This document shows positions 1-64,000 of a DNA stretch of 64,000 nucleotides, piece after piece (position 1 is the stretch's first letter; each line of letters begins with the position of its first letter). Both the position numbers and the translations under genes were made by a program. The DNA comes from Symbiodinium natans (lineage: Eukaryota > Sar > Dinophyceae > Suessiales > Symbiodiniaceae). The notes under the pieces are model-generated. The model was not told where the DNA came from. It made no database searches and saw only the letters and a program-made list of their open reading frames with translations. The DNA lies in contig CAJNDS010002136.1 in the NCBI GenBank assembly GCA_905221605.1, positions 70,001 to 134,000 of the forward strand, given 5' to 3'.

Positions 1-118
1 GTCTGAAGGGGCGGCAATTTTCAACGTCCCCTAAACCCTAAACCCTAAACCCTAAACCCTCAACCCTCAACCCTCAACCGTGGCAGGTCTCCTTTCAATC
101 CACACTGGCACGCGGAGC

Positions 119-3100
119 CTGTACTGCGATGCAGCCGCCTTGAGAAAAGCCGCCGACAAAGATCTTCTCCTGAGATGTTCGGAGATTAAGGTTTAGGGTT
201 TAGGGTTTAGGGTTTAGGGTTTAGGGTTTAGGGTTTAGGGTTTAGGGTTTAGGGTTTAGGTTGGGGCTGTGAGGGTGCAGGTTTTTTGCCTAGGCATGGA
301 ATCTCATGGGTAGCTCTTCTGCCAACGTGGGTTGCTGCTGCACATTGGCTTTACTTCCGACTGCCTATGATCCTCAGAACCTTCGAGCAAGCCGAGGGGA
401 TGCGGATCCTTTGTTTGAATCGGATCCCTGAAGCAGCTGAATCTTTGCTCTAGAGAGTTTGTTGAAGCGAGCTCTCCCGACGACGAGGGAGCTGGCGAAG
501 AAAGGCCACCACGTGATCATCACGAGCACGCAATGAACGACACATCCTTTGAGCCGGATGAATACCTCGGGCATAGACTCTATACTCTATACCCCGTCTA
601 GTGTGTATGAATCAATGAAGCTGTATAGTACTCCGAACATCTGACGCCTGAAGTTGCTAAACCCTAGTCCCTAAATCCCTAAATCCCTAAAACCCTAAAA
701 CCCCAAAACCCAAAAACCCTAAAACCCTAAAACCCTAAACCTCAAGTTGCAACTGAAGCTCACTCGGGATGCCACGAGCAATCTCCCGTCGGATCAGCAC
801 GTGGACCTTTGATGCCAAGGATGCAGGGCCTAAACCCTAAACCCTAAACCCTAAACTCTAAACCCTAAACCCCAAACCCTAAACTTACCCTGCCTGCCTG
901 GGACCCTCTTTGCTCACAGTCTAGTAGTATAGTTACCCTGAATTAGTAGGTATAACCCGAAATTGTGTAGGTAAAGAGGGTCCCAGGTAAGTCCTATGCA
1001 TTTGAGAGGCCTGCCGCTGTTTTTTGTCTTGGGGGGAAGCCCACGATCAGGCTCTACTTGGAGGTTCATGGTACTTACTAAGAAACTATGACTGTACTTA
1101 GAACTGTACTTATAACCATATTGGGGCACTTAAGGGGCTTGGACGTGGGGTAGAAGTGCAGCTATGATTGGTTCATAATCACCATGAACATTCAAGTCGG
1201 ATCTTGCGCGCTTGAGTGCGTGCAACCTCTGGCTTGCCACTGCTGGAGGCCTACATTGGGGATTTACTGCCCCGATTCGACACGGGAAACGTGCATATTA
1301 TTGAGGGGTACCTTTTTGGGGGTCCTTATATCATCAGGGGAAATTTTACGCATATGGGGGGGTTTACTGTATATTAGGGGTACCTTTTTGGGGTCCTTCT
1401 ATTATAAGGGGATCCTCCTCTTTGGGGGTCTATTTTGGGGGTCTCCCTATTTTCGCACACCCCCATATAAGGGTTGGCAGACCCCCTGGCTGACCAATGT
1501 ATCGCATCAGTAGGGTTTAGGGTTCAGGGTTCAGGGTTCAGGGTTCAGGGTTTAGGGTTTAGGGTTTAGGGTTTAGGGTTTAGGGTTTAGGGTTTAGGGT
1601 TTAGGGTTTAGGGTTTAGGGTTTAGGGTTTAGGGTTTAGGGTTCGCATCAGGGCCAGGCCGCGTAGTCAATGCTTTCGCGCACGGCCTCCCCTCCAACCG
1701 ACGCGCCGCCCATCATTGCGGCGGCTGAGAACCAGGACCGCATTCCTGATTTGCAAGGGGCAACTGAGTCCCCCAAAAACAAGCCTCCCTTGGTCAAGCC
1801 CCCCCCCCCCCTGAACTCAAGCCCTCGGGTTCCTCGCATCTCATCTTCTGCATCCTACAGGTTTGCGGTTCGAAATATTGGGGTGAGTTTAGGCGGTGTT
1901 TGAGGCGTTGCTTAGGATGGTTTTACAAGGTTAGGATTTACCCAAATTCCTAAACCCTAAACCCTAAACCCTAAACCCTAAACCCTAAACCCTAAACCCC
2001 AAACCCCAAACCCAAAGACCGAACCGACCGAGCTGTCAAGGCTCCACTCAAAGCCGGTGCCGTGGGCAGTACGTAGCGCACCGAGGGCAGGCTCAGCAAG
2101 TTGGGCAGCTGGCTCACAAAGCCTCTGACAGTTCTGGGCTTAGCGTTTAGGGTTTAGGGTTGAGGGTTGAGGGTTGAGGGTTTAGGGCTTAGGGCTTAGG
2201 GTTTAGGGTTTAGGGTTTAGGGGTTAGGGTTTAGGGTTTAGGCTTTAGGGGTTAGGGTTCAGGAGCCTTTTGGGGGGTGGGGAAGAGGGTTTCGGGTAGT
2301 GGAGGTATGGATTACAGGCGAAGCGCCTGTACTTAGGATGTGGGATTGGAGGGATGGGAACATGTTGGAGTCGAAAGCTTGGGTTTTTTGCCGGAATCGT
2401 TCGTGATTCGGGTTCATCACACCGAGGGGGAAATACTCGGTGGTAGATAGCTCCTGTGCTTTCTCCTAAACATCCGAACCCTGACCCCTGGCCCGCAAAT
2501 CATACAGAGACGTTCATGAGAACCCCAATCAGGGAACCCCAAAAAATTCGTAGGAATATTTAGTAGGAACATACCCACCAGGGTCAATACATGCAATCCC
2601 CCTTTTGTGCTAAGAACAATCCTGGATGTTTTTTGTTTGGGGTTCCCATTAGGATCCTTTTAAGTCAGGGGCGTGAGATGCAGAGCAAGCACGAAGAGCT
2701 TGCCTCAGCCGGCAGTCTAAAAACCTATAACTACCATTTGCTTGAGAACCCCAAAAAATCAAAAGTCTTCCTTCTAAGGGCAATATATGGGGATTATGAT
2801 TTATTTGTTCATTTTTTGGGGGACCCTAAGCAAATTGTAGAACACGCCTCGGCCGGAGTCGCCAAAGCCATGCAGGAAGATGAAGACGCCATCTTCCTTC
2901 CTTAGCTTAGCTCTTGACAAACTTTCGTTTCGAACATCCCCAAATTATCCTTATCCTTTGTTCCGAAGAATTCAGAGTGAACCTACATAAGCCTCTCCCT
3001 TGACTCCGGATAAACCCTAAACCCTAAACCCTAAACCCTAAACCCTAAACCCTAAACCCTCAACCCTCAACCCTCAACCCTCAACCCTAAACCCTAAACC

Positions 3101-4685
3101 CTAACTAACGCCCGCGGGGGCTCTGGGCACTTGGCAGCTCCACCAGCTCGCCGAAGTGGGCGAAGCGCGTCCCGGCATCCCGGAGCTGAGGCATGGGCAC
3201 CACGATTCAGGGGAGGGGCGTTTAGGGTTTAGGGTTTAGGGTTTAGGGTTTAGGGTTTAGGGTTTAGGGCTTGGGGTTTAGGGTTTCGGGTCCCTGAAGG
3301 ATTCAGCGGCGGGGCGTAAGGCTCAGAAGCATGGGTTTAGGGTTTAGGGCTCATGGTCTAGGGTTTAGGGTTCAAGGTTCAGGGTTCCGGGTACAAACCC
3401 CAAAACCTTGAACCTTGAACCCTAAACTTAAACCCTAAACCCTAAACCCACGATTCTGGGGAGGGGCACAGTAATATAATACACACATATATATATATAT
3501 ATATATACCTATATATATATATATATCTATCTATCTATATATAGTATTTTATGTGTATATAGATATATTGTATGTATATTGTGTATGTATATGGGGTTTC
3601 CGATATCAGGGTACCTTATTGGGGTCCTTATTATAGGGGAATCCTACTATTCTCTGTTGATGCATGTATAGGTAGACGTGTATATTTACACATATATACG
3701 TGCTTTGCAGGTTTGTGGGAGCTTAGTGTTCACGTGTGCAAGGCCTAGGGGTTTGCAGTCGCAGGGCTTCAGGGTGTTTCGGGCTCGAGGCAAGTCAGAG
3801 CTGTAAAATTCATAAAATTACTCTGACCATGATCCTCTTGCACGACAAACATGTTCATGTTATTTGAGGGGGAGTTTGGGATTTGAGGCTTCATTTGGCG
3901 GTGCCTTGGGACCTAACCCGTAACCCTTAACCCTTAACCCTAAACCCTAAACCCTAAACCCTAAACCCTAAACCCTAAACCCTAAACCAGCACAAAGGGG
4001 CTGGATCCGACTGGGAGGCAGCAGCGGCTGACGGCTCGTCAGCCTCGCTGAGCTGAGCCCCCCCTGCCTTTAGGGTTTAGGGTTTAGGGTTTAGGGTTTA
4101 GGGTTTAGGGTTTAGGGTTTAGGGTTTAGGCTTCAGGAGACGATGCCCTGGTATCCCCAGTAGAATCAAGCGACTAAGGACCCTTATAAGGGACCTAAGG
4201 GGTTATTTGGGGGTTATTTAGAGGCTACTTCGGTATACAGGGACTATCTAAGGTATATAAGGGGTTATATAGGGGAATAAAGTTCAGGGTCCCTTCTAGG
4301 GGTCCCTCCTTAAACCCCTTATCAGAAGTGACCACACAGGGCAGAAGAAGCAGAAACATAATCAGGCTGATGCTCTTGGGGTACCCGATACAAGGTTTGC
4401 TGCACACGCCCCGGGCCCTTCCCCCCACCCCAGCAACCAACCTCCCCCCACCACCCAACCCAACCCAACAACGCCAACAACAACCACAACCCTACAACCC
4501 TCCTCCTCCGGAATTTTCGAAGGTTGCTTGGGCCAACCCTGGACCCCTAAACCCTGACCCCTGAACCCTAAACCCTGAACCCTAAACCCCAAACCCAAAC
4601 CCTGAACCCTCCAGCCTGCCTTCGGCAGATTGCTGGACATAGCCTCCTCTACGCGCGCGATGAGCTCTGACTTCTCAAAGCAATC
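119..4685 (-). CDS. Acyl-protein thioesterase/carboxylesterase-like gene, eight short exons, 3' end beyond the left edge
   Basis: This alpha/beta-hydrolase should cleave acyl esters, such as palmitoyl groups on proteins, in the cytosol. Exons in coding order are 4685-4620, 4052-4002, 3185-3112, 2900-2848, 2122-2045, 1745-1660, 806-762 and 169-119, and reading phase holds at all seven joins. They spell in turn an acidic helix DCFEKSELIARVEEA (SAP/ARMET-like), FLHGFGDSGRGF (oxyanion loop), VRYVLPTAP, SGMRSWF, LIRREIARGIPS and EKIFVGGFSQGG with the catalytic Ser. The order matches the family. The Asp and His of the triad would lie left of the window. Six donors are GC and two are GA (2044, 761); all acceptors are AG. 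Introns of 210-950 bases carry telomere tracts and foldback elements. The exon boundaries are my reading and await transcript proof; the family call is firm. The first exon was not found. Confidence 0.8.
191..260. repeat. Telomere-type tract (TTTAGGG)n
   Basis: About ten uninterrupted TTTAGGG units sit 21 bases from the thioesterase exon 119-169. With the opposite-orientation CCCTAAA tract near 657-750 it frames the intron between exons 169 and 762, so the two intron ends are complementary. Confidence 0.95.
657..885. repeat. Degenerate CCCTAAA tracts on both sides of a 45-base exon
   Basis: CCCTAAA-type repeats with many variants (CCCTAAAA, CCCAAAA) cover 657-750 and 830-885. The unique sequence between them holds the thioesterase exon 806-762. 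Both flanks have the same orientation, unlike most exons here. Confidence 0.85.
898..987. mobile_element. Short inverted-repeat element, single copy seen
   Basis: CCTGGGACCCTCTTT at 898-912 is repeated inverted as AAAGAGGGTCCCAGG at 973-987, giving a 90-bp MITE-like unit within a thioesterase intron. No second full copy was seen in the window. Confidence 0.55.
1299..1467. mobile_element. Family A inverted-repeat element, one full and one partial copy
   Basis: A full unit runs about 1355-1467, with a partial copy at 1299-1354. Family A is a 100-115 bp element. One end reads GGGGGTTTACGAAAATA and the other, inverted, GGGGGTTTCCGAAATTA. Inside are GGGGTACCTTATTGGGGTCC and a run like GGGAATCCTACTATTTGGGG. 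No coding capacity is visible, so it fits a MITE moved by an enzyme encoded elsewhere. Confidence 0.6.
1512..1642. repeat. Telomere-type tract (TTTAGGG)n, 131 bp
   Basis: It is near perfect except for TTCAGGG variants at the start. It ends 18 bases from the thioesterase exon 1660-1745 and is opposite in orientation to the CCCTAAA tract at 830-885 at the other end of the same intron. Confidence 0.95.
1949..2262. repeat. Inverted pair of telomere-type tracts around a thioesterase exon
   Basis: CCCTAAA repeats at 1949-2015 and TTTAGGG repeats at 2145-2262 (with TTGAGGG and GCTTAGGG variants) flank exon 2122-2045. The arrangement CCCTAAA - exon - TTTAGGG recurs across the window. Confidence 0.9.
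2731..2840. mobile_element. Family E inverted-repeat element next to a splice donor
   Basis: Family E units have ends like CTACTATTTGCTTAAGAACC (here CTACCATTTGCTTGAGAACC and an inverted GGACCCTAAGCAAATTGTAG), A/T-rich arms and a core like CCCTTATAAGGAAGA. On the coding strand this copy begins seven bases after the GC donor of the exon carrying HGFGDSG, so it forms the 5' part of that intron. Confidence 0.65.
3011..3390. repeat. Inverted telomere-type tracts around exon 3185-3112
   Basis: CCCTAAA repeats (3011-3104, partly CCCTCAA) lie 7 bases from one exon end. TTTAGGG repeats (3221-3290, then degenerate to 3390) lie about 35 bases from the other. The exon between is unique sequence and codes for the start of the hydrolase domain. 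Confidence 0.9.
3478..3650. repeat. TA-rich microsatellite followed by a truncated family A element
   Basis: 3478-3590 is (TA)n with TATC and TGTA interruptions. 3592-3650 matches one half of family A (GGGGTTTCCGATATC, GGTACCTTATTGGGGTCC). Both lie in the 816-base intron between exons 4002 and 3185. Confidence 0.7.
3920..4132. repeat. Inverted telomere-type tracts around exon 4052-4002
   Basis: CCCTAAA repeats at 3920-3988 and TTTAGGG at 4069-4132 stand 13 and 16 bases from a 51-base exon reading LSEADEPSAAAASQSDP. This is one of the tightest examples of tracts hugging an exon. Confidence 0.9.
4173..4325. mobile_element. Family G foldback element
   Basis: The unit starts GGACCCTTATAAGGGACCTAAGGGG and ends GGGTCCCTTCTAGGGGTCCCTCC, with several GGGGTTATATAGGGG-like motifs inside. 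A second copy is at 26056-26230, where its middle has become a TA microsatellite. Confidence 0.5.
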
Positions 4686-4902
4686 CTTGAGGCGATTGAA
4701 GGGGGCCCTTTAGAATCCAAAGGGCTCATACTTCAGAGCCCTTTAAAGAGGGTAAGGGACCACATGAAGGGCCCATGAACCTTCCCTTGAAGGACAACTC
4801 TTGCACATTACTGTCAATCTGAAACCCACCGACTCTCTGAGACTTAGGGGGTCTTGGGTCAAACCTAAGACCTGAACAGTTGTCAATTCGACCCGTGAAG
4901 CC

Positions 4903-4972
4903 GGGTTTAGGGTTTAGGGTTTAGGGTTTAGGGTTTAGGGTTTAGGGTTTAGGGTTTAGGGTTTAGGGTTTA
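4903..4972. repeat. Telomere-type tract (TTTAGGG)10
   Basis: This is a perfect tract in the intron upstream of thioesterase exon 4685-4620. The 200 bases between it and the exon hold an imperfect palindrome around GGGCCCTTTAGAATCCAAAGGGC (4699-4790). Confidence 0.9.
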
Positions 4973-5127
4973 AGGCGTGAAGCCCTGAAAATTTAGCCAA
5001 CAGGCATTATGGCGAACGCCTCGTTCGTCCAAATACCTGGCTGCTCAGACTTTTGAAGCACGTCTGACCGTGTCTGGTCATTCCTTACGGGGGACCTGCA
5101 CGTAAACCCGTTGTAAACAGAACTACA

Positions 5128-5236
5128 TGGGGCTTTCCAAAAACAGGGGAACCGCAACATACATCCCCAAATAGTAGGATTCCCTTTCGTAAGGACCCCA
5201 ATAAGGCACCCCCTAATTTCGGAAACACCCCCATAT
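5128..5236. mobile_element. Family A element, inverted copy
   Basis: It reads CCCCAAATAGTAGGATTCCC in the middle and CCCCCTAATTTCGGAAACACCCCC at its right end, the reverse complement of the copies at 39126 and 41434. The left arm has diverged. Confidence 0.6.
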
Positions 5237-5946
5237 CGCCGCCATGCCCATGGTGCGTTGATGAGCCGTGTTTTCATTTGGAATCTGGGGGTCCCGGTCG
5301 CTAGCGGCTTTGGAGTTTAGGGTTTAGGGTTATATATAGGGAAAAAAACGAAGATGAACCTTACTGAGCCTTACCGTCTGGCCATACCGCAGGAGTCTTA
5401 TCATCGCGCAGAGGGGGCCCTTCATAATTAGAAAAGGGTTCTGGGGCTGGTTTAGGGTTTAGGGCTTAGGGTTCAGGGTTTATTCTAGTATATAAAGGGA
5501 TTATAAGTGAACTATATTCCGACCCCTAAATTAGGGCTTGAAATTTTAAGTTTAAGTCGGTCTAAGGGCTTTCTTCGACCTTAGGTGCTTTTGAAGCAAA
5601 TTTCAGGGGCAGAGGTCCACACAGCGGAGCTGCCGGTGGGCATTCAGGGTTCATGCGGGTTTAGGGTTTAGGGTTTAGGGTTTAGGGTTTAGGGTTTAGG
5701 GTTTAGGGTTTAGGGTAAGTTTAGGGTTCTCTGGGGCATTCGCGGGTGTGCTTTGTCTGCAGAGCCATTTGGGGGTTTAACCGAAAATGGGGGCACCCTT
5801 TTTGGGGGGGTCCCTTTAAGGGGATTCTATTCTATTTGGGGGATAAAGGTGGCTTGAGGTGTAGGACCTGTAGGACTTGTCGGCTCCCAGCCTATCATCA
5901 TAGTGACACCTGCTCGCAAGGACTGTTGTGTTGTTGTGTGCTGTTC

Positions 5947-6000
5947 CCAGCGACCGGCGCATTTCGCGCGGCGGCCAGGTGGCGACGTCTTCCAGCACAC
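5947..6000 (-). CDS. Probable upstream exon of the thioesterase-like gene
   Basis: The minus strand reads VLEDVATWPPREMRRSLG after an AG acceptor at 6001-6002 and before a possible GA donor at 5946-5945. In dinoflagellate proteins a PPREMRR-type helix often comes just before the DCFEKSEL motif, which starts the exon at 4685. The phases (1 here, 0 there) do not join directly, so a small exon between them is missing or a boundary is wrong. A telomere tract (6020-6048) lies just upstream. Confidence 0.4.
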
Positions 6001-6225
6001 CTCTGGGCTTTCTGGGGAGCAGGGTTTAGGGTTTAGGGTTTAGGGTTTTCTGGAGAGCAGGGCTTCTTCGTTGAAGGTGCCTGAAGATACCAAACACCCA
6101 AGGCAACACACAGAACCAAGGTTAATGCTGTGTTCCCAATGTTGCGTTGCTGCTTCTAACCTTAGAACAACGGATGATTGCCCGGCAACCTGCAACTGAA
6201 TTGTACCTGTAGAGACGTTACATCT

Positions 6226-6325
6226 GGGATGTTCCCCCCTTATACTAACAGTCCTGAATGGGGATTATTCAGCCCCCTACTAGACTCCCTATTAAGGACT
6301 GCGAGTATAAGGGTGAACATCCCAA
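6226..6325. mobile_element. Family B palindromic element
   Basis: This is a nearly perfect 100-bp hairpin. The left arm GGGATGTTCCCCCCTTATAC and the right arm GTATAAGGGTGAACATCCC are complementary, continuing inward through AGTCC and AGGACT. Other copies are at 11574, 14130 and 24752, with half a copy at 61534. Confidence 0.7.
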
Positions 6326-7082
6326 TGTTACATGTACAACTGAGAGTCTAGCCGATTGCAGGTCTGACTTGCTGTGCAGAGACAATCCCGACAACGCTGA
6401 ATTTCTGAAGGCACGCTGTCCCAGCTGCTCTCCGAAGGACTCGGCAGAAAGCTCTTCCCCAACCCCCCCGCCCCCTCCCTCGAAGCATCTGCATAAAACC
6501 CTGAACCCCTAAACCCTAAATCCTAAACCCGAAGCCATAAAAGCAAACCGCAAGCCGAGAACCCAAAACATGGACCCTTCGAAACCGACGGAGTGCCTTG
6601 GGCGGTTCCTGCATGACGGAGGACGCCGGAGCTGAGTCGGCCTATCCGTCAAGGGTTTAGGGTTTAGGGTTTAGAGTTTACGGATTGAGGGTTGTCATGC
6701 AGATGTTCGTGTCTTAGCTGTTAGGTTTTAGGGTGTGGAGATGCAAGGGGTGAAAAGGTTTAGGTCCAGGCTCTACCCTGAACATGGACGATAAGAAATA
6801 CCAGCACCTGAAACCATCAACCCCGCAACCCCGATTGCCAACCCCCAAAGCCAGAACTTAACACAAAAACTTGCAAGTCTGAGCCTGAGCTTGAAGGGAG
6901 GGTTAGGGTTTGGGGTTTGGGGTTTGGGGTTTGGGGTTTAGGGTTTAGGGTTTAGGGTCTAGGATGGTTTAGGATGGGTTAGGGTTTAGGGCTTAGGGCT
7001 CACGTGAAGCTCCGGCCTGCAACTCGCGCACTGCCGACGAAGGCCCGGCCGAGCCTGTCCGCTTTTAAAAGGGACCCCTTTG

Positions 7083-7190
7083 ATTAGGGTTTAGGGTTTA
7101 GGGTTTAGGGTTTAGGGTTTAGGGTTTAGGGTTTAGGGTTTAGGGTTTAGGGTTTAGGGTTTAGGGTTTCGGGTTTAGGGTTTAGGGCTT
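7083..7190. repeat. Telomere-type tract (TTTAGGG)n, 108 bp
   Basis: About fifteen units, with one TTTCGGG variant, followed within 20 bases by a poly-C run (7206-7221). Confidence 0.95.
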
Positions 7191-7313
7191 AATGTTGACT
7201 TTCACATTAATAACCCCCCCCCCCCCCCCTTGGTTGATCAATCTTTTCGGCCAGGGCCTCCTCAATTGCATTCGCCTAAATCCTTGTAGGATTTTCCATT
7301 AGTTTTAGTATAG

Positions 7314-7314
<1 letters not shown>

Positions 7315-7394
<80 letters not shown>

Positions 7395-7395
7395 T

Positions 7396-7484
<89 letters not shown>

Positions 7485-7507
7485 GTAGTAGTAGGAGTAG
7501 TAGTAGT
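7315..7507. repeat. (TAG)n trinucleotide microsatellite
   Basis: About 190 bp of TAG/AGT repeats with a few ATT and GGA interruptions. It has no coding context; both strands are full of stops or Ser/Leu/Tyr runs. Confidence 0.95.
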
Positions 7508-8714
7508 GGTGGTTTGGGGGGTTAAGGGTTTTAGGGTTGAGGGTTTAATTAGTCAGGGTTGGGCTTAGGGCTTGAAACTCCCCAGAAAAGTTGGGGGAGA
7601 CTGTTGGATGTGTTTTTGGGCAAGGCGGACTGGTGGTCTGAACCAGCTGATGGTGACTGGCTGGTGCTTAGTAGGTATTGAGTAGAATCCCTGAAAGGGT
7701 ATATAGGGCCCTCATTTCCTCATTCCCTACTAAGAACCACAGGGATGATGTCGGGTTGTGGCCGGAAATCATATCAACTTCAGGCTCCCACAAGCATCGG
7801 CTCTATTCGCCTCGGCTTCCTGCCGAGAAGCGTCTGAACAAGCAGACCCGGATCGGGCCTCCCCTAACCCAACCCTTCCCCCCATCCAAATTTTTTTTTC
7901 TTCATGGCGTGGAGGGTCCGGACTCACTGAGAACCACCCCCCACCCCCCCCCCCCCCCCCCACCCCCCCACCCCCCCCCCCCCTCCACCCCACCCCCCTT
8001 TCCTGTCACAATTATCCCTTGACCCTCATAAAACCCCCCTTGTACCCCCCAATGTTAAATATTCCCATACACTATATCTTAACTGTACTGGCAGTGGTGA
8101 ATGTTAGGGGGTTGGGAGGGGGTAGTAGTAACGGGAGTGGATTAATTAGTCGTCAACTACAAAAAGGCCAAAGCCAATTCCTTCAGCGGCTGCAAGAGAA
8201 AACTATCCGAAATCCCCTGTTTTGAGAGTGTACGCAGTACCCAGAAGCAACATATACCATAAGGGGCTCTACACTCTATTCCGCAGCAATTTATCACACA
8301 GCCTTCTTAAAGGCAATTTATGGCTGACAGCCGTCGCTGCATGCCTGCTCTAAGAATTGCTGGTCGTTGACTGCGCTAACGGTCCTGTGAGGTCGTGCTT
8401 GCGATTCACGTAACGAATTTATAGGTCTGGCTACAGTCAGGGAGTGTCGACTCAAGTATGTAATTCATGTCGCACATAACCACGGTACCGCCTGATTTCA
8501 AATCCAGAGCGCTTTGACTTTGAGAACAGGACGAATGGCGCGCAGTAGCAGTCCCTTGTGGTGCTGGGGCTGCCTGAAGCTCAACAGCATCGTGGACAGC
8601 AGCACCAAGGCAGCTGTGAGGGGACCTAACACGCCACGGCGTGCTGACAGGCCCATGGCTCTAGAAGGGGGGGGCGGAAGTTCGGAAGGCTGCTTGGGCT
8701 TTCGAAAGGGTGCA

Positions 8715-8778
8715 TAAACCCTAAACCCTAAACCCTAAACCCTAAACCCTAAACCCTAAACCCTAAACCCTAAACCCT
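8715..8778. repeat. Telomere-type tract (CCCTAAA)9
   Basis: A perfect tract separating unique sequence 8514-8710 from the unassigned stretch 8790-9850. Confidence 0.95.
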
Positions 8779-10831
8779 GCAGGGCTTAGAGGGTCGGGTG
8801 CTCCAGGGGTGCTGAGGGTTTCAGGTGGACTCCTAGGACCTTCGGCTGCGTGGTGCGGTATGAGAACTACGTCTCAACTTGGGACGCACCTCTTCACGTG
8901 GTCTCATGGCAGGACATGGCAGAGACATGCCATTTCTGAGCCAGAAAAGCTGAAGAGTCCATATCTTGACCCATTCCCCGCAATACTGACCCACCACCCT
9001 AATAATAATAATAACAATAATAATAATAAAATCGGCATATCCTTCGGCTTGACACAGCTCAAGATCAAAGCTGCTTGACTCCACAGCCGGACCCATGGGT
9101 TTGTTCTTTTTCTCCTTCACGGGCGGTTTGGAGTCAAAGTAGAATCTTCTTGAAGGCGCAATCTAAGCCCCAACGCCCGAGCACGTGGAAGCAACGAACG
9201 GGCTCATGCATCCTAGTACCCATTTAGGCCTTTCTAGATTCTAGGCTTGGTGCAAGGTAGAAAGGTGGAATTTGGGAATGAGATGTGCGGTGAGGGTCTC
9301 TGCGTTGCCCTGAAGGGCTTGCTATGTAGTTGAAAGCCCTGACGCGAATGGACCCTGACGCAGGCGATGAAACGCCAGCTAGAGGAATCTAGATTCGATG
9401 CCTCCCGGCCAGATTCTACTGGCACAAACTTTCGCGGAAGCACCCCCGAGTCATCAGGGTGGGTCTGAGTGCTAGGCTGCCGCATGACTGCAATGGACAC
9501 GGATCGAGCCTTGCACGACTAGTCTGTCTTAAGTCTTAAGCCGTAAGGGCTTTAGATTTTTCGGCTGTGACACTAGGATTTTTGGACTCCTGTATTCAAT
9601 CTGCAAAGGGTTCAGAGATAGAAGTACTCTAAGCTTCCCCAGCTCGGGGTTTCCGACCCTCCCTGCATTCAGGACTCTTCCCCTCTTCCCCGAGCACACG
9701 AAGCTTTAAGGTGTCTCAACTCGTCTCAACTTTCAGAGACGCGCAAGAAGCTGCAGAACCTCTTCGCCCCACACTCTTAGTCTCTGCATCCTACATTCGG
9801 CGCGAAGCAGACAGTCTAGCCCCAAGAGGGCTCAAGGGGCATGCACACCACTTTAAGGGTTAAGGGTTTAGGGTTTAGGGCTTAGGGCACAGCAACCAAT
9901 GGTTCATGTCTGAACTTGCCGAGGGGCAACAGCACAGTCTCTGCAGCTGCTGATGCTTTACCTGGAGATTGAGCCCACAACTGCGTTCACCTTGCAGTGC
10001 TGCGAAGCCTTCGCCAGCTGCTCAGGCAAGCACGCAACATGCACATCATTTTGTGTACCTGAACCTTGGACGACTGCAGCGGGGAAACCGAGGCGATCGA
10101 GAACAGAATCCCAAGACGAAACCTCGAGTTTGAACAAAGAGCTGTATACTGAGACCCTAAGCCCTAAACCCCAAACCCTAAACCCTGCTAAACCCTTAAC
10201 ATACCTCTGCAGTCCTCAAAGCATGAGCTTGGAAAGGCTGATTCGAGGTGACCAGGGGATGTTTGGCGACTTCCGGGTTTAGGGCCGGAGCCTGTGGGCT
10301 TGCCCACGGTGAGCTAAGGGCTCAGGCACCTTAAGTCCTACAGTGCCCTATGCTACACCTTTGGGGTTTGGGGTTTAGGGTTGAAGGTTTAGGGTTTAGG
10401 GTTTAGGGTTGAGGGTTGAGGGTTGAGGGTTGAGGGCCCTATGCTATACCTTGGGTCTTAAAATCCCAGGGAAAAGACTGCCCCCCACAGGATCTAAACA
10501 AACTCCAATGCCCCAATCTGGGGGCCTTAAGCTCGCGACTGCCTGTCGGGTTAGTATGGGTTGGGGGGAGCTAGCCCAAAAACCCAAAACCCTAACTAAA
10601 CCATGAGTAACCCTCAGCTCTTGTACTTTTGGAGTGGGAGTGTGGCAGGGCGTGCCTCCCTAAACCCTATAAACTCTATAAACCCTATGAACCCTAAGCT
10701 ATAAACCCTAAACCCTGAACCCTGAACCCTAAACCCTAATCCCTAAACCCTAAACACTAAACCCTAAACCCGAAACCCTGTTTTTTTCCACGGGCGGTCT
10801 GATGAAGCAGTGCCTCGGTCCTGCGCCGGCC

Positions 10832-13147
10832 TCAGATCTCCTTCTTCTGCAGCGATGGCCTGGGGAGTGGGCAGCTTTGTGCAATTGGGGGCCCCCTGTA
10901 CTATGTGTTTTTGCTATAGGGTTCAGGGGTTTAGGGTTTAGGGTTTAGGGGCCCCTGTACTCTAGGAGCCTCAACAATCAAAATAATAGGGTCTTTGGGG
11001 TGCTATTGTACTGTAATATACATGCAAGGGACCAGAAAGGAATACTACTAGCAACTATTCCGACCCCCTCTACCCCCTCGCCACTGCCCGGTACCAAGTA
11101 CAGACATCTCAGGGAATCCCATCTCGGATCACCAAGGGATGAGACTAAAATCCTCGCCCGAAAACCCAATATGGGGCCAAAAAAAAAAAAGATTTGGGGG
11201 GATTATTATAGTATATTTACAAAGGAACCATAAGGGAATACTGTTAGTAATTATTCCCACCCCCGGAAACCCTACACCTCCCAAAGCCTTGAAGCCCGAG
11301 AACGCGAGATCCCCACAGCCCCGTGAGCGCATGACGGGAGAGACTGCTTCAGCTTCTCAGCCTGGCATGTCTGGCGATTTATCAGGTTAGGCTTGGCAGC
11401 TTAGTGGCTTCAGGGTCTTCTGGCTGCGCCTCTTTGGGTATGCAAGTAAGGCTTGTGGTTGGTGATTGGGGCTCCAGGGCTTAAGGGCGTTGCGGTTCTT
11501 ACGGGGTTGGCAAAAGGGTGTTGAGGGATCAGCCTTGAAGCTGGGGCGGCGTACGTCCTGAAAGCCTTTACGTTGGGATGTTCCCCCCTTATACTAACAG
11601 CTCCTTGATAGGGATTATAGTCCCCCCCATTTATAATCCCTATTAAGAACTGCTAGTATAAGGGGCAACATCCCAACCTCAATGACTCAACCCCCCAAAA
11701 CAAGGACACGAAGCCTTGGTCTTGTCGGTCATGATCAGGGTGTAGAGGTATCGGCTGCACCTCTGTCTTCCACACCGACCCTAAGCCGTAGTTCCTATAA
11801 GGCCTATAAGCACAGACTTCCCAAAGGGAAAGCTTTGAGGGCTGAGGCACTCGTTTAGCACGGCACCCGCAAACCAAAAAAGAGCTCAGACGCAGCTGAG
11901 AGACCCTTCAACTGTCAGCCTGAGGCCCTGAATAAACTCGGAAACCCGGACACACGAATCGGCAGAAAGATCTGTCTGAAGCGCTTTTACTTTGCTTTGT
12001 CGTATATGATGTGCCCGGGACTCTGCCAGGAAGCGTTTGGCTCGGATGCTGCAGGGCTTCGAAAACCTTGCTCCCCTGAACCCGAGAACTTGAACGCGAA
12101 GCTCAGCCCTAAAAACCAACTAACAGAAACCCTACACTCACTAGACCTTACACCACATCCGAAAACCTGCAAACCTGCTAAACCACACCTGCACCCCAAT
12201 CTCCACACCCCGGCTGTCCACAACCACAGATCCTAAGCAGTTACTCCTCAAGCTAAACCCTAAACCCTAAACCCTAAACCCTAAACCCTAAACCCTAAAC
12301 CCTAAACCCTAAACCCTAAGCCCAACTCCCCAAAACCCCTCCGTCCAGAGCTGCTTGAACCCTAATCCCCGGAACAATCCGAAGCACAAGGTCACGCCGA
12401 ACCCTAAAGAATTCTTGGGATGCCTGATCTTGAACTTGGTCTGGGTCCCGTTCTTCTTGATCTTCACCTGGGTTTAGGGTTTAGGGTTTGGGGTTTAGGG
12501 TTTAGGGTTTAGGGTTTGGGGTTTGGGGTTTAGGGTTTAGGGTTTGGGGTTTGGGGTTTAGGGTTTAGGGTTTAGGCTGATTGGGCGGGAATAATATGCC
12601 CGGGCCTTGCAGGGGGGCTGAACCCTGGGGGCCATCCCAGGCCGATGACAGGTCCCCCCAACCCCTCGCTTTAGGGTTGGTCTTTAGCCAACCATTCTCC
12701 TCGCCAGAGTCTAGTTTTTGCTTTACGGGGGTGGGACGGTTCGGAGTTGCTAGGGTTTGTAGTGAGGGGTTCGGACTGCCAGCGTAGCTTACGTAGCTGC
12801 CGGACGTCCCACATGCTAATCCTCAAGTCCTCGCCCGCCCATGGGCCCCGGCCCCTGTCCCCACCCACCCCCCCCCCCCGGGCAGAGAAAAAAGTGAAAA
12901 GGTCATTGAATCAACCCACCGTGGCTTCCAGAGATTCTATGGCTCAGGATTTTTAAGGGCTCTGGGACTCTGGGCTTTTCGGGCTCGGGACTCAAAGCCT
13001 CACAGCCTCACAGCCCTAAGCTCTAAACCCTAAACCCTAAACCCTAAACCCTAAACCCTAAACCCTAAACTCCCTCCCGCAGAGCCCAAGCGTTCCCGCA
13101 GTCAGGGAACGGATCGGGCATCCTTCCTGCGGGCGATCTGGAGGAAC
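10832..13147 (-). CDS. RPL38: 60S ribosomal protein L38 (eL38), five coding exons, first exon not found
   Basis: A component of the large ribosomal subunit. Exons in coding order are 13147-13111 (FLQIARRKDARS), 12467-12424 (VKIKKNGTQTKFKI), 11760-11715 (CSRYLYTLIMTDKTK), 11361-11336 (AEKLKQSLP) and 10859-10832 (PSLQKKEI, stop TGA). Reading phase is kept at all four joins and the product aligns end to end with eukaryotic L38, lacking only roughly the first ten residues. Donors are GT, GC, GC and GT; acceptors are AG. The fourth exon is only 26 bases. The acceptor of exon 12467 sits in the end of a telomere tract: the intron finishes ...CCCTAAACCCAG. A 70-residue protein is thus spread over more than 2.3 kb. 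Nothing suggests a broken gene. Confidence 0.88.
10944..11267. mobile_element. Two family D elements in the last RPL38 intron
   Basis: Family D reads GGGGCCTCAATAATTAGAATA at one end and TTCCGACCCCTATAGTAT at the other, with GGGAATACTATTAGTAATT inside. Copies here are 10944-11068 and a partial one at 11192-11267, between the 26-base exon and the stop exon. Confidence 0.55.
11574..11676. mobile_element. Family B palindromic element in an RPL38 intron
   Basis: Long inverted arms TTGGGATGTTCCCCCCTTAT and ATAAGGGGCAACATCCCAA. It occupies about a third of the 353-base intron between exons 11715 and 11361. Confidence 0.7.
12254..12576. repeat. Inverted telomere-type tracts around an RPL38 exon
   Basis: CCCTAAA repeats at 12254-12320 and TTTAGGG repeats (with TTTGGGG variants) at 12472-12576 flank exon 12467-12424. 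The right tract begins five bases from the exon and supplies the sequence just before its 3' splice site. Confidence 0.9.
13024..13070. repeat. Telomere-type tract (CCCTAAA)n
   Basis: Lies at the 5' end, on the coding strand, of the intron after RPL38 exon 13147-13111. With the TTTAGGG tract at 12472-12576 it makes the two ends of that 643-base intron complementary. Confidence 0.9.
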
Positions 13148-13409
13148 CTGGGCAAAATACTCATGGGGGTCGGCAGGTGCCAGGGGCTCTGGGTTGCTGG
13201 GGGTGGTGGCTGAGGTTCTAGGGTTTTGGGCCAGCTTCTGGTCGAACCCGGCTCTATTGCCCGATGTTGACTAGAGGATTTCCGATCCCTAAACCCTAAA
13301 CCCTAAACCCTAGAGTTGATGGACCTGACTGCTTTTGAGGCATACGGTTCCGAGTGTCGAAGTGGGAGGGGGGCCTCTGGCACATTCCCTTGACTTGTCA
13401 GTGATTCAG

Positions 13410-13519
13410 GTTTAGGGTTTAGGGTTTAGGGTTTAGGGTTTAGGGTTTAGGGTTTAGGGTAGAGTTTAGGGTTTAGGGTTTAGGGTTTAGGGTTTAGGGT
13501 TTAGGGTTTAGGGTTTAGG
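13410..13519. repeat. Telomere-type tract (TTTAGGG)n, 110 bp
   Basis: About fifteen units with a single break (GTAGAG) near 13460. Confidence 0.95.
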
Positions 13520-13693
13520 ATTCAGTTCTTCCTGGGAGGTCCGTCAAATATCTGGATTACAGACGCAGCCTATCCAGCAAGAGTTTTCATACTGGCTGTT
13601 GCCGTTCGCCAGGGCGTCGACTTCCAGGCATGGGGGTTCGATACAATGCATCTATGGGCTTCAACTTAAAGGTAGAGCAGATGCATAGCCGTC

Positions 13694-13794
13694 AGGGTCC
13701 ATGTACCTAACTATTATACACTTGGGCCCCAAAGTCGCTTTCTAGCAGGTACTTTAAGGCCCAAGTACTCCCTATTTAGGTACATGGGCCCTTA
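13694..13794. mobile_element. Family C palindromic element
   Basis: The left arm AGGGTCCATGTACCTAA pairs with the right arm TTAGGTACATGGGCCCT. Inside, CACTTGGGCCCCAAAGT pairs with ACTTTAAGGCCCAAGT. A sister copy is at 14634-14737; a third, more diverged, is at 20677-20775. Confidence 0.7.
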
Positions 13795-14129
13795 GAATGA
13801 AGCCCAAGCTCAGAAACAGCATGGACCCCTCGACCTCAATCTCTACGCATGCAGAAACACGATTTTGGGTGGCAGCTCCTGTTTCTGTTAGGGTTTAAGG
13901 TTTAGGGTTTAGGGTTTAGGGTTTAGGGTTTAGGGTTTAGGGTGTAGGGTGTAGGGTGTAGGGTTTAGGGTTTAGGGTGAGTGGACACAAAGGAAGCTGT
14001 AGTTTTTTCGGGGGCGAGGGCTTTGGGGATTCAACGGATTTGGGCGTGTGAGGGAGCTTAGGGCAAAGGTCAAGTGCCTCGCCATTGACCAAGGCTGGGA
14101 ATGGGTCAACTTGCATCAAACCCCATAGA

Positions 14130-14276
14130 TTGGAATGTTCCCCCTTGTACTAACAGTCCTTCATCGGGATTATAGTAACCCCCCCCCCCGCACCCCCCAC
14201 CCCCCACTAAACCCTAAACCCTAAACCCTAAACCCTAACGCCTAAATCCCTGCTAGTATGAGGGGCAACATCCCAA
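14130..14276. mobile_element. Family B element interrupted by telomere repeats at its hairpin tip
   Basis: The arms (TTGGAATGTTCCCCCTTGTA and GTATGAGGGGCAACATCCCAA) are those of family B, but the centre, normally a few bases, holds a C-rich run and about five CCCTAAA units (14180-14240). Confidence 0.7.
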
Positions 14277-14633
14277 CCTATAGACTCTTAAACTCTTAAA
14301 CCCTCTGGCCAGGGACGAAGGCGGAGGAGAACTAAGAGTTTAGGGTTTAGGGTTTAGGCGTTGCTGAGCCATGCTACTTCTTCATTCTGCCGACACCTAT
14401 TCGTACCACACGGCAGCTAGACAACGAATACCAGGCCTGCCCTGATAAAACCCTCTGAAAAAAAAGTCACAACATTTGATCCTCTTAAACCCAATAAGGG
14501 AAAACACAAAAGGTCCCAAGGTGCTACCTAGAATATGAACAAAGAACGGATCTTGGAAACTTAACCCGGGAGTCCAACCTGCAGACCCGAACCCATGGGT
14601 CCTCAGTCCAACATCACGCTCTCTACAGTAACC

Positions 14634-14737
14634 TAAGGGTCCATGTACCTAATCATTATACACTTGGGCCCCAAAGTCCCTATATAGCAAGTGCTTTAAG
14701 GCCCAAGTACTCCCTATTTAGGTACATGGACCCTTAG
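14634..14737. mobile_element. Family C palindromic element
   Basis: Closest to the copy at 13694. TAAGGGTCCATGTACCTAA at the left end is matched inverted by TTAGGTACATGGACCCTTA at the right end. Confidence 0.7.
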
Positions 14738-15837
14738 GGTAAGCTCCAAAAAGTTGGAACATCCGTATCCCCAAACCCCAAGAAGGTATACTGAAGGGAA
14801 TCCCAGCTCTGATCTTCCTTAGACCATGTTCCAACTTTCTGGAGTTTACTGCAAGGACCTTTTTGTGCCACGCTCCGCAAGCATCTCGTGTTAGGACGCA
14901 GGCGGCGCGCGAGAGGATTCCTCGGTGTGTCCATGGGCTTCAGCGCTTGGGAGCGTAGTTCTAGGGTCTGTGCAGGCTCTTGTAAGGTTTGAGGTTAGGG
15001 TTGAAGCTTCAAAAGGCTTAGTGGACTATGAAGGAAGTGCGCAAAGCGGATTTTGCCTACTTCTGCCTGCGCTAGCGGCAGAAGGACTGCGTTGTACGCG
15101 AGTCTCCGATGTTCCTGGGTCATGCTTGCCAGCACACAAGTTGAGGCAGGAAGCCCTAACCCCTAAACCCCTCAACCCCTAAACACCTAAGTCCTAAACC
15201 CCTAAACCCCTGAACCCTAAACCTTACACCCTAAACCGCAAGAGTGGCGACTTTCTGACCCCGGAGAGTCTCCGAAAACCGAGCGCCTGAACCCAAGGCA
15301 GCCAAAACGACGAGAGAACAGATTTGGTGTATACCTAAAGGCCTAAAAACCCGTGTAGGAGCCCTTATACCGCAATAGTAGGACCCACATGTTGATGTGG
15401 TTTTTGGGCCCCTAGATAGAGGAGAGTTGCCGACACGTAAACCTGCCATACTCTTATATCGACTTTACCATCTACGGATATTTCTCCTGATGTTTTAGCT
15501 TATTCATCACAACCTGATGCCCACTACAGAATATCAATGGCCATGGCGCGACGATGGCCAGGATTTCATCAAGATCGTCCTCCAACAAAGTTATATGCAC
15601 ATGAAGCCCTGTCATCCGCAGATGTTGCAAGACGTTTGCGCTTGCAATTGTGATTTTCAGCCGGCAGCCGAGGACTTCGAAATCTTGTACCAAAAGAAGC
15701 TTCGCACACCAACAGACTGACCAACCCCAGAGCCAGAACTTTTGCAAATGTACACCGAGAGCTTCACAGAAATGGGCTAGGGGACCCCCCCAAACCCCTG
15801 CAGCCTGCAGCCCCCACCTTCCAACCCTGAAGCGCCA

Positions 15838-15990
15838 ACCCTAAACCCTAAACCCTAAACCCTAAACCCTAAAACCTAAACCCTAAACCCTAAACCCTAG
15901 ACCCTAGACCCTAAACCCTAAACCCTAAACCCTAAACCCTAAACCCTAAACCCTAAACCCTAAACCCTAAACCCTAAACCCTACCCTAAC
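15838..15990. repeat. Telomere-type tract (CCCTAAA)n, 153 bp
   Basis: About twenty units with two CCCTAGA variants. Confidence 0.95.
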
Positions 15991-16820
15991 CCTAACCTCC
16001 ACATACGTTTGCTCTTCAGGGGTCCTGGCTGAGGCCAGACATAGGTGCCCCGGACGCGCCCTGCACCGATGCCCACTTTTGTTCCGAATGGTGGGAAGCT
16101 TTCTGCTGGGTAAGGAGTTGGGGCATTGCAGGAAAGGAAAGCGGCGCATGTAACACATCACCTACGAGGCTCCTCCAAGGTAGTTGTCCTTGTGTGCATC
16201 GGATTCTGTTCAAGATGCACATTGATGACGAAGAGATGATCGATTCCCTGGCCCAAGTCGGAACCCGTACGTAAAAATCTTCTTCGATTCTTACCATGCC
16301 TGAGCAATTCTCAACTTCGTCTGGCGATTGAGGGTTTACAATGATGCGAACCGGCGTCTGACACTAGGTCCCAGGGTCTACACACCTTAACCTTCGAACT
16401 TCGTCCGCCCACCGCGGTCGTGCTGGTCATCTTTACGTTTCGTGAGGAGCCATAACTTTCGAGTTGGAGGTTGGCGGTAGGCCCCTGACCCTACTTACAA
16501 CTACGCAAGCATCGTCAAGCAGACTCGTCCCTGCTTGCATCGATGAAAGAATGCGGCCAACCAACCCGACGACTAAAGCCTAGCTGAGAATGTCGCGTTG
16601 GTGGAGTTTGTAGAAAACCTAAGTCCTGCTCTCGCAATGTCGTGACCGAAGCATACCGAAGCCCTATATCCAGCGCTTACATTTGTACGGCTCAACTTTA
16701 CTTCATCAAAGCGCTGATTGGGCCAGGTGTCGGAAGCTTAGAAAGTGGAGGGTTCAGGGCAGACTTTGGCGTCTATCGCTTTGTTATTTTGGGGGGAAGC
16801 CTCTGTTGAGTGGTGTTTGG

Positions 16821-16926
16821 TGGGGGTTTACGAAAATAAGGGACCCCGAATATAGACGCCCAAGTAATAGGATCCCCCTCATGAAACGGAGCCCCCATAA
16901 GGTACCCCGAATTTCGCAAACCCCCA
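16821..16926. mobile_element. Family A inverted-repeat element
   Basis: A complete copy: GGGGGTTTACGAAAATAAGG at the left, CCCCGAATTTCGCAAACCCCC at the right. These are the clearest ends for defining the family. Confidence 0.7.
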
Positions 16927-17000
16927 TATCCCTAAGCCCTAAACCCTAAACTCCTGAACTCTAAACCCTCAAACTCCTAAACCCTATAAGCCCTTAAACC

Positions 17001-17151
17001 CTAAACTCCTAAACCCTAAACTCCTAAACTCCTAAACTCCTAAACTCCTAAACTCCTAAACTCCTAAACTCCTAAACTCCTAAACTCCTAAACTCCTAAA
17101 CTCCTAAACTCCTAAACTCCTAAACTCCTAAACTCCTAAACTCCTAAACCC
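17001..17151. repeat. Octamer variant array (CCTAAACT)n
   Basis: About seventeen copies of an 8-base unit, the complement of TTTAGGAG, replace the usual 7-base unit. It directly follows the HAD exon 17251-17157 on the coding strand. Confidence 0.9.
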
Positions 17152-17156
17152 TGAGC

Positions 17157-20100
17157 CCCGCGCCTTCACCAGGTGCGTGCGGCAGACGCGGGCCGCACTC
17201 TGAAGTTCCCGAGGGTCGTCGTCCACGAAGAGCACCTCCTCAAACTGCAGCCTGGGGGGGGTTTAGGGTTTAGGGTTGAGGGTTTAGGGTTTGGGTTTAG
17301 GGTTTAGGGTTTAGGGTTAGGGATTAGGGTTTAGGGTTTAGGTTTCGGGTTTAGGGGTTTAGAGGTTAAGGGTTAGGGTTTAGGAGGGGCGGTGCGGGCG
17401 ACAAATGCTCTTGGGCTTAAAAGCATGCTGATTAAGGTTTAAGTGGCTCTGGGCTTTTCGCGGGGGCTTTAGGTAATTGAGGGTTTTTGGCTAGGTCTGA
17501 CATTTGGGGCGAGGCGGAATAGTAGACTGCGGCTTAAGCCTCCGCTTTCTGCGAGCCCGCCAACCTCTTACCCGGATGGCCCTAAGAAGGTGCAAGTTCT
17601 GCCAACCCCTCAAACTCCGAAGCTTATGATTTCTAGCCCAAGTAACGTAGCAATCAGAAAAGCTTGCTCGGCTTTTTAAAGAAGCCTGCCAGCCTAACCC
17701 TAGCCAAAGAGATAAAGGTACCACTGGAGTCATAGAATGAGTACTGCAGAGATACAACCAAAGCCAAAAAAAAATCGACAGAACCGTGCCAGGAGGCTGA
17801 TGCTGGGCTTTCAGGTCGCTGATTAGCGCCCCTGGCTCATTTGGGTTGTTTAGGGTTTAGGGTTTAGGGGTTTGGGTTTAGGGTCTAGGGTCTAGGGTCT
17901 AGGGTTTAGGGTTTAGGGTTTAGGGCAAACTGGTTGAGGGTCGAGGGCCTCTAGGGGTCCCTAGAGGTTAGGGTCGTTTGAACGACATTTTTGTCGTTCA
18001 GTGAGGGGTCTTGATACACAAAGCTTGCAGGGCGTATGCTTTAGGGTGGCTGCTCTCTTTGCTGTGCTTCGTGGGTTGGCAGCTGGGGTCCTAGGTTTAG
18101 GGTTTAGGGTTTAGGGTTTAGGGTTTAGGGTTTAGGGTTTAGGGTTAAACACTAGACACTAGTCTACGTGCGCCTCGACCGAAGCTTCCCACGCAGCACA
18201 TGTTGCGGAGAGCAACCGCGGACGGTCGTACCAAAGTGCTTGGTGCAGTAAAACTCGTTTTACGGCTCACAAGATCCCCCGAACGCACCAGCCCTATAGC
18301 CCCTGAAGCCCTACACTCAGCTCGAGCATCCTGCTGCCGCAGGGTTTTGAAAGGTCACGCCCGTGTTCTTTACTCTCAGTTGTTTACAAATAGAGCCTCA
18401 ACTAATTCGAATGCGGCTCGCTTCGGCCCCTAGAGGTTGCTCTAGTTCATGGTTGGGAGAGTATGAACAATTTAAAATTCATATTGCTTCTTGAGTTTAA
18501 GTACCCAGAAAAATGCAAAATGTTACCCCACAATGACAAAGTTTCTTTCTTCTTGGTTTCTGCATTTCCAGTCCTTAAGGGCCCGACATAAGCCATGAAC
18601 ATATTTCAAACCCTTCAAGTTGCACAAGACCCCCTCTTCCAGAAGGCCTCAATGTTGCAACCTTACCCCCTAAACCCTAAACCCTAAACCCTAAACCCTA
18701 AACCCAAAACTTCCGAAACTAAACACCTCCCCTAAACCCGAGCCGGGGCCTTTGCTGGCAGTGAATGTGCAGTCCGCGGTTCCCAGCCTCAGATTTGTGG
18801 GGCTCGACCTCAAACGCAAAATCTACATCGCCATAGACCCAAGACCGTTTAACCATGCGAGGCGTTTCAATTCCCGCGGGCTTGAGGGGGTTTTCGAGTC
18901 GGTCTGGGTTCGAGCATTCGCTGATCGTTTGGATGCTGTGGGTCCCCGAAGGGTCCACCTACCCATATTTGTATATACTTGGGGTCTAAAGTTACTACAA
19001 AGCCCCTTTAACAAAAGCCCAAGTATATATATATATGTATATGTATATACATATATATATATATATGTATATAGCGCGCTGACTCCCTACTGTACGAAGG
19101 AGCAAATTGGAGCAAACACGGTGGCGGCAAACATTAGCATCGCATGAGCGGCAGGAACGAAACCAATGCATGCCGAAGGTGGGTCACACGCTAGTCATAG
19201 ATGGTAGTGGCGGCACGTGACTCTAAATCACAGCTGTTTCGTGCACATTCCCGGTTCCAGCTCCTGCAAGCTGTTGCAGTGCCCAAGTCCAAGGGTTCAA
19301 CCTTCGGCACGAACTCAAGAGTGTGGTGTCCGAGCGCCAGAACAAGACTGAGTGGCCTCCAGCTACTATTTGCTCAGGAACCTCCCCAAAAAATATGAAA
19401 GAAAATTCCCCATAAGGCCCTTCTAAGGAAGAATATTGTGGGTTTTGTAAACTGGAATCGAGCTCCTGCATCAGCCCTCAAGCGCCTCAATTCGCCTGTC
19501 CCAGAGAGTGCCTCGCGCTTCTCAATATGCATACATAGGAAGGCCATATCGCGTAGCCGATATGGCCTTTGGATTTTTTATATAGATGCCACAATAAGGC
19601 CACTGGTGGACTCAGTGGAACCTGTGCTTGGGTGCATCTCACAGTGGTCTCCGCCAATCGGTGGATTCGAGCCGAAAGACCCCGCCAAGGTGTGACCCTT
19701 ACTTGGGGCGATGTGCTCAATCCAGCTCAGTCATGCCAATCCTCTTTGAATCCAAACACGGCCCCTTCTTGTGGTCGTTATATGGCCTCCGCTGCTCCTG
19801 AGCCGAAACAAACGGCCACTGGTTGCTGCTTACCTGCCGAAGTCGGCATTGTTCCATGTTGATTCCTATCCCGAAACTACTTTTGTTGAGCTGCTCTCGT
19901 AGAACGCAGTTGCTTTTTTGTCCATGCTGAAGCCGCTCCTGCGCGCGGCTGGGTTCCCTTCCGAATTTGTGGCGGGCGGCCTAGTCAGGTGTCAAACTCT
20001 CCGGCTTCTTCGCTTCACAGTCCTCAAGTCTGTTCTTCAGGGTGCATGTGCCCTGCAGAACGCTCCCTGCATGCAGCGGCAGGTTCTTTCCGCCACACAT

Positions 20101-23100
20101 GCCGTGTGATGAGTTTGGGTAGCCTCACCGGTGCACACGCTATACACGTATCTGCAACTTGCGCAAGGGCGAGACTGCTGAGTAAGGACTTGAACCCTAA
20201 ACCCTAAACCCTAAACCCTAAACCCTAAACCCTAAACCCCCAAAGCAAAACAGAAGCAAGCGAGCTACGTCCCGGCATGCCAAAGGCTTCTGCCATCTGA
20301 GGTCGCGGCAGCTCCGCGACATCCTAGCAGCGGGACAGCAAGCTCATGGGAGACCCTAGAGGAACTCATAGAGGGGCCTGAAAAATTAAGTAGGGTTTAG
20401 GGTTTAGGGTTTAGGGTTTAGGGTTTAGGGTCTAGGGTTTCGGGTTTAGGGTTTAGGGGTTATATAGGGGCCTGAATAATGAGAATAGGGTTTGGGGAGG
20501 TTCTTATAGTATAACTATACAGGGATCATAAGGTAATACTATTAGTAGTTCTTCCAGCCCCTATAGTCCGTGAACCCCAAATCCTACGTTCCACATCCGC
20601 ATCGCCTCACACCGAAAGGGTCAGCGCCTGAAAACATCCCATGCAACAGCCTTGCAACTCTAAGACTGCGGACCCCAAGGGTTCCATGTACCTAGACAAG
20701 GAATAACTTGGGCCTTAAAGTACTTGCTAAGGACTTCGGGGCCCCAGGTATATAATAAGGTACATGGACCCTTAGGGGAAGTTCCAATGTGCAGACTGCT
20801 AGGACATTAAGCCCCCCACACGCCATCAACACATGGGGAATTACAGAGCCTCAAGCCCGATGAAGCCGACATCCGGGATCTGAAACCATCCGAACCCCCT
20901 AAACACGAACGTTCCTGAACCCAGGCTGCCTCTCAACATCCAAAAACCCTGAGCACCACAAAGTCCAAACACCAAGTGATTCAGTCGAGATTCCGTGGGA
21001 GGAGACCACTTCTCCACGGAGGACATGATGTCGAACTCCTGCGGCATTCCGCCGTGCGGGCCGGAAAGTTAAGTCTGGGGTGCAAGGGTTTCGGGATGTG
21101 GGGCTTGCTACAAGAAGCCACGAACCGTACCTGAACACCATCTGAGTTCTCAACTCTTAGATTTCATGCCGAAGCTCTCCGAAGAAGCCGAAATCACAAG
21201 GCTTCTGCGACATAGCATACCTCTACCAATTGCTTAAGAACCTCCAACAAAAATTCCTTATAAGGGTAATATAGGGATTATTGTTTTTTTCCTTTTTTTG
21301 GGGGGTTCTTCAGCAAATAGTAGACCTGCTATCCACCTACTACTGTCAACCCCCTGCAGGGCCATTGCTATAGGGGGTTCGCGCTCGGGGAAATCTCGGG
21401 ATCAATCGATGTCTGCTCGCACTTTCGGAGGCCCAAGGCGTCAAGCCCTCAAATGGTGAAAGTGGCGGCCCGCCTGTGAACAGCCGTAGCAATCCCCGAC
21501 ATTGCCGAACACGGTCCTCAGCGTAGGAGACTTTTTTTCGACTGGGATGTAGCTGGAGGACTCCAGGTGAAGTATTCGATGGTGCCTTTTTTTTCCCTCG
21601 CTTCCAATGCAACAGCGCCGCAACCAAACCAAACTGCCGACTCGACCAACCCACGTGAGGCTAAGCACCGTCCCTAAAGCTAAACCCTACACCCTCCAGG
21701 CCCCAGAGAAGTGTGCCTTCTAGGATAAACTCCTTGGGTGTAGCTGGGCCTTTGACCTGTCACAATAGAGCCCGTCCATAAGTTCTTACAACCTGCGATT
21801 GAAGGGAAAGACGTCGCTGGTAGTCCCCCCTGCCCTCCCCCCCCCCCCCCCCCCCGCCCCAGCGGCCCACGGGTGACCCGACTTTGGGGGATGCCAGGAA
21901 GTTGCGTCCAGCTTGGTTGGGAAACTGATCTTTTCGTGCCTGTTGAATCCCAGGGGCGTCTGCCAAGGATTCCTGGAAACCCTAAACCCTAAACCCTAAA
22001 CCCTAAACCCCTAAACCCCTAAACCCCTAAACCCCTAAACCCTAAACCCTAAACCCGAAACCCTAAACCCTAAACCCTAAACCCCTAAACCCTAAACCCT
22101 AAACCCCGCCGACAGGAGCCCGGGAGTCCCACTTGCCCTCGATGTCGAGCCTAACAGGGCATCCTGCAAGCCCGGAATCGAACAGCGAAGAGAGCTTCTA
22201 CGGCTGCCAAAAAAACATGAAACATTAACCCTAAACCCTAAACCCTAAACCCTAGAACCATTCACACGCGTACGAGTATACTGCCAAACACCACAGCAGC
22301 ACTTTGCAAACACCTGAAATGAACCTCAAAGCCCTGCACTGTCTGGGGCCCGAGCGGGAAGAACCGGAGCAGACCGCAGTCCTGACCAGGCGCTCTCGGG
22401 TCTTGCAGTGGGATTCTGGACCTGAGCTGATAGGGGTCTGGGGGAACGACTGAAGGTTGGAGCTTGGGGTTCAGGATTCAGGGATTCAGCATTGATCCAT
22501 TCTGCTTGAGGGTTGAAGCTGGCTGGTCACCTTTCGCGATAATGTTTAAGCTTGGCTTCCGGCAAAAGTCACCTCACTCACCTGCTACTGGCTGGATACA
22601 GCAGCCCCAAAGCCCGGAACGTGGCTGCCCTACACGGGCCGCAGGGCCATGAACAACCGACCGTTCATGCCTAACCTCAACTCTGACCACAGTGCTCTCA
22701 TGTGCCCCCCCGCAAAGCCTTCAAGCCCACACAAAGTTTTCGTCAAAAGGACAGGAATGAGGAGATCATGCACCCATGCACTCATGGCAGAGCAGGCACT
22801 CTGCACCATGGGGGAGCACTTCGATAGCCACTCATTTGACAGGACGAAGCACGAAGATGGCAAACATGCGCTCTACACAGGGTTAAGAAAGCCCCGAGCC
22901 CCCCTGCCCACCACCATCCCGTGAGAGTTCCGAGTTTAGATGTGGTAATGGCAAGCCTAAGCCCTAAGCCCTCAGCCCCAAGCCCCAAGCCCCAAGCAGT
23001 AAGCCTTAAACCCTAAGCCCTAAGCCCTAAGCCCTAAGCCCCAAGCCCTAAACCCTAAACCCTAATCCGAAGCCCAACCGAAGCCCAAGTCCTGGAGGAT

Positions 23101-24321
23101 CTTCCGGCAGGTCCCTACAAGGCCCTTTGTGCAAATGATGAGGTCCACCTCCGCTTCCTGCGGCTGGTGTAGAAACCCTGAACCCGAAACCCTAAACCCT
23201 AACACAGCTAGCCGAATGGGGCCCTCTCAACCCTGCTGAAGAAGCTTCCCAAGCCCACAACAACATCCATGCCCTCAAATGGGTAGCTCTCCACATGGCT
23301 CGCTTGTCTAAGTTAATTCAGTACTGCACCCTCAGGTTCTCCTAATTATAGAGAAGCAACCGATGTGTACACATCTCAATCCTACGACTAGACCCACGTC
23401 TTGCCTATGGGAACCTGAACACTAAAAACAAGGGAATAAGGGCCTAGCCTGGGTCCTAGACAAAGAGCGCCCCAAACCCTGGGCAGACTAACATCCAAGC
23501 CCCATGCATCCTATAAACCCTGACCTAACCCCTATACCCTGAACCCTAAACGCCAAACCCCATACCCTAAACCCTAAGCCCTAAACCCTGAACCCTATAC
23601 ATCCCTGAGTTAGACCCCTTACGAGAACTCTGAACTTCATCCTCAAGCCCGAAAGCCCCAACCCTCATCCTCTACCTTGTAACATAATTGCTGAGTACCC
23701 TGGCCTAACACAAGGTTTAGGGTTTAGGGTTTAGGGTTTAGGGTTTAGGGTTTAGGGATTTAGCCTTTCAATTCTGGTAGGGTATGTACACCCCAAAAGG
23801 TTGACGGCTATCTACTCAGCTACTGAGATGACTCTATCAGCTTGGTTTGGAGTTTGGAGCACCCTACTCAGCAAGAAGGCATATTACAAGCGGCAAGTGC
23901 ACGGGGAACCAAACAAGGGACAACAGGGAACGGACCGAATGCATGATTCCTAAACCCTAAACCCTAAACCCTAAACTGCCCTAAACCCTAAACCCTAAAC
24001 CCTAAACCCTAAACCCTAAACCCTAAACCCTAAACCCTAAACCCTAAACCCTAAACCCTAAACCCTAAACCCTAAACCCTAAACCCTAAACCCTAAACCC
24101 TAAACCTAACCCTAAACCCTAAACCCTAAACCCTAAACCCTAAACCCTAAACCCTAAACCCTAAACCCTAAACCCTAAACCCTAAACCCTAAACCCTAAA
24201 CCCTAAACCCTAAACCCTAAACCCTAAACCCTAAACCCTAAACCCAACACACAAGGCCTGCAGCCGCCGCAGCGTTTCTGACAGGATCCGCACCCTGGGC
24301 TCGCCGCCCAGCGCTTCAAAG
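17157..24321 (-). CDS. HAD-superfamily phosphatase-like gene, four exons recognised, incomplete
   Basis: HAD proteins are Asp-based phosphohydrolases; the exact substrate cannot be told. Exons placed in coding order are 24321-24258 (EALGGEPRVRILSETLRRLQ), 23157-23085 (EVDLIICTKGLVGTCRKIL), 21516-21485 (TVFGNVGDCYG) and 17251-17157 (VLFVDDDPRELQSAARVC). Motif order is that of the family: cap helix, hydrophobic strand with Thr-Lys (motif II region), then the late DDD loop that helps hold magnesium. The first join keeps phase; later joins need small exons I did not find, and the N-terminal DxDxT exon is not located. Donors seen are GC. Candidates for missing exons lie at 22130-22200 and 21020-21050. 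The first and last exons placed are each hugged by inverted telomere tracts. Confidence 0.72.
17261..17380. repeat. Degenerate telomere-type tract (TTTAGGG)n
   Basis: TTTAGGG with TTGAGGG, TTTCGGG and GATTAGGG variants. It is the 3' part of the intron before HAD exon 17251-17157. Confidence 0.85.
20393..20567. mobile_element. Telomere tract abutting a family D element
   Basis: TTTAGGG units at 20393-20460 run directly into a family D unit at 20461-20567 (TATATAGGGGCCTGAATAAT at the left, CCAGCCCCTATAGT at the right). Confidence 0.6.
20677..20775. mobile_element. Family C element, diverged
   Basis: Arms AAGGGTTCCATGTACCTAG and AGGTACATGGACCCTTAG; the middle differs from the copies at 13694 and 14634. 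Confidence 0.6.
21222..21324. mobile_element. Family E element
   Basis: CTACCAATTGCTTAAGAACC at the left and GGTTCTTCAGCAAATAGTAG at the right, with T-rich and A-rich inner arms. Confidence 0.65.
21976..22106. repeat. Telomere-type tract (CCCTAAA)n with octamer variants
   Basis: CCCTAAA mixed with CCCCTAAA. A possible HAD exon follows at 22130-22200. Confidence 0.9.
22955..23065. repeat. Degenerate CCCTAAG/CCCCAAG/CCCTAAA tract
   Basis: Variant units CCCTAAG and CCCCAAG dominate. It lies 20 bases downstream of HAD exon 23157-23085 on the coding strand. Confidence 0.8.
23949..24245. repeat. Longest telomere-type tract in the window, (CCCTAAA) about 42 units
   Basis: About 297 bp, nearly perfect, 13 bases from HAD exon 24321-24258. 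Together with TTTAGGG at 24351-24484 it brackets that 64-base exon. Confidence 0.97.
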
Positions 24322-24350
24322 CTAAAGCCAGAACCTGGGAGTTGAATGGG

Positions 24351-24547
24351 TAGGGTTTAGGGTTTAGGGTTTAGGGTTTAGGGTTTAGGGTTTAGGGTTT
24401 AGGGTTTAGGGTTTAGGGTTTAGGGTTGAGGGTTGAGGATTGAGGGTTGAGGGTTGAGGGTTGAGGTTTAGGGTTTAGGGTAGATCCCCAAACTGTAGGA
24501 TCCCCCTTTATAATAAGGACCCCAATAAGGTACGCCGAATTTTCGGA
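24351..24547. repeat. TTTAGGG tract followed by half a family A element
   Basis: TTTAGGG with TTGAGGG variants to 24484, then a truncated family A unit (GGATCCCCCTTTATAATAAGG ... TTCGGAATCTCCC) to about 24547. Confidence 0.7.
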
Positions 24548-24751
24548 ATCTCCCAAATAAGGTTTGAAGGGATTTCGACGGGTCGAGGCGGTGGAGGCGG
24601 TTCCGGGTACTTGGAGGTTCAGGGTTTAAGGTTTAGGGTTTATGGGGTTTGGGGACCCAATTCTACAACTGTACTGTATTAAGTACCATGAACCTCCAAG
24701 TAGGGTTTAGGAACTAGGGCGTTTGTGGGGTCCTGGCTTTGGCCTCACACC

Positions 24752-24851
24752 TTGGGATGTTTCCCCTTATACAATCAGTCCTTGATGGGAATTCTAGTAC
24801 CCCTTATGATAATCCTATTAAGGACTGTTAGTATAAGGGAGAACATGCCAA
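24752..24851. mobile_element. Family B palindromic element
   Basis: Arms TTGGGATGTTTCCCCTTATA and AGTATAAGGGAGAACATGCCAA, with inner AGTCCTTGATGGGA and its partner TCCTATTAAGGACT. Confidence 0.7.
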
Positions 24852-25343
24852 CTTACACCCCAGATTCAATCTCTCCAAGCCCACTCAACTGCTCAACGCA
24901 TGCGTTCAAGCCCCCTATTTAAACACGATGGACAAACGCAAAGCCGCCCGAATGAACCGGAAGCCGATCCCTGAAACAGAACTGAACCGTTCTGAACCAA
25001 ACAACCCTTAAGCCCTGAAGCCAGCAAACGCCATGGACCCGAATATCCGAGAAAAACAAGCTTGAAGACTAATGAGTCGGTAAACTCACAAGTACGGTAA
25101 CGCACACAGAAAATCTGCACTGGCGACGACCCCATACAGCATCGATGGACTTGGAAGGCACTGGGGCACCACCGAACTAAACCCACGTTCTACCCAAGCC
25201 AGGTGCGCTCCTCTTCTCTTCGGAGCTGATTGGGGAATACCTGGACTTTATGTGCTTATACAACCCTAGCTTGGGCCACGACCCGAATCTCCCCTAAATC
25301 CCAAACGCCCTGAAGCCATGGGCCCCAAAAATCCCGAAAGCTG

Positions 25344-25397
25344 CTCCGAAAGATTCTTATAGAAGGCCAGGAGGCCGAGGGCGAGTAGCCGACGCAC
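25344..25397 (-). CDS. Exon-like segment, function unknown
   Basis: After an AG acceptor the minus strand reads VRRLLALGLLAFYKNLSEQ. The frame stays open beyond on both sides, so boundaries are uncertain. It may belong to the HAD gene or its upstream neighbour. Confidence 0.3.
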
Positions 25398-25841
25398 CTG
25401 ACCTCCGAGATGGCACTCTCGGCTTTTGGAAGGATTCGGCGCGCTTAGACGTTTTAGTTTGGGTTGTTTGGGTTTGCGGGGGGGGGGGGGGTGGGGGGGG
25501 GGGTGTGGGGGGGGTGGGGGGGGGGTGGGGGGTGGGTGGTGGGTGGGTGGGTGGGGGGGTGGGGGGGTGGGGGGGTGGGGCGGTGGGTGGGTGGGTGGGG
25601 CGGGTGGGGCGGGTGGATATTGGTGCCTGGGTAGGGGCACTAGGGTCTAGGGCTTGGGGGCTATTAGGGCTTTGGGCTGGAGAAGGATGTGCGTCTGGCT
25701 TTGCAGGTCTGAGATGTCAGAGAGCAACGCTGGCTTATAGGGTCTTCGCTCTTGGGAACTCTTCCTCCCCCCCCCCCACCCCAGCCACTGCGCTACCCTG
25801 AACAGCTGTCCGAGAAACTCAGGCGAGTCAGAATCCATACA

Positions 25842-25946
25842 TGGAGGTTTCAAAAAGTAGCAATACCCTATTGGGTCCTTATTATCAGGGAATCCTATTA
25901 TGTGGGGGTCGATATGAGGGCTCCCCTATTTTCGTAAACCCCCACG
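25842..25946. mobile_element. Family A inverted-repeat element
   Basis: GGAGGTTTCAAAAAGTAGCA at the left and CCCCTATTTTCGTAAACCCCC at the right; core GGGTCCTTATTATCAGGGAA. Confidence 0.65.
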
Positions 25947-26055
25947 TAGCCCTCTCAACTGTCCCGCATATAGGGCACCTCGCTCAGTGGTGGCCCACGG
26001 CGGGCTGGCAATGCATCGGCCAACGCCCTGACAACCCAAAGAACAAGGGACGAAA

Positions 26056-26124
26056 GGAGAGACCCTTTACAAGGGACCTTAGGGGTTAGATAGGGGGGCT
26101 ATTTGGGTATATCTGGGGAATATA

Positions 26125-26159
<35 letters not shown>

Positions 26160-26230
26160 CTGTATAATACAGGGGTTACATAGGGGAATAAGATTCAGGG
26201 TCCTTTCTAGGGGTCAATCCTTGTACCCCT
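26056..26230. mobile_element. Family G element with an internal TA microsatellite
   Basis: Same ends as the copy at 4173 (GAGACCCTTTACAAGGGACC; GGGTCCTTTCTAGGGGTCA). The centre (26118-26160) has expanded into TA repeats. Confidence 0.5.
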
Positions 26231-26315
26231 CAACAGCACATTACAAACCCTATAATGCCCCAAGCCCTGACCATGGCATGCGCCCACCGACCACAGCTGC
26301 TAAGAAGGCTTCCTA

Positions 26316-26372
26316 TGTTTCATGCGAGAGCTGAGCTGCGTTAAGGCGCTGCGCTGCCAGGATCTCGCGGGT
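26316..26372 (-). CDS. Exon-like segment, function unknown
   Basis: After AG at 26374-26373 the strand reads TREILAAQRLNAAQLSHET and then a TAG stop. It could be a terminal exon, or end at an internal GC donor. No family recognised. Confidence 0.35.
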
Positions 26373-26930
26373 CTTGACTAGTGTGGGGGAGTGTAGGGGT
26401 TTAGGGTTTAGGGTTTAGGATTGCAGACTCAGAGATCTCGATTTTCGACCCAGCGCTTCAAGCAGAAGGATGTCAGGGGTACTGCTGCAGCCCGTGTATT
26501 CGAGTGGTCCGATGATTTAAGCTCAGGGCTTCCCAAATGTAATCGTTCAGGACATGGAGGCCTGGGGTGGTGGTTTTAGAATGCAACCTACCGTTTCTGA
26601 TGCTACCGAGTCGGCTGAGCTTTGACATCCCGTGGCTACGAAAACAGGGAAACTGCGAATAGAACGAGATGTTTTATGACAATGAGGCGATTGTTCTGTG
26701 CTGGACAGGCGAACGTTACAGAAGCGGCTCACGCCGGCGACCTTTGTGCAATCAGGACTTCTGCTGAAAGCCAGCACAAACATTGCATGCACTTGCTCAC
26801 GCTTTGGATTTAATGATGTACCTTAAAACTAAACTCCATAGACTAGCCTCGATCCCCCAAACCTGAAGCCCTAAAACAAATCCAACAAGCCCCAAACTTC
26901 TCAAAAAGTTAGCTTCTCTGCTACTATTTG

Positions 26931-27020
26931 CTTAAGAACCCCCCCCCCAACCCGAACAAAAAAAACAGATAACAATACTCCCGAAATTACCCGTGTAAGG
27001 AAGAATAGTTTTTGGGGAAC
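26931..27020. mobile_element. Family E element touching a splice donor
   Basis: CTACTATTTGCTTAAGAACC at the left. On the minus strand its other end, GTTCCCCAAAAACTATTC, starts exactly at the presumed GT donor of exon 27072-27021. Confidence 0.6.
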
Positions 27021-27072
27021 CCGCCAACTCCCTGGCCTGGCCCTCCGCGCCACCAGTGAGATTGTGAAACAC
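27021..27072 (-). CDS. Exon-like segment, function unknown
   Basis: Reads VFHNLTGGAEGQARELA between an AG acceptor (27074-27073) and a GT that is the first base pair of a family E element. It may follow the start exon at 27431 in the same gene. Confidence 0.4.
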
Positions 27073-27382
27073 CTGGGATGCGTTTTGGGGTTGGGGCTAG
27101 GAACCCTAAACCCTAAACCCTACACCCTCACAACCCTAACCCTAAGCCCTAAAAAACCTTTGGGGCTAGGAAACCTACAGCCTACAGCCACCCTGCTGCA
27201 GCTCGAACTGGGGCCCTAAAGAGAGCAATCACTTCGCAACTGAGGGTGCATTCACCTTTAGGATTTAGGGTTAAGGGCTTATAGGGTATAGGGTTTAGGG
27301 TTTAGGGTTTAGGGTTCAGGGTTTAGGGTTTATAGGGTTTAGGGTTTAAACGCCCCAGGGTGCATTCACCACTGACTCCTAC

Positions 27383-27431
27383 CTGCATTCGCTTCCCACT
27401 CCCGCTCGCGCACGCGCCGTGCTGTTTTCAT
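27383..27431 (-). CDS. Possible first coding exon, function unknown
   Basis: ATG followed by KTARRVREREWEANA and a GT donor (GCAG then GTAGG). A strongly basic N-terminus. A small exon candidate reading FELQQG near 27195-27215 lies between it and exon 27072. Confidence 0.35.
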
Positions 27432-27787
27432 CGGTTCGGAGTCCAGTTCAAGACCAGAAGGTTGAGCCCACGGGCTTAGGATCCGGTTGTTGGACTTGGC
27501 GGATTTTGGGGGGGGTCTCGGGCTTTTGAGCCCAGAGAAATATAAGGTTTGAAGCGTGTTTTCTTGCAGGAGTGAGGGACAGTCAGCGTTTATGGTGCGG
27601 GTTGTCCAGGGTTAGTTGGCGTGGAGGGTTTGGCTTTGATCGGGTCCGGGTAGAATTTCCAGGGTGAAGATTTAGGATCTTTTGGGCACAATGGGAAAGG
27701 CCAAGAAAGTGAAATTTGAACAGTTTTAAGACGACCAGAAATTAAGGGATGGCAGAATTCGCGGACAGTGTCCTGTCCTACACATAC

Positions 27788-28229
27788 CTACTAATTGCTC
27801 CAAGAACCCCGAAAAAATCCTTATGAAGGGTAACATAGGATGTTTATTGTCTATTCTTTTGGGGTTCATAAGCAAAGAGTAGATAAGGACACAGGCACAT
27901 GGACGGCGGCCAATGTCAAGTCGAAGTCGAAGATGATGAGCTTTACGGGAACCTTCAGAGACGTTTAGTTGTGGGGCTGCGCGCTGGGTCTGGAAGAGTT
28001 TGGCCAATTGCCTTGGAGAGAAGGAGTGCATGGATTGAGTGAGGGCTTGCAGGTGCTTGATAACTGCAAGGCCTTGTTTTGGGAGCTTGAAGCCTCGAAA
28101 CCTTGACGAACAAGCTTCATCAATACTGCGTGTCGCTATCTTGCCACGTCGCAGGCAGAAATAGATACTTGTGGTGGAACACAATTGCACGAGCGGGCTT
28201 GTATTCTGCCTTGAGGAGTGGGACGCCAT
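27788..28229 (-). CDS. Unknown open frame fused to a family E element
   Basis: A 167-residue minus-strand frame starts at 28229. Its first ~105 residues look protein-like (QALTQSMHSFSPRQLAKLFQ); the rest is read through a family E element (27788-27883). The real exon, if any, is about 27890-28229. No family recognised. Confidence 0.2.
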
Positions 28230-28441
28230 CTGAGGCCAGTTCTATAGGCCCATAGCCTGTGAACCCAGTGAACCTCTAAACCCATCTCCAAATTCGAGGG
28301 GGTCCCATGGACATAATGTCCCTCAAACCAAGACTTGTCATCAACATAACCCGAATCCTGCCCCCTAAACCCTAAACCCTAAACCCTAAACCCGAAACCC
28401 TAAACCTAAACCCTAAACCAGACATTGACTTGAACCCATGC

Positions 28442-28499
28442 CCACGAACTTCGACATCAGACGCGGCGCCACGGCTGCCGCAGTTTTGCCAGTCATGTC
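28442..28499 (-). CDS. Exon-like segment, function unknown
   Basis: Reads DMTGKTAAAVAPRLMSKFV between AG and GC splice signals and lies between two CCCTAAA tracts (28367-28420 and 28512-28560). Confidence 0.4.
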
Positions 28500-29220
28500 C
28501 TGGCGTGGGGCCCTAAACCCTAAACCCTAGACCCTAGACCCTAAACCCTAAACCCTAAACGTCCGTGCGGCGGCTTCTGGGGATGACCCTGAGGATATGC
28601 CCCTCTTGATGTCTTAAGCTTCCGTACAAATCCGGGCTTAGTTAGAGTTTAGGGTTCAAGGCAATGAGAACCAGCTCAGCCATCTAACTGCAAGGGGTAT
28701 CTACTCCAACAGCACACCTGTCTTCAAGCCATGAGCCCTGAAGCAGTCTACCGACGCCCAGACGCACTTCCTTCGAAGTAAACCGTGACGTTCATGGAGC
28801 AACACGCCGGTCGAGCTGCTCAGCTGAAAACCCATGGTGCGCATGAAAGTGCAAGTTCCGACGATCCACAGAGCGGATTAGGGTTCAGGGTGTAGGGTTG
28901 AGGGTTCAGGGTTTAGGGAGACTGCCCAAGTGAGGCAATACAGATAAGCTTGGATCGAAGCCGGCCCCCTGAAGGACATACCCAAAGATACCAGAAATTG
29001 AACGCGATGAAGCGAGACACCCAACAGGCTCGAGCTCCATACTGAATCTTTGTTGAAGTTGAGGTCAAGAAAGCAGCAACGCCTTCCATCACGAGCTCTT
29101 AGACCCACGACCCACAGACACGGGCACAAGATAGACACAAGCACACACACACAAGAGAACAAAACCAAAAAACACCAAACAAACAAACACGCAAAACAAA
29201 AAGATACCCAAACAAACGAC

Positions 29221-29236
29221 CCCCCCCCCCCCCCCG
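29221..29236. repeat. Poly-C tract next to an A-rich stretch
   Basis: Sixteen C after about 90 bases of A/C-rich sequence with AAACAAAC motifs; no coding sign. Confidence 0.8.
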
Positions 29237-29271
29237 GTAGCAAGGACTGATGGTGTTTTGGAAGCTACCCG

Positions 29272-29361
29272 AAACCCTAAACCCTAAACCCTGAACCCTG
29301 AACCCTAAATCCTAAACCCTAAACCCTAAACCCTAAACCCTAAACCCTAAACCCTAAACCC
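29272..29361. repeat. Telomere-type tract (CCCTAAA)n
   Basis: About twelve units. With TTTAGGG at 29471-29570 it brackets 29362-29470, which reads GPALLCARPSLDGGAWGAFA on the minus strand and may be an exon. Confidence 0.9.
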
Positions 29362-29859
29362 TCCATCTGATCGGCAAAGGCTCCCCAAGCTCCACCATCG
29401 AGACTCGGCCTGGCACAGAGGAGAGCGGGCCCTTTGGACCCCCCCATTGAAGCCTTAGAAACCTCTCGAAGGTTTAGGGTTTAGGGTTTAGGGTTTAGGG
29501 TTTAGGGTTTAGGGTTTAGGGTTTAGGGTATAGGGCTTAGGGCTTAGGATTTAGGGTTTAGGGACAGGCCTCTGGACGAAACCTCCTGAAACCTCTCGAA
29601 ACCTGATGAAAACCCCTTGAAATCTCTCGCGAAACCTCTGAAGCCCCTTGAAACCGGATAGCCGTTGTAAACCGTCGTCAGACGCTTCAAGCCATGGAAT
29701 GCCTTGGAGCAACAAACTTCTACCCGCTAAAACCCTGAAGCACAAATCCTGAAGCCTCCTAAAACCCCCAACTAACCATCTGTTGCACATACCTCAACCA
29801 TCCTCAACCCTAAATCCTAAGCCCTAAACCCTAACCCTAAACCCTTTGCCCTAGGAAGC

Positions 29860-29922
29860 CTTCGGAGCTCACGAGCTTCTCCTCCTCCTCGGCATTCCTC
29901 GCATTCAATGCGTTGCCCAAGG
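29860..29922 (-). CDS. Exon-like segment, function unknown
   Basis: Reads LGNALNARNAEEEEKLVSSE between AG and GC signals, directly flanked by CCCTAAA (29800-29845) and TTTAGGG (29938-29999) tracts. Acidic, probably helical. Confidence 0.45.
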
Positions 29923-30075
29923 CTTCAGGGTTTAATAGTTTAGGGTTTAGGGTTTAGGGTTTTAGGGTTTAGGGTTTTAGGGTTTAGGGTTTAGGGTTAC
30001 TAAGGATTTCGGCTGATTGAGGGTTGAAGGTGCAGGCTGGTCCTTGACTAGGCGTAGAGGCTTTCGGAACCGTTT

Positions 30076-30088
30076 GGGGGGGGTGGGT

Positions 30089-30135
<47 letters not shown>
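30076..30135. repeat. Poly-G tract
   Basis: About 58 G with one T-containing break at the left. Proteins read from it (poly-Gly, poly-Pro) are artefacts. Confidence 0.95.
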
Positions 30136-30136
<1 letters not shown>

Positions 30137-30654
30137 ATTCCGGGCAAAAAACCTTGTTGGGCTTCCGATGTTTCAGAGCTGTTAGAGCTGTGGGTCGTGG
30201 GAATCGCTGCTGAGTAACACAGGCAGGCCCTGCCAGACCTTCGAGTACCCTCAAATGGGGTTTAGGTTGAGTGTTTAGGGTATAGGGCCCCAAAAACCCA
30301 GCTGCGCTACACTTCCTTGTGCTTGAAGGGCTTTGCCAGCATGGCTTTGTAAGGCTGCAAGCAATGCTTTCCAACACAAAGTGTTATATAAATTCTGCAC
30401 AGGTTGGTTGGAGGAAGTGTGTTAGCAAGCTTTGCTGTTCACAATCTTGCCTGGTAGCGACCTGCCGTACCTCGCGCCTGAGAGCTTTTGTATTTGTCGC
30501 CCCATCACTCACGCAGCCTGCCACTACTCCTGACCGAATCTTGTTGTACCCGTACGAATATACGTCATAGCAGACCTTGCTCGTGGCAAAAGACATCAAG
30601 GAAGGGGATGCAACAATGGAGATGCAGCTTTCCAAGAAGACAAGACGTTTGGCT

Positions 30655-30765
30655 AGTATAGGGGCCTCAATAATTAGAACAAGGTTTTGGGGGTTGTTGT
30701 AGGTAGTATAAAAAAAGTGACCATAAGGGAATACTATAGTAGTACTTCTTCCGACCCTATAGTAT
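30655..30765. mobile_element. Family D element
   Basis: AGT ATAGGGGCCTCAATAATTAG at the left, TTCCGACCCTATAGTATG at the right. The 140-residue minus-strand frame over 30384-30806 runs straight through it. Confidence 0.65.
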
Positions 30766-31049
30766 GCTCCCTGTAAGGACCTGGACTCACAGAACGTGTT
30801 CAACAAACAGGGATAGGCATCGGATTTTGACTGGTTTGGGTTCCGGTTCTTCGCTGGCCCTTCTGGGCTATCTGTTCTTGTCTATGAGCGAAACCGTCTG
30901 ATGCTTCCTGACATCGATCGACCGCCAGGTGCACATGAGCTTTTTGCACCCCTAAACTCCTGAATATGATCACTGTGTGTCTCCAAGATTCGTGGCGCCC
31001 CGATAGCTAAAACTCCAAAACTTAAATGAGCCCACCCCCCCCCCGCTCC

Positions 31050-31174
31050 CGAATATTTGCTTAAGACCCCCCCCAAAAAAAATAAATAACAAAAAACAAC
31101 AATCAGCACTATATTGCCCTTATAAGGAAGACTATGTTTTTTGTTTTTTGGGGGGTTTTAAAGATAATAGTAGC
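31050..31174. mobile_element. Family E element
   Basis: ATATTTGCTTAAGACCCCCC at the left and GGGGGGTTTTAAAGATAATAG at the right; core TGCCCTTATAAGGAAGA. Confidence 0.6.
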
Positions 31175-31887
31175 CTCCCCCCCCCCCCCCCCAAACCCCT
31201 GCCGAACAGGTGCTCGCCAAAGGCAGCGGCGGACCAGACTCTGGAGACAGTTTCCTGATCGGCTTCGGGCTTTGAAGCTCAGGGCTTACGAGCTCTCCAC
31301 CCCCCCCCCCCCCCCCCACCCCCGCAAAAAAACAAGACGTGGGTTACGAGGCTTTGACCTCTAAACCCTAAACCCTAAACCCTGAACCCTAAACTCTAAA
31401 AGCAGTCGTCATGGTGGGAGGTTGGGTGCTGGAGGAGGCAACTCTGGAGCCCGCTTCTTAGAACCCCGAAGCCATTCTTCACCAGGGTTTAGGGTTTAGG
31501 GTTTAGGGTTCAGGGTTTAGGGGGTCGAGGCTCAACCCAGCTAAGAGTGCCCTCTCAGAACCTGAAGACACACCGCAGCCCAAGCCCCAAAGCCAGAAAA
31601 GCCGGAAAGACCCAAACACTGGAGCCAGTGAGCCCAGCCCAAAATGCTTCAAGTCCATGAGTCCATGAATGAACAACCTACACAAGCCCACTCGCGGCTT
31701 GGTATTGCCCCCCAAGCAGCGGAGGCAGGGGCAGGTTCTGGCACACTTCTCGCTGGCATGCCTCGCAAGCTAAAGGATGTCCCCTCCAAACCGAAATCAC
31801 GGGCCCGATGCCCTGAGCCACCTCAACCCGCAAACCCTGAATCCGAGATCGCATGGGGTTTTCACATGAAGCCCCAAGCCCGATTGA

Positions 31888-32050
31888 CTACTATTTGCCC
31901 CAAAGATTAAAAAAAAAAAAAAACGATATTCCCTACATTGCCCGTATAAGGAAGAACATTTTTATGTTTTAATTTGTTATTGATTTAGCTTTTTTCGGTT
32001 GATTTTGTTTTTTTCTTTTGGGGGGGTCGGGCTTCTTAAGCAGTTGGTAG
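31888..32050. mobile_element. Family E element, enlarged
   Basis: CTACTATTTGCCCC at the left and GGGCTTCTTAAGCAGTTGGTAG at the right, with a long T-rich insertion in the right arm. Confidence 0.55.
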
Positions 32051-32719
32051 TTGACAGCTAAAGCATGGCAGCCTGCACGTGCATGGCTGCTGCCAATGAA
32101 GCAGCTGTGAGCCGTGCTCACAATGAACGCTGGGTTGAGGGCTTAGGGTTTATAGCATTAGAAGAACAGCTGTAGCGCACAGAACTGTAGCTTGCACAGG
32201 GAGCTGCCTCGTGCACTACTCCTTGGACATTCATTGAGGCCGTCAAGGTTCTCCCGACACTCTTCATGTGCCACTGGCCTCACCGCCAGCACAACCATCT
32301 GCGGCTTGGAGAAAGTCCTGGGGACTAAACACGACCAGCGAGCAAGCAGTGCATCACTAGATTGGGGGGAGAGAATGCTCCATACGTGCTTGAATGATCC
32401 GTGTGCAAGGTTTGGGCTTTGGTTGAATATTTAGGATACATAAAAACAACACGCGCGGGTGCATGCATGCATATACGTGTGTATGTATGAATATGCGCGT
32501 ACATATGTATATGTATATGTATACGTATATGCATATATACATACATATATATATATATATGGTACCCCCCCCCAAAGATCTACCGTTTCCCACCTTTTTT
32601 TCAACAATGAAACAAAATCCGTCTGCTTCATAGTGAATTTTCGCAATGCAATAAAACCCGTCTGCCTCACAATGATAATGCCCACGACGCCATTCAGAAC
32701 TCTCTTCAAAGATTTCGAA

Positions 32720-33200
32720 CGCCGGCCGTTTCAATTGAAACGTTTCCGTTTCAATTGAAACGGCCGGGATCCAAGATCCAAGATCCAAGATTTCCCAGGA
32801 CTCTTGCCGAGGCATCTTGGAATCCCATATCTTGGATTCTGCCCGTTTCAACTGACATGTTTCCGTTTCAATTGAAACGGCCGGATTTGGATTTAGGATT
32901 CCAAGATGCCTCGGCAAGAGTCCTGGGAAATCTTGGATCTTGGATCGTGGATCCCGGCCGTTTCAATTGAAACGGAAACGTTTCAATTGAAACGGCCGGT
33001 TTTCGAGATCTGGGATTCCAAGATGCCTCAGCAAGAGTTCAGGGAAATCTTAGATCTTGGATCTTGGATCCCGGCCGTTTCAATTGAAACGGAAAAGTTT
33101 CAATTGTTGAACTTCAAAACTCCAGGTTCAGGATTCAAGATCCCGTGGAAACTTTTCCTGCAATCTTGAATCTTGAATCTTGGATCCCGGAGTTTTGAAG
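32720..33200. repeat. Cluster of CCGTTTCAATTGAAACGG palindromes with GGATCCAAGATC motifs
   Basis: The 18-base palindrome, or a close form, occurs about six times, often doubled head to tail. The spacers repeat in both orientations a segment with AAGATGCCTCGGCAAGAG and TGGATCTTGGATC, so the block is a set of nested inverted repeats. Confidence 0.8.
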
Positions 33201-33239
33201 CTCAAAACTCTACGTTGAAGTTCAAAACTCACGGAACCC

Positions 33240-34480
33240 CATAGGGCTAAGGTTTGAAGGTTTAGGGCTTCAGGTTGAGGCATTAGAACCTGAGCCGGCA
33301 ATTAAAACTAAACCCTTAACCTTTAAACCCTATAGGGTTAAGGTGTTAAGGTTTAGGGTTTACGATTTAGGAATTCAAACTTGAGCCGGTAGTTCAGCCT
33401 AAACTCTCGACCTTTCAACCCTATAGGGTTAAGGTTTCAAGGCTTAGGGCTCAAGATTTAGTCATTTAAAGCTAAGCCCATAGAGTTTAAACCTCAAGGG
33501 TTTAAGGTTTATAGGTATGAAAACATGAACCCTAGACCCTCTAGGGGTCTAAAAAGTTCAAGGGTGTTCAGCCCACAGACGCTGAAGGTATAAATGCCCA
33601 GCATTGAAACCTTGAAGCCCTAATGAGGGTTTTTTAAAGGTTTAAGGTCTGGGGATTGAAACCTAGGTTTGGGCATTCAAACTGGTTTAAGCCTTAATCC
33701 CTGTAGGGCTAGGTATTTAAACCGAATAGCTTCCCTTGAAACGCTATAGGTTTAAAGGTTGAGGTTCAAAACCTTTAAGCCTCTGGGGTTTAAAGGTTTA
33801 GGTTTTTGCAGAGTTTGTCTACCCTATGCGGGGTAGCCCTATAGGGTTTTAACGCTATAGGGTTCAAGGTTCAGGGTTTAAGAGGGCATTGCAACAACCC
33901 AACCCTAAACCCTCAGGGATTGAACCCCTTTACTGTTATCCTTAAGCCTTAAAGCATTTAGGGTTTAGGGTTATAACGCCGAAGAACCCTCAGGGATTTA
34001 ACCCCTTTACTGCTTTCTTCCAGGCTGAAAGCATAAACGGTTTAGGGTTATAACGCTGAAGAACCCTCAGGAGGTTAACCCCTTTACTGTTTTCCTTAAG
34101 CCTTAAAGCATATAGGGTGTAGGGTTATCACGCTGAAGGTATAAATGCCCAGACCTTAGGTACATCAGGCTTAGGCATTAAAACCTTTAAGCCCTATAAG
34201 GTTGTTAAAGGTTTAAGGTCAAGCCTTAAACCCTATAGGGCCCTATAGGGTTACGGTTTTTTCAGGGTTTATCAACCCTAAACGCTATGAGGGGTTTAAG
34301 GTTTAGGGTTGAAGGTTCAGGGCATTGCAAAAACATAACCCTAAACCCTCAGGGATTTAACCGCTTTACTGTTTTCCTTAAGTCTTCAGGCATATAGAGT
34401 TTAGGGTTATAACGCCAAAATCTATAGGGCCTAAATCCTAACCGTAAATCCCATAGAGTTCTGCCTATGTTTGTAGGCCT
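33240..34480. repeat. CCCTATAGGG-rich stretch with a 78-bp tandem repeat
   Basis: Degenerate telomere-like words mixed with CCCTATAGGGTT palindromes. Between 33907 and 34140 a 78-bp unit (AACCCTCAGGGATTTAACCC ... GGGTTATAACGC) is repeated three times, with a fourth copy near 34341. Confidence 0.7.
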
Positions 34481-34984
34481 CGCCTCCTGTGGAAATGCAA
34501 AGGAAAAGTAGAATAAGTACCCACGGCATGTATGTATATAGGGTATATATGTATTGCATATCAAATACAGATAATGGAGATCCTCGAACCATAAGACTAT
34601 GAAGTATTCGAGCGCAAAAGGTGATGCGGAAAAAATCATGTACTGTAAGCCCCGGGGACGCGAGAATACTATGAGCAAAGACCTTTTCACTATTTCCCTC
34701 TTTATTGCCGGTTCGGTGTCTTGGGTTGGTGCAGGATCGGTTACCTATTGTTACGAGGGACTAGATCGGAAGGGATTCTGGATCGTAAAAGCATTACAAA
34801 AGGGCAGATCTCTGGGGGGGGGAAGCATATATATATATATATGGTACCCCCCCCCCAGTGACCTACCCTTTTTCGCCTTGTCTCAAGTCACCCAGCTGCA
34901 CTGCAAGCAAACTCGGTGTGCAATATAGCGTATTTCCTAGGGCGTAGACTAGAATACAACTAAAATCGCATACACGGGACAGTA

Positions 34985-35275
34985 GAAAAACCAAAAAAAA
35001 AACAAAACCAAAAAAACCAAAAAACCAAAACCAAAAAAACCAAAAAACCAAAACCAAAAAAATCAAAAAAACCAAAACCAAAAAAACAAAAAAAACCAAA
35101 AAAAACAAAGCCAAAAAAACCAAAAATACCAAAAAACACCAATTTTCCGGGACTCTCAGGAAATCCCTATGAGGCTTCTCCAAGAGTCCCGGAAAATTGG
35201 TGTTTTTGGTATTTTTGGTTTTTTTGGTTTTGGTGTTTTTGGTTTTTTGGTTTTGGTATTTTGGCTTTTTGGTTC
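34985..35275. repeat. Large foldback of CCAAAAAA and TTTTTTGG arrays
   Basis: The left arm is (CCAAAAAA)n ending ACACCAATTTTCCGGGACTC. The right arm is GAGTCCCGGAAAATTGGTGT followed by (TTTTTTGG)n. The loop is about 25 bases, so a long RNA or DNA hairpin can form. Confidence 0.85.
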
Positions 35276-36021
35276 GCCTTCACGGTCACGAGGCAACAAC
35301 TACGCATTTTTAAGTGTGCTTATGCTAATTGTGCTTTTCAGAAATAGTATACAAGTGGTCTTTCTAGTGCTTCAGAACTATTTGTTTCGGTATTATGTAA
35401 GTAGAGCCGCTAGTGTTTAGTGCATCTTTTGGTTGTACTCAAGTGTAGTAGACCTTATTCAGCCATTACTTGGTGCTCTGGTAGCTCAATTCGCATGGAT
35501 AATATTTGCCGGGTACTTGCGATTAATTATCTAGAAGCAGCATTTGCAATACTTGTCTTGAGAAAAAACATTTATTGCTTAGAATTGTTTGCTTAAAAAG
35601 TGACTCCTACTCGTCCAGGAATACCCCAAAACCCTATAATCCAAACTTTAGCAGAGATTCTCCTGAAAAGCTTGCTTGCTTTTGGATGTGTTTATGTATT
35701 TGTGAATTTGCTTGTGTATGGCCTTCACTAAGTACTTTTCTAGGATTCTTGTGCATTTTTTAGGCCTGATTGTGCAAGTTGCGTTTTTCAGGCATAGTAA
35801 AAAAAGTGTGGTCTTTATTGAATACTTCAGACATCTTTGTTTCATCGTTATGTAAGTAGAACCGCTTCTATTTCCATTATTGTGCATTTTTTATGCTTGC
35901 TCATGCAAATTGTGCTTTTCAGACATAGTATATAAGTGGTCTTTAGTGAATACTTCAGCAATCTTTGTCTCATTGTTATGTAGGTAGAACCGTTTCCATT
36001 CCCGCAAGTGTTTTTTTCGTA

Positions 36022-36760
36022 TTTGGTTGAGTATGGTCCTTTAAATAGTATTCATTTGAGTCAAATTGGGCTATTTGCTTAAGAATTCCTCTAGTAGTTA
36101 AATTCGCATAGAATGAATACTTAAAAAAATTGTTTCATGAATATGTAAACATAAGGTGTTTCATTTGACTTTGCAGATAGTACTTCAATAATACTTTGCC
36201 TGGTATAAACACAACTGTTTCAATGCATTAGTTGCTCAACAAAGCACTATTTGCCCTTTAAACCACACTTTGCCATGTGTTGGTTGAATGTGGTGCTTCT
36301 TTCGTATTTTGGTTGAGTATGGTCCTTTGGGCTATTTGCTTAATAATTTCTCTAGTAGCTAAATTCGCATAAAATGATTATTTCAAAAATAAAAACGGTT
36401 CATGAATATGTAAACATAAGGTATTTCAGTGGACTTTTCAGAGAGCATACTTTGCCTAGTACAAACACAATTGTATAAATACAGTATTTGCACTTTAAAC
36501 GCACACTTTGCCATTTTTTGGTTGAGAATGGTGTTTGTTTCGTATCTTGGTTGAGTATGCTCCCTTAAATAGTATTCACTTGAGTCAAATTGGGCTCTTT
36601 GCTTAATAATTACTCTAGTACCTAAATTCGCATAGAACCAAGAAAAATGTTTCACTATTTGATTAATACCCTGCCTCGTACAAACACAATTGTATAAATA
36701 AATTAGTTGCTCAACAAAACATTAATTGCCCTTGAAACGCATAACTTGCATAGAAAAACA
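36022..36760. repeat. AT-rich tandem repeat, period about 240-290 bp
   Basis: Three copies start with GGTTGAGTATG at 36022, 36311 and 36550. Shared words include TTGGGCTATTTGCTTAATAA and AAACACAATTGTATAAATA. Shorter related repeats (AGACATAGTATATAAGTGGTC) lie at 35336-36000. Confidence 0.75.
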
Positions 36761-37312
36761 CTGATCTAAACATCTAAAAACAGCATTGTCCGCTTCAGAT
36801 TCAAAATGTAGATTCTTCCAATGCTGGCTTATCGGGGTCTGTGAGGTAGGTGTCCCAGTAACTGTCCTTCATTACCCGGGCTACTTTTGGGCCTTCTTTG
36901 TTATTTTTTGTTAAAAAGGCCTAAAAAGGCCTAAAAAGGGTAGGTCGCTGGGGGGGGGGGGTGCATACATATATATATATATATGCAAATGTTTGCATGC
37001 CCTAGATCTCATACAGAGCACAAGGGCTGCCGAACACACCCCACACAATGCAGCATTCTCCATGTCCTAGACAACACGAAAATGGCAGACCTATTTGGCC
37101 TGCAGAGAGTTTACGAGCCTACAACGTAACCTACCCCGTAAAACCTGAACCCAAAGTTTCAGCTGCAGGGGCCGGTGGTGTCGGAACACTTGTCCTGGGC
37201 TAGCCGAGGTTGCTCACGCGCCCATGCGTCTCTTGGCAGCTGGGAGAATTTTGAAGTGGGGAACTTCACACTGACGAGAAGAACGCAAGGAGATAAATCC
37301 TCAGGGCAAGGT

Positions 37313-37428
37313 GATATAGGGCCCTTTATGATTAGAATAGGCTTTTGAGGCCTATTATAGTATAACAGTATACTATTTAGGGATCATAGGCGAATACTGT
37401 CAGGAATTATTCCGACCCCGATGATATT
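37313..37428. mobile_element. Family D element next to an exon-like segment
   Basis: GATATAGGGCCCTTTATGAT at the left and ATTCCGACCCCGATGATATT at the right. On the minus strand it starts two bases after the presumed GC donor of exon 37483-37431. Confidence 0.6.
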
Positions 37429-37430
37429 GC

Positions 37431-37483
37431 GTCAAGGAGCCGAGCCAGAGTGCTTTGAAGCGCTCGAAGTCGAGGAAATGTCC
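37431..37483 (-). CDS. Exon-like segment, function unknown
   Basis: Reads GHFLDFERFKALWLGSL from an AG acceptor (37485-37484) to a GC donor. Aromatic-rich and helical. No family recognised. Confidence 0.4.
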
Positions 37484-37677
37484 CTGGGTCTCCAGCCCTT
37501 AGATTTTGTCTGTTGAGAAGAGTCCAGTCACAAATTCTCGGGAAAAATGACCCTAGGATTGAGAATTGTTGGGGTTTGGGATTAAATTAGGGGGGCCCCG
37601 CCGGCCTAAGAGCCTTTACAGGGCTTCAGCTCTTGCAAAGCCCACACCTTGACTAAGATGTTCTGAGAAGAACTTGC

Positions 37678-37793
37678 CCTAAACCCTAAACCCTAAACCC
37701 TAAACCCTAAACCCTAAACCCTAAACCCTAAACCCTAAACCCTAAACCCTAAACCCTAAACCCTAAACCCTAAACCCTAAACCCTAAACCCTA
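37678..37793. repeat. Telomere-type tract (CCCTAAA)n, 116 bp
   Basis: About sixteen perfect units. Confidence 0.97.
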
Positions 37794-37849
37794 GCCGGAG
37801 AGCCTTCCATGTACAGCCGCATCCAGGTCCTGAGGCTTCTAGGCTAGAC

Positions 37850-37955
37850 CCAGGAGGAACCTAGGAATAAAAAAGGGTGCCCTTTTTGGTTGCAAGGGGC
37901 TTTTTAGGTAACCTGAACCCTAAAGAAGGGAATAAGGGCCTACTCTGGGTCCGAG
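37850..37955. mobile_element. Family F inverted-repeat element
   Basis: ACCTAGGAATAAAAAAGGGTGCC at the left and GGAATAAGGGCCTACTCTGGGT at the right. Sister copies are at 39256-39357 and 62807-62885; a half copy is at 23410-23461. Confidence 0.55.
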
Positions 37956-38402
37956 TAGGTCTAGGGAATCTTGGGTGTACAGTTCCGAAGTTCTCAAGGT
38001 TGCACCGTTGCATCCTAAACCCATGCTTGCCCTGGCACCAGGGGGCTTTGCGGATTGCGGGTCGAAGCAAATCCTTCCCCTTGGCATACATGGTTGATGA
38101 ATGGATGTTCAGAGCCTTTTGGTGCAACTTAGTTCGATATCGCTCTTCTGGTTTTGGACAACTGCGTGAGGGCCTCAGGACTCAGGACCACCCAGCAGGG
38201 CATGGTTTCCGTATGGGGTTGCAGTACGAGTAACGAACATTCAAAATCCGAAGAATGACCCCCTGTCGAACCCTTTTACGCGCTTGCCCTGTCAACCTCT
38301 GTGAGCCCCTATGCCTTGAGCGCCAAACTCTGAATGTTCAAACCCACACCACCAAGCCTACTGGCCCCGGTCCTCCCCCCAGCCGGGAAAAGGGAGTTCA
38401 GC

Positions 38403-38457
38403 CAGGTCCGCTTGGCCAAGCACTGCGCGCAAACAGCGTAGCCGCACCTGTCACGCA
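38403..38457 (-). CDS. Exon-like segment with a zinc-finger-like Cys pattern
   Basis: Reads RDRCGYAVCAQCLAKRTW between AG and GC signals. The CG-x2-VC-x2-C spacing resembles the middle of FYVE or related zinc fingers, but only one exon is visible, so the call is tentative. Confidence 0.35.
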
Positions 38458-39125
38458 CTTGAAGTTCACAGGTCGCAGGGTTTAGGGTTTAGGGTTTAGG
38501 GTTTAGGGTTTAGGGTTCAGAGTAGTATAAGCAACCTTACTCACCTGTATTCGGCAACATACCTCACCTGTATTCTGCAACAATTAAATATTCTAAACTC
38601 ACTGGCGGTGCTTCGTATCATTGACTGGTGGCTTCGTGCCACCACGGAACCTTCAAATTGGGTTCAGGTGTCGGTCTTCCGGGCCACATTGGCAGCTCTA
38701 GGGGGGGGGGGGAAGCTTCGACGAAGGGGCGTTTGTACATATACATATACCACGTATATGAATATACATATGTATGTGTATTATATATATATATGTATAT
38801 ATATATATATGTATGTATGTGCATGCTCTGGTAAAGATAGAGCCGGTGTTCCTGTACAGCCGGTGTTCCCGTACATACTTTCTTGGGTCTGTCCACTTGT
38901 ATGATACCTCGCAGTTTCGACATCGTACTGCGCAACAAAAATGCTTCTTCGATTAAGAATGTTTCCTCTTGGGAGGGGGGGGGGTAGAAGAGTTCCCCCA
39001 AAAAAGTTCAACCTATTCAACCGAGATCAGACCCGAAAGCCTACCCTTGATAAGACCCGAAAGCCAACACCCTGACTTCGAAGGCTTCCCCACGCTGTCC
39101 GGCGGTTCTGGGAAGTAACTATATA

Positions 39126-39236
39126 GAGATTTCCGACATTAGGGGGGGGTACCTTATTGGGGTCCTCATTATCAGGGAATCCTGCTATTTGGGGGTCTAT
39201 ATTGGGTCCCTTATTTTCGTAGTCTCCCATATGGGG
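39126..39236. mobile_element. Family A inverted-repeat element
   Basis: GAGATTTCCGACATTAGGGG at the left and CCCTTATTTTCGTAGTCTCCC at the right, with GGTACCTTATTGGGGTCC inside. Confidence 0.65.
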
Positions 39237-39255
39237 CTTACACTGGGCTGCCCAG

Positions 39256-39357
39256 TAACCTAGGCTGAAAAAGGGTGCCCTTTTTTGCTTAAAGGGGTTT
39301 ATAAGGGAACCTAAACTCCCCAAAAAGGGAATAAGGGTACTACTGGGCATCCTAGTA
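39256..39357. mobile_element. Family F inverted-repeat element
   Basis: ACCTAGGCTGAAAAAGGGTGCC at the left, GGAATAAGGGTACTACTGGGC at the right, only 20 bases from the family A element before it. Confidence 0.55.
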
Positions 39358-39530
39358 CAAGAAGTGCTGTCAAGGCCACACCAAGCAATGTGTTGGGTCG
39401 CCAACATCCAGGCCTCTGAACATCAAGTCTTCAGAGGGCTCGCAGCCAAAAAGCTACTTGGACTCTCTCACTGGTGGCAGCCCCAGGAAACCCTAAACCC
39501 TAAACCCTAAACCCTAAACCCTAAACCCTG

Positions 39531-39749
39531 AAAGCTCACCGGGATATACACCAAGCTCTGTCTTGGATTGACGCATGGGGTATATATCACAATCAAATGG
39601 CGGATCATTGGGCTCGTGAAGCTGCAAAGTTGTTACCTGCCTCTGCTCTGCAGGCTTTCCATTCTTTTCGGGCTGACACGTTATGTATTTCTGCTACCAA
39701 GGCTGCTGTCGCGGGTCTTCTTCGTGCTGTATGGGATGCTTTTCTCTAG
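39531..39749 (+). pseudogene. Fragment of a retrotransposon RNase H domain
   Basis: The plus frame begins right after a CCCTAAA tract and reads KAHRDIHQALSWIDAWGIYH, then NQMADHWAREAAKLL and further helix to a TAG stop. The N-x-x-AD-x-x-A-x-x-A pattern is the last catalytic block of RNase H as found in LINE-like elements. There is no start codon, reverse transcriptase or upstream part, so this is a 5'-truncated relic. Confidence 0.5.
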
Positions 39750-39993
39750 TTTTCTTCTATCTCACACGCCATCTGCAAGGGCAGGCAGATCATAGACTTT
39801 GGACCGTCCTGTTTTGAGTGCACGTGCCTAAACCCTAAAAAACCCTAAACCCTAAACCTCATGAATCGTGGAGGCGCGTGTATGTTCTCGTGGCCTAACG
39901 CAGCTTGGCCGCTGTGACTATGCTTCGACCCTAGGGTTTAGGGTTTAGGGCTATTCCTACTTGAGCTTCTGGCGCCTGCGTGTCCAATGAATT

Positions 39994-40092
39994 CATATGG
40001 GAGTTGCGACAATTCGGGACCCGAAATAGTAGGAATCCCAAGTAAGAAGGACCCCAGTAAGGTACCCCCGAATTTCGGAAACCCGCCCTATG
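39994..40092. mobile_element. Family A element, inverted copy
   Basis: CATATGGGAGTTGCGACAATT at the left and CCCCGAATTTCGGAAACCCGCC at the right. Confidence 0.6.
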
Positions 40093-40523
40093 AGCTATGA
40101 GCAAAGAAGTTGGCTGGCGCAAGTGCTCTCTCGAAGAACAGATGTGCTTGAACCAAGTCGCTTTCTCTTTCCTGTAGGCCCTCGAGGCAAACATTGCAGT
40201 GTTGGTGGCTCCGCCTGGGCGAAATGCGCTTTGGTCTCCTTTTGTACAGACATCGAAGGAAGCCATCAACAATTAAACCTTGAAGCCCCCAAACCCCAAA
40301 CCCCAAACCCTAAACGCTAAACCCTTATTCAAATCTGCTCCGAACATGTCAGGGCTTGCTGCTAACGCACAATGGGGTTTAGGGTTTAGGTTTAGGGTTT
40401 AGGGCTTAGGGTTTCGGGTTTAGGGTTTAAGTTTAGGGTTTAAGTTTAGGGTTCAGGGTTTGGGGACCTCAGCCCTAAAAGATTGTCTCCCAGAATGGCT
40501 CAAGGATCTTGAGCTGACGTTCT

Positions 40524-40755
40524 TAACCCTAAACCCTAAACCCTAAACCCTAAACCCTAAACCCTAAACCCTAAACCCTAAACCCTAAACCTTGAAACTC
40601 CCCCAGAACAAGGTCGCCCCCAAGCTGCACGAGGGCGCTGGTGGGAGCTGGCGCCTGCCCACCCTGGATGTTTAGGGTTTAGGGTTTAGGGTTTGGGGTT
40701 TAGGGTTTAGGGTTTGGGGTTTAGGGTTTAGGGTTTAGGAATTTAGGGTTTAGGG
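40524..40755. repeat. Inverted telomere-type tracts around a short unique segment
   Basis: CCCTAAA (40524-40590) and TTTAGGG with TTTGGGG variants (40673-40755) flank 40591-40672. The segment is open on the plus strand as NKVAPKLHEGAGGSWRLPTL after an AG acceptor, and also open on the minus strand, so an exon is likely but its strand is undecided. Confidence 0.7.
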
Positions 40756-41433
40756 CGAAGGATCAAAGAGGGTCAAGAGGGGTTTGAAGAAGTCAGGCCA
40801 ATGCAGGTTGGAGATAAGGCATGCATTTAGCCGAGGATGGTTTTCACCAGGCTTTTCGGGTTCAGCAGCGACGGATGGGCAAGTGTGCTACGCGCAACCC
40901 ACTCGGAAACAACACGGCCGCCCTAGTGAACTTCAGCCCTAAACCCTAAACCCCAAACCCTTAACGCTACACTCCAGGCCCTGAAATATTGAAGCCTATA
41001 GTGGCTAGTGTTGTGCTGTCTAGTGCTTCTGGGTTTTGGATGACTTTGGGGCGTTATAGGGGTTGAGGCCATGAGCCCCCCAAACCTCTCAACAGTTCAC
41101 GCAGGGCCGGGTTGCTCTGACGCTGTGGCCCAGTGGGCATTGCAACATGAGCTGGTTACCATGGCCTGCGTGGCTCGAGATTAGGGCTCGGCTTCTCAAC
41201 ATCTGGGGCTGGGCTGGTGGCATGCGGGGGTTTAGGGGTTTACGGGTTTAGGGGTTTAGGGTTGGGGATGAGATCGGAGCATATCGGACCTGTAGGTGGT
41301 TTAGGGGTTTAGGGTTTAGGGTTTAGGGCTCTACCAAGGGTGCCATGGAGGGATCCTGTTGCAAGGGGGGCCCTAAGGTGTTCACTTAGGAAAGCTGAGG
41401 GGTCAAGGTGTGGTGTTCATGCTGGCTCAAATA
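40756..41433. other. Unassigned spacer
   Basis: Unique sequence with short telomere tracts at 40935-40970 and 41225-41330. No convincing frame or element seen. Confidence 0.5.
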
Positions 41434-41538
41434 CGGGGCTTCCTAAATTAGGGGTACCTTATTGGGGTCCGTTTTATCAGGGAATCCCACTATTTGGGGA
41501 TCTAAGTTGGGGATCCCCTATTTTCGTAAACCCCCCAT
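41434..41538. mobile_element. Family A inverted-repeat element
   Basis: GGGGCTTCCTAAATTAGGGG at the left, CCCCTATTTTCGTAAACCCCCC at the right. Confidence 0.65.
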
Positions 41539-41622
41539 GCAGGTACTGGAAGGCTCGCCAGCAATCGCAAAAGTAGGATGAGCGCAGAGTCTCCGACCCT
41601 AAACCCTAAACCCTAAACCCTG

Positions 41623-41906
41623 TGCGGAGCTGCAACTGGTATTGTAGAAAAGAGTTAGTTGAGGGTTGGAAGGGTCAATGAACCCAGAAATCTTGTATGG
41701 CTCAAGATGGCCAAGAGCCGTCAGCTTTTGTTGAAAAAGTACGTACGCCTGGGGTTGGGTTTAACGGGTTGGAGTAGTCCCGTCCCTTCTCCCTTATCCT
41801 GTCCCCGTAGGGGTGGGTGTTCTTGTTTCTGGTTCGATCTGGGAAATCATATAGGCAACTGTTGAGGGTTGGTTTCTTTCCCTGTTCCCTTTCGGTTGCC
41901 CCCGTA
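41623..41906 (+). repeat. Left LTR
   Basis: 284 bp. Contains TGGCTCAAGATGGCC (41698-41712) and an open frame of about 70 residues shared with the right copy. Compared with it, it lacks two bases near 41660 and one near 41852. Confidence 0.75.
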
Positions 41907-41973
41907 GGTTATGAGCCCAAGTTAGGTTCCCTGCGGTTGAGTGTTGTCTTAAGATCTTTCGGATCAAGAAGCA

Positions 41974-42735
41974 ATGCCTTCTCCCAAGCGATGGCTCCAA
42001 CCTTCCTCGGATGGTGGACAGAATGGTGGAGCTGGAAATGGTGCAGCTGAGTCTCTGGGTGAAAGAGCGGTGCTGGAAGAGGTGATTCCCGGCGCTGAAG
42101 AACATCTGGAAGAAGCCTTGGTTGCGGAAAACCCCAATGTGGGTATGAATCCCAATGTGGATATGGTTAGCAATGGCAAAAAGAGGTCCCTAGAAAGGGA
42201 GTCCAGCAAGGATATTCCTGCAGAAAAAGAAGTGGTTGAGACTTCGGAGACGGAGGTTGCCGTTGAGGAGGAGATGAAAAAGGTCAAAAAGAAGAGGAAA
42301 GCTGCAGTTATCGAAGATCCTTACACTCTCATGGTTCCAAAGCCGAAGAAGATGCCGGCGATCATTGAGAAGGGTGGATCATCATCCAATGTGGTGGTCT
42401 CTGCAGTGGAAAAAGCCTCGAAAATGCGCACAAAGTCAAATGTCGGTGGAAAGACAAAGAAGAAGGAGAAAAGTCAGAGTCCCAAAAAGGAAGAGGTGGT
42501 AATGGTGCAAGGTCCTGAGGAAAAGGATCGTCCATCTGATGCGGATGCACCAGCGTCTACCACTGTGAATGCGGAGCTGGGTCAATCTTGCCAAGCGATT
42601 GAGGACGCAAAGAGAGAAGGATTGGTATCCTCAATTCAAAGGTGCGTGCAGGATCCTGTTCTTACAGTTTCAGACCTGGAGTATATTCTGCTGCAACTTC
42701 ACCTCAAAATTGCCAACAATCGGAAAAAGAAGTGA
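41974..42735 (+). CDS. Lys/Glu-rich protein of the LTR element, function unknown
   Basis: The 253-residue frame is hydrophilic, with basic clusters (KKVKKKRK near residue 104; KTKKKEKSQSPKKE near 159) and a C-terminal part that looks folded (LGQSCQAIEDAKREGLVSS, then VSDLEYILLQLHLK). It lacks the Cys-His knuckle of gag proteins and any polymerase motif. It is the only sizeable frame between the repeats. It may be a captured host gene or a diverged nucleocapsid-like protein. Confidence 0.6.
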   Translation: MPSPKRWLQPSSDGGQNGGAGNGAAESLGERAVLEEVIPGAEEHLEEALVAENPNVGMNPNVDMVSNGKKRSLERESSKDIPAEKEVVETSETEVAVEEEMKKVKKKRKAAVIEDPYTLMVPKPKKMPAIIEKGGSSSNVVVSAVEKASKMRTKSNVGGKTKKKEKSQSPKKEEVVMVQGPEEKDRPSDADAPASTTVNAELGQSCQAIEDAKREGLVSSIQRCVQDPVLTVSDLEYILLQLHLKIANNRKKK

Positions 42736-43106
42736 TTGGATGGTATGGATGAAGGGATGGTTTTTCTCTTTCTGGAGACAGGTGCGCTGGAACAGCCAAT
42801 GTGCTGACAATGTGGTGGTTACTATTAAGGGTATGGAAATCCCTGATAGTAGAAGTTAGTAGTTTTTCGCGTAGCGAAGACCACGGTTTGTGGTGAAGAA
42901 GGCCGAAGAGTCTTCAATGATAAGAGGATCATGGTGGAAAAAGATTCTCTGTGGTTAGTGTGTTTAGCCAATGTGCTATAATTTCGTCCTGGATGACGTA
43001 AAACCATATTGTGCATTTCAAGCAGCTGGCTGCTGCCTTAATGGCAGTTTTTGGCCAAAAGATCTGCACCTCCAATGTGTCCTAGGAAATCCTAGGACAG
43101 GGGGAG

Positions 43107-43393
43107 TGCGGAGCTGCAACTGGTATTGTAGAAAAGAGTTAGTGTTGAGGGTTGGAAGGGTCAATGAACCCGGAAATCTTGTATGGCTCAAGATGGCCAA
43201 GAGCCGTCAGCTTTTGTTGAAAAAGTACGTACGCCTGGGGTTGGGTTTAACGGGTTGGAGTAGTCCCGTCCCTTCTCCCTTATCCTGTCCCCGTAGGGGT
43301 GGGTGTTCTTGTTTCTGGTTCGATCTGGGAAATCCATATAGGCAACTGTTGAGGGTTGGTTTCTTTCCCTGTTCCCTTTCGGTTGCCCCCGTA
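43107..43393 (+). repeat. Right LTR
   Basis: 287 bp, nearly identical to the left LTR, implying recent insertion. It is followed by CCCTG and the continuation of the CCCTAAA tract. Confidence 0.75.
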
Positions 43394-43510
43394 CCCTGAA
43401 CCCTAAACCCTAAACCCTAAACCCTATAGCATGCTGCTTCGATGCCCAGCTCATTCAGCTACTAAGTGTTGCAGGCTTGGAGTTCCAGGAGAAAACTGTG
43501 TGAGCCCCGC

Positions 43511-43577
43511 CTTCCGTTATCTTCAGCATGCCGGCCATGTCGTCAGCCAGGATGAAGTTGTCTGGGTCCACGTGTAT
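43511..43577 (-). CDS. Exon-like segment, function unknown
   Basis: Reads IHVDPDNFILADDMAGMLK and then ITE, from an AG acceptor to a GC donor, and is bracketed by CCCTAAA tracts at 43399-43428 and 43635-43690. The composition is that of a folded domain, but I do not recognise it. Confidence 0.42.
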
Positions 43578-43990
43578 CTGGGTGCAGTCGCCGATTTGCA
43601 CAAGAATCGTGCAGGTAAAAGCATGCCACGCGATAAACCCTAAACCCTAAACCCTAAATCCTAAACCCTAAACCCCAAACCGTAAACCCAACCTGCATAC
43701 CCCGAATCCTGGCAGAGTGGGGCCTCAGTGCATCGTTGCCAGGTAAGTTTCCCCGCGCAGATCTCTACAAGGAGAGCTCCAAATACTGCCCATCCCGGGC
43801 CAAATTGGGGGTCGCCGTCAGCACTGCCTGTTCTACTGCGGAGCATGGAACCCAGAACTGCTAAAAGCTCGAGCATCCACGTCATTTCTAAACCCCACGA
43901 TGCTTCGTGCAGTTTAGGTTTAGGGTTTAGGTTTAGGATTTAGGGCTCAGGGGGTTTAGGTTTTCGGGATCTAGGGGTCGAGTTTTCGCG

Positions 43991-44046
43991 GCTTGCTGTC
44001 GAGGTGCCTTCACGTGCTCCTCGCAAAGCAGTGTGCGGAGAGCTCT
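43991..44046 (-). CDS. Exon-like segment, function unknown
   Basis: Reads ALRTLLCEEHVKAPRQ after AG, with a possible GC donor. It may be the exon before 43577-43511 in the same gene. Confidence 0.35.
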
Positions 44047-44206
44047 GTTAGCCAAATCCCCAACCCATATTGCCCTCAAGAATGCAAAGCATCTCTATTC
44101 TCACACGTCTTAATATTGAGCCATCCGGTGCGGATCTACGCCTCCTGTTGTGTGTAAGGTGCTGGCAGCTATTGTTGTCACAACCTCCCTTGCCCTGTAT
44201 GCATGA

Positions 44207-44276
44207 GAGGGTTTACGAAAATGGGGGACCCCCTAAATAGACCCCAAAATAGTAGGATCCCCTTATCCGCCGACCC
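44207..44276. mobile_element. Truncated family A element
   Basis: GGGTTTACGAAAATGGGGGACC ... ATAGTAGGATCCCC; the other half is missing at the edge of the minisatellite region. Confidence 0.55.
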
Positions 44277-44399
44277 CAGGCGGGGGCGGCGTCAGTGAAG
44301 ACCCACTGCTTTTTATACTACCTTCCAGACCTCCATGCTGGCCCCCATCCCTGGCTATCTCACCACCCCCCCCCAACCCCGCTACCCCCCCCCGCCCCG

Positions 44400-46923
44400 C
44401 CCCATGGCCCCATGGTCCCCTGGCCCTATGCCTCTAGACCCGATCTGATGACTTTATCAGATGACATTAAAGGGACCCATGGCTCCTGGCCTCATAAAGG
44501 GCCCCAGTGCATGCCTGCCCTGCGCTTGCTCAGCCCTTCCCTCCGCCCGCCACTCATGGCCCCATCCCTTCGGCCCCTATGGCTCCATGGCCCCATCTTC
44601 TCGACCTCAAGGGCCCCAGTGGACGCCCATCCTTGGCCCCAGGGCCCCAGCCCCATGCCCCATGGTCCCTGTGGCCCGATGCCTCTAGACCCGATCTTCT
44701 TTAAGTGCATGCCCGCCGCCCGCTCCGCTTGCTCCGCCCTTCCCCCGCTCCACCCGCTCCATGGCCCTCGAGCCCCCACGGCCCCCAACCCATGCCTCCA
44801 TGGCCCCATGGCTCCTGGCGCTATATCCAATGTTTTATGCTTCGGCTTGGACGGCCAACCCCCTACTTTGTGGCTCCTGGCCCCATGGCCCCATGGTCGC
44901 CTGGCCCTATGCCGCCCTCCATGGCCCTCGAATTGCATGGCCCCCATGGACCCATGCCTCCATGGCCCCATGGCCTCGACCCCCATGCACCTGCATGGAC
45001 CTATGCTGTCTCCATGCTTCGGCTTGACGGCCAACCCCCTACTTTGCGGCTCCTGGCCCCATGGCCCCATGGTCCCCTGGCCCTATGCCTCTAGACCCAA
45101 GCAAATGACTTTAAAGGGCCCCAGTGCATGCCCGCCCGCTCCGCCCGCTCTGCTTGCTCCGCCCTCCATGGCCCTGGACTTGGCCTGGACCCATGCCTCC
45201 ATGGCCCCATGGCCTCAACCCCCATGGCCTGCATGGACCTATGCTTCCATGGCCCCATGGCTCCTGGCGCCATGGCCCCCAATGTCTCCATGCTTCCACG
45301 GCCAACCCCCTACTTTGTGGCTCCTGGCCCCATGGCCCCATGGTCCCCTGACCCTATGCCTCCAGACCCAATCAAATGACTTTAAAGGGCCCCAGTGCAT
45401 GCCCGCCCGCTCCGCCCGCTCCGCTTGCTCCGCCCTTCCCCGCTCCACCCGCCCTCCATGGCCCTCGACCCCCATGACCCCCATGGACCCATGCCTCCAT
45501 GGCCCCATGGCTCCTGGCGCCATGGCCCCCAATGTCTCCATGCTTCTGACGGCCCTACTTTGTGGCTCCTAACCCCATGGCCCCATGGTCCCCTGGCCTA
45601 TGCCTCTAGACCCAATCCACTGACTTTAAAGGGCCGCAGTGCATGCCACCCGCCCCGCCCGCTCCGCCCGCTCCGCTTGCTCCGCCCTTCCCCCGCTCCA
45701 CCGCCGACCCCCTACTTTGTGGCTCCTGGCCCCGTGGCCCTGGCCCTATGCCTCTAGACCCAATCGAAAATGACTTTAAAGGGCCCGCCCGCTCCGCCTG
45801 CTCCGTTTTTCCGCCGCTCCACCCCCCATGCTCCTGGCGCCATGGCCCCCAATGTCTCCATGCTTCCACGGCCAACCCCCTACTTTGTGGCTCCTGGCCC
45901 CATGGCCATGGTCTGCCTCTAGACCCAATCAAAGCGCATGCCCGGCCGCTCCGCCCCCCCCGCTCCACCCCCCATGGCCCCCATGGACCCATGCCCCATG
46001 GCTCGGCCACCCGCCCTCCATGGCCCTCGACCCCCATGACCCCCATATGGACCCATGCCTCCATGGCCCCATGGCTCCTGGCGCCATGTGGTTGCACGGC
46101 CAACCCCTACTTTTGGCTCCTTCCCCCATGGCCCCATGGTCCCCTTGCCCTATGCCTCTAGACCGTTCCGCTTGCTCCGCCCTTCCCCCGCTCCACCCGC
46201 CCTCCATGGCCCTCGACTCCCATGAATGGCTCCTGGCGCCATGGCCCCCAATGTCCATGGTTGGATGGCCAACCCCCTGCTTTTTGTGGCTCCTGGCCCC
46301 ATGGCCCCATGGTCCCCTGGCCCTATGCCTCGATCTAGACCCAATCAAATGACTTTAAAGGGCCCCAGTGCATGCCCGCCCGCTCCGCCCGCTCCGCTTG
46401 CTCCGCCCTTCCCCTCCGCCCGCTCCGCTTGCTCCCCCCTTCCCCCGCTCCACCCACCGTCCATGGCCCTCGACCCCCATGGCCCCCATGGACCCATGCC
46501 TCCATGGCCCCATGCCTCCTGGCGCCATGGCAATGTCTGGATGCTTCGACCCCTTTGAAGTCATTTGATTGGGTTTAGGGCCAGGAGCCACAAAGTAGGG
46601 GTTGGCCGTCGAAGCATGGAGACATTGGGGGCCAAACCCAGGAGCCATGGGGCCATGGAGGCATGGGTCCATGGGGGCCATGGGGGTTGAGGGCCATGGA
46701 GGGCGGGTGGAGCGGGGGAAGGGCGGAGCAAGCGGAGCGGGCGGAGCGGGCGGGCATGCACTGGGGCCCTTTAAAGAGGCATAGGGCTAGGGGACCATGG
46801 GGCCATGGGGCCAGGAGCCACAAAGTAGGGGGTTGGCCTGCATGCCCGCCCGCTCCGCCCTCCCCCGCTCCACCCGCCCTCCATGGCCCTCGACCCCATG
46901 GCTCCTGGCGCCATGGCCCCCAA
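44400..46923. repeat. CCATGG-rich minisatellite, left part
   Basis: Units of up to about 270 bp, many truncated, containing GCGCCATGGCCCCCAATGTC, GGCCAACCCCCTACTTTGTGG, GACTTTAAAGGGCC and CATGCCCGCCCGCTCCGCC. All six frames stay open for long stretches because stops are rare in the unit, which explains the big Pro/His-rich frames here. It is cut at 46923 by the 13-kb transposon and resumes at 59950. Confidence 0.9.
46551..46840. repeat. Inverted block inside the minisatellite
   Basis: Between about 46551 and 46840 the units read in the opposite direction (AAGTCATTTGATTGGGT ... GGGCGGGCATGCA), then the original direction returns. Confidence 0.75.
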
Positions 46924-47240
46924 CTTGGAAGGGCGTCGGTTTCGTAAGTGAATAGGCTTGTTAACGAAAATAATATCTCGTGTAAGTGAACATAATAATA
47001 CGGGTAAGCATGGTTTATTGCATTTATAAGTATGCTATGGTGCATATTTATTTTGTTACATTTAGTATGTTGGTAGCATGGACATATATTTAAAAAATAA
47101 ATGATGTAGATGGATAGCACCAATATATGTCTAAAACAATAATTATAGATAATTGCACTAAATGATTATACGAATTTAATGTGACTCATTTACCCTACTT
47201 AGCTAAACACACTTGTTTGTTTTAGCAAGCAAGCTAAATC
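46924..47240. repeat. Left terminal inverted repeat and AT-rich subterminal zone
   Basis: After the 8-bp end come GTAAGTGAAT, GTAAGTGAACATAATAA, GGTAAGCATGG, TTATAAGTATGC and CTACTTAGCTAA. These look like scattered transposase-binding motifs. GC content drops sharply from the neighbouring minisatellite. Confidence 0.7.
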
Positions 47241-47260
47241 AGTTTGTTTGTAAAGGAGGA

Positions 47261-49747
47261 ATGGCATTGGAGACCATTCCGAAGAAGCAAATGTTTTTTA
47301 AACCGTGGATGCAAGATGTTTGCAGAGTTGCATATATGTGTGCTCGCTGGCAGTCATGGCACGATCGAGATGCCAATTTAAGCAGGGCACGCATGTTTGT
47401 GATTGTGGGTATTTGCAGCTTGTTGCTCAGACTTTTGCTTGTGAAGATTCAGCACCGTCAGTTTTGGCATGATTCCTGCAGATGTTGATCGCCGAGTCAG
47501 CATGCTCTTGGAGGGTGCAGCCACTGGAGAGAAGTTGGTGAACACAGTTCACCAAATCATGCAGGTTTTGAGAGACAATGGGCTCGTAAGCTCTATGAGA
47601 CTGCTTCCCTCGGCAGTTGGGGTCCATCCCAAAAATAGGGATGGCATGGGCTTGAACAGCTCTGACGTCCACACTCTTCTTTCGAACCTCCTCGAAGTAG
47701 GATTCGTGTCGGAGAGGACACATTGTGTTGCTATCGAGCCAGCGAACGATGAAGAATTGAAATGGAATCAGCAGCTCATCGACAGTTGCCAGGGGCTGCT
47801 GGGGACGATGAAACCTCTGCAGACACTGAAGGCATTGAGCCTTTGTGGCAGTCACACCAATTTTGTTCTTCGGGTCATCGCCGATGCTGCCCCTCATCAG
47901 GGCCCCGAGAGCGAAAAGGTCACCGTGGGAGGCCGGCTTGATGTGGGGTTGGTGTCCAAGGTCGACAAAGCCCTCGCCGACCATGTTCGGCATGGCTTGA
48001 ATTGGGAGGTGTTGTCGTCATCGGTGGGCCTTCGCTGGCCAGAACTCTTGCAGATGATCCAAGCTGCAGGGAATGCTACCCTACAGAAGAGCGAGTCCGA
48101 GTTGCAGTGCTCAGGAAGACATTCGAACTCATCGTGTCACAGCAGAAGGCCGGCATCCAGCTGGACTTCAACGGCATCAAGAAGAAAGCACTCTCATCCC
48201 GCCCGGCCTGTGGCAATTCCTTCGCTCACTTTTACCAGTTCGCTTTAAAGCTTCTTGTCCTCAGCATGTATCGCTTGCAGGGCTATATAGCTCGCATTGC
48301 AGATAGACCTTGTTTGTTGCATGCCAGCATGTGAGTATAGTTGGGTCTGCATATAGGTTTTTTGTAGAGCAGGTATTGTGGTGGAGCCGAAGGCCTCTTC
48401 TTGACAGAGACGGAGAGGTTCGTGAGGGCCAGGGGCTCCACGACAGCACTCGGCGAGAAGGTGTGGGAGGCGATCTGTCATGAAATCAAAGGCAGCAAGA
48501 GCCAGCTGCCCTTCCTTCGGCACGGGTTGCTGAAACTCGCCATGACCGGCATGCACTTGAGTGCCACAGATTGCAAGCGAGTTTTCAGCAACAGCTCCAT
48601 GGTTGGCAAGGCTGTGAAGGCTGACGGGCTCATGTCCCAGCTCCGAACACTGGCTACTCAAGCGAGCCACGGAGCTCTCGCCGACCAGAAGCTTGTGAAT
48701 GTCTTGGGAGTGGTGGACTCCAACATGGTGGCTCATGTGATGAACATGCAGGTCGCAGATGAGAAAAAATACAGATCTCTGGAGGGCATCTGCCACGATG
48801 CTGTGTCGATTGTCGCCAGGGTCCTCGGTGTGCCGATTGCTTCCCCGTGGGAGGCCCATGCCGAAGCACTCCCTGCAGCCGAATCCGGAGGGAAAGCAGC
48901 AGATCGACTCGTTGAGCTTAACCCGGACGGGTCCATGAAGCAGCCAGGTGAAATCTTGGAAGCTATGTCTATCAAGCCTGGAACGTTCGTTCGCCGGAAG
49001 AAGAACAAAGTCGAATGCGAAGTCTTGCATGTTCATGATGCTGTCAAGCTCAAAAACCTGAGCGACGGCCGGGCAGTGAGGGTCCAGATCGATGCTTTTG
49101 TTCGAGGCGAATGGCAAGTGTATACCCCGAAGCAAGAGGTGCATGAGATCATGGACCTCCAACCATATGGGCCCCAATCAGTCCACCCCGATTTCGACAT
49201 CGCCCACACAGTGGCCAAGATCCATTGCGAGATGCATGCTGTCGTTCAGAACCTTGATGTGCATGCCACGATGGAGAAGGTGAAGCTGCAGCTTCGGCCT
49301 ACCAAAACCCTTGTCACGAAGTCGGCTATCGGCAAGGGCAAATTGAGTCTCGTTCCCTTCAGCTCCAAGGTTGTTGTCCGAAGCAAATCCGACACCCTGC
49401 AGGGAGCTGCAGAAGTGACTTTGAAAAAGGGATGCCACGATCGTCGCTTCTTCATTGTCGCCTCCAACATCATGCCCAAAGCAAGCGAGGATGCCCCTGA
49501 TGTGCTCGTGGGTTTCTTGTCCCCGTTCTTCTTCGTCCAGACAGTAGACGAGGAGAGTAAGGCCAACATGACGATTGTCTTGTCAGGGACCAACTCATCC
49601 GAGATTCGCATACCGATCATGAAGAACCTTGTCCCTTTGCCTGCTGGGCAAGAGCTCTTGATCTTCAAGGCAAAGGCCCCAAAGCAGGAAGAGCCACTGG
49701 AGGCAGCATCCCCTGAGAGACGAGTGAAAGGCAAGAGGGCTGCATGA
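47261..49747 (+). CDS. Transposon gene 1, three exons, one frameshift
   Basis: Exons 47261-47381, 47482-48249 and 48373-49747 join in phase through two introns with GC donors and AG acceptors (100 and 123 bases). Near 48075-48095 the frame must change by one base: the text switches from LLQMIQAAGNA to ERVRVAVLRKTFELIVSQQ with no room for an intron, so one base is lost or missed. Repaired, the protein would be about 754 residues. Landmarks are VAYMCARWQSWHDRDAN, SNLLEVGFVSER, CGSHTNFVLR and GGAEGLFLTETERFVRARG. I know similar proteins from dinoflagellate genomes as repeated, transposon-linked families of unknown role. Confidence 0.6.
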
Positions 49748-50052
49748 TTGCAGTGTGACATGCAAAGTGCTAGCATGATTTTGACATGAGCTCGGGAGTG
49801 TAGCACCTCGGGCGAGAGATCAACATGGGTTTGTCAGAGATGCACTGATGGAGGCTTTCATCGGTTGTGCAAAATTTGGATGCTCGGATTGTGCTGTAGC
49901 AGGTGCATGGAGCAGCAATTCTGAGTCTTGCTTTGTTGCATGAAACATGTGAAAGCTCGCAGCATGCATTGCAGCCCATTTTGCGCGCAATTTCGCACCT
50001 TTGTTTGCCATTGTGCTGACTTGTCAGCAACCCAACCTGTTCAGATTCAGAT

Positions 50053-50652
50053 ATGGAGTTCGCGGAAGCAGCCGATGATCAGGAGCTTCACTTGTGCCAG
50101 AAGTGGGTTGTGAACCTCAAAGGCTGCAAAACGTGGGTTCCGAAACAAAAAGAAGTAGACGGGGGCACCTTCCTTGCTTTGTCGAAGTGGGACAGACAAT
50201 GCATCCTCGCCTTGACCGATAGGGCATTGGACCTGAGGAAGGACAAGGACGGAGGGAGCTTGAACTCCGAAGTTTGGGCTCAGCTCATTGAAGCCCGTCA
50301 AGATGTGGCCGACAAGGCCATCCAAGAGGCCCTCAAGATGGAGAACACAGAGGAGACCCCGACCAAGAAGCAGAAGGCAGTCAGGGCTGGCTCCAAGCAC
50401 GACTTCATGGCACCACCCATTCTTACCGTGCATTACCAGGGCCACTCATTCCGTGTCCTTTACGAGGGTTTGGGAGGCAACACTTTGTGGGTCGAGGCTA
50501 AGGAGGAGACCCTGCGAATCTTGAAGAAGTTCATCTCTCAATCCAAGCCCAAGCCCCGTGTCAACAAGCCCAAGGCCAAGCAGGGCAAGAAGTCCCCGAA
50601 GAAGTCCCCGAGAAAGCGACGATCGTTGTCCAGGGCCGACAGCCTTAAGTGA
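50053..50652 (+). CDS. Transposon gene 2, small basic protein
   Basis: 199 residues from an ATG just after a splice-like TTCAG. The first ~115 residues are acidic-neutral (KGCKTWVPKQKEVDGG, LSKWDRQCILALTDRALDL). A middle block reads HYQGHSFRVLYEGLGGNTLW, and the tail is Lys/Pro/Ser-rich (KQGKKSPKKSPRKRR), fitting DNA or chromatin binding. No named family recognised. Confidence 0.6.
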   Translation: MEFAEAADDQELHLCQKWVVNLKGCKTWVPKQKEVDGGTFLALSKWDRQCILALTDRALDLRKDKDGGSLNSEVWAQLIEARQDVADKAIQEALKMENTEETPTKKQKAVRAGSKHDFMAPPILTVHYQGHSFRVLYEGLGGNTLWVEAKEETLRILKKFISQSKPKPRVNKPKAKQGKKSPKKSPRKRRSLSRADSLK

Positions 50653-50759
50653 GCCGGACATCAGTGTCTATGAAGTATATAGATCCTTGTAGCTGGGAGG
50701 CAGCATGTGGCAATCTGTATAGAGGAAAGGATTGAAACAGTGCCATCGTGCCATCGAAA

Positions 50760-50906
50760 GGTCTTGAGACTGGAGATTTCGAAGGAGGGAGAGGAAGCGA
50801 GAGGGAGAGGGAGAGGGGGGAGAGGGACAGGGAGAGGGAGAGGGAGAGGGAGACAGACAGGGAGAGAGCCAGAGCGAGAGAGAGCTATACGAGAGAGAGA
50901 AAGAAG
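50760..50906. repeat. GAGAGG-type purine-rich repeat
   Basis: (GGGAGA)n and related words after gene 2, leading into a degenerate CCCTAAA/CCCTATATAAA tract (50912-50970). Confidence 0.8.
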
Positions 50907-51080
50907 GCCCGAAACCCTAAACCCTAGAAACCCTTAAACCCTATATAAACCCTAAACCCAAACCCTAAACCTATATATATGTGTGCAGCACAAGGCTCGG
51001 ATGGGCCATTTTGTGCATGGGCATGCATGTTGAATGATGGCTGCACACACACAGACACACACGTGCACGTGACTTTAAAG

Positions 51081-52941
51081 ATGCCTTTGCTGGCCGCCTC
51101 CATGGTCGGGCAGAACGACGAGGAAATGGACATGTTCCTGAACCTCGATCTTCTGCAGAGCCTCAGCCCGATGAAGAAAGGAGCCAAACAAGTGGCCACT
51201 TTGAGTTGAAACCTTTGATTTATGTTGACACCTGCAGGACGATGGGGGAACGACTGTGCCCAGATGAGGTGGACACAGACCTCCGGATGGAGGCTGGTGA
51301 ACCTGGAGGTGGGCTCGTGCTGACTTTACAATCTTTCCGTGGTCCACATATAACTTCTTTTGGCAGGACGACCAGCCTTACTGGAGGCATCCAGACTTGC
51401 ATGCCATGGAGCCACCTGGGGAAGGCCCCGATAAACCCAGCTTCCATTTGTTTCGGAAAACGATGTCAACCATGCCAGGCTGGCTCTTCTGGCAGGACGG
51501 CGATTGGGTGGAGTCTGGGCTGAACCTGCTCCAGATGGTGGATGTCGAGGATGAGGAGGTCCATTCTTTTGCATCAGTATACTTGCAACATGGTCATGTG
51601 GTTTGAAACAGGAGCATGAGCAGCCGGAGGTGCAGGCACGACTCTCAGACTTCAAGCGAGCATATTGCCCTGCTGAGCCAGAAGGTAGAACCCCTATATA
51701 GAGTACAAGGGCCCTATAAACCCTATAACCCTGAACCCTATATATCCTTACAAACCCTATATATAAGCCTAAACCCTCAGAAACATATGTAAACCTTTTC
51801 TAAGCCCTAAACTCAAATCCATCAACCTAAACCCCAAACCTTATTATAAACCCTAAACCTGCAATGTCTCTATAGGTCAAGAAGGGCAATGGGGTGCCTC
51901 GCAGGAAGGCGAAGAAGGTGCCCATCTTCTGAGCACTTCATGTTTCCCCGTTCGTACACATGTTGCAACCCACATGCCAGGACATGGATGACATCAGCTC
52001 TGGGAGCAATGTCACGAACTCAAGAAAGGGACACGTGGCTCAGCTTTTACGATTTGAAGTCAACACATGTGTGGAGGCTTCGGCTAAACAGCCCAGGGAG
52101 CCCGATCACCCTCCTCGGCGCAAGGAGTCTTCTAGAAGGGTTTCGGGTTTAGGATTTATATAGGGCTTGGGGGTTATATATGGGTTTAGGGTTTTCATAG
52201 GGTTATATAGGGCTTAGGGTGTAAGGAGTTTATATACGGGTTAGGGTTTAGGGTTTCTAGGGTTTTTTCGGGTTTATAGGTTTTATATAGGGTTTGTAGG
52301 GTTTAGGGTGTCGCTGCATGCAGGACAGCTACTTTCACCCGAAGAAGATGAAGCATGCCACGAAGGATGGGCCAGGCACCGAGCTGCACCCGCCCCACCG
52401 CTGCCCGCCGCCACCCCCCCCGCCGGTTCCCGTGGCCCGGGCTGATGGTGCGAACTTCCCGGTGGCACAGGGGAAGGCAGGGCAGGCATGGGATTTCACA
52501 ATTCTTGGGTGCCTTGTGGTCTTTGCAATGACATGCAGGCTCCGTGGGCCGGGACAAAGAGGAAGTTCCCGGCCGAGATCTGCAAGCCCGACCATGCCGG
52601 TCGAGGCCATGAATGCTGCAGGCTTCTCAGACTTTATGTTGTCTGGTTTGAGGCCAATATGTGCGTGGCTTCCTGGACGACTCCGGCACTTTGTGGCCAC
52701 CCGGAGCAGGCCGTGCTCGGGCCAGAACCAGGGGTGGGTCACGAAGCAAGCCGGAGGCGGGGTTGGAATTATGTTGTCTGTGTTGGCTTGGGTCCTGTTG
52801 TGCTGCTCGGGAGATGGACCATCGCCTGGTGGATGGTTTGCTGCAGCTCGCCGAGACGGTGAACCTGCAGGCCCGATTTGTTACAGTGGCTTGCACAGAA
52901 TGAGAAAACCCATCCCGGAGGCGAGGTCCAGCTTGGGCTAG
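51081..52941 (+). CDS. Transposon gene 3, at least nine exons, function unknown
   Basis: Exons 51081-51204, 51238-51308, 51367-51537, 51612-51684, 51876-51949, 51981-52139, 52324-52476, 52539-52599 and from 52622 on keep phase at every join. Donors are mostly GT here; several introns are only 31-74 bases. Landmarks are MVGQNDEEMDMFLNLDLLQS, CAQMRWTQTSGWRLVNLE, DDQPYWRHPDLHAMEPP, PGWLFWQDGDWVESGLN, QPEVQARLSDFKRAYCP, HVAQLLRFEVNTC and RKFPAEICKPDHA. Trp-rich, with a Pro run. The 3' end is uncertain; an exon near 53331 may follow. Two long introns (51685-51875 and 52140-52323) are filled with CCCTATATAAACCCT- and TTTAGGG-like repeats. Confidence 0.55.
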
Positions 52942-53003
52942 CTGTGTGGGGCCCCCGTTAACAGGGAAGCGATGCTGCAACTCTTGCTGTCCTGCAGCGT
53001 GTG

Positions 53004-53094
53004 GGTTTAGGGTTTAGGGTTTAGGGTTTAGGGTTTAGGGTTTAGGGTTTAGGGTTTAGGGTTTAGGGTTTAGGGTTTAGGGTTTAGGGTTTAG
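53004..53094. repeat. Perfect telomere-type tract inside the transposon
   Basis: (TTTAGGG)13 without errors, between gene 3 and the 53.1-55 kb spacer. Other tracts inside the element are degenerate. Confidence 0.95.
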
Positions 53095-53387
53095 ACTCGA
53101 GAGGCACGGCATGGCTTCGATTTGAGGGCATTTTGTCTGGTGCCCAGCCAAGCCTAGGCACCCTTGAGCCCCCAAGCCCCCCAAACCGAATCCCAACACG
53201 AGCTCCTTTCGAGGCCCGTGGAATCCTGCTGGCTGTGGTCGCCACCTCTGCTCCTGCCTCAATACTACAAGAATACTGGTGGCTGTGTCGTCCCCTGCAA
53301 TGCATAAATTTCGGCCATTGCAGGTGACGACAGCTGCAGATGAGGGGGCTGAAGCGGGCTGCTTGCAAGACCACCGAAAGTAGCAGG

Positions 53388-53545
53388 CTTATAGATCGAT
53401 AAGGTCGTGGTTCCGGGAAAGACAGGGGAATATAGATTGATATGGTTGGGGCCCCGGGCCGGGCCAGCAGCATATAGATTGACATGGTTCGGGGGCCGGG
53501 GCAGCCACAGCCATATAGATTGATAAGGTTGGGTGTTTCAGTCCG
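53388..53545. repeat. Four-copy tandem repeat, period about 41 bp
   Basis: ATATAGATTGATAAGGTT-like words followed by G/C-rich tails start near 53388, 53430, 53472 and 53513. Confidence 0.75.
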
Positions 53546-53975
53546 GTGGCCCTTGCAGGCTGCACACAGGCTTTCGGCCTTCATTAGCACGGGGACACGA
53601 CGATGAGACTGCCTAGGCCCTGTGTAGGCCCAACTTCAACTAGAGGCACCGGGCAACTGACATCGTGTCTCCATGCTCGAAATTGGCTGGCCGTGGTTAC
53701 AGCTGAGCCGGGCGAGCTGCAGGAGGGGCATAGAGTTCGCAGCAGACCTCGCCACCAAACCCTAAGGCCCATTAAGGTTTCAAACTCTAAGCCCTCCAAC
53801 CCTAAAAGGGTTTGGGGTTGAGGGTTGAGGGTGTAGGGTTTAGGGTTTATAAGGTTACTTATAAGGTTTAGGGTTTAGGGGTTAGGGTTCTGGATCTACA
53901 AGCCAGCACAGCCTGCAGCCGCCGGTGCTCCTTGCTTTTGTATATACACCCTATTCATTTCTCCATACATATGTA

Positions 53976-54009
<34 letters not shown>

Positions 54010-54674
54010 CATACATATATATATATGTATACATATATATATATATATATATAAATATGTGCTATAAAGGTGTGGGGCTTTGGTGTCTGTATCATCAGTC
54101 ATGTCATATATGATTATGTTTCTGTGTATATAGGTATAATATACATACATATATATATATATACACATATACATATATATATATATGCAATCTACATATA
54201 TAGTAGTATATTTAGCCTGCTGAAACCAATGGCTGACCCCTTGGAGAGGTTGGCACTGCTGCACCCGGCAAGATGGCCTGAACTCTAAACTCTAAAAAAC
54301 CCTAAACCCTAAAGACCCTGAGACCCTGTATATCCTATACAACCCGCACCCTATATAAACCCTGTATATAAACCCTGCTGGAACCCAGACTATTTAGAAA
54401 CCCTGAACCCTAAACCCCACACCCTGAATGGGGTTTGGGCCTTGTATAGGGGTTTAGGGTGTATAGGGTTTGGGGATATACAGGGTTTAGGGTCTATATA
54501 GGGTTTATATAGGGTTTGTAGGGTTCATAGTCTGTTAAACCCCAAACCCATCGTATAGAATAAGCCCTGAACCCCACACCCCCATGTAGGATGTATCCAG
54601 GAGTTTCTGATTCGAGCTGGGTGCAGTCTCGGCTGGCATGGGAGCATGTATAGCACCGCTCTGCCAAAAAAAAA

Positions 54675-54812
54675 GATGCAGGGAGGGCGGGAGGAGGGGA
54701 GGGGGGGAGGGGAGGGAGGGGAGGGAGGGGAGGGGAGGGGAGGGAGGGGAGGGAAGGGGGCAGGAGGGGAGGGGGGGGAGGAGGGGGAGAGAGGGGGAGA
54801 GGGGAGGTCACG

Positions 54813-54907
<95 letters not shown>
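54675..54907. repeat. Purine tract: (GGGGA)n followed by (GA)46
   Basis: About 230 bases of almost pure purine on the plus strand. Confidence 0.95.
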
Positions 54908-54910
<3 letters not shown>

Positions 54911-55279
54911 CAAGAGAGCAGACAAACCAGAAAGTTTTGAGACCATGCTGGTGGTGCTTGGTTTGGTGCATGAGCAGGATGTTGCGACATGTGATGATGT
55001 TTCCTAAATGATATTCTGCTGGTCGTGCTGCAGCCGGCACTTGCTTGTCGTGGCCGGTTGTGGTTGTGGTGGTGGTCATGGTGAAGTGAGTGCCTCACAT
55101 GCACAAGAGCATGCAGACTTGTCCTGTCCCTTCCATGTACATGTCATCTGCTTCATTCAGAATGCAGACTGGCACCAGCTGCAAAGTCGCTTTGCAGGGC
55201 ACATGTTGCTCGCGAGCAGGTTTTCGCAGCCGGATTGATCTCGAGTGTTGTGTGCCCGTGTTCGCCGAGCTTGCCCGTC

Positions 55280-56340
55280 ATGGTCGACCAGCTGCTGGGG
55301 CACATGAAAAGCATCGGCGAGTTCTTGCAGCAGACCTCCAGCATGGCACCGGACATCCAAGAAAAAGTGGCAGCCAACCAGATGGAGCAGCTGTTGCACA
55401 AGCTGAGTCTCATCAATGACCTGACCACAGAGGAGGCGACAACATTGTCTGCAGCCTTGAAAGGTCCTTGCTGGACAGACACCCATCGGAGCACATGGGT
55501 CGAGGCAGTGTCGAACAAGATCGCCCACAAAGGCCGGAGTAATGGCAGGAAGCCGACCCAGAGCTTGCTCCACTTCGGTGCCTTCCTGACACCGACCGAT
55601 GTTGCAGTCTTGGCAGGACATGGGAACCTGTGTGTGAAGCTCGAAACCATGGTGACCCGATGCCTGTCGATCGGCTTGACAAACCCTTCTGAGCAAACAG
55701 TCGGGAATGTTATTGCAACAGGCATGCAGCATGGCATTGCCTGCACCCCGGAAGATTCGTTCAATGTGGTCCAAGAGTTCAAGAGGCTCTTGAAAAACAA
55801 GAGGAAATCGGCTCCGTCTTTCACCGAGCACGTGCAGTCCTACCCCAGCGACCCCAGGCAGCTGCCCACGAAGATTTTCGACTTCGCCTACAGCTCGGAG
55901 GAACCGGTGCAGCAAGATCAAGCACAACTTCCTGCATCCAGTGCTAGTGGGCAAGTCGTTCTCCGGAGAAGCAGCAAGGTGGTTCGAGACACTTTGCAGG
56001 GTAGGCCTGCACATGTACCTACCAATGCTTTCGCACCGGATGCTGCAAAGACCATGCTCTCCATGATGACAACCCTCATGAATATGCAGTCCGGCATGCA
56101 GCAGGGCACAAGGCAGGGCTCGGGCTTGCCAAACTTGAGGATCTTCGGCCCGAATGGGTCGAGTGGTTCGCAGGCATCCAGAAGCCCAGGTATGCTGCAA
56201 CATGAAGATGCTTTCCAGTCGCCTCCTCGCACAAGTGCAGGCATGCCTGCAGCATCCCCCCAGCAGCAGCAGCTGTCCCCACTGCAGCAGCAGCAGCAGC
56301 TGTCCCCCCATGTGCAGCAGCTCTCCCCCGAGCAGCAGGC

Positions 56341-56381
<41 letters not shown>

Positions 56382-56830
56382 TGCAGCAGCTGCAGCTGGC
56401 CTTGCCGAGTGGTCAGCAAAGCCCATCCCTGTCAAGAACTTCACCTACATTTCAGACACATTTGCCCAGCATGGATGACAATGACGTCATGGGGGAAGTG
56501 GAGAACTCGAGCAAGCTCGTGACCGAGGCTTTGGAGAACAAGAAGATGGAGAACAAGAAGAAGCCAGCAGCCTCAAAGGCCAAAGCTAAAGCCAAGTCCA
56601 AGGCCGAGCTACCCAAAGGTAAGCCCAAAGCAAAGGCAAAAGCCGTTGCTAAGGCAGGCACTAAGGATTCCAAGCCCAAGGCCAAGGCCCAACCAAAGAG
56701 CAAGGGTATGGCAAAGCCGGATCGTGAGCACTTTCGCTCCATGACCAGTGCCCAAAGGATCAAATTGCGCCCGAATGGGTGTGGCAAGTGCCGGTGGAGG
56801 CCGGGCTGTTCCCCAAGTTGCTTTGCCTGA
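55280..56830 (+). CDS. Transposon gene 4, Gln-rich protein with C-terminal Cys cluster
   Basis: The 516-residue frame starts at the first good ATG (MVDQLLGHMKSIGEF). Residues ~30-170 form a helical domain (LLHFGAFLTPTDVAVLAG; RCLSIGLTNPSEQTVGNVIA) that I know from dinoflagellate repeat-encoded proteins. Then come a Gln tract coded by CAG repeats (56340-56385), a Lys/Ala-rich stretch (KAKAKSKAELPKGKPKAKAK) and the ending CGKCRWRPGCSPSC, spaced like a small zinc site. A DNA-binding partner of the transposase is a fair guess. The final TTT could instead be followed by a GC donor joining in phase to gene 5. Confidence 0.65.
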
Positions 56831-57299
56831 GCAGCCTGCCCAGCAAGCCGAAGTGAGTGTGAGTTTTGTGTTTCAATTGAAGCCATGCAGTCTGTGCGAC
56901 TTCAGCATTCGGTGAATGGTACATCGTGCGAACAATTGTTCCATCTTCGGCAGCAGCTTCAGGGGCAGCTGTTCTTAGTACTATATCCTATATACTGTGT
57001 GCAGAACGAAAGATGTTGCATTTGGTGACAGGGAGTCGCTCTCGCAACTGTGCTCGAAACAGCATGCATGCATGCTTGCTTCATGGATTGCATGTGTGCT
57101 CCAGTTGGCATGCAGCATTCATGGACTGTCCTCGCAACAGATCTTTTTGCCATCACTGATGTCAGCTCTGTAGGCTTCGGCTTGCTGATGTGCTGTTGTC
57201 ACTGTGTTCTGCATGCAGGTCGCTGCCTCAAAGTTTCAATTCGCCGTCTATGTAGGCTCAAGCAAACCGCTTCAGACCTTTCTTGTTGCTTGCAGGTTT

Positions 57300-57430
57300 A
57301 TATATATGGTTTACTTGGGGGCTTCTATAGGGTTTAGGGTTCTATAGGGTTTAGGGTCCATATAGGGTTTAGGGTTTAGGGTTTATATATAGGGTTTATA
57401 GGGTTCTATATTTCTAAGGTTTAGGGGCTT
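57300..57430. repeat. Degenerate TTTAGGG tract with TATATA insertions before the transposase exon
   Basis: TATAGGGTTTAGGGTTC-type words, ending about 80 bases before the transposase 3' splice site at 57511-57512. Confidence 0.8.
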
Positions 57431-57512
57431 ATAAGGGAAGTTTCGGTCGGTTCTTCACTTCACACGAAATCTTGTTTTTGTTGAATCCACATGCAGATTC
57501 TCGCTTTTGCAG

Positions 57513-59549
57513 GGCTGCCGTAAAGCTCGCAAAGCAGGGACTACAATGGTTGATCTGGCCAAATTGGGCCGACGATCATATGTCAGTCTCAATGGCCTTG
57601 CGAATGTATTGAAAGAGTTGAAAGCCCTGGATAGACTGCCTGATGCATCTTCTCGGGCAAGCCTTAAACGAGCCCGGGAAGGCGACTGCAAGGTTAATAC
57701 AGCTCTCGGCCCAACCTTTTCTTCCTTGGGCATCCACATCGAGGAGCTGGATCGCCGGACGGGAACAACAAGTATTGTAGAGCACAAGCTTCCTTTCATA
57801 CGCTTGCCAGCTGTGCTTTCTCATGCCATTGCGACATCCGATGGATTCCGAGAGTTTTTCTTGGACAGGCTCAGGGCATGCCCCAATGGGCCCACGAGCC
57901 CATGGAAGATGATTGTGTATGCAGATGAGATCACTCCCGGAAATGCTTTGAAACCACTCAACAGTAGAAAAATCCATGCATTTTACGTCAGCTTTGCAGA
58001 GATGGGCACCGAATTGTCATCGGAGAGCATGTGGTTCACTGTCCTGGCAGCTAGAAGTGATCTCGTCAACAAAATGGAAGGTGGCTTCTCAGAGCTTTTC
58101 AAACTCTTCATGGAAAAACTGTTTGAAGGGCCTTTCAACTTGAAGACGGGATGCATGCTGGATTTTGGCCAGGGGCGGCAACATTTGTTTTTTGCATCGC
58201 CTGCCATCTTCGTGGCGGATGAATCATGCATCAAGTTTGCCTGGGACCTCAAGGGAGCCTCGGGGTCAGTGTGCTGCTTGTTTTGCAGCAACATCGTTTC
58301 TCAGAACAACAGGCTTGATGTTCATGATGCCACGAATACCTTGGTCACCATTGCCGAAACCGACAGCTCGAAGTGGCGAGCTCGTGGCGACCAACTGCTG
58401 TGGGCCTCGCATGATCGTTTGGAGACCATTGCTGGTCGTGGCAGCAAGGCCGAGCTGCAGAGGTTGCAGCAAGCCATGGGAATAAACCACAACTATAAGG
58501 GTTTGTTGGGATCCCGCTTGCTTGCACCCTCCCCGACAACGATATATGACTGGATGCATTGTTATTTGGTGAGTGGACTTCTTCAGCTGGAGCTGGGACT
58601 CCTGATCCCATTGCTTTATGCTGCTGGACACAGTGTCAAGGAAATCCTGACCTTCTTCAGCTCCTTCGAGTGGCCTCATGGACTGCGACCCCATAAGCGA
58701 GAGGTTTTGAAAATCTTTGAGAAGAAGACAGTGCCGGGTGATTTCAAATGCTCGGCATCCCAAGGCCTCAGCATATACCCACTCTTGAGGCTTTTCGTGC
58801 TTCTCCATGCCAACTCGCTTACTGGAGCCGCTGTCAGAATGGCTTGCGATAGCTTTCTGAAGCTTTGCTTGGTGCTTGATTTTCTGCTGGAGGGGAACAA
58901 GGGCAAGGCAATCAGCCCACAGGAGCTGCGATCCCGCATTGTGGCTCACTCGCAAGCATTTTTGAAAGTTCACAGCGAAGATGCAGTGATTCCGAAATTT
59001 CATTATTCACTGCATTTGCCAGGCATGCTGCATCAGCATCAGAGGCTCGTCTCATGCTTTTGCCATGAACGGAAACATAAACAAATCAAGATGATCGCAA
59101 ACAACCTCCACAAAGTCACGAAGACTTTTGAGTTCACTGTGATGGAGGATGTCTTGGGTCGTTCTTTCCTGAGCTTGCAGGAACATAAGTTCTGGACAAA
59201 GCCTTCGGTGACAAAAGCGAAGCCAGCATCGGAAGAGCTTGTCGCAGAACTGGTTGCTTCTTTCGGTTTACCACAAGCCATGGGATCCTTAGCAGGCCTT
59301 GTGGCTGACTTCCAGCCTGGGCAGACATGCGAGCGAGGTGACACAGTTGTCGTTGGGGCGGTTGTCGCCGAAGTGTGGCTGCATGTGCAGCTGGCGAACG
59401 GTGAGGTGCACTCGCTGGTATCTGTGTGGGAGCCACTCGGCAAAAATCGTTTCAGTGTTCGGGAGCAGCCGACCTGGATCCCTACAAACACGATCGACAA
59501 GGCTGTGCTGCACCGAAGGTGCAATGGAGAGGCACTCATTGTGCCATGA
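57513..59549 (+). CDS. Transposon gene 5, DDE/RNase H-like transposase
   Basis: It would cut the element ends and join them to target DNA in the nucleus. The frame begins after TTTTGCAG and gives 678 residues. Visible blocks, numbered with Gly at 57513 as residue 3: IVYADEITPGN (137-146, first acidic residue), a lone ADES (238-240), DLKGASG with a CC-x2-C zinc-like turn (247-260, second acidic site), DWMHCYLVSGLLQLELG (348-364) and CFCHERKHK (517-525, likely catalytic Glu). The layout matches transposases common in dinoflagellate genomes and is closest to the EnSpm/Plavaka/KDZ type. No stop or frameshift is seen, so it may be active. Either the first ATG (57546) or a spliced upstream exon starts the protein. 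Confidence 0.68.
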   Translation, partial: GCRKARKAGTTMVDLAKLGRRSYVSLNGLANVLKELKALDRLPDASSRASLKRAREGDCKVNTALGPTFSSLGIHIEELDRRTGTTSIVEHKLPFIRLPAVLSHAIATSDGFREFFLDRLRACPNGPTSPWKMIVYADEITPGNALKPLNSRKIHAFYVSFAEMGTELSSESMWFTVLAARSDLVNKMEGGFSELFKLFMEKLFEGPFNLKTGCMLDFGQGRQHLFFASPAIFVADESCIKFAWDLKGASGSVCCLFCSNIVSQNNRLDVHDATNTLVTIAETDSSKWRARGDQLLWASHDRLETIAGRGSKAELQRLQQAMGINHNYKGLLGSRLLAPSPTTIYDWMHCYLVSGLLQLELGLLIPLLYAAGHSVKEILTFFSSFEWPHGLRPHKREVLKIFEKKTVPGDFKCSASQGLSIYPLLRLFVLLHANSLTGAAVRMACDSFLKLCLVLDFLLEGNKGKAISPQELRSRIVAHSQAFLKVHSEDAVIPKFHYSLHLPGMLHQHQRLVSCFCHERKHKQIKMIANNLHKVTKTFEFTVMEDVLGRSFLSLQEHKFWTKPSVTKAKPASEELVAELVASFGLPQAMGSLAGLVADFQPGQTCERGDTVVVGAVVAEVWLHVQLANGEVHSLVSVWEPLGKNRFSVREQPTWIPTNTIDKAVLHRRCNGEALIVP

Positions 59550-59749
59550 GCCCTGCCGGCGAGCAAAATGCCCTGCCTATATAGCGAGCCAACACAGCCT
59601 TCGACTGTTCACTTGCCACATCTCGTCAGCATGTAACCAGAGCCTTGCCTTCAAGTTCGCACCTGTATTTTGCTGCACCAGGTTACATGGCACATTCTTG
59701 GAGGCATCTCATACCCCTGGTTCCGGTGTTTTCCGAACGTTTCTTTAGT

Positions 59750-59949
59750 CATATTTTGTGGCCCATAAAACAAGTTAGCATACTTAGACAACTTAAGATA
59801 TATCTGCTAAGTTCACATACTATGTGCCTTAACTCAGTACTGCTAAACCAACTTAGTGTAAATCTATGTCTACTTATATAAGTATGGTATCTGCTACATT
59901 TACTTAGCACCTTAGCCATGTATTTTCTAACCCCGCGCGGGCTTCCAAG
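59750..59949. repeat. Right AT-rich subterminal zone and terminal inverted repeat
   Basis: Contains ATACTTAGACAACTTAAG, GCTAAGTTCAC, CCAACTTAGTGTAAATC, CTACTTATATAAGTATG and TTTACTTAGCACCTTAGCC, the inverted counterparts of the left-end TAAGT motifs, then CTTCCAAG. Confidence 0.7.
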
Positions 59950-60320
59950 AATGTCTCCATGCTTCGACGCCCCGCTCCGCCCTCCCCGCTCCACCCGCCC
60001 TCCATGGCCCTCGACCCCCATGGCCCCCATGGACCCATGCCTCCATGGCTCCTGGCGCCATGGCCCCCAATGTCTCCATGCTTCCACGGCCAACCCCCTA
60101 CTTTGTGGCTCCTGGCCCCATGGCCCCATGGTCCCCTGGCCCTATGCCTCCAGACCCAATCAAATGACTTTAAAGGGCCCCAGTGCATGCCCGCCCGCTC
60201 CGCCCGCTCCGCTTGCTCCGCCCTTCCCCCGCTCCACCCGCCCTCCATGGCCCTCGACCCCCATGGCCCCCAGGACCCATCCCTTCGACCTCCATGGCCC
60301 CCATGGACCGATGGCTCCTA
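59950..60320. repeat. CCATGG-rich minisatellite, right part
   Basis: It resumes at AATGTCTCCATGCTTC, exactly where the left part stopped, and ends near 60320 against a TTTAGGG-like tract. Confidence 0.9.
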
Positions 60321-60329
60321 TGAGCTTAG

Positions 60330-62090
60330 GGTTGAGGGTTTTCTTGGACGTTTAGGGTTTAGGGTTTCAGGGTGTAAGGGTTGTAAGTTTAGGTTTCGGG
60401 GTTCCGGGTTTCGGCATTGAGGTTGTAGGGTTTTGGGTTTAGGGCCTTCAGCGTGCCATCAGCAAGACTCTCTTAGATCTGGGGTCGGCGGCACTGGCAG
60501 TAGCCATTAAATAATGATGACCCCAATAAAGTACCCCTAATCCCAGAAGCCCCCAGAGGTTTGCATCACGTTGTTGCCGGGTAGTGGAGATAAGGCTGCT
60601 CAGGTTTCCGTCACAAGCGCGGCCTCGCTGGATCAGGTGACCCTGGGGAGATTTGACCATGCTTTATTCTCTTGTTGTGTGCCATGTTTCGGGTTTAGGC
60701 TTTAGGGTTTCTGTTGCGGTTGTTGTTGCATGTGCAGCGATGCGCCAACATAGAAAGAACACCGTCCGTGTCTGCGAAGAACGCACGTCCAGTCTTATTA
60801 AGCTTCTGAGCGGTGGAACAGCTATCGCTAAGCTGAGCGGTAAGGCCTCAGCACCAACACCAACACCAACATCCAAGCAACACTCATGAAGTCTAAAATC
60901 TTGTGACTTCCCCTTCAACTCCCAGGAAGAAGAAAGCGCCTAGCCTGCGACTACCGAAGCTCAGAGCCTGAGAGGAGGTTTCAGGGCTTACGATCTTTGA
61001 GCGGCCCCGATGGAGCTCGAGACCCGAGACCTTAACAAAAAGTAAGCTACAAACCCTGAAGCCAAATCTTGGCTGCACTTAGGAGGGTAGTAAAAAACAA
61101 ACTTTTAGCTGCCTTATTAGGCAACCCAGTAAACCGAAAAAATCTAAGGATCTAAAGTTACAGTAAAGCACCAAAAGGAAATTTCACCCTGGACCTCGGG
61201 CGGCTGATGCTTGTTCAACGCCTGCGAGCGTCTTGGAGCCCCCAAACCTTGCACTCCAAAACCCCCGAATCCCAAACGGAAACGCTCAAGAACAACAAAG
61301 CCCTAAAAGCCCTAAACACCCTAAACGCCCTAAATCCTAAATCCTAAACCCTAAACCCTAAACCCTAAACCCTAAACCCTAAACCCTAAACTCAACAGGG
61401 TCCGAGAGTCCCTATAGCACAGTGCCTGGGAAAGTTCGGTTGTACCGTCTAGCGCTTTACCGTTTTGGGCTACACGTCTACGATAGTTCCTATTCAGGGT
61501 TTAGGGTTTAGGTTTAGGGTTTCGGGTTTAGGACTGTTATGTATAAGGGGGAACATCCCAAGGTTTAGGGATGTAGGGGTTTACAGGTCTAGGGTCTGGT
61601 GTCGTGTGAGGAGCGGACAAGATTACAGAGGATCATCAGCGATACTCAAGAGTCACAACATCCAACTGCCTGCGATCTCTCGAAGTCTACCATGTTTTCG
61701 TGGGACAATTCGTGTCTCATGGGTTTAGAAAATTTTGGAGTGCGAGGCAGAGCGATTCTGAAGAGTCTCGCGGTGCACTACATGGCACTGCCACATCATT
61801 CGGAGTTGGACGAGTCTTTGCAAGCTGAACGTCGCTCTGAAAGCCCATCGAAGCCAAAAACTGCCCGATTTCTGTGTCGGAAGCACACGTCCCTAAGCCC
61901 TTAGCCCCAAACCCTCAACCCCAAACCGTCAGCCCTAAACCCTCCAGCTAATTCACTCTGTAGAGTCATGCATCAAGGCGGTATCCCTGAAGTTTACACA
62001 CCCCTAGATCACCTGGGCATACCGGCTTCGGGTTTAGGGTTTAGGGCTGCAAAGTGCCTTTCTAGACCTAAACCCTGAAGCCTGTGGCCC
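60330..62090. other. Repeat-rich spacer with unassigned frames
   Basis: Degenerate TTTAGGG (60340-60450), a family A fragment (60505-60553), a CCCTAAA tract (61339-61391), half a family B element (61534-61562) and an unassigned plus frame 61599-61904 (RLQRIISDTQESQHPTAC) without recognised motifs. Confidence 0.5.
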
Positions 62091-62093
62091 TGC

Positions 62094-62162
62094 CTGCTGC
62101 ACTGCCTCTGCTTTTTGTGCCAGCGACGACGCAGCACTTCGCACTTTCTGCATCCAAATGGC
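62094..62162 (-). CDS. Exon-like segment, helical, function unknown
   Basis: Reads AIWMQKVRSAASSLAQKAEA and then VQQ from an AG acceptor to a GC donor, in phase 0 at both ends. Probable coiled coil. Confidence 0.48.
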
Positions 62163-62310
62163 CTGTGAAGATTTCATGGGTTCGGGGTTGAGGTTGGAGA
62201 GCTGCAAATTCGAGGCGTTGAGGATCAGATGCTCATGCTCTGTGCACAACTCGAAACCCCATCATCCCAGAACCTGCCCTCCACCACCCGAAACAAAGTC
62301 CCAGAGTCCT

Positions 62311-62423
62311 CTACTACTTGCTTTAGAACCTCCCAAGAATAGAAAAAACAATACTCCCTTTCTTGCCCTTATAAGGAAGAATGTTGGGGCGGGGGGGGAG
62401 GGTGCTTAAGCAATAGCTAGTAG
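62311..62423. mobile_element. Family E element
   Basis: CTACTACTTGCTTTAGAACC at the left and TGCTTAAGCAATAGCTAGTAG at the right; core TTGCCCTTATAAGGAAGA. Confidence 0.6.
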
Positions 62424-62806
62424 TCCTAGAGGGCCAATTGCCCCAAGAACCTCAGACTGCCATTCCAGCACCCAACCCTCCAGAGCCTGAAGATCACCCC
62501 CTCAGGATTTGGGTGTTGGGTCGAGTCTTCCGGGCTTCATGCTACTTCAGGACCCCTCAACCCGAAACCCTAAACCCAGAACCCTATCAGCCCTAAGCCC
62601 TAACCCTAAACCCTAAACCCTAAACCCCAAACCGTGAACCCCAAACCTTAAGGACCCAAAGCCGGAAGCTCCACCTTCGACTTCGAGAGATGGTTCTCCT
62701 TCGGCCCGTCGTTGTTGCCTTCTCTTCGACTCTTCGGGTGATAGCGCTCTCAGGGGAACTAGGCCCAGCAGTACCCTTTTAGGGTTTAGGTTTTAGGGTT
62801 TAGGGT

Positions 62807-62885
62807 AACCTAGGTGCCCTTTTGTGGCTTTAAGGGCATGTAAGGGAACCCAAACCCCAAAATGGAGTAAGGGCCTACTCTGGGT
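62807..62885. mobile_element. Family F element
   Basis: TAACCTAGGTGCCCTTTTGTGG at the left and GGAGTAAGGGCCTACTCTGGGT at the right. Confidence 0.5.
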
Positions 62886-62889
62886 CCTA

Positions 62890-63480
62890 GCAAATCAACC
62901 TACACCATCCTGCGCCCTAAAGTCTACAACCCGCGAAGAGCCACATGGAATTTGAGACGGTGCAAGGTGTCTGGCCTGTTGAACTCATTACGAATAAAGA
63001 GCGTGTAAAGATCATCGTGGTTTTGGGTGCCTTTTCCGGAAGTATACTATGCCCTCGTTAAATATAGGACAAAAGGCTTGAAGGACCACCTAGATTGTGA
63101 GGATGCAGTACTTTCAAGATTTAATTGGAAAGAACGGGCGTTTCTTAGCAGTGGATGAACTTTACTCGCTCACTAGTTGGATGTCGGAGTGAACACGCAG
63201 GGTCTGGGAGATTAATCCAATGAACAGCTGAATGGCACTTCGAGAAGTTGTTTTCGCAGCATGGCTCGAGCTTACGGATGTGGGTGTTAGATGTGTGAAC
63301 CGTGCAAAAGTTTGGGTGATGCGTGGTAACGTTTTCACAACAATGATGCTCGAGATACCCAAGAATGGAGAAATAGGCACACCATTGAAACAACGTGGTC
63401 GTGGTACTGCATAGATCTCCCCGCCCCTGCAAAGCACGATGCCCCATACCCCCGAAACTCTCGCCATCGAAGCGTCTGAA
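62890..63480. other. Unassigned unique sequence
   Basis: A 590-base stretch almost free of telomere words. A plus frame 63232-63414 reads MALREVVFAAWLELTDVGVR but resembles nothing I know. Confidence 0.4.
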
Positions 63481-63606
63481 GATCTCTAGAAACCCTAAAA
63501 CCCTAAACCCTGAACCCTAAAACCTTAAGACCTTAAGCTTAACCCCCCCCCCCCCCCCCAACTCCCAAACTCCTCAAGAAACCTTGAGCCCCCCCAAGCC
63601 CCGCGC

Positions 63607-63649
63607 CTCGCTCCCAGTGTTCCGGCTCAATTTCGAAGAAGATCTTTGC
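63607..63649 (-). CDS. Exon-like segment, function unknown
   Basis: Reads AKIFFEIEPEHWER from AG (63651-63650) to a GC donor, flanked by CCCTAAA on both sides and a poly-C run. Confidence 0.42.
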
Positions 63650-63766
63650 CTGAACCGAAGGGGCGAACCCTGAACCCTAAACCCTAAACCCTTGGTGCTG
63701 GGTCCGGGGTCCGATCCAGCAATATGTTGCGCCTGCTTCAGTGTCCCGCCTCCCCTTCCCCACGCC

Positions 63767-63768
63767 AG

Positions 63769-63816
<48 letters not shown>

Positions 63817-63857
63817 AACCCTAAACCCTAAACCCTAAACGTTTAGGGTTTAGGGCT
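63767..63857. repeat. Poly-C tract followed by a head-to-head telomere junction
   Basis: About 48 C, then three CCCTAAA units meeting two TTTAGGG units directly (CCCTAAACGTTTAGGG at 63833-63848). Confidence 0.92.
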
Positions 63858-64000
63858 GGCCTCCCTCCCGCGTTGAAAATGAGAGGCCGGAGCCTTTGAA
63901 ATCCGAAGCTCGCAGGGCTGAACGTGCAAGAGCTTGGCCTGTAAACCGGGCCTTTGAAACAGCCCGCTGGGCTTAAGATTGGTTTAGGGTTTAGGGTTTA

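Follow-up and report, generated by a model that had tools for sequence, protein, structure and literature searches.

A 13-kb dinoflagellate DNA transposon with exact ends and a transposase predicted to resemble RAG1

RAG1-type transposases are the ancestors of antibody-gene recombination, and their known relatives are, to our knowledge, elements of one or two genes. The chromatin-reading module of the RAG system is the PHD of RAG2, and the RSS heptamer is the sequence used here for comparison of terminal inverted repeats (TIRs); in En/Spm, TnpA binds subterminal repeats and pairs the ends. In the available parts of the papers cited, the active-site residues of RAG1 are D600, D708 and E962 (PMC6941560), RAG and Transib both make 5-bp target duplications (PMC7204232), and EnSpm, Plavaka and Transib/RAG1 have C(2)C and H(3-4)H motifs and duplications of 2-5 bp in common (PMC12730594). 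The available part of the last source also assigns CAC..GTG ends and 3-bp duplications to EnSpm/CACTA, TGT..ACA ends and 2-bp duplications to PlavakaA, and 8-bp duplications to Zisupton, and describes some KDZ elements with an extra gene, TET/JBP (PMC12730594).

The 64,000-nucleotide stretch of Symbiodinium natans DNA analysed here (the window; bases 70001-134000 of contig C1824) contains an element with exact ends, varied 2-bp duplications, near-identical copies and a recurring gene set. Very probably it is a DNA transposon that moves autonomously by cut-and-paste and represents, within the wide RAG1/Transib/EnSpm-type (CMCT) group, a lineage undescribed in the papers found. The literature searched, which comprised sources other than subscription papers and Repbase, yielded no description of such an element, in agreement with an earlier sequence-only reading that dinoflagellate elements of this size with a nine-exon passenger gene had, to its knowledge, not been defined as a family, and no paper uniting Transib, RAG1, transposon and BAH domain. 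Literature naming both Transib and dinoflagellate exists, with one to four mentions each in the parts available.

Boundaries, copies and subterminal repeats

The outer features of the element are as follows.

46924..59949, + strand: whole transposon, 13,026 bp, boundaries identical in three copies
46922..46923: left target-site duplication AA, flanking the 5' end
59950..59951: right target-site duplication AA, flanking the 3' end
46924..46931, + strand: 5' TIR, CTTGGAAG
59942..59949, - strand: 3' TIR, reading CTTCCAAG on the + strand
46945..47030: 5' subterminal TAAG/CTTA repeats, at element positions 22, 60, 82 and 104
59783..59914: 3' subterminal TAAG/CTTA repeats, ten starts
55170: site matching the LTR-retrotransposon-like insertion of the C2068 copy

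When the 759-Mb assembly (2543 contigs) was searched with the first and last 601 bases of the element, each query gave three matches, and both ends pointed to the same three copies: that of the window, one on C2068 (5' end 332815, 3' end 312321) and one on C489 (5' end 57289, 3' end 43883). All three start with CTTGGAAGGGCG and stop with CTTCCAAG, to the base, and they measure 13,026, 13,069 and 13,407 bp, respectively, the C2068 length being counted without a 7421-bp insertion and one copy of its 5-bp duplication. The target duplications differ in sequence (AA in the window, TA at C2068, CT at C489 and TA at a related element on C2441), and a 2-bp duplication is found in four of four bounded insertions. 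In silico removal of the element and one AA produces ...GCCCCCA ATGTCTCCATGCTTC, a joined form that is present intact nearby, at about 60058-60080. The inverted ends CTTGGAAG/CTTCCAAG, the AA on both sides and the continuity of the minisatellite after removal had all been proposed from the letters alone and hold; so does the proposed diagnostic set of short TIR, 2-bp duplication and TAAGT-rich subterminal zones, judged by the ends of three copies and motif resampling, and nowhere do the other copies depart from these boundaries. A search for further copies with the same ends and AA flanks had been suggested: two copies exist, and their flanks are TA/TA and CT/CT. The reading of positions 46924-59949 as a DNA transposon, defined by its exact ends, short TIRs, 2-bp duplication and subterminal motif, is confirmed.

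The window and C2068 copies differ by 24 substitutions over 13,014 aligned bases, a near-identity that points to recent movement. The C2068 copy (L004, L008) is itself broken, about 110 bp 5' of the start of gene C, by the 7421-bp LTR-retrotransposon-like insertion, which has 137-bp identical end repeats TG..CA and a 5-bp duplication AGACT.

Within the last 300 bp of the element ACTTA/TAAGT occurs seven times, against 1.3 in Markov resamples, none of 300 of which reached seven; the first 300 bp hold four copies, a count reached by six of 300 resamples. Spacing near 22 bp is seen in four of nine gaps at the window 3' end, two of the first three at the 5' end and one of eight at the C2441 3' end, and because such gaps are partial, with the single one at C2441, phasing of about 22 bp is taken as a hint only.

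The transposase T and gene C

Two genes occupy the right-hand part of the element.

55280..56830, + strand: gene C, 516 aa, with a helical N-terminal domain, a Q-rich and Lys/Ala-rich middle and a 4-Cys C-terminal motif
57546..59549, + strand: gene T, transposase, 667 aa (ORF open from 57435)
57576..59204, + strand: T residues 11-553, RAG1/Transib-like part of the predicted structure
59196..59546, + strand: T residues 551-667, BAH-like domain of the predicted structure

The predicted structure of T contains a RAG1-type core fold, with likeness over about 460 residues, and a BAH fold at its C-terminus. Its motif residues, assigned by the CMCT motif definition in the available part of PMC12730594, are D127, D225, C244-C247, H486-H490 and E508, and they are near-invariant in the covering segments of 30 loci. 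On this model, T would resemble RAG1, the cutting enzyme behind antibody genes, joined to a part that may read chromatin. Database homologues include a Symbiodinium microadriaticum protein (80% identity over the aligned part). In a distant homologue, P0009 (1065 aa), a Lys/Ala-rich stretch like the tail of gene C precedes the transposase part; P0009 may represent a fusion of C with T, or a joined gene model. A viral identity of the locus, as an integrated virus or something like one, is very improbable: its size, multiple genes and short terminal repeats would suit one, yet Pfam at E up to 1 detected no capsid, polymerase or packaging family in 8 ORFs, T was without match in 50,697 phage records, and a RAG1-like transposase with 2-bp duplications fits a DNA transposon.

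Gene C has 38 database matches and, with 83 of 90 candidates scored, eight genome matches at seven places (the genome lists for C, A2 and B are scored candidates at E up to 0.001). At each of the seven, a T match follows downstream on the strand of C, at a distance of 0.43 to 3.4 kb; the match on C2024 has two stops. Among the 28 oriented T loci (30 loci given), 12 have such a feature upstream: C homology in L016-L019 and L021, and a related CxxCR..CxxC motif in L024-L027, L031, L036, L037 and also L021. The motif is a looser likeness than C homology and is nearly identical in L025, L027 and L037; a six-frame search of another 115.7 kb of sequence did not find it, and gene C of the window itself does not match it, the last spacing differing. 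The predicted structure of C comprises a confident helical domain (about residues 1-215), a low-confidence middle and a short C-terminal module, and gave no informative fold match.

Genes A, B and X and related elements

The left and middle parts of the element hold three further genes.

47469..48334, + strand: gene A, first part (A1), with a frameshift near 48106 in the window copy, open in C2068
48368..49747, + strand: gene A, second part (A2), a 459-aa ORF
50053..50652, + strand: gene B, a 199-aa basic protein, at 8 genome places
51234..52879, + strand: gene X, seven coding-like islands, approximate exons

Five genes on one strand had been proposed; the common strand stands, and the left pair of ORFs is probably a single gene interrupted by a short intron, since the S. 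microadriaticum gene model P0055 unites, by eye, parts of A1, A2 and B, and P0057 unites A1-like and A2 parts. Database homologues of gene A include an S. microadriaticum protein with 59% identity over the aligned part. The many-exon gene X, proposed earlier with nine exons, is seen here as seven islands chosen for protein likeness, with pN/pS of 0.49 in frame against 1.09 and 1.39 when shifted. A short repeat around ATAGATTGATATGGTT lies 3' of gene X (window 53377-53514) and at the same place in C489. The telomere-type heptamer CCCTAAA/TTTAGGG forms dozens of short arrays, in both orientations, within the contig at window 1-44000, and similar tracts occur in or beside gene X.

A2 matches seven places in the genome and B eight, the same eight once C1956 is counted, where A2 was found by local tblastn (E 5e-5). 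A precedes B on one strand at all eight, and T lies downstream at six; at C853 and C1853 no T was found nearby among scored candidates at E up to 0.001. At C1956, for which ends were sought and none found, A, B, C and T keep the order and strand of the window. It is scarcely credible that the region is degenerate or composite, a small transposase unit beside unrelated repeated genes with foreign outer ends: the frameshift in gene A, the C2068 insertion, a shorter gene A in C489 and a poorly resolved gene X lend themselves to this account, but the conserved arrangement at C1956 and the coinciding ends of three copies oppose it.

The window copy and C489:43883-57289 (L006-L007) form a mosaic pair, alike in their outer parts and divergent in the middle. 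In 250-bp bins of a forced alignment, identity is 92-98% over 46924-49173, 86-87% over 49174-49673, 45-80% over 49674-55173 and 92-99.6% from 55174 on. Window against C489 (for A1, C2068 replaces the window), dN/dS is 0.26 for A1, 0.37 for A2, 0.18 for B, 0.68 for C and 0.34 for T, at dS of 0.12, 0.19, 1.27, 0.019 and 0.065, respectively. From the bin identities and the contrast in dS, the split in the middle is much older than that of the flanks, and recombination or gene conversion between element lineages is the simplest reading.

On C2441, a T relative (40.7% over 550 aa) lies in an element of 9204 bp (C2441:180282-189485, minus strand) that contains C and T and has a 3' zone rich in ACTTA/TAAGT, as in the window; no A or B was detected within 18 kb around it. 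Its apparent 3' end, ...GAGCCTCGAAG followed by TA, predicted a 5' end of TA followed by CTTCGAGG, and CTTCGAGG occurs once in 18 kb there, with TA before it (chance expectation with flank 0.016). With termini CTTCGAGG..CCTCGAAG, compared with CTTGGAAG..CTTCCAAG in the window, this is, as read from its sequence, a second family of the same architecture. Two partial inverted relatives at C2024:77323-86380 (L028, L029, L051) have a common exact 3' end, CCATCCAAG, and differing flanks; the C1767 relative has a putative 3' end only.

Proposed mechanism and comparison with known systems

The length of the duplication and the occurrence of the repeats are observed; for the rest, we infer the following mechanism. 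T would cut at the CTTSGARG ends through a D127-D225-E508 active site and hold a zinc-stabilised (C244, C247, H486, H490) helical insertion, as in RAG1. Dimers of T would hold both ends, probably helped by C on the subterminal repeats, and join the element, once cut out, to a target with a 2-bp stagger. C, with a cysteine cluster and basic tail suited to nucleic-acid binding, is the likely partner of T: it would bind the ACTTA/TAAGT repeats and bring both ends together, like TnpA in En/Spm. Through its BAH-like tail, T would probably anchor the complex to chromatin. For A and B, and probably X, we propose functions of the element itself, under selection. The genes without an obvious role in cutting had earlier been taken for passengers, an idea we rejected for A, B and C because they recur in the same order beside divergent transposases.

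The same linkage bears on whether this is an ordinary EnSpm/CACTA, Plavaka or KDZ transposon with host cargo, its RAG1 match reflecting a general CMC-type fold, which we judge unlikely. The motifs and 2-5 bp duplications common to EnSpm, Plavaka and Transib/RAG1, and the 2-bp duplications of PlavakaA, are compatible with it (available part of PMC12730594). However, A, B and C are linked to transposases about 30-42% identical, unexpected for cargo acquired once; the termini, CTT..AAG, match none of CAC..GTG, TGT..ACA and CATCA..TGATG; and the comparison with EnSpm, Plavaka and KDZ profiles that had been suggested for the fifth gene, carried out with Pfam at E up to 1, found no transposase family in either the window ORF or 10 members of A1. 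The predicted RAG1/Transib-like fold, the C-terminal BAH-like domain and the CTT..AAG termini are the reasons for not filing the element under these groups.

Dinoflagellate chromatin is histone-poor. A tentative wider proposal, somewhat short of an even bet, is a separate superfamily of giant eukaryotic transposons with a RAG1-fold transposase and in-chain chromatin reader, partner C and co-evolving helpers A, B and X, an independent protist counterpart, in histone-poor nuclei, of the RAG1 plus chromatin-reader arrangement of V(D)J, with middle genes traded by recombination. If true, a protist lineage that combines a recurring set of several genes with an enzyme containing a chromatin-reader-like domain would widen the range of RAG1-type machines and give a named family to dinoflagellate repeats whose transposase Pfam misses. 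Two nearly identical copies suggest recent movement and hence a testable system, in which it could be asked which mark, if any, the BAH module reads in histone-poor chromosomes.

Among known systems, Zisupton/Kyakuja/Dileera (KDZ) elements are likewise DNA transposons, some with an extra gene, but the 8-bp duplication of Zisupton contrasts with 2 bp here. PlavakaA is alike in its 2-bp duplication and CMCT motifs and unlike in its TGT..ACA termini. With EnSpm/CACTA the element has in common the C(2)C and H(3-4)H motifs, as well as subterminal repeats together with another protein that could bind them in the manner of TnpA, whereas the CAC..GTG ends and 3-bp duplication of that group are absent from the window element; T differs from all three groups in having no Pfam transposase match, the EnSpm comparison being one of Pfam profiles, ends and duplication rather than EnSpm proteins. 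Pfam on 8 ORFs other than the X exons gave no kelch match, the genes found lie on a single strand, and no convergent RAG2-like gene was seen. To RAG1/Transib the element is alike in the predicted transposase fold over about 460 residues and in D-D-E with C(2)C and H(3)H, and unlike in its 2-bp duplication, against their 5 bp, and in its ends, CTTGGAAG, which are not RSS-heptamer-like. As in RAG systems, a chromatin-reading module would be involved; unlike them, T carries the predicted BAH-like domain in its own chain.
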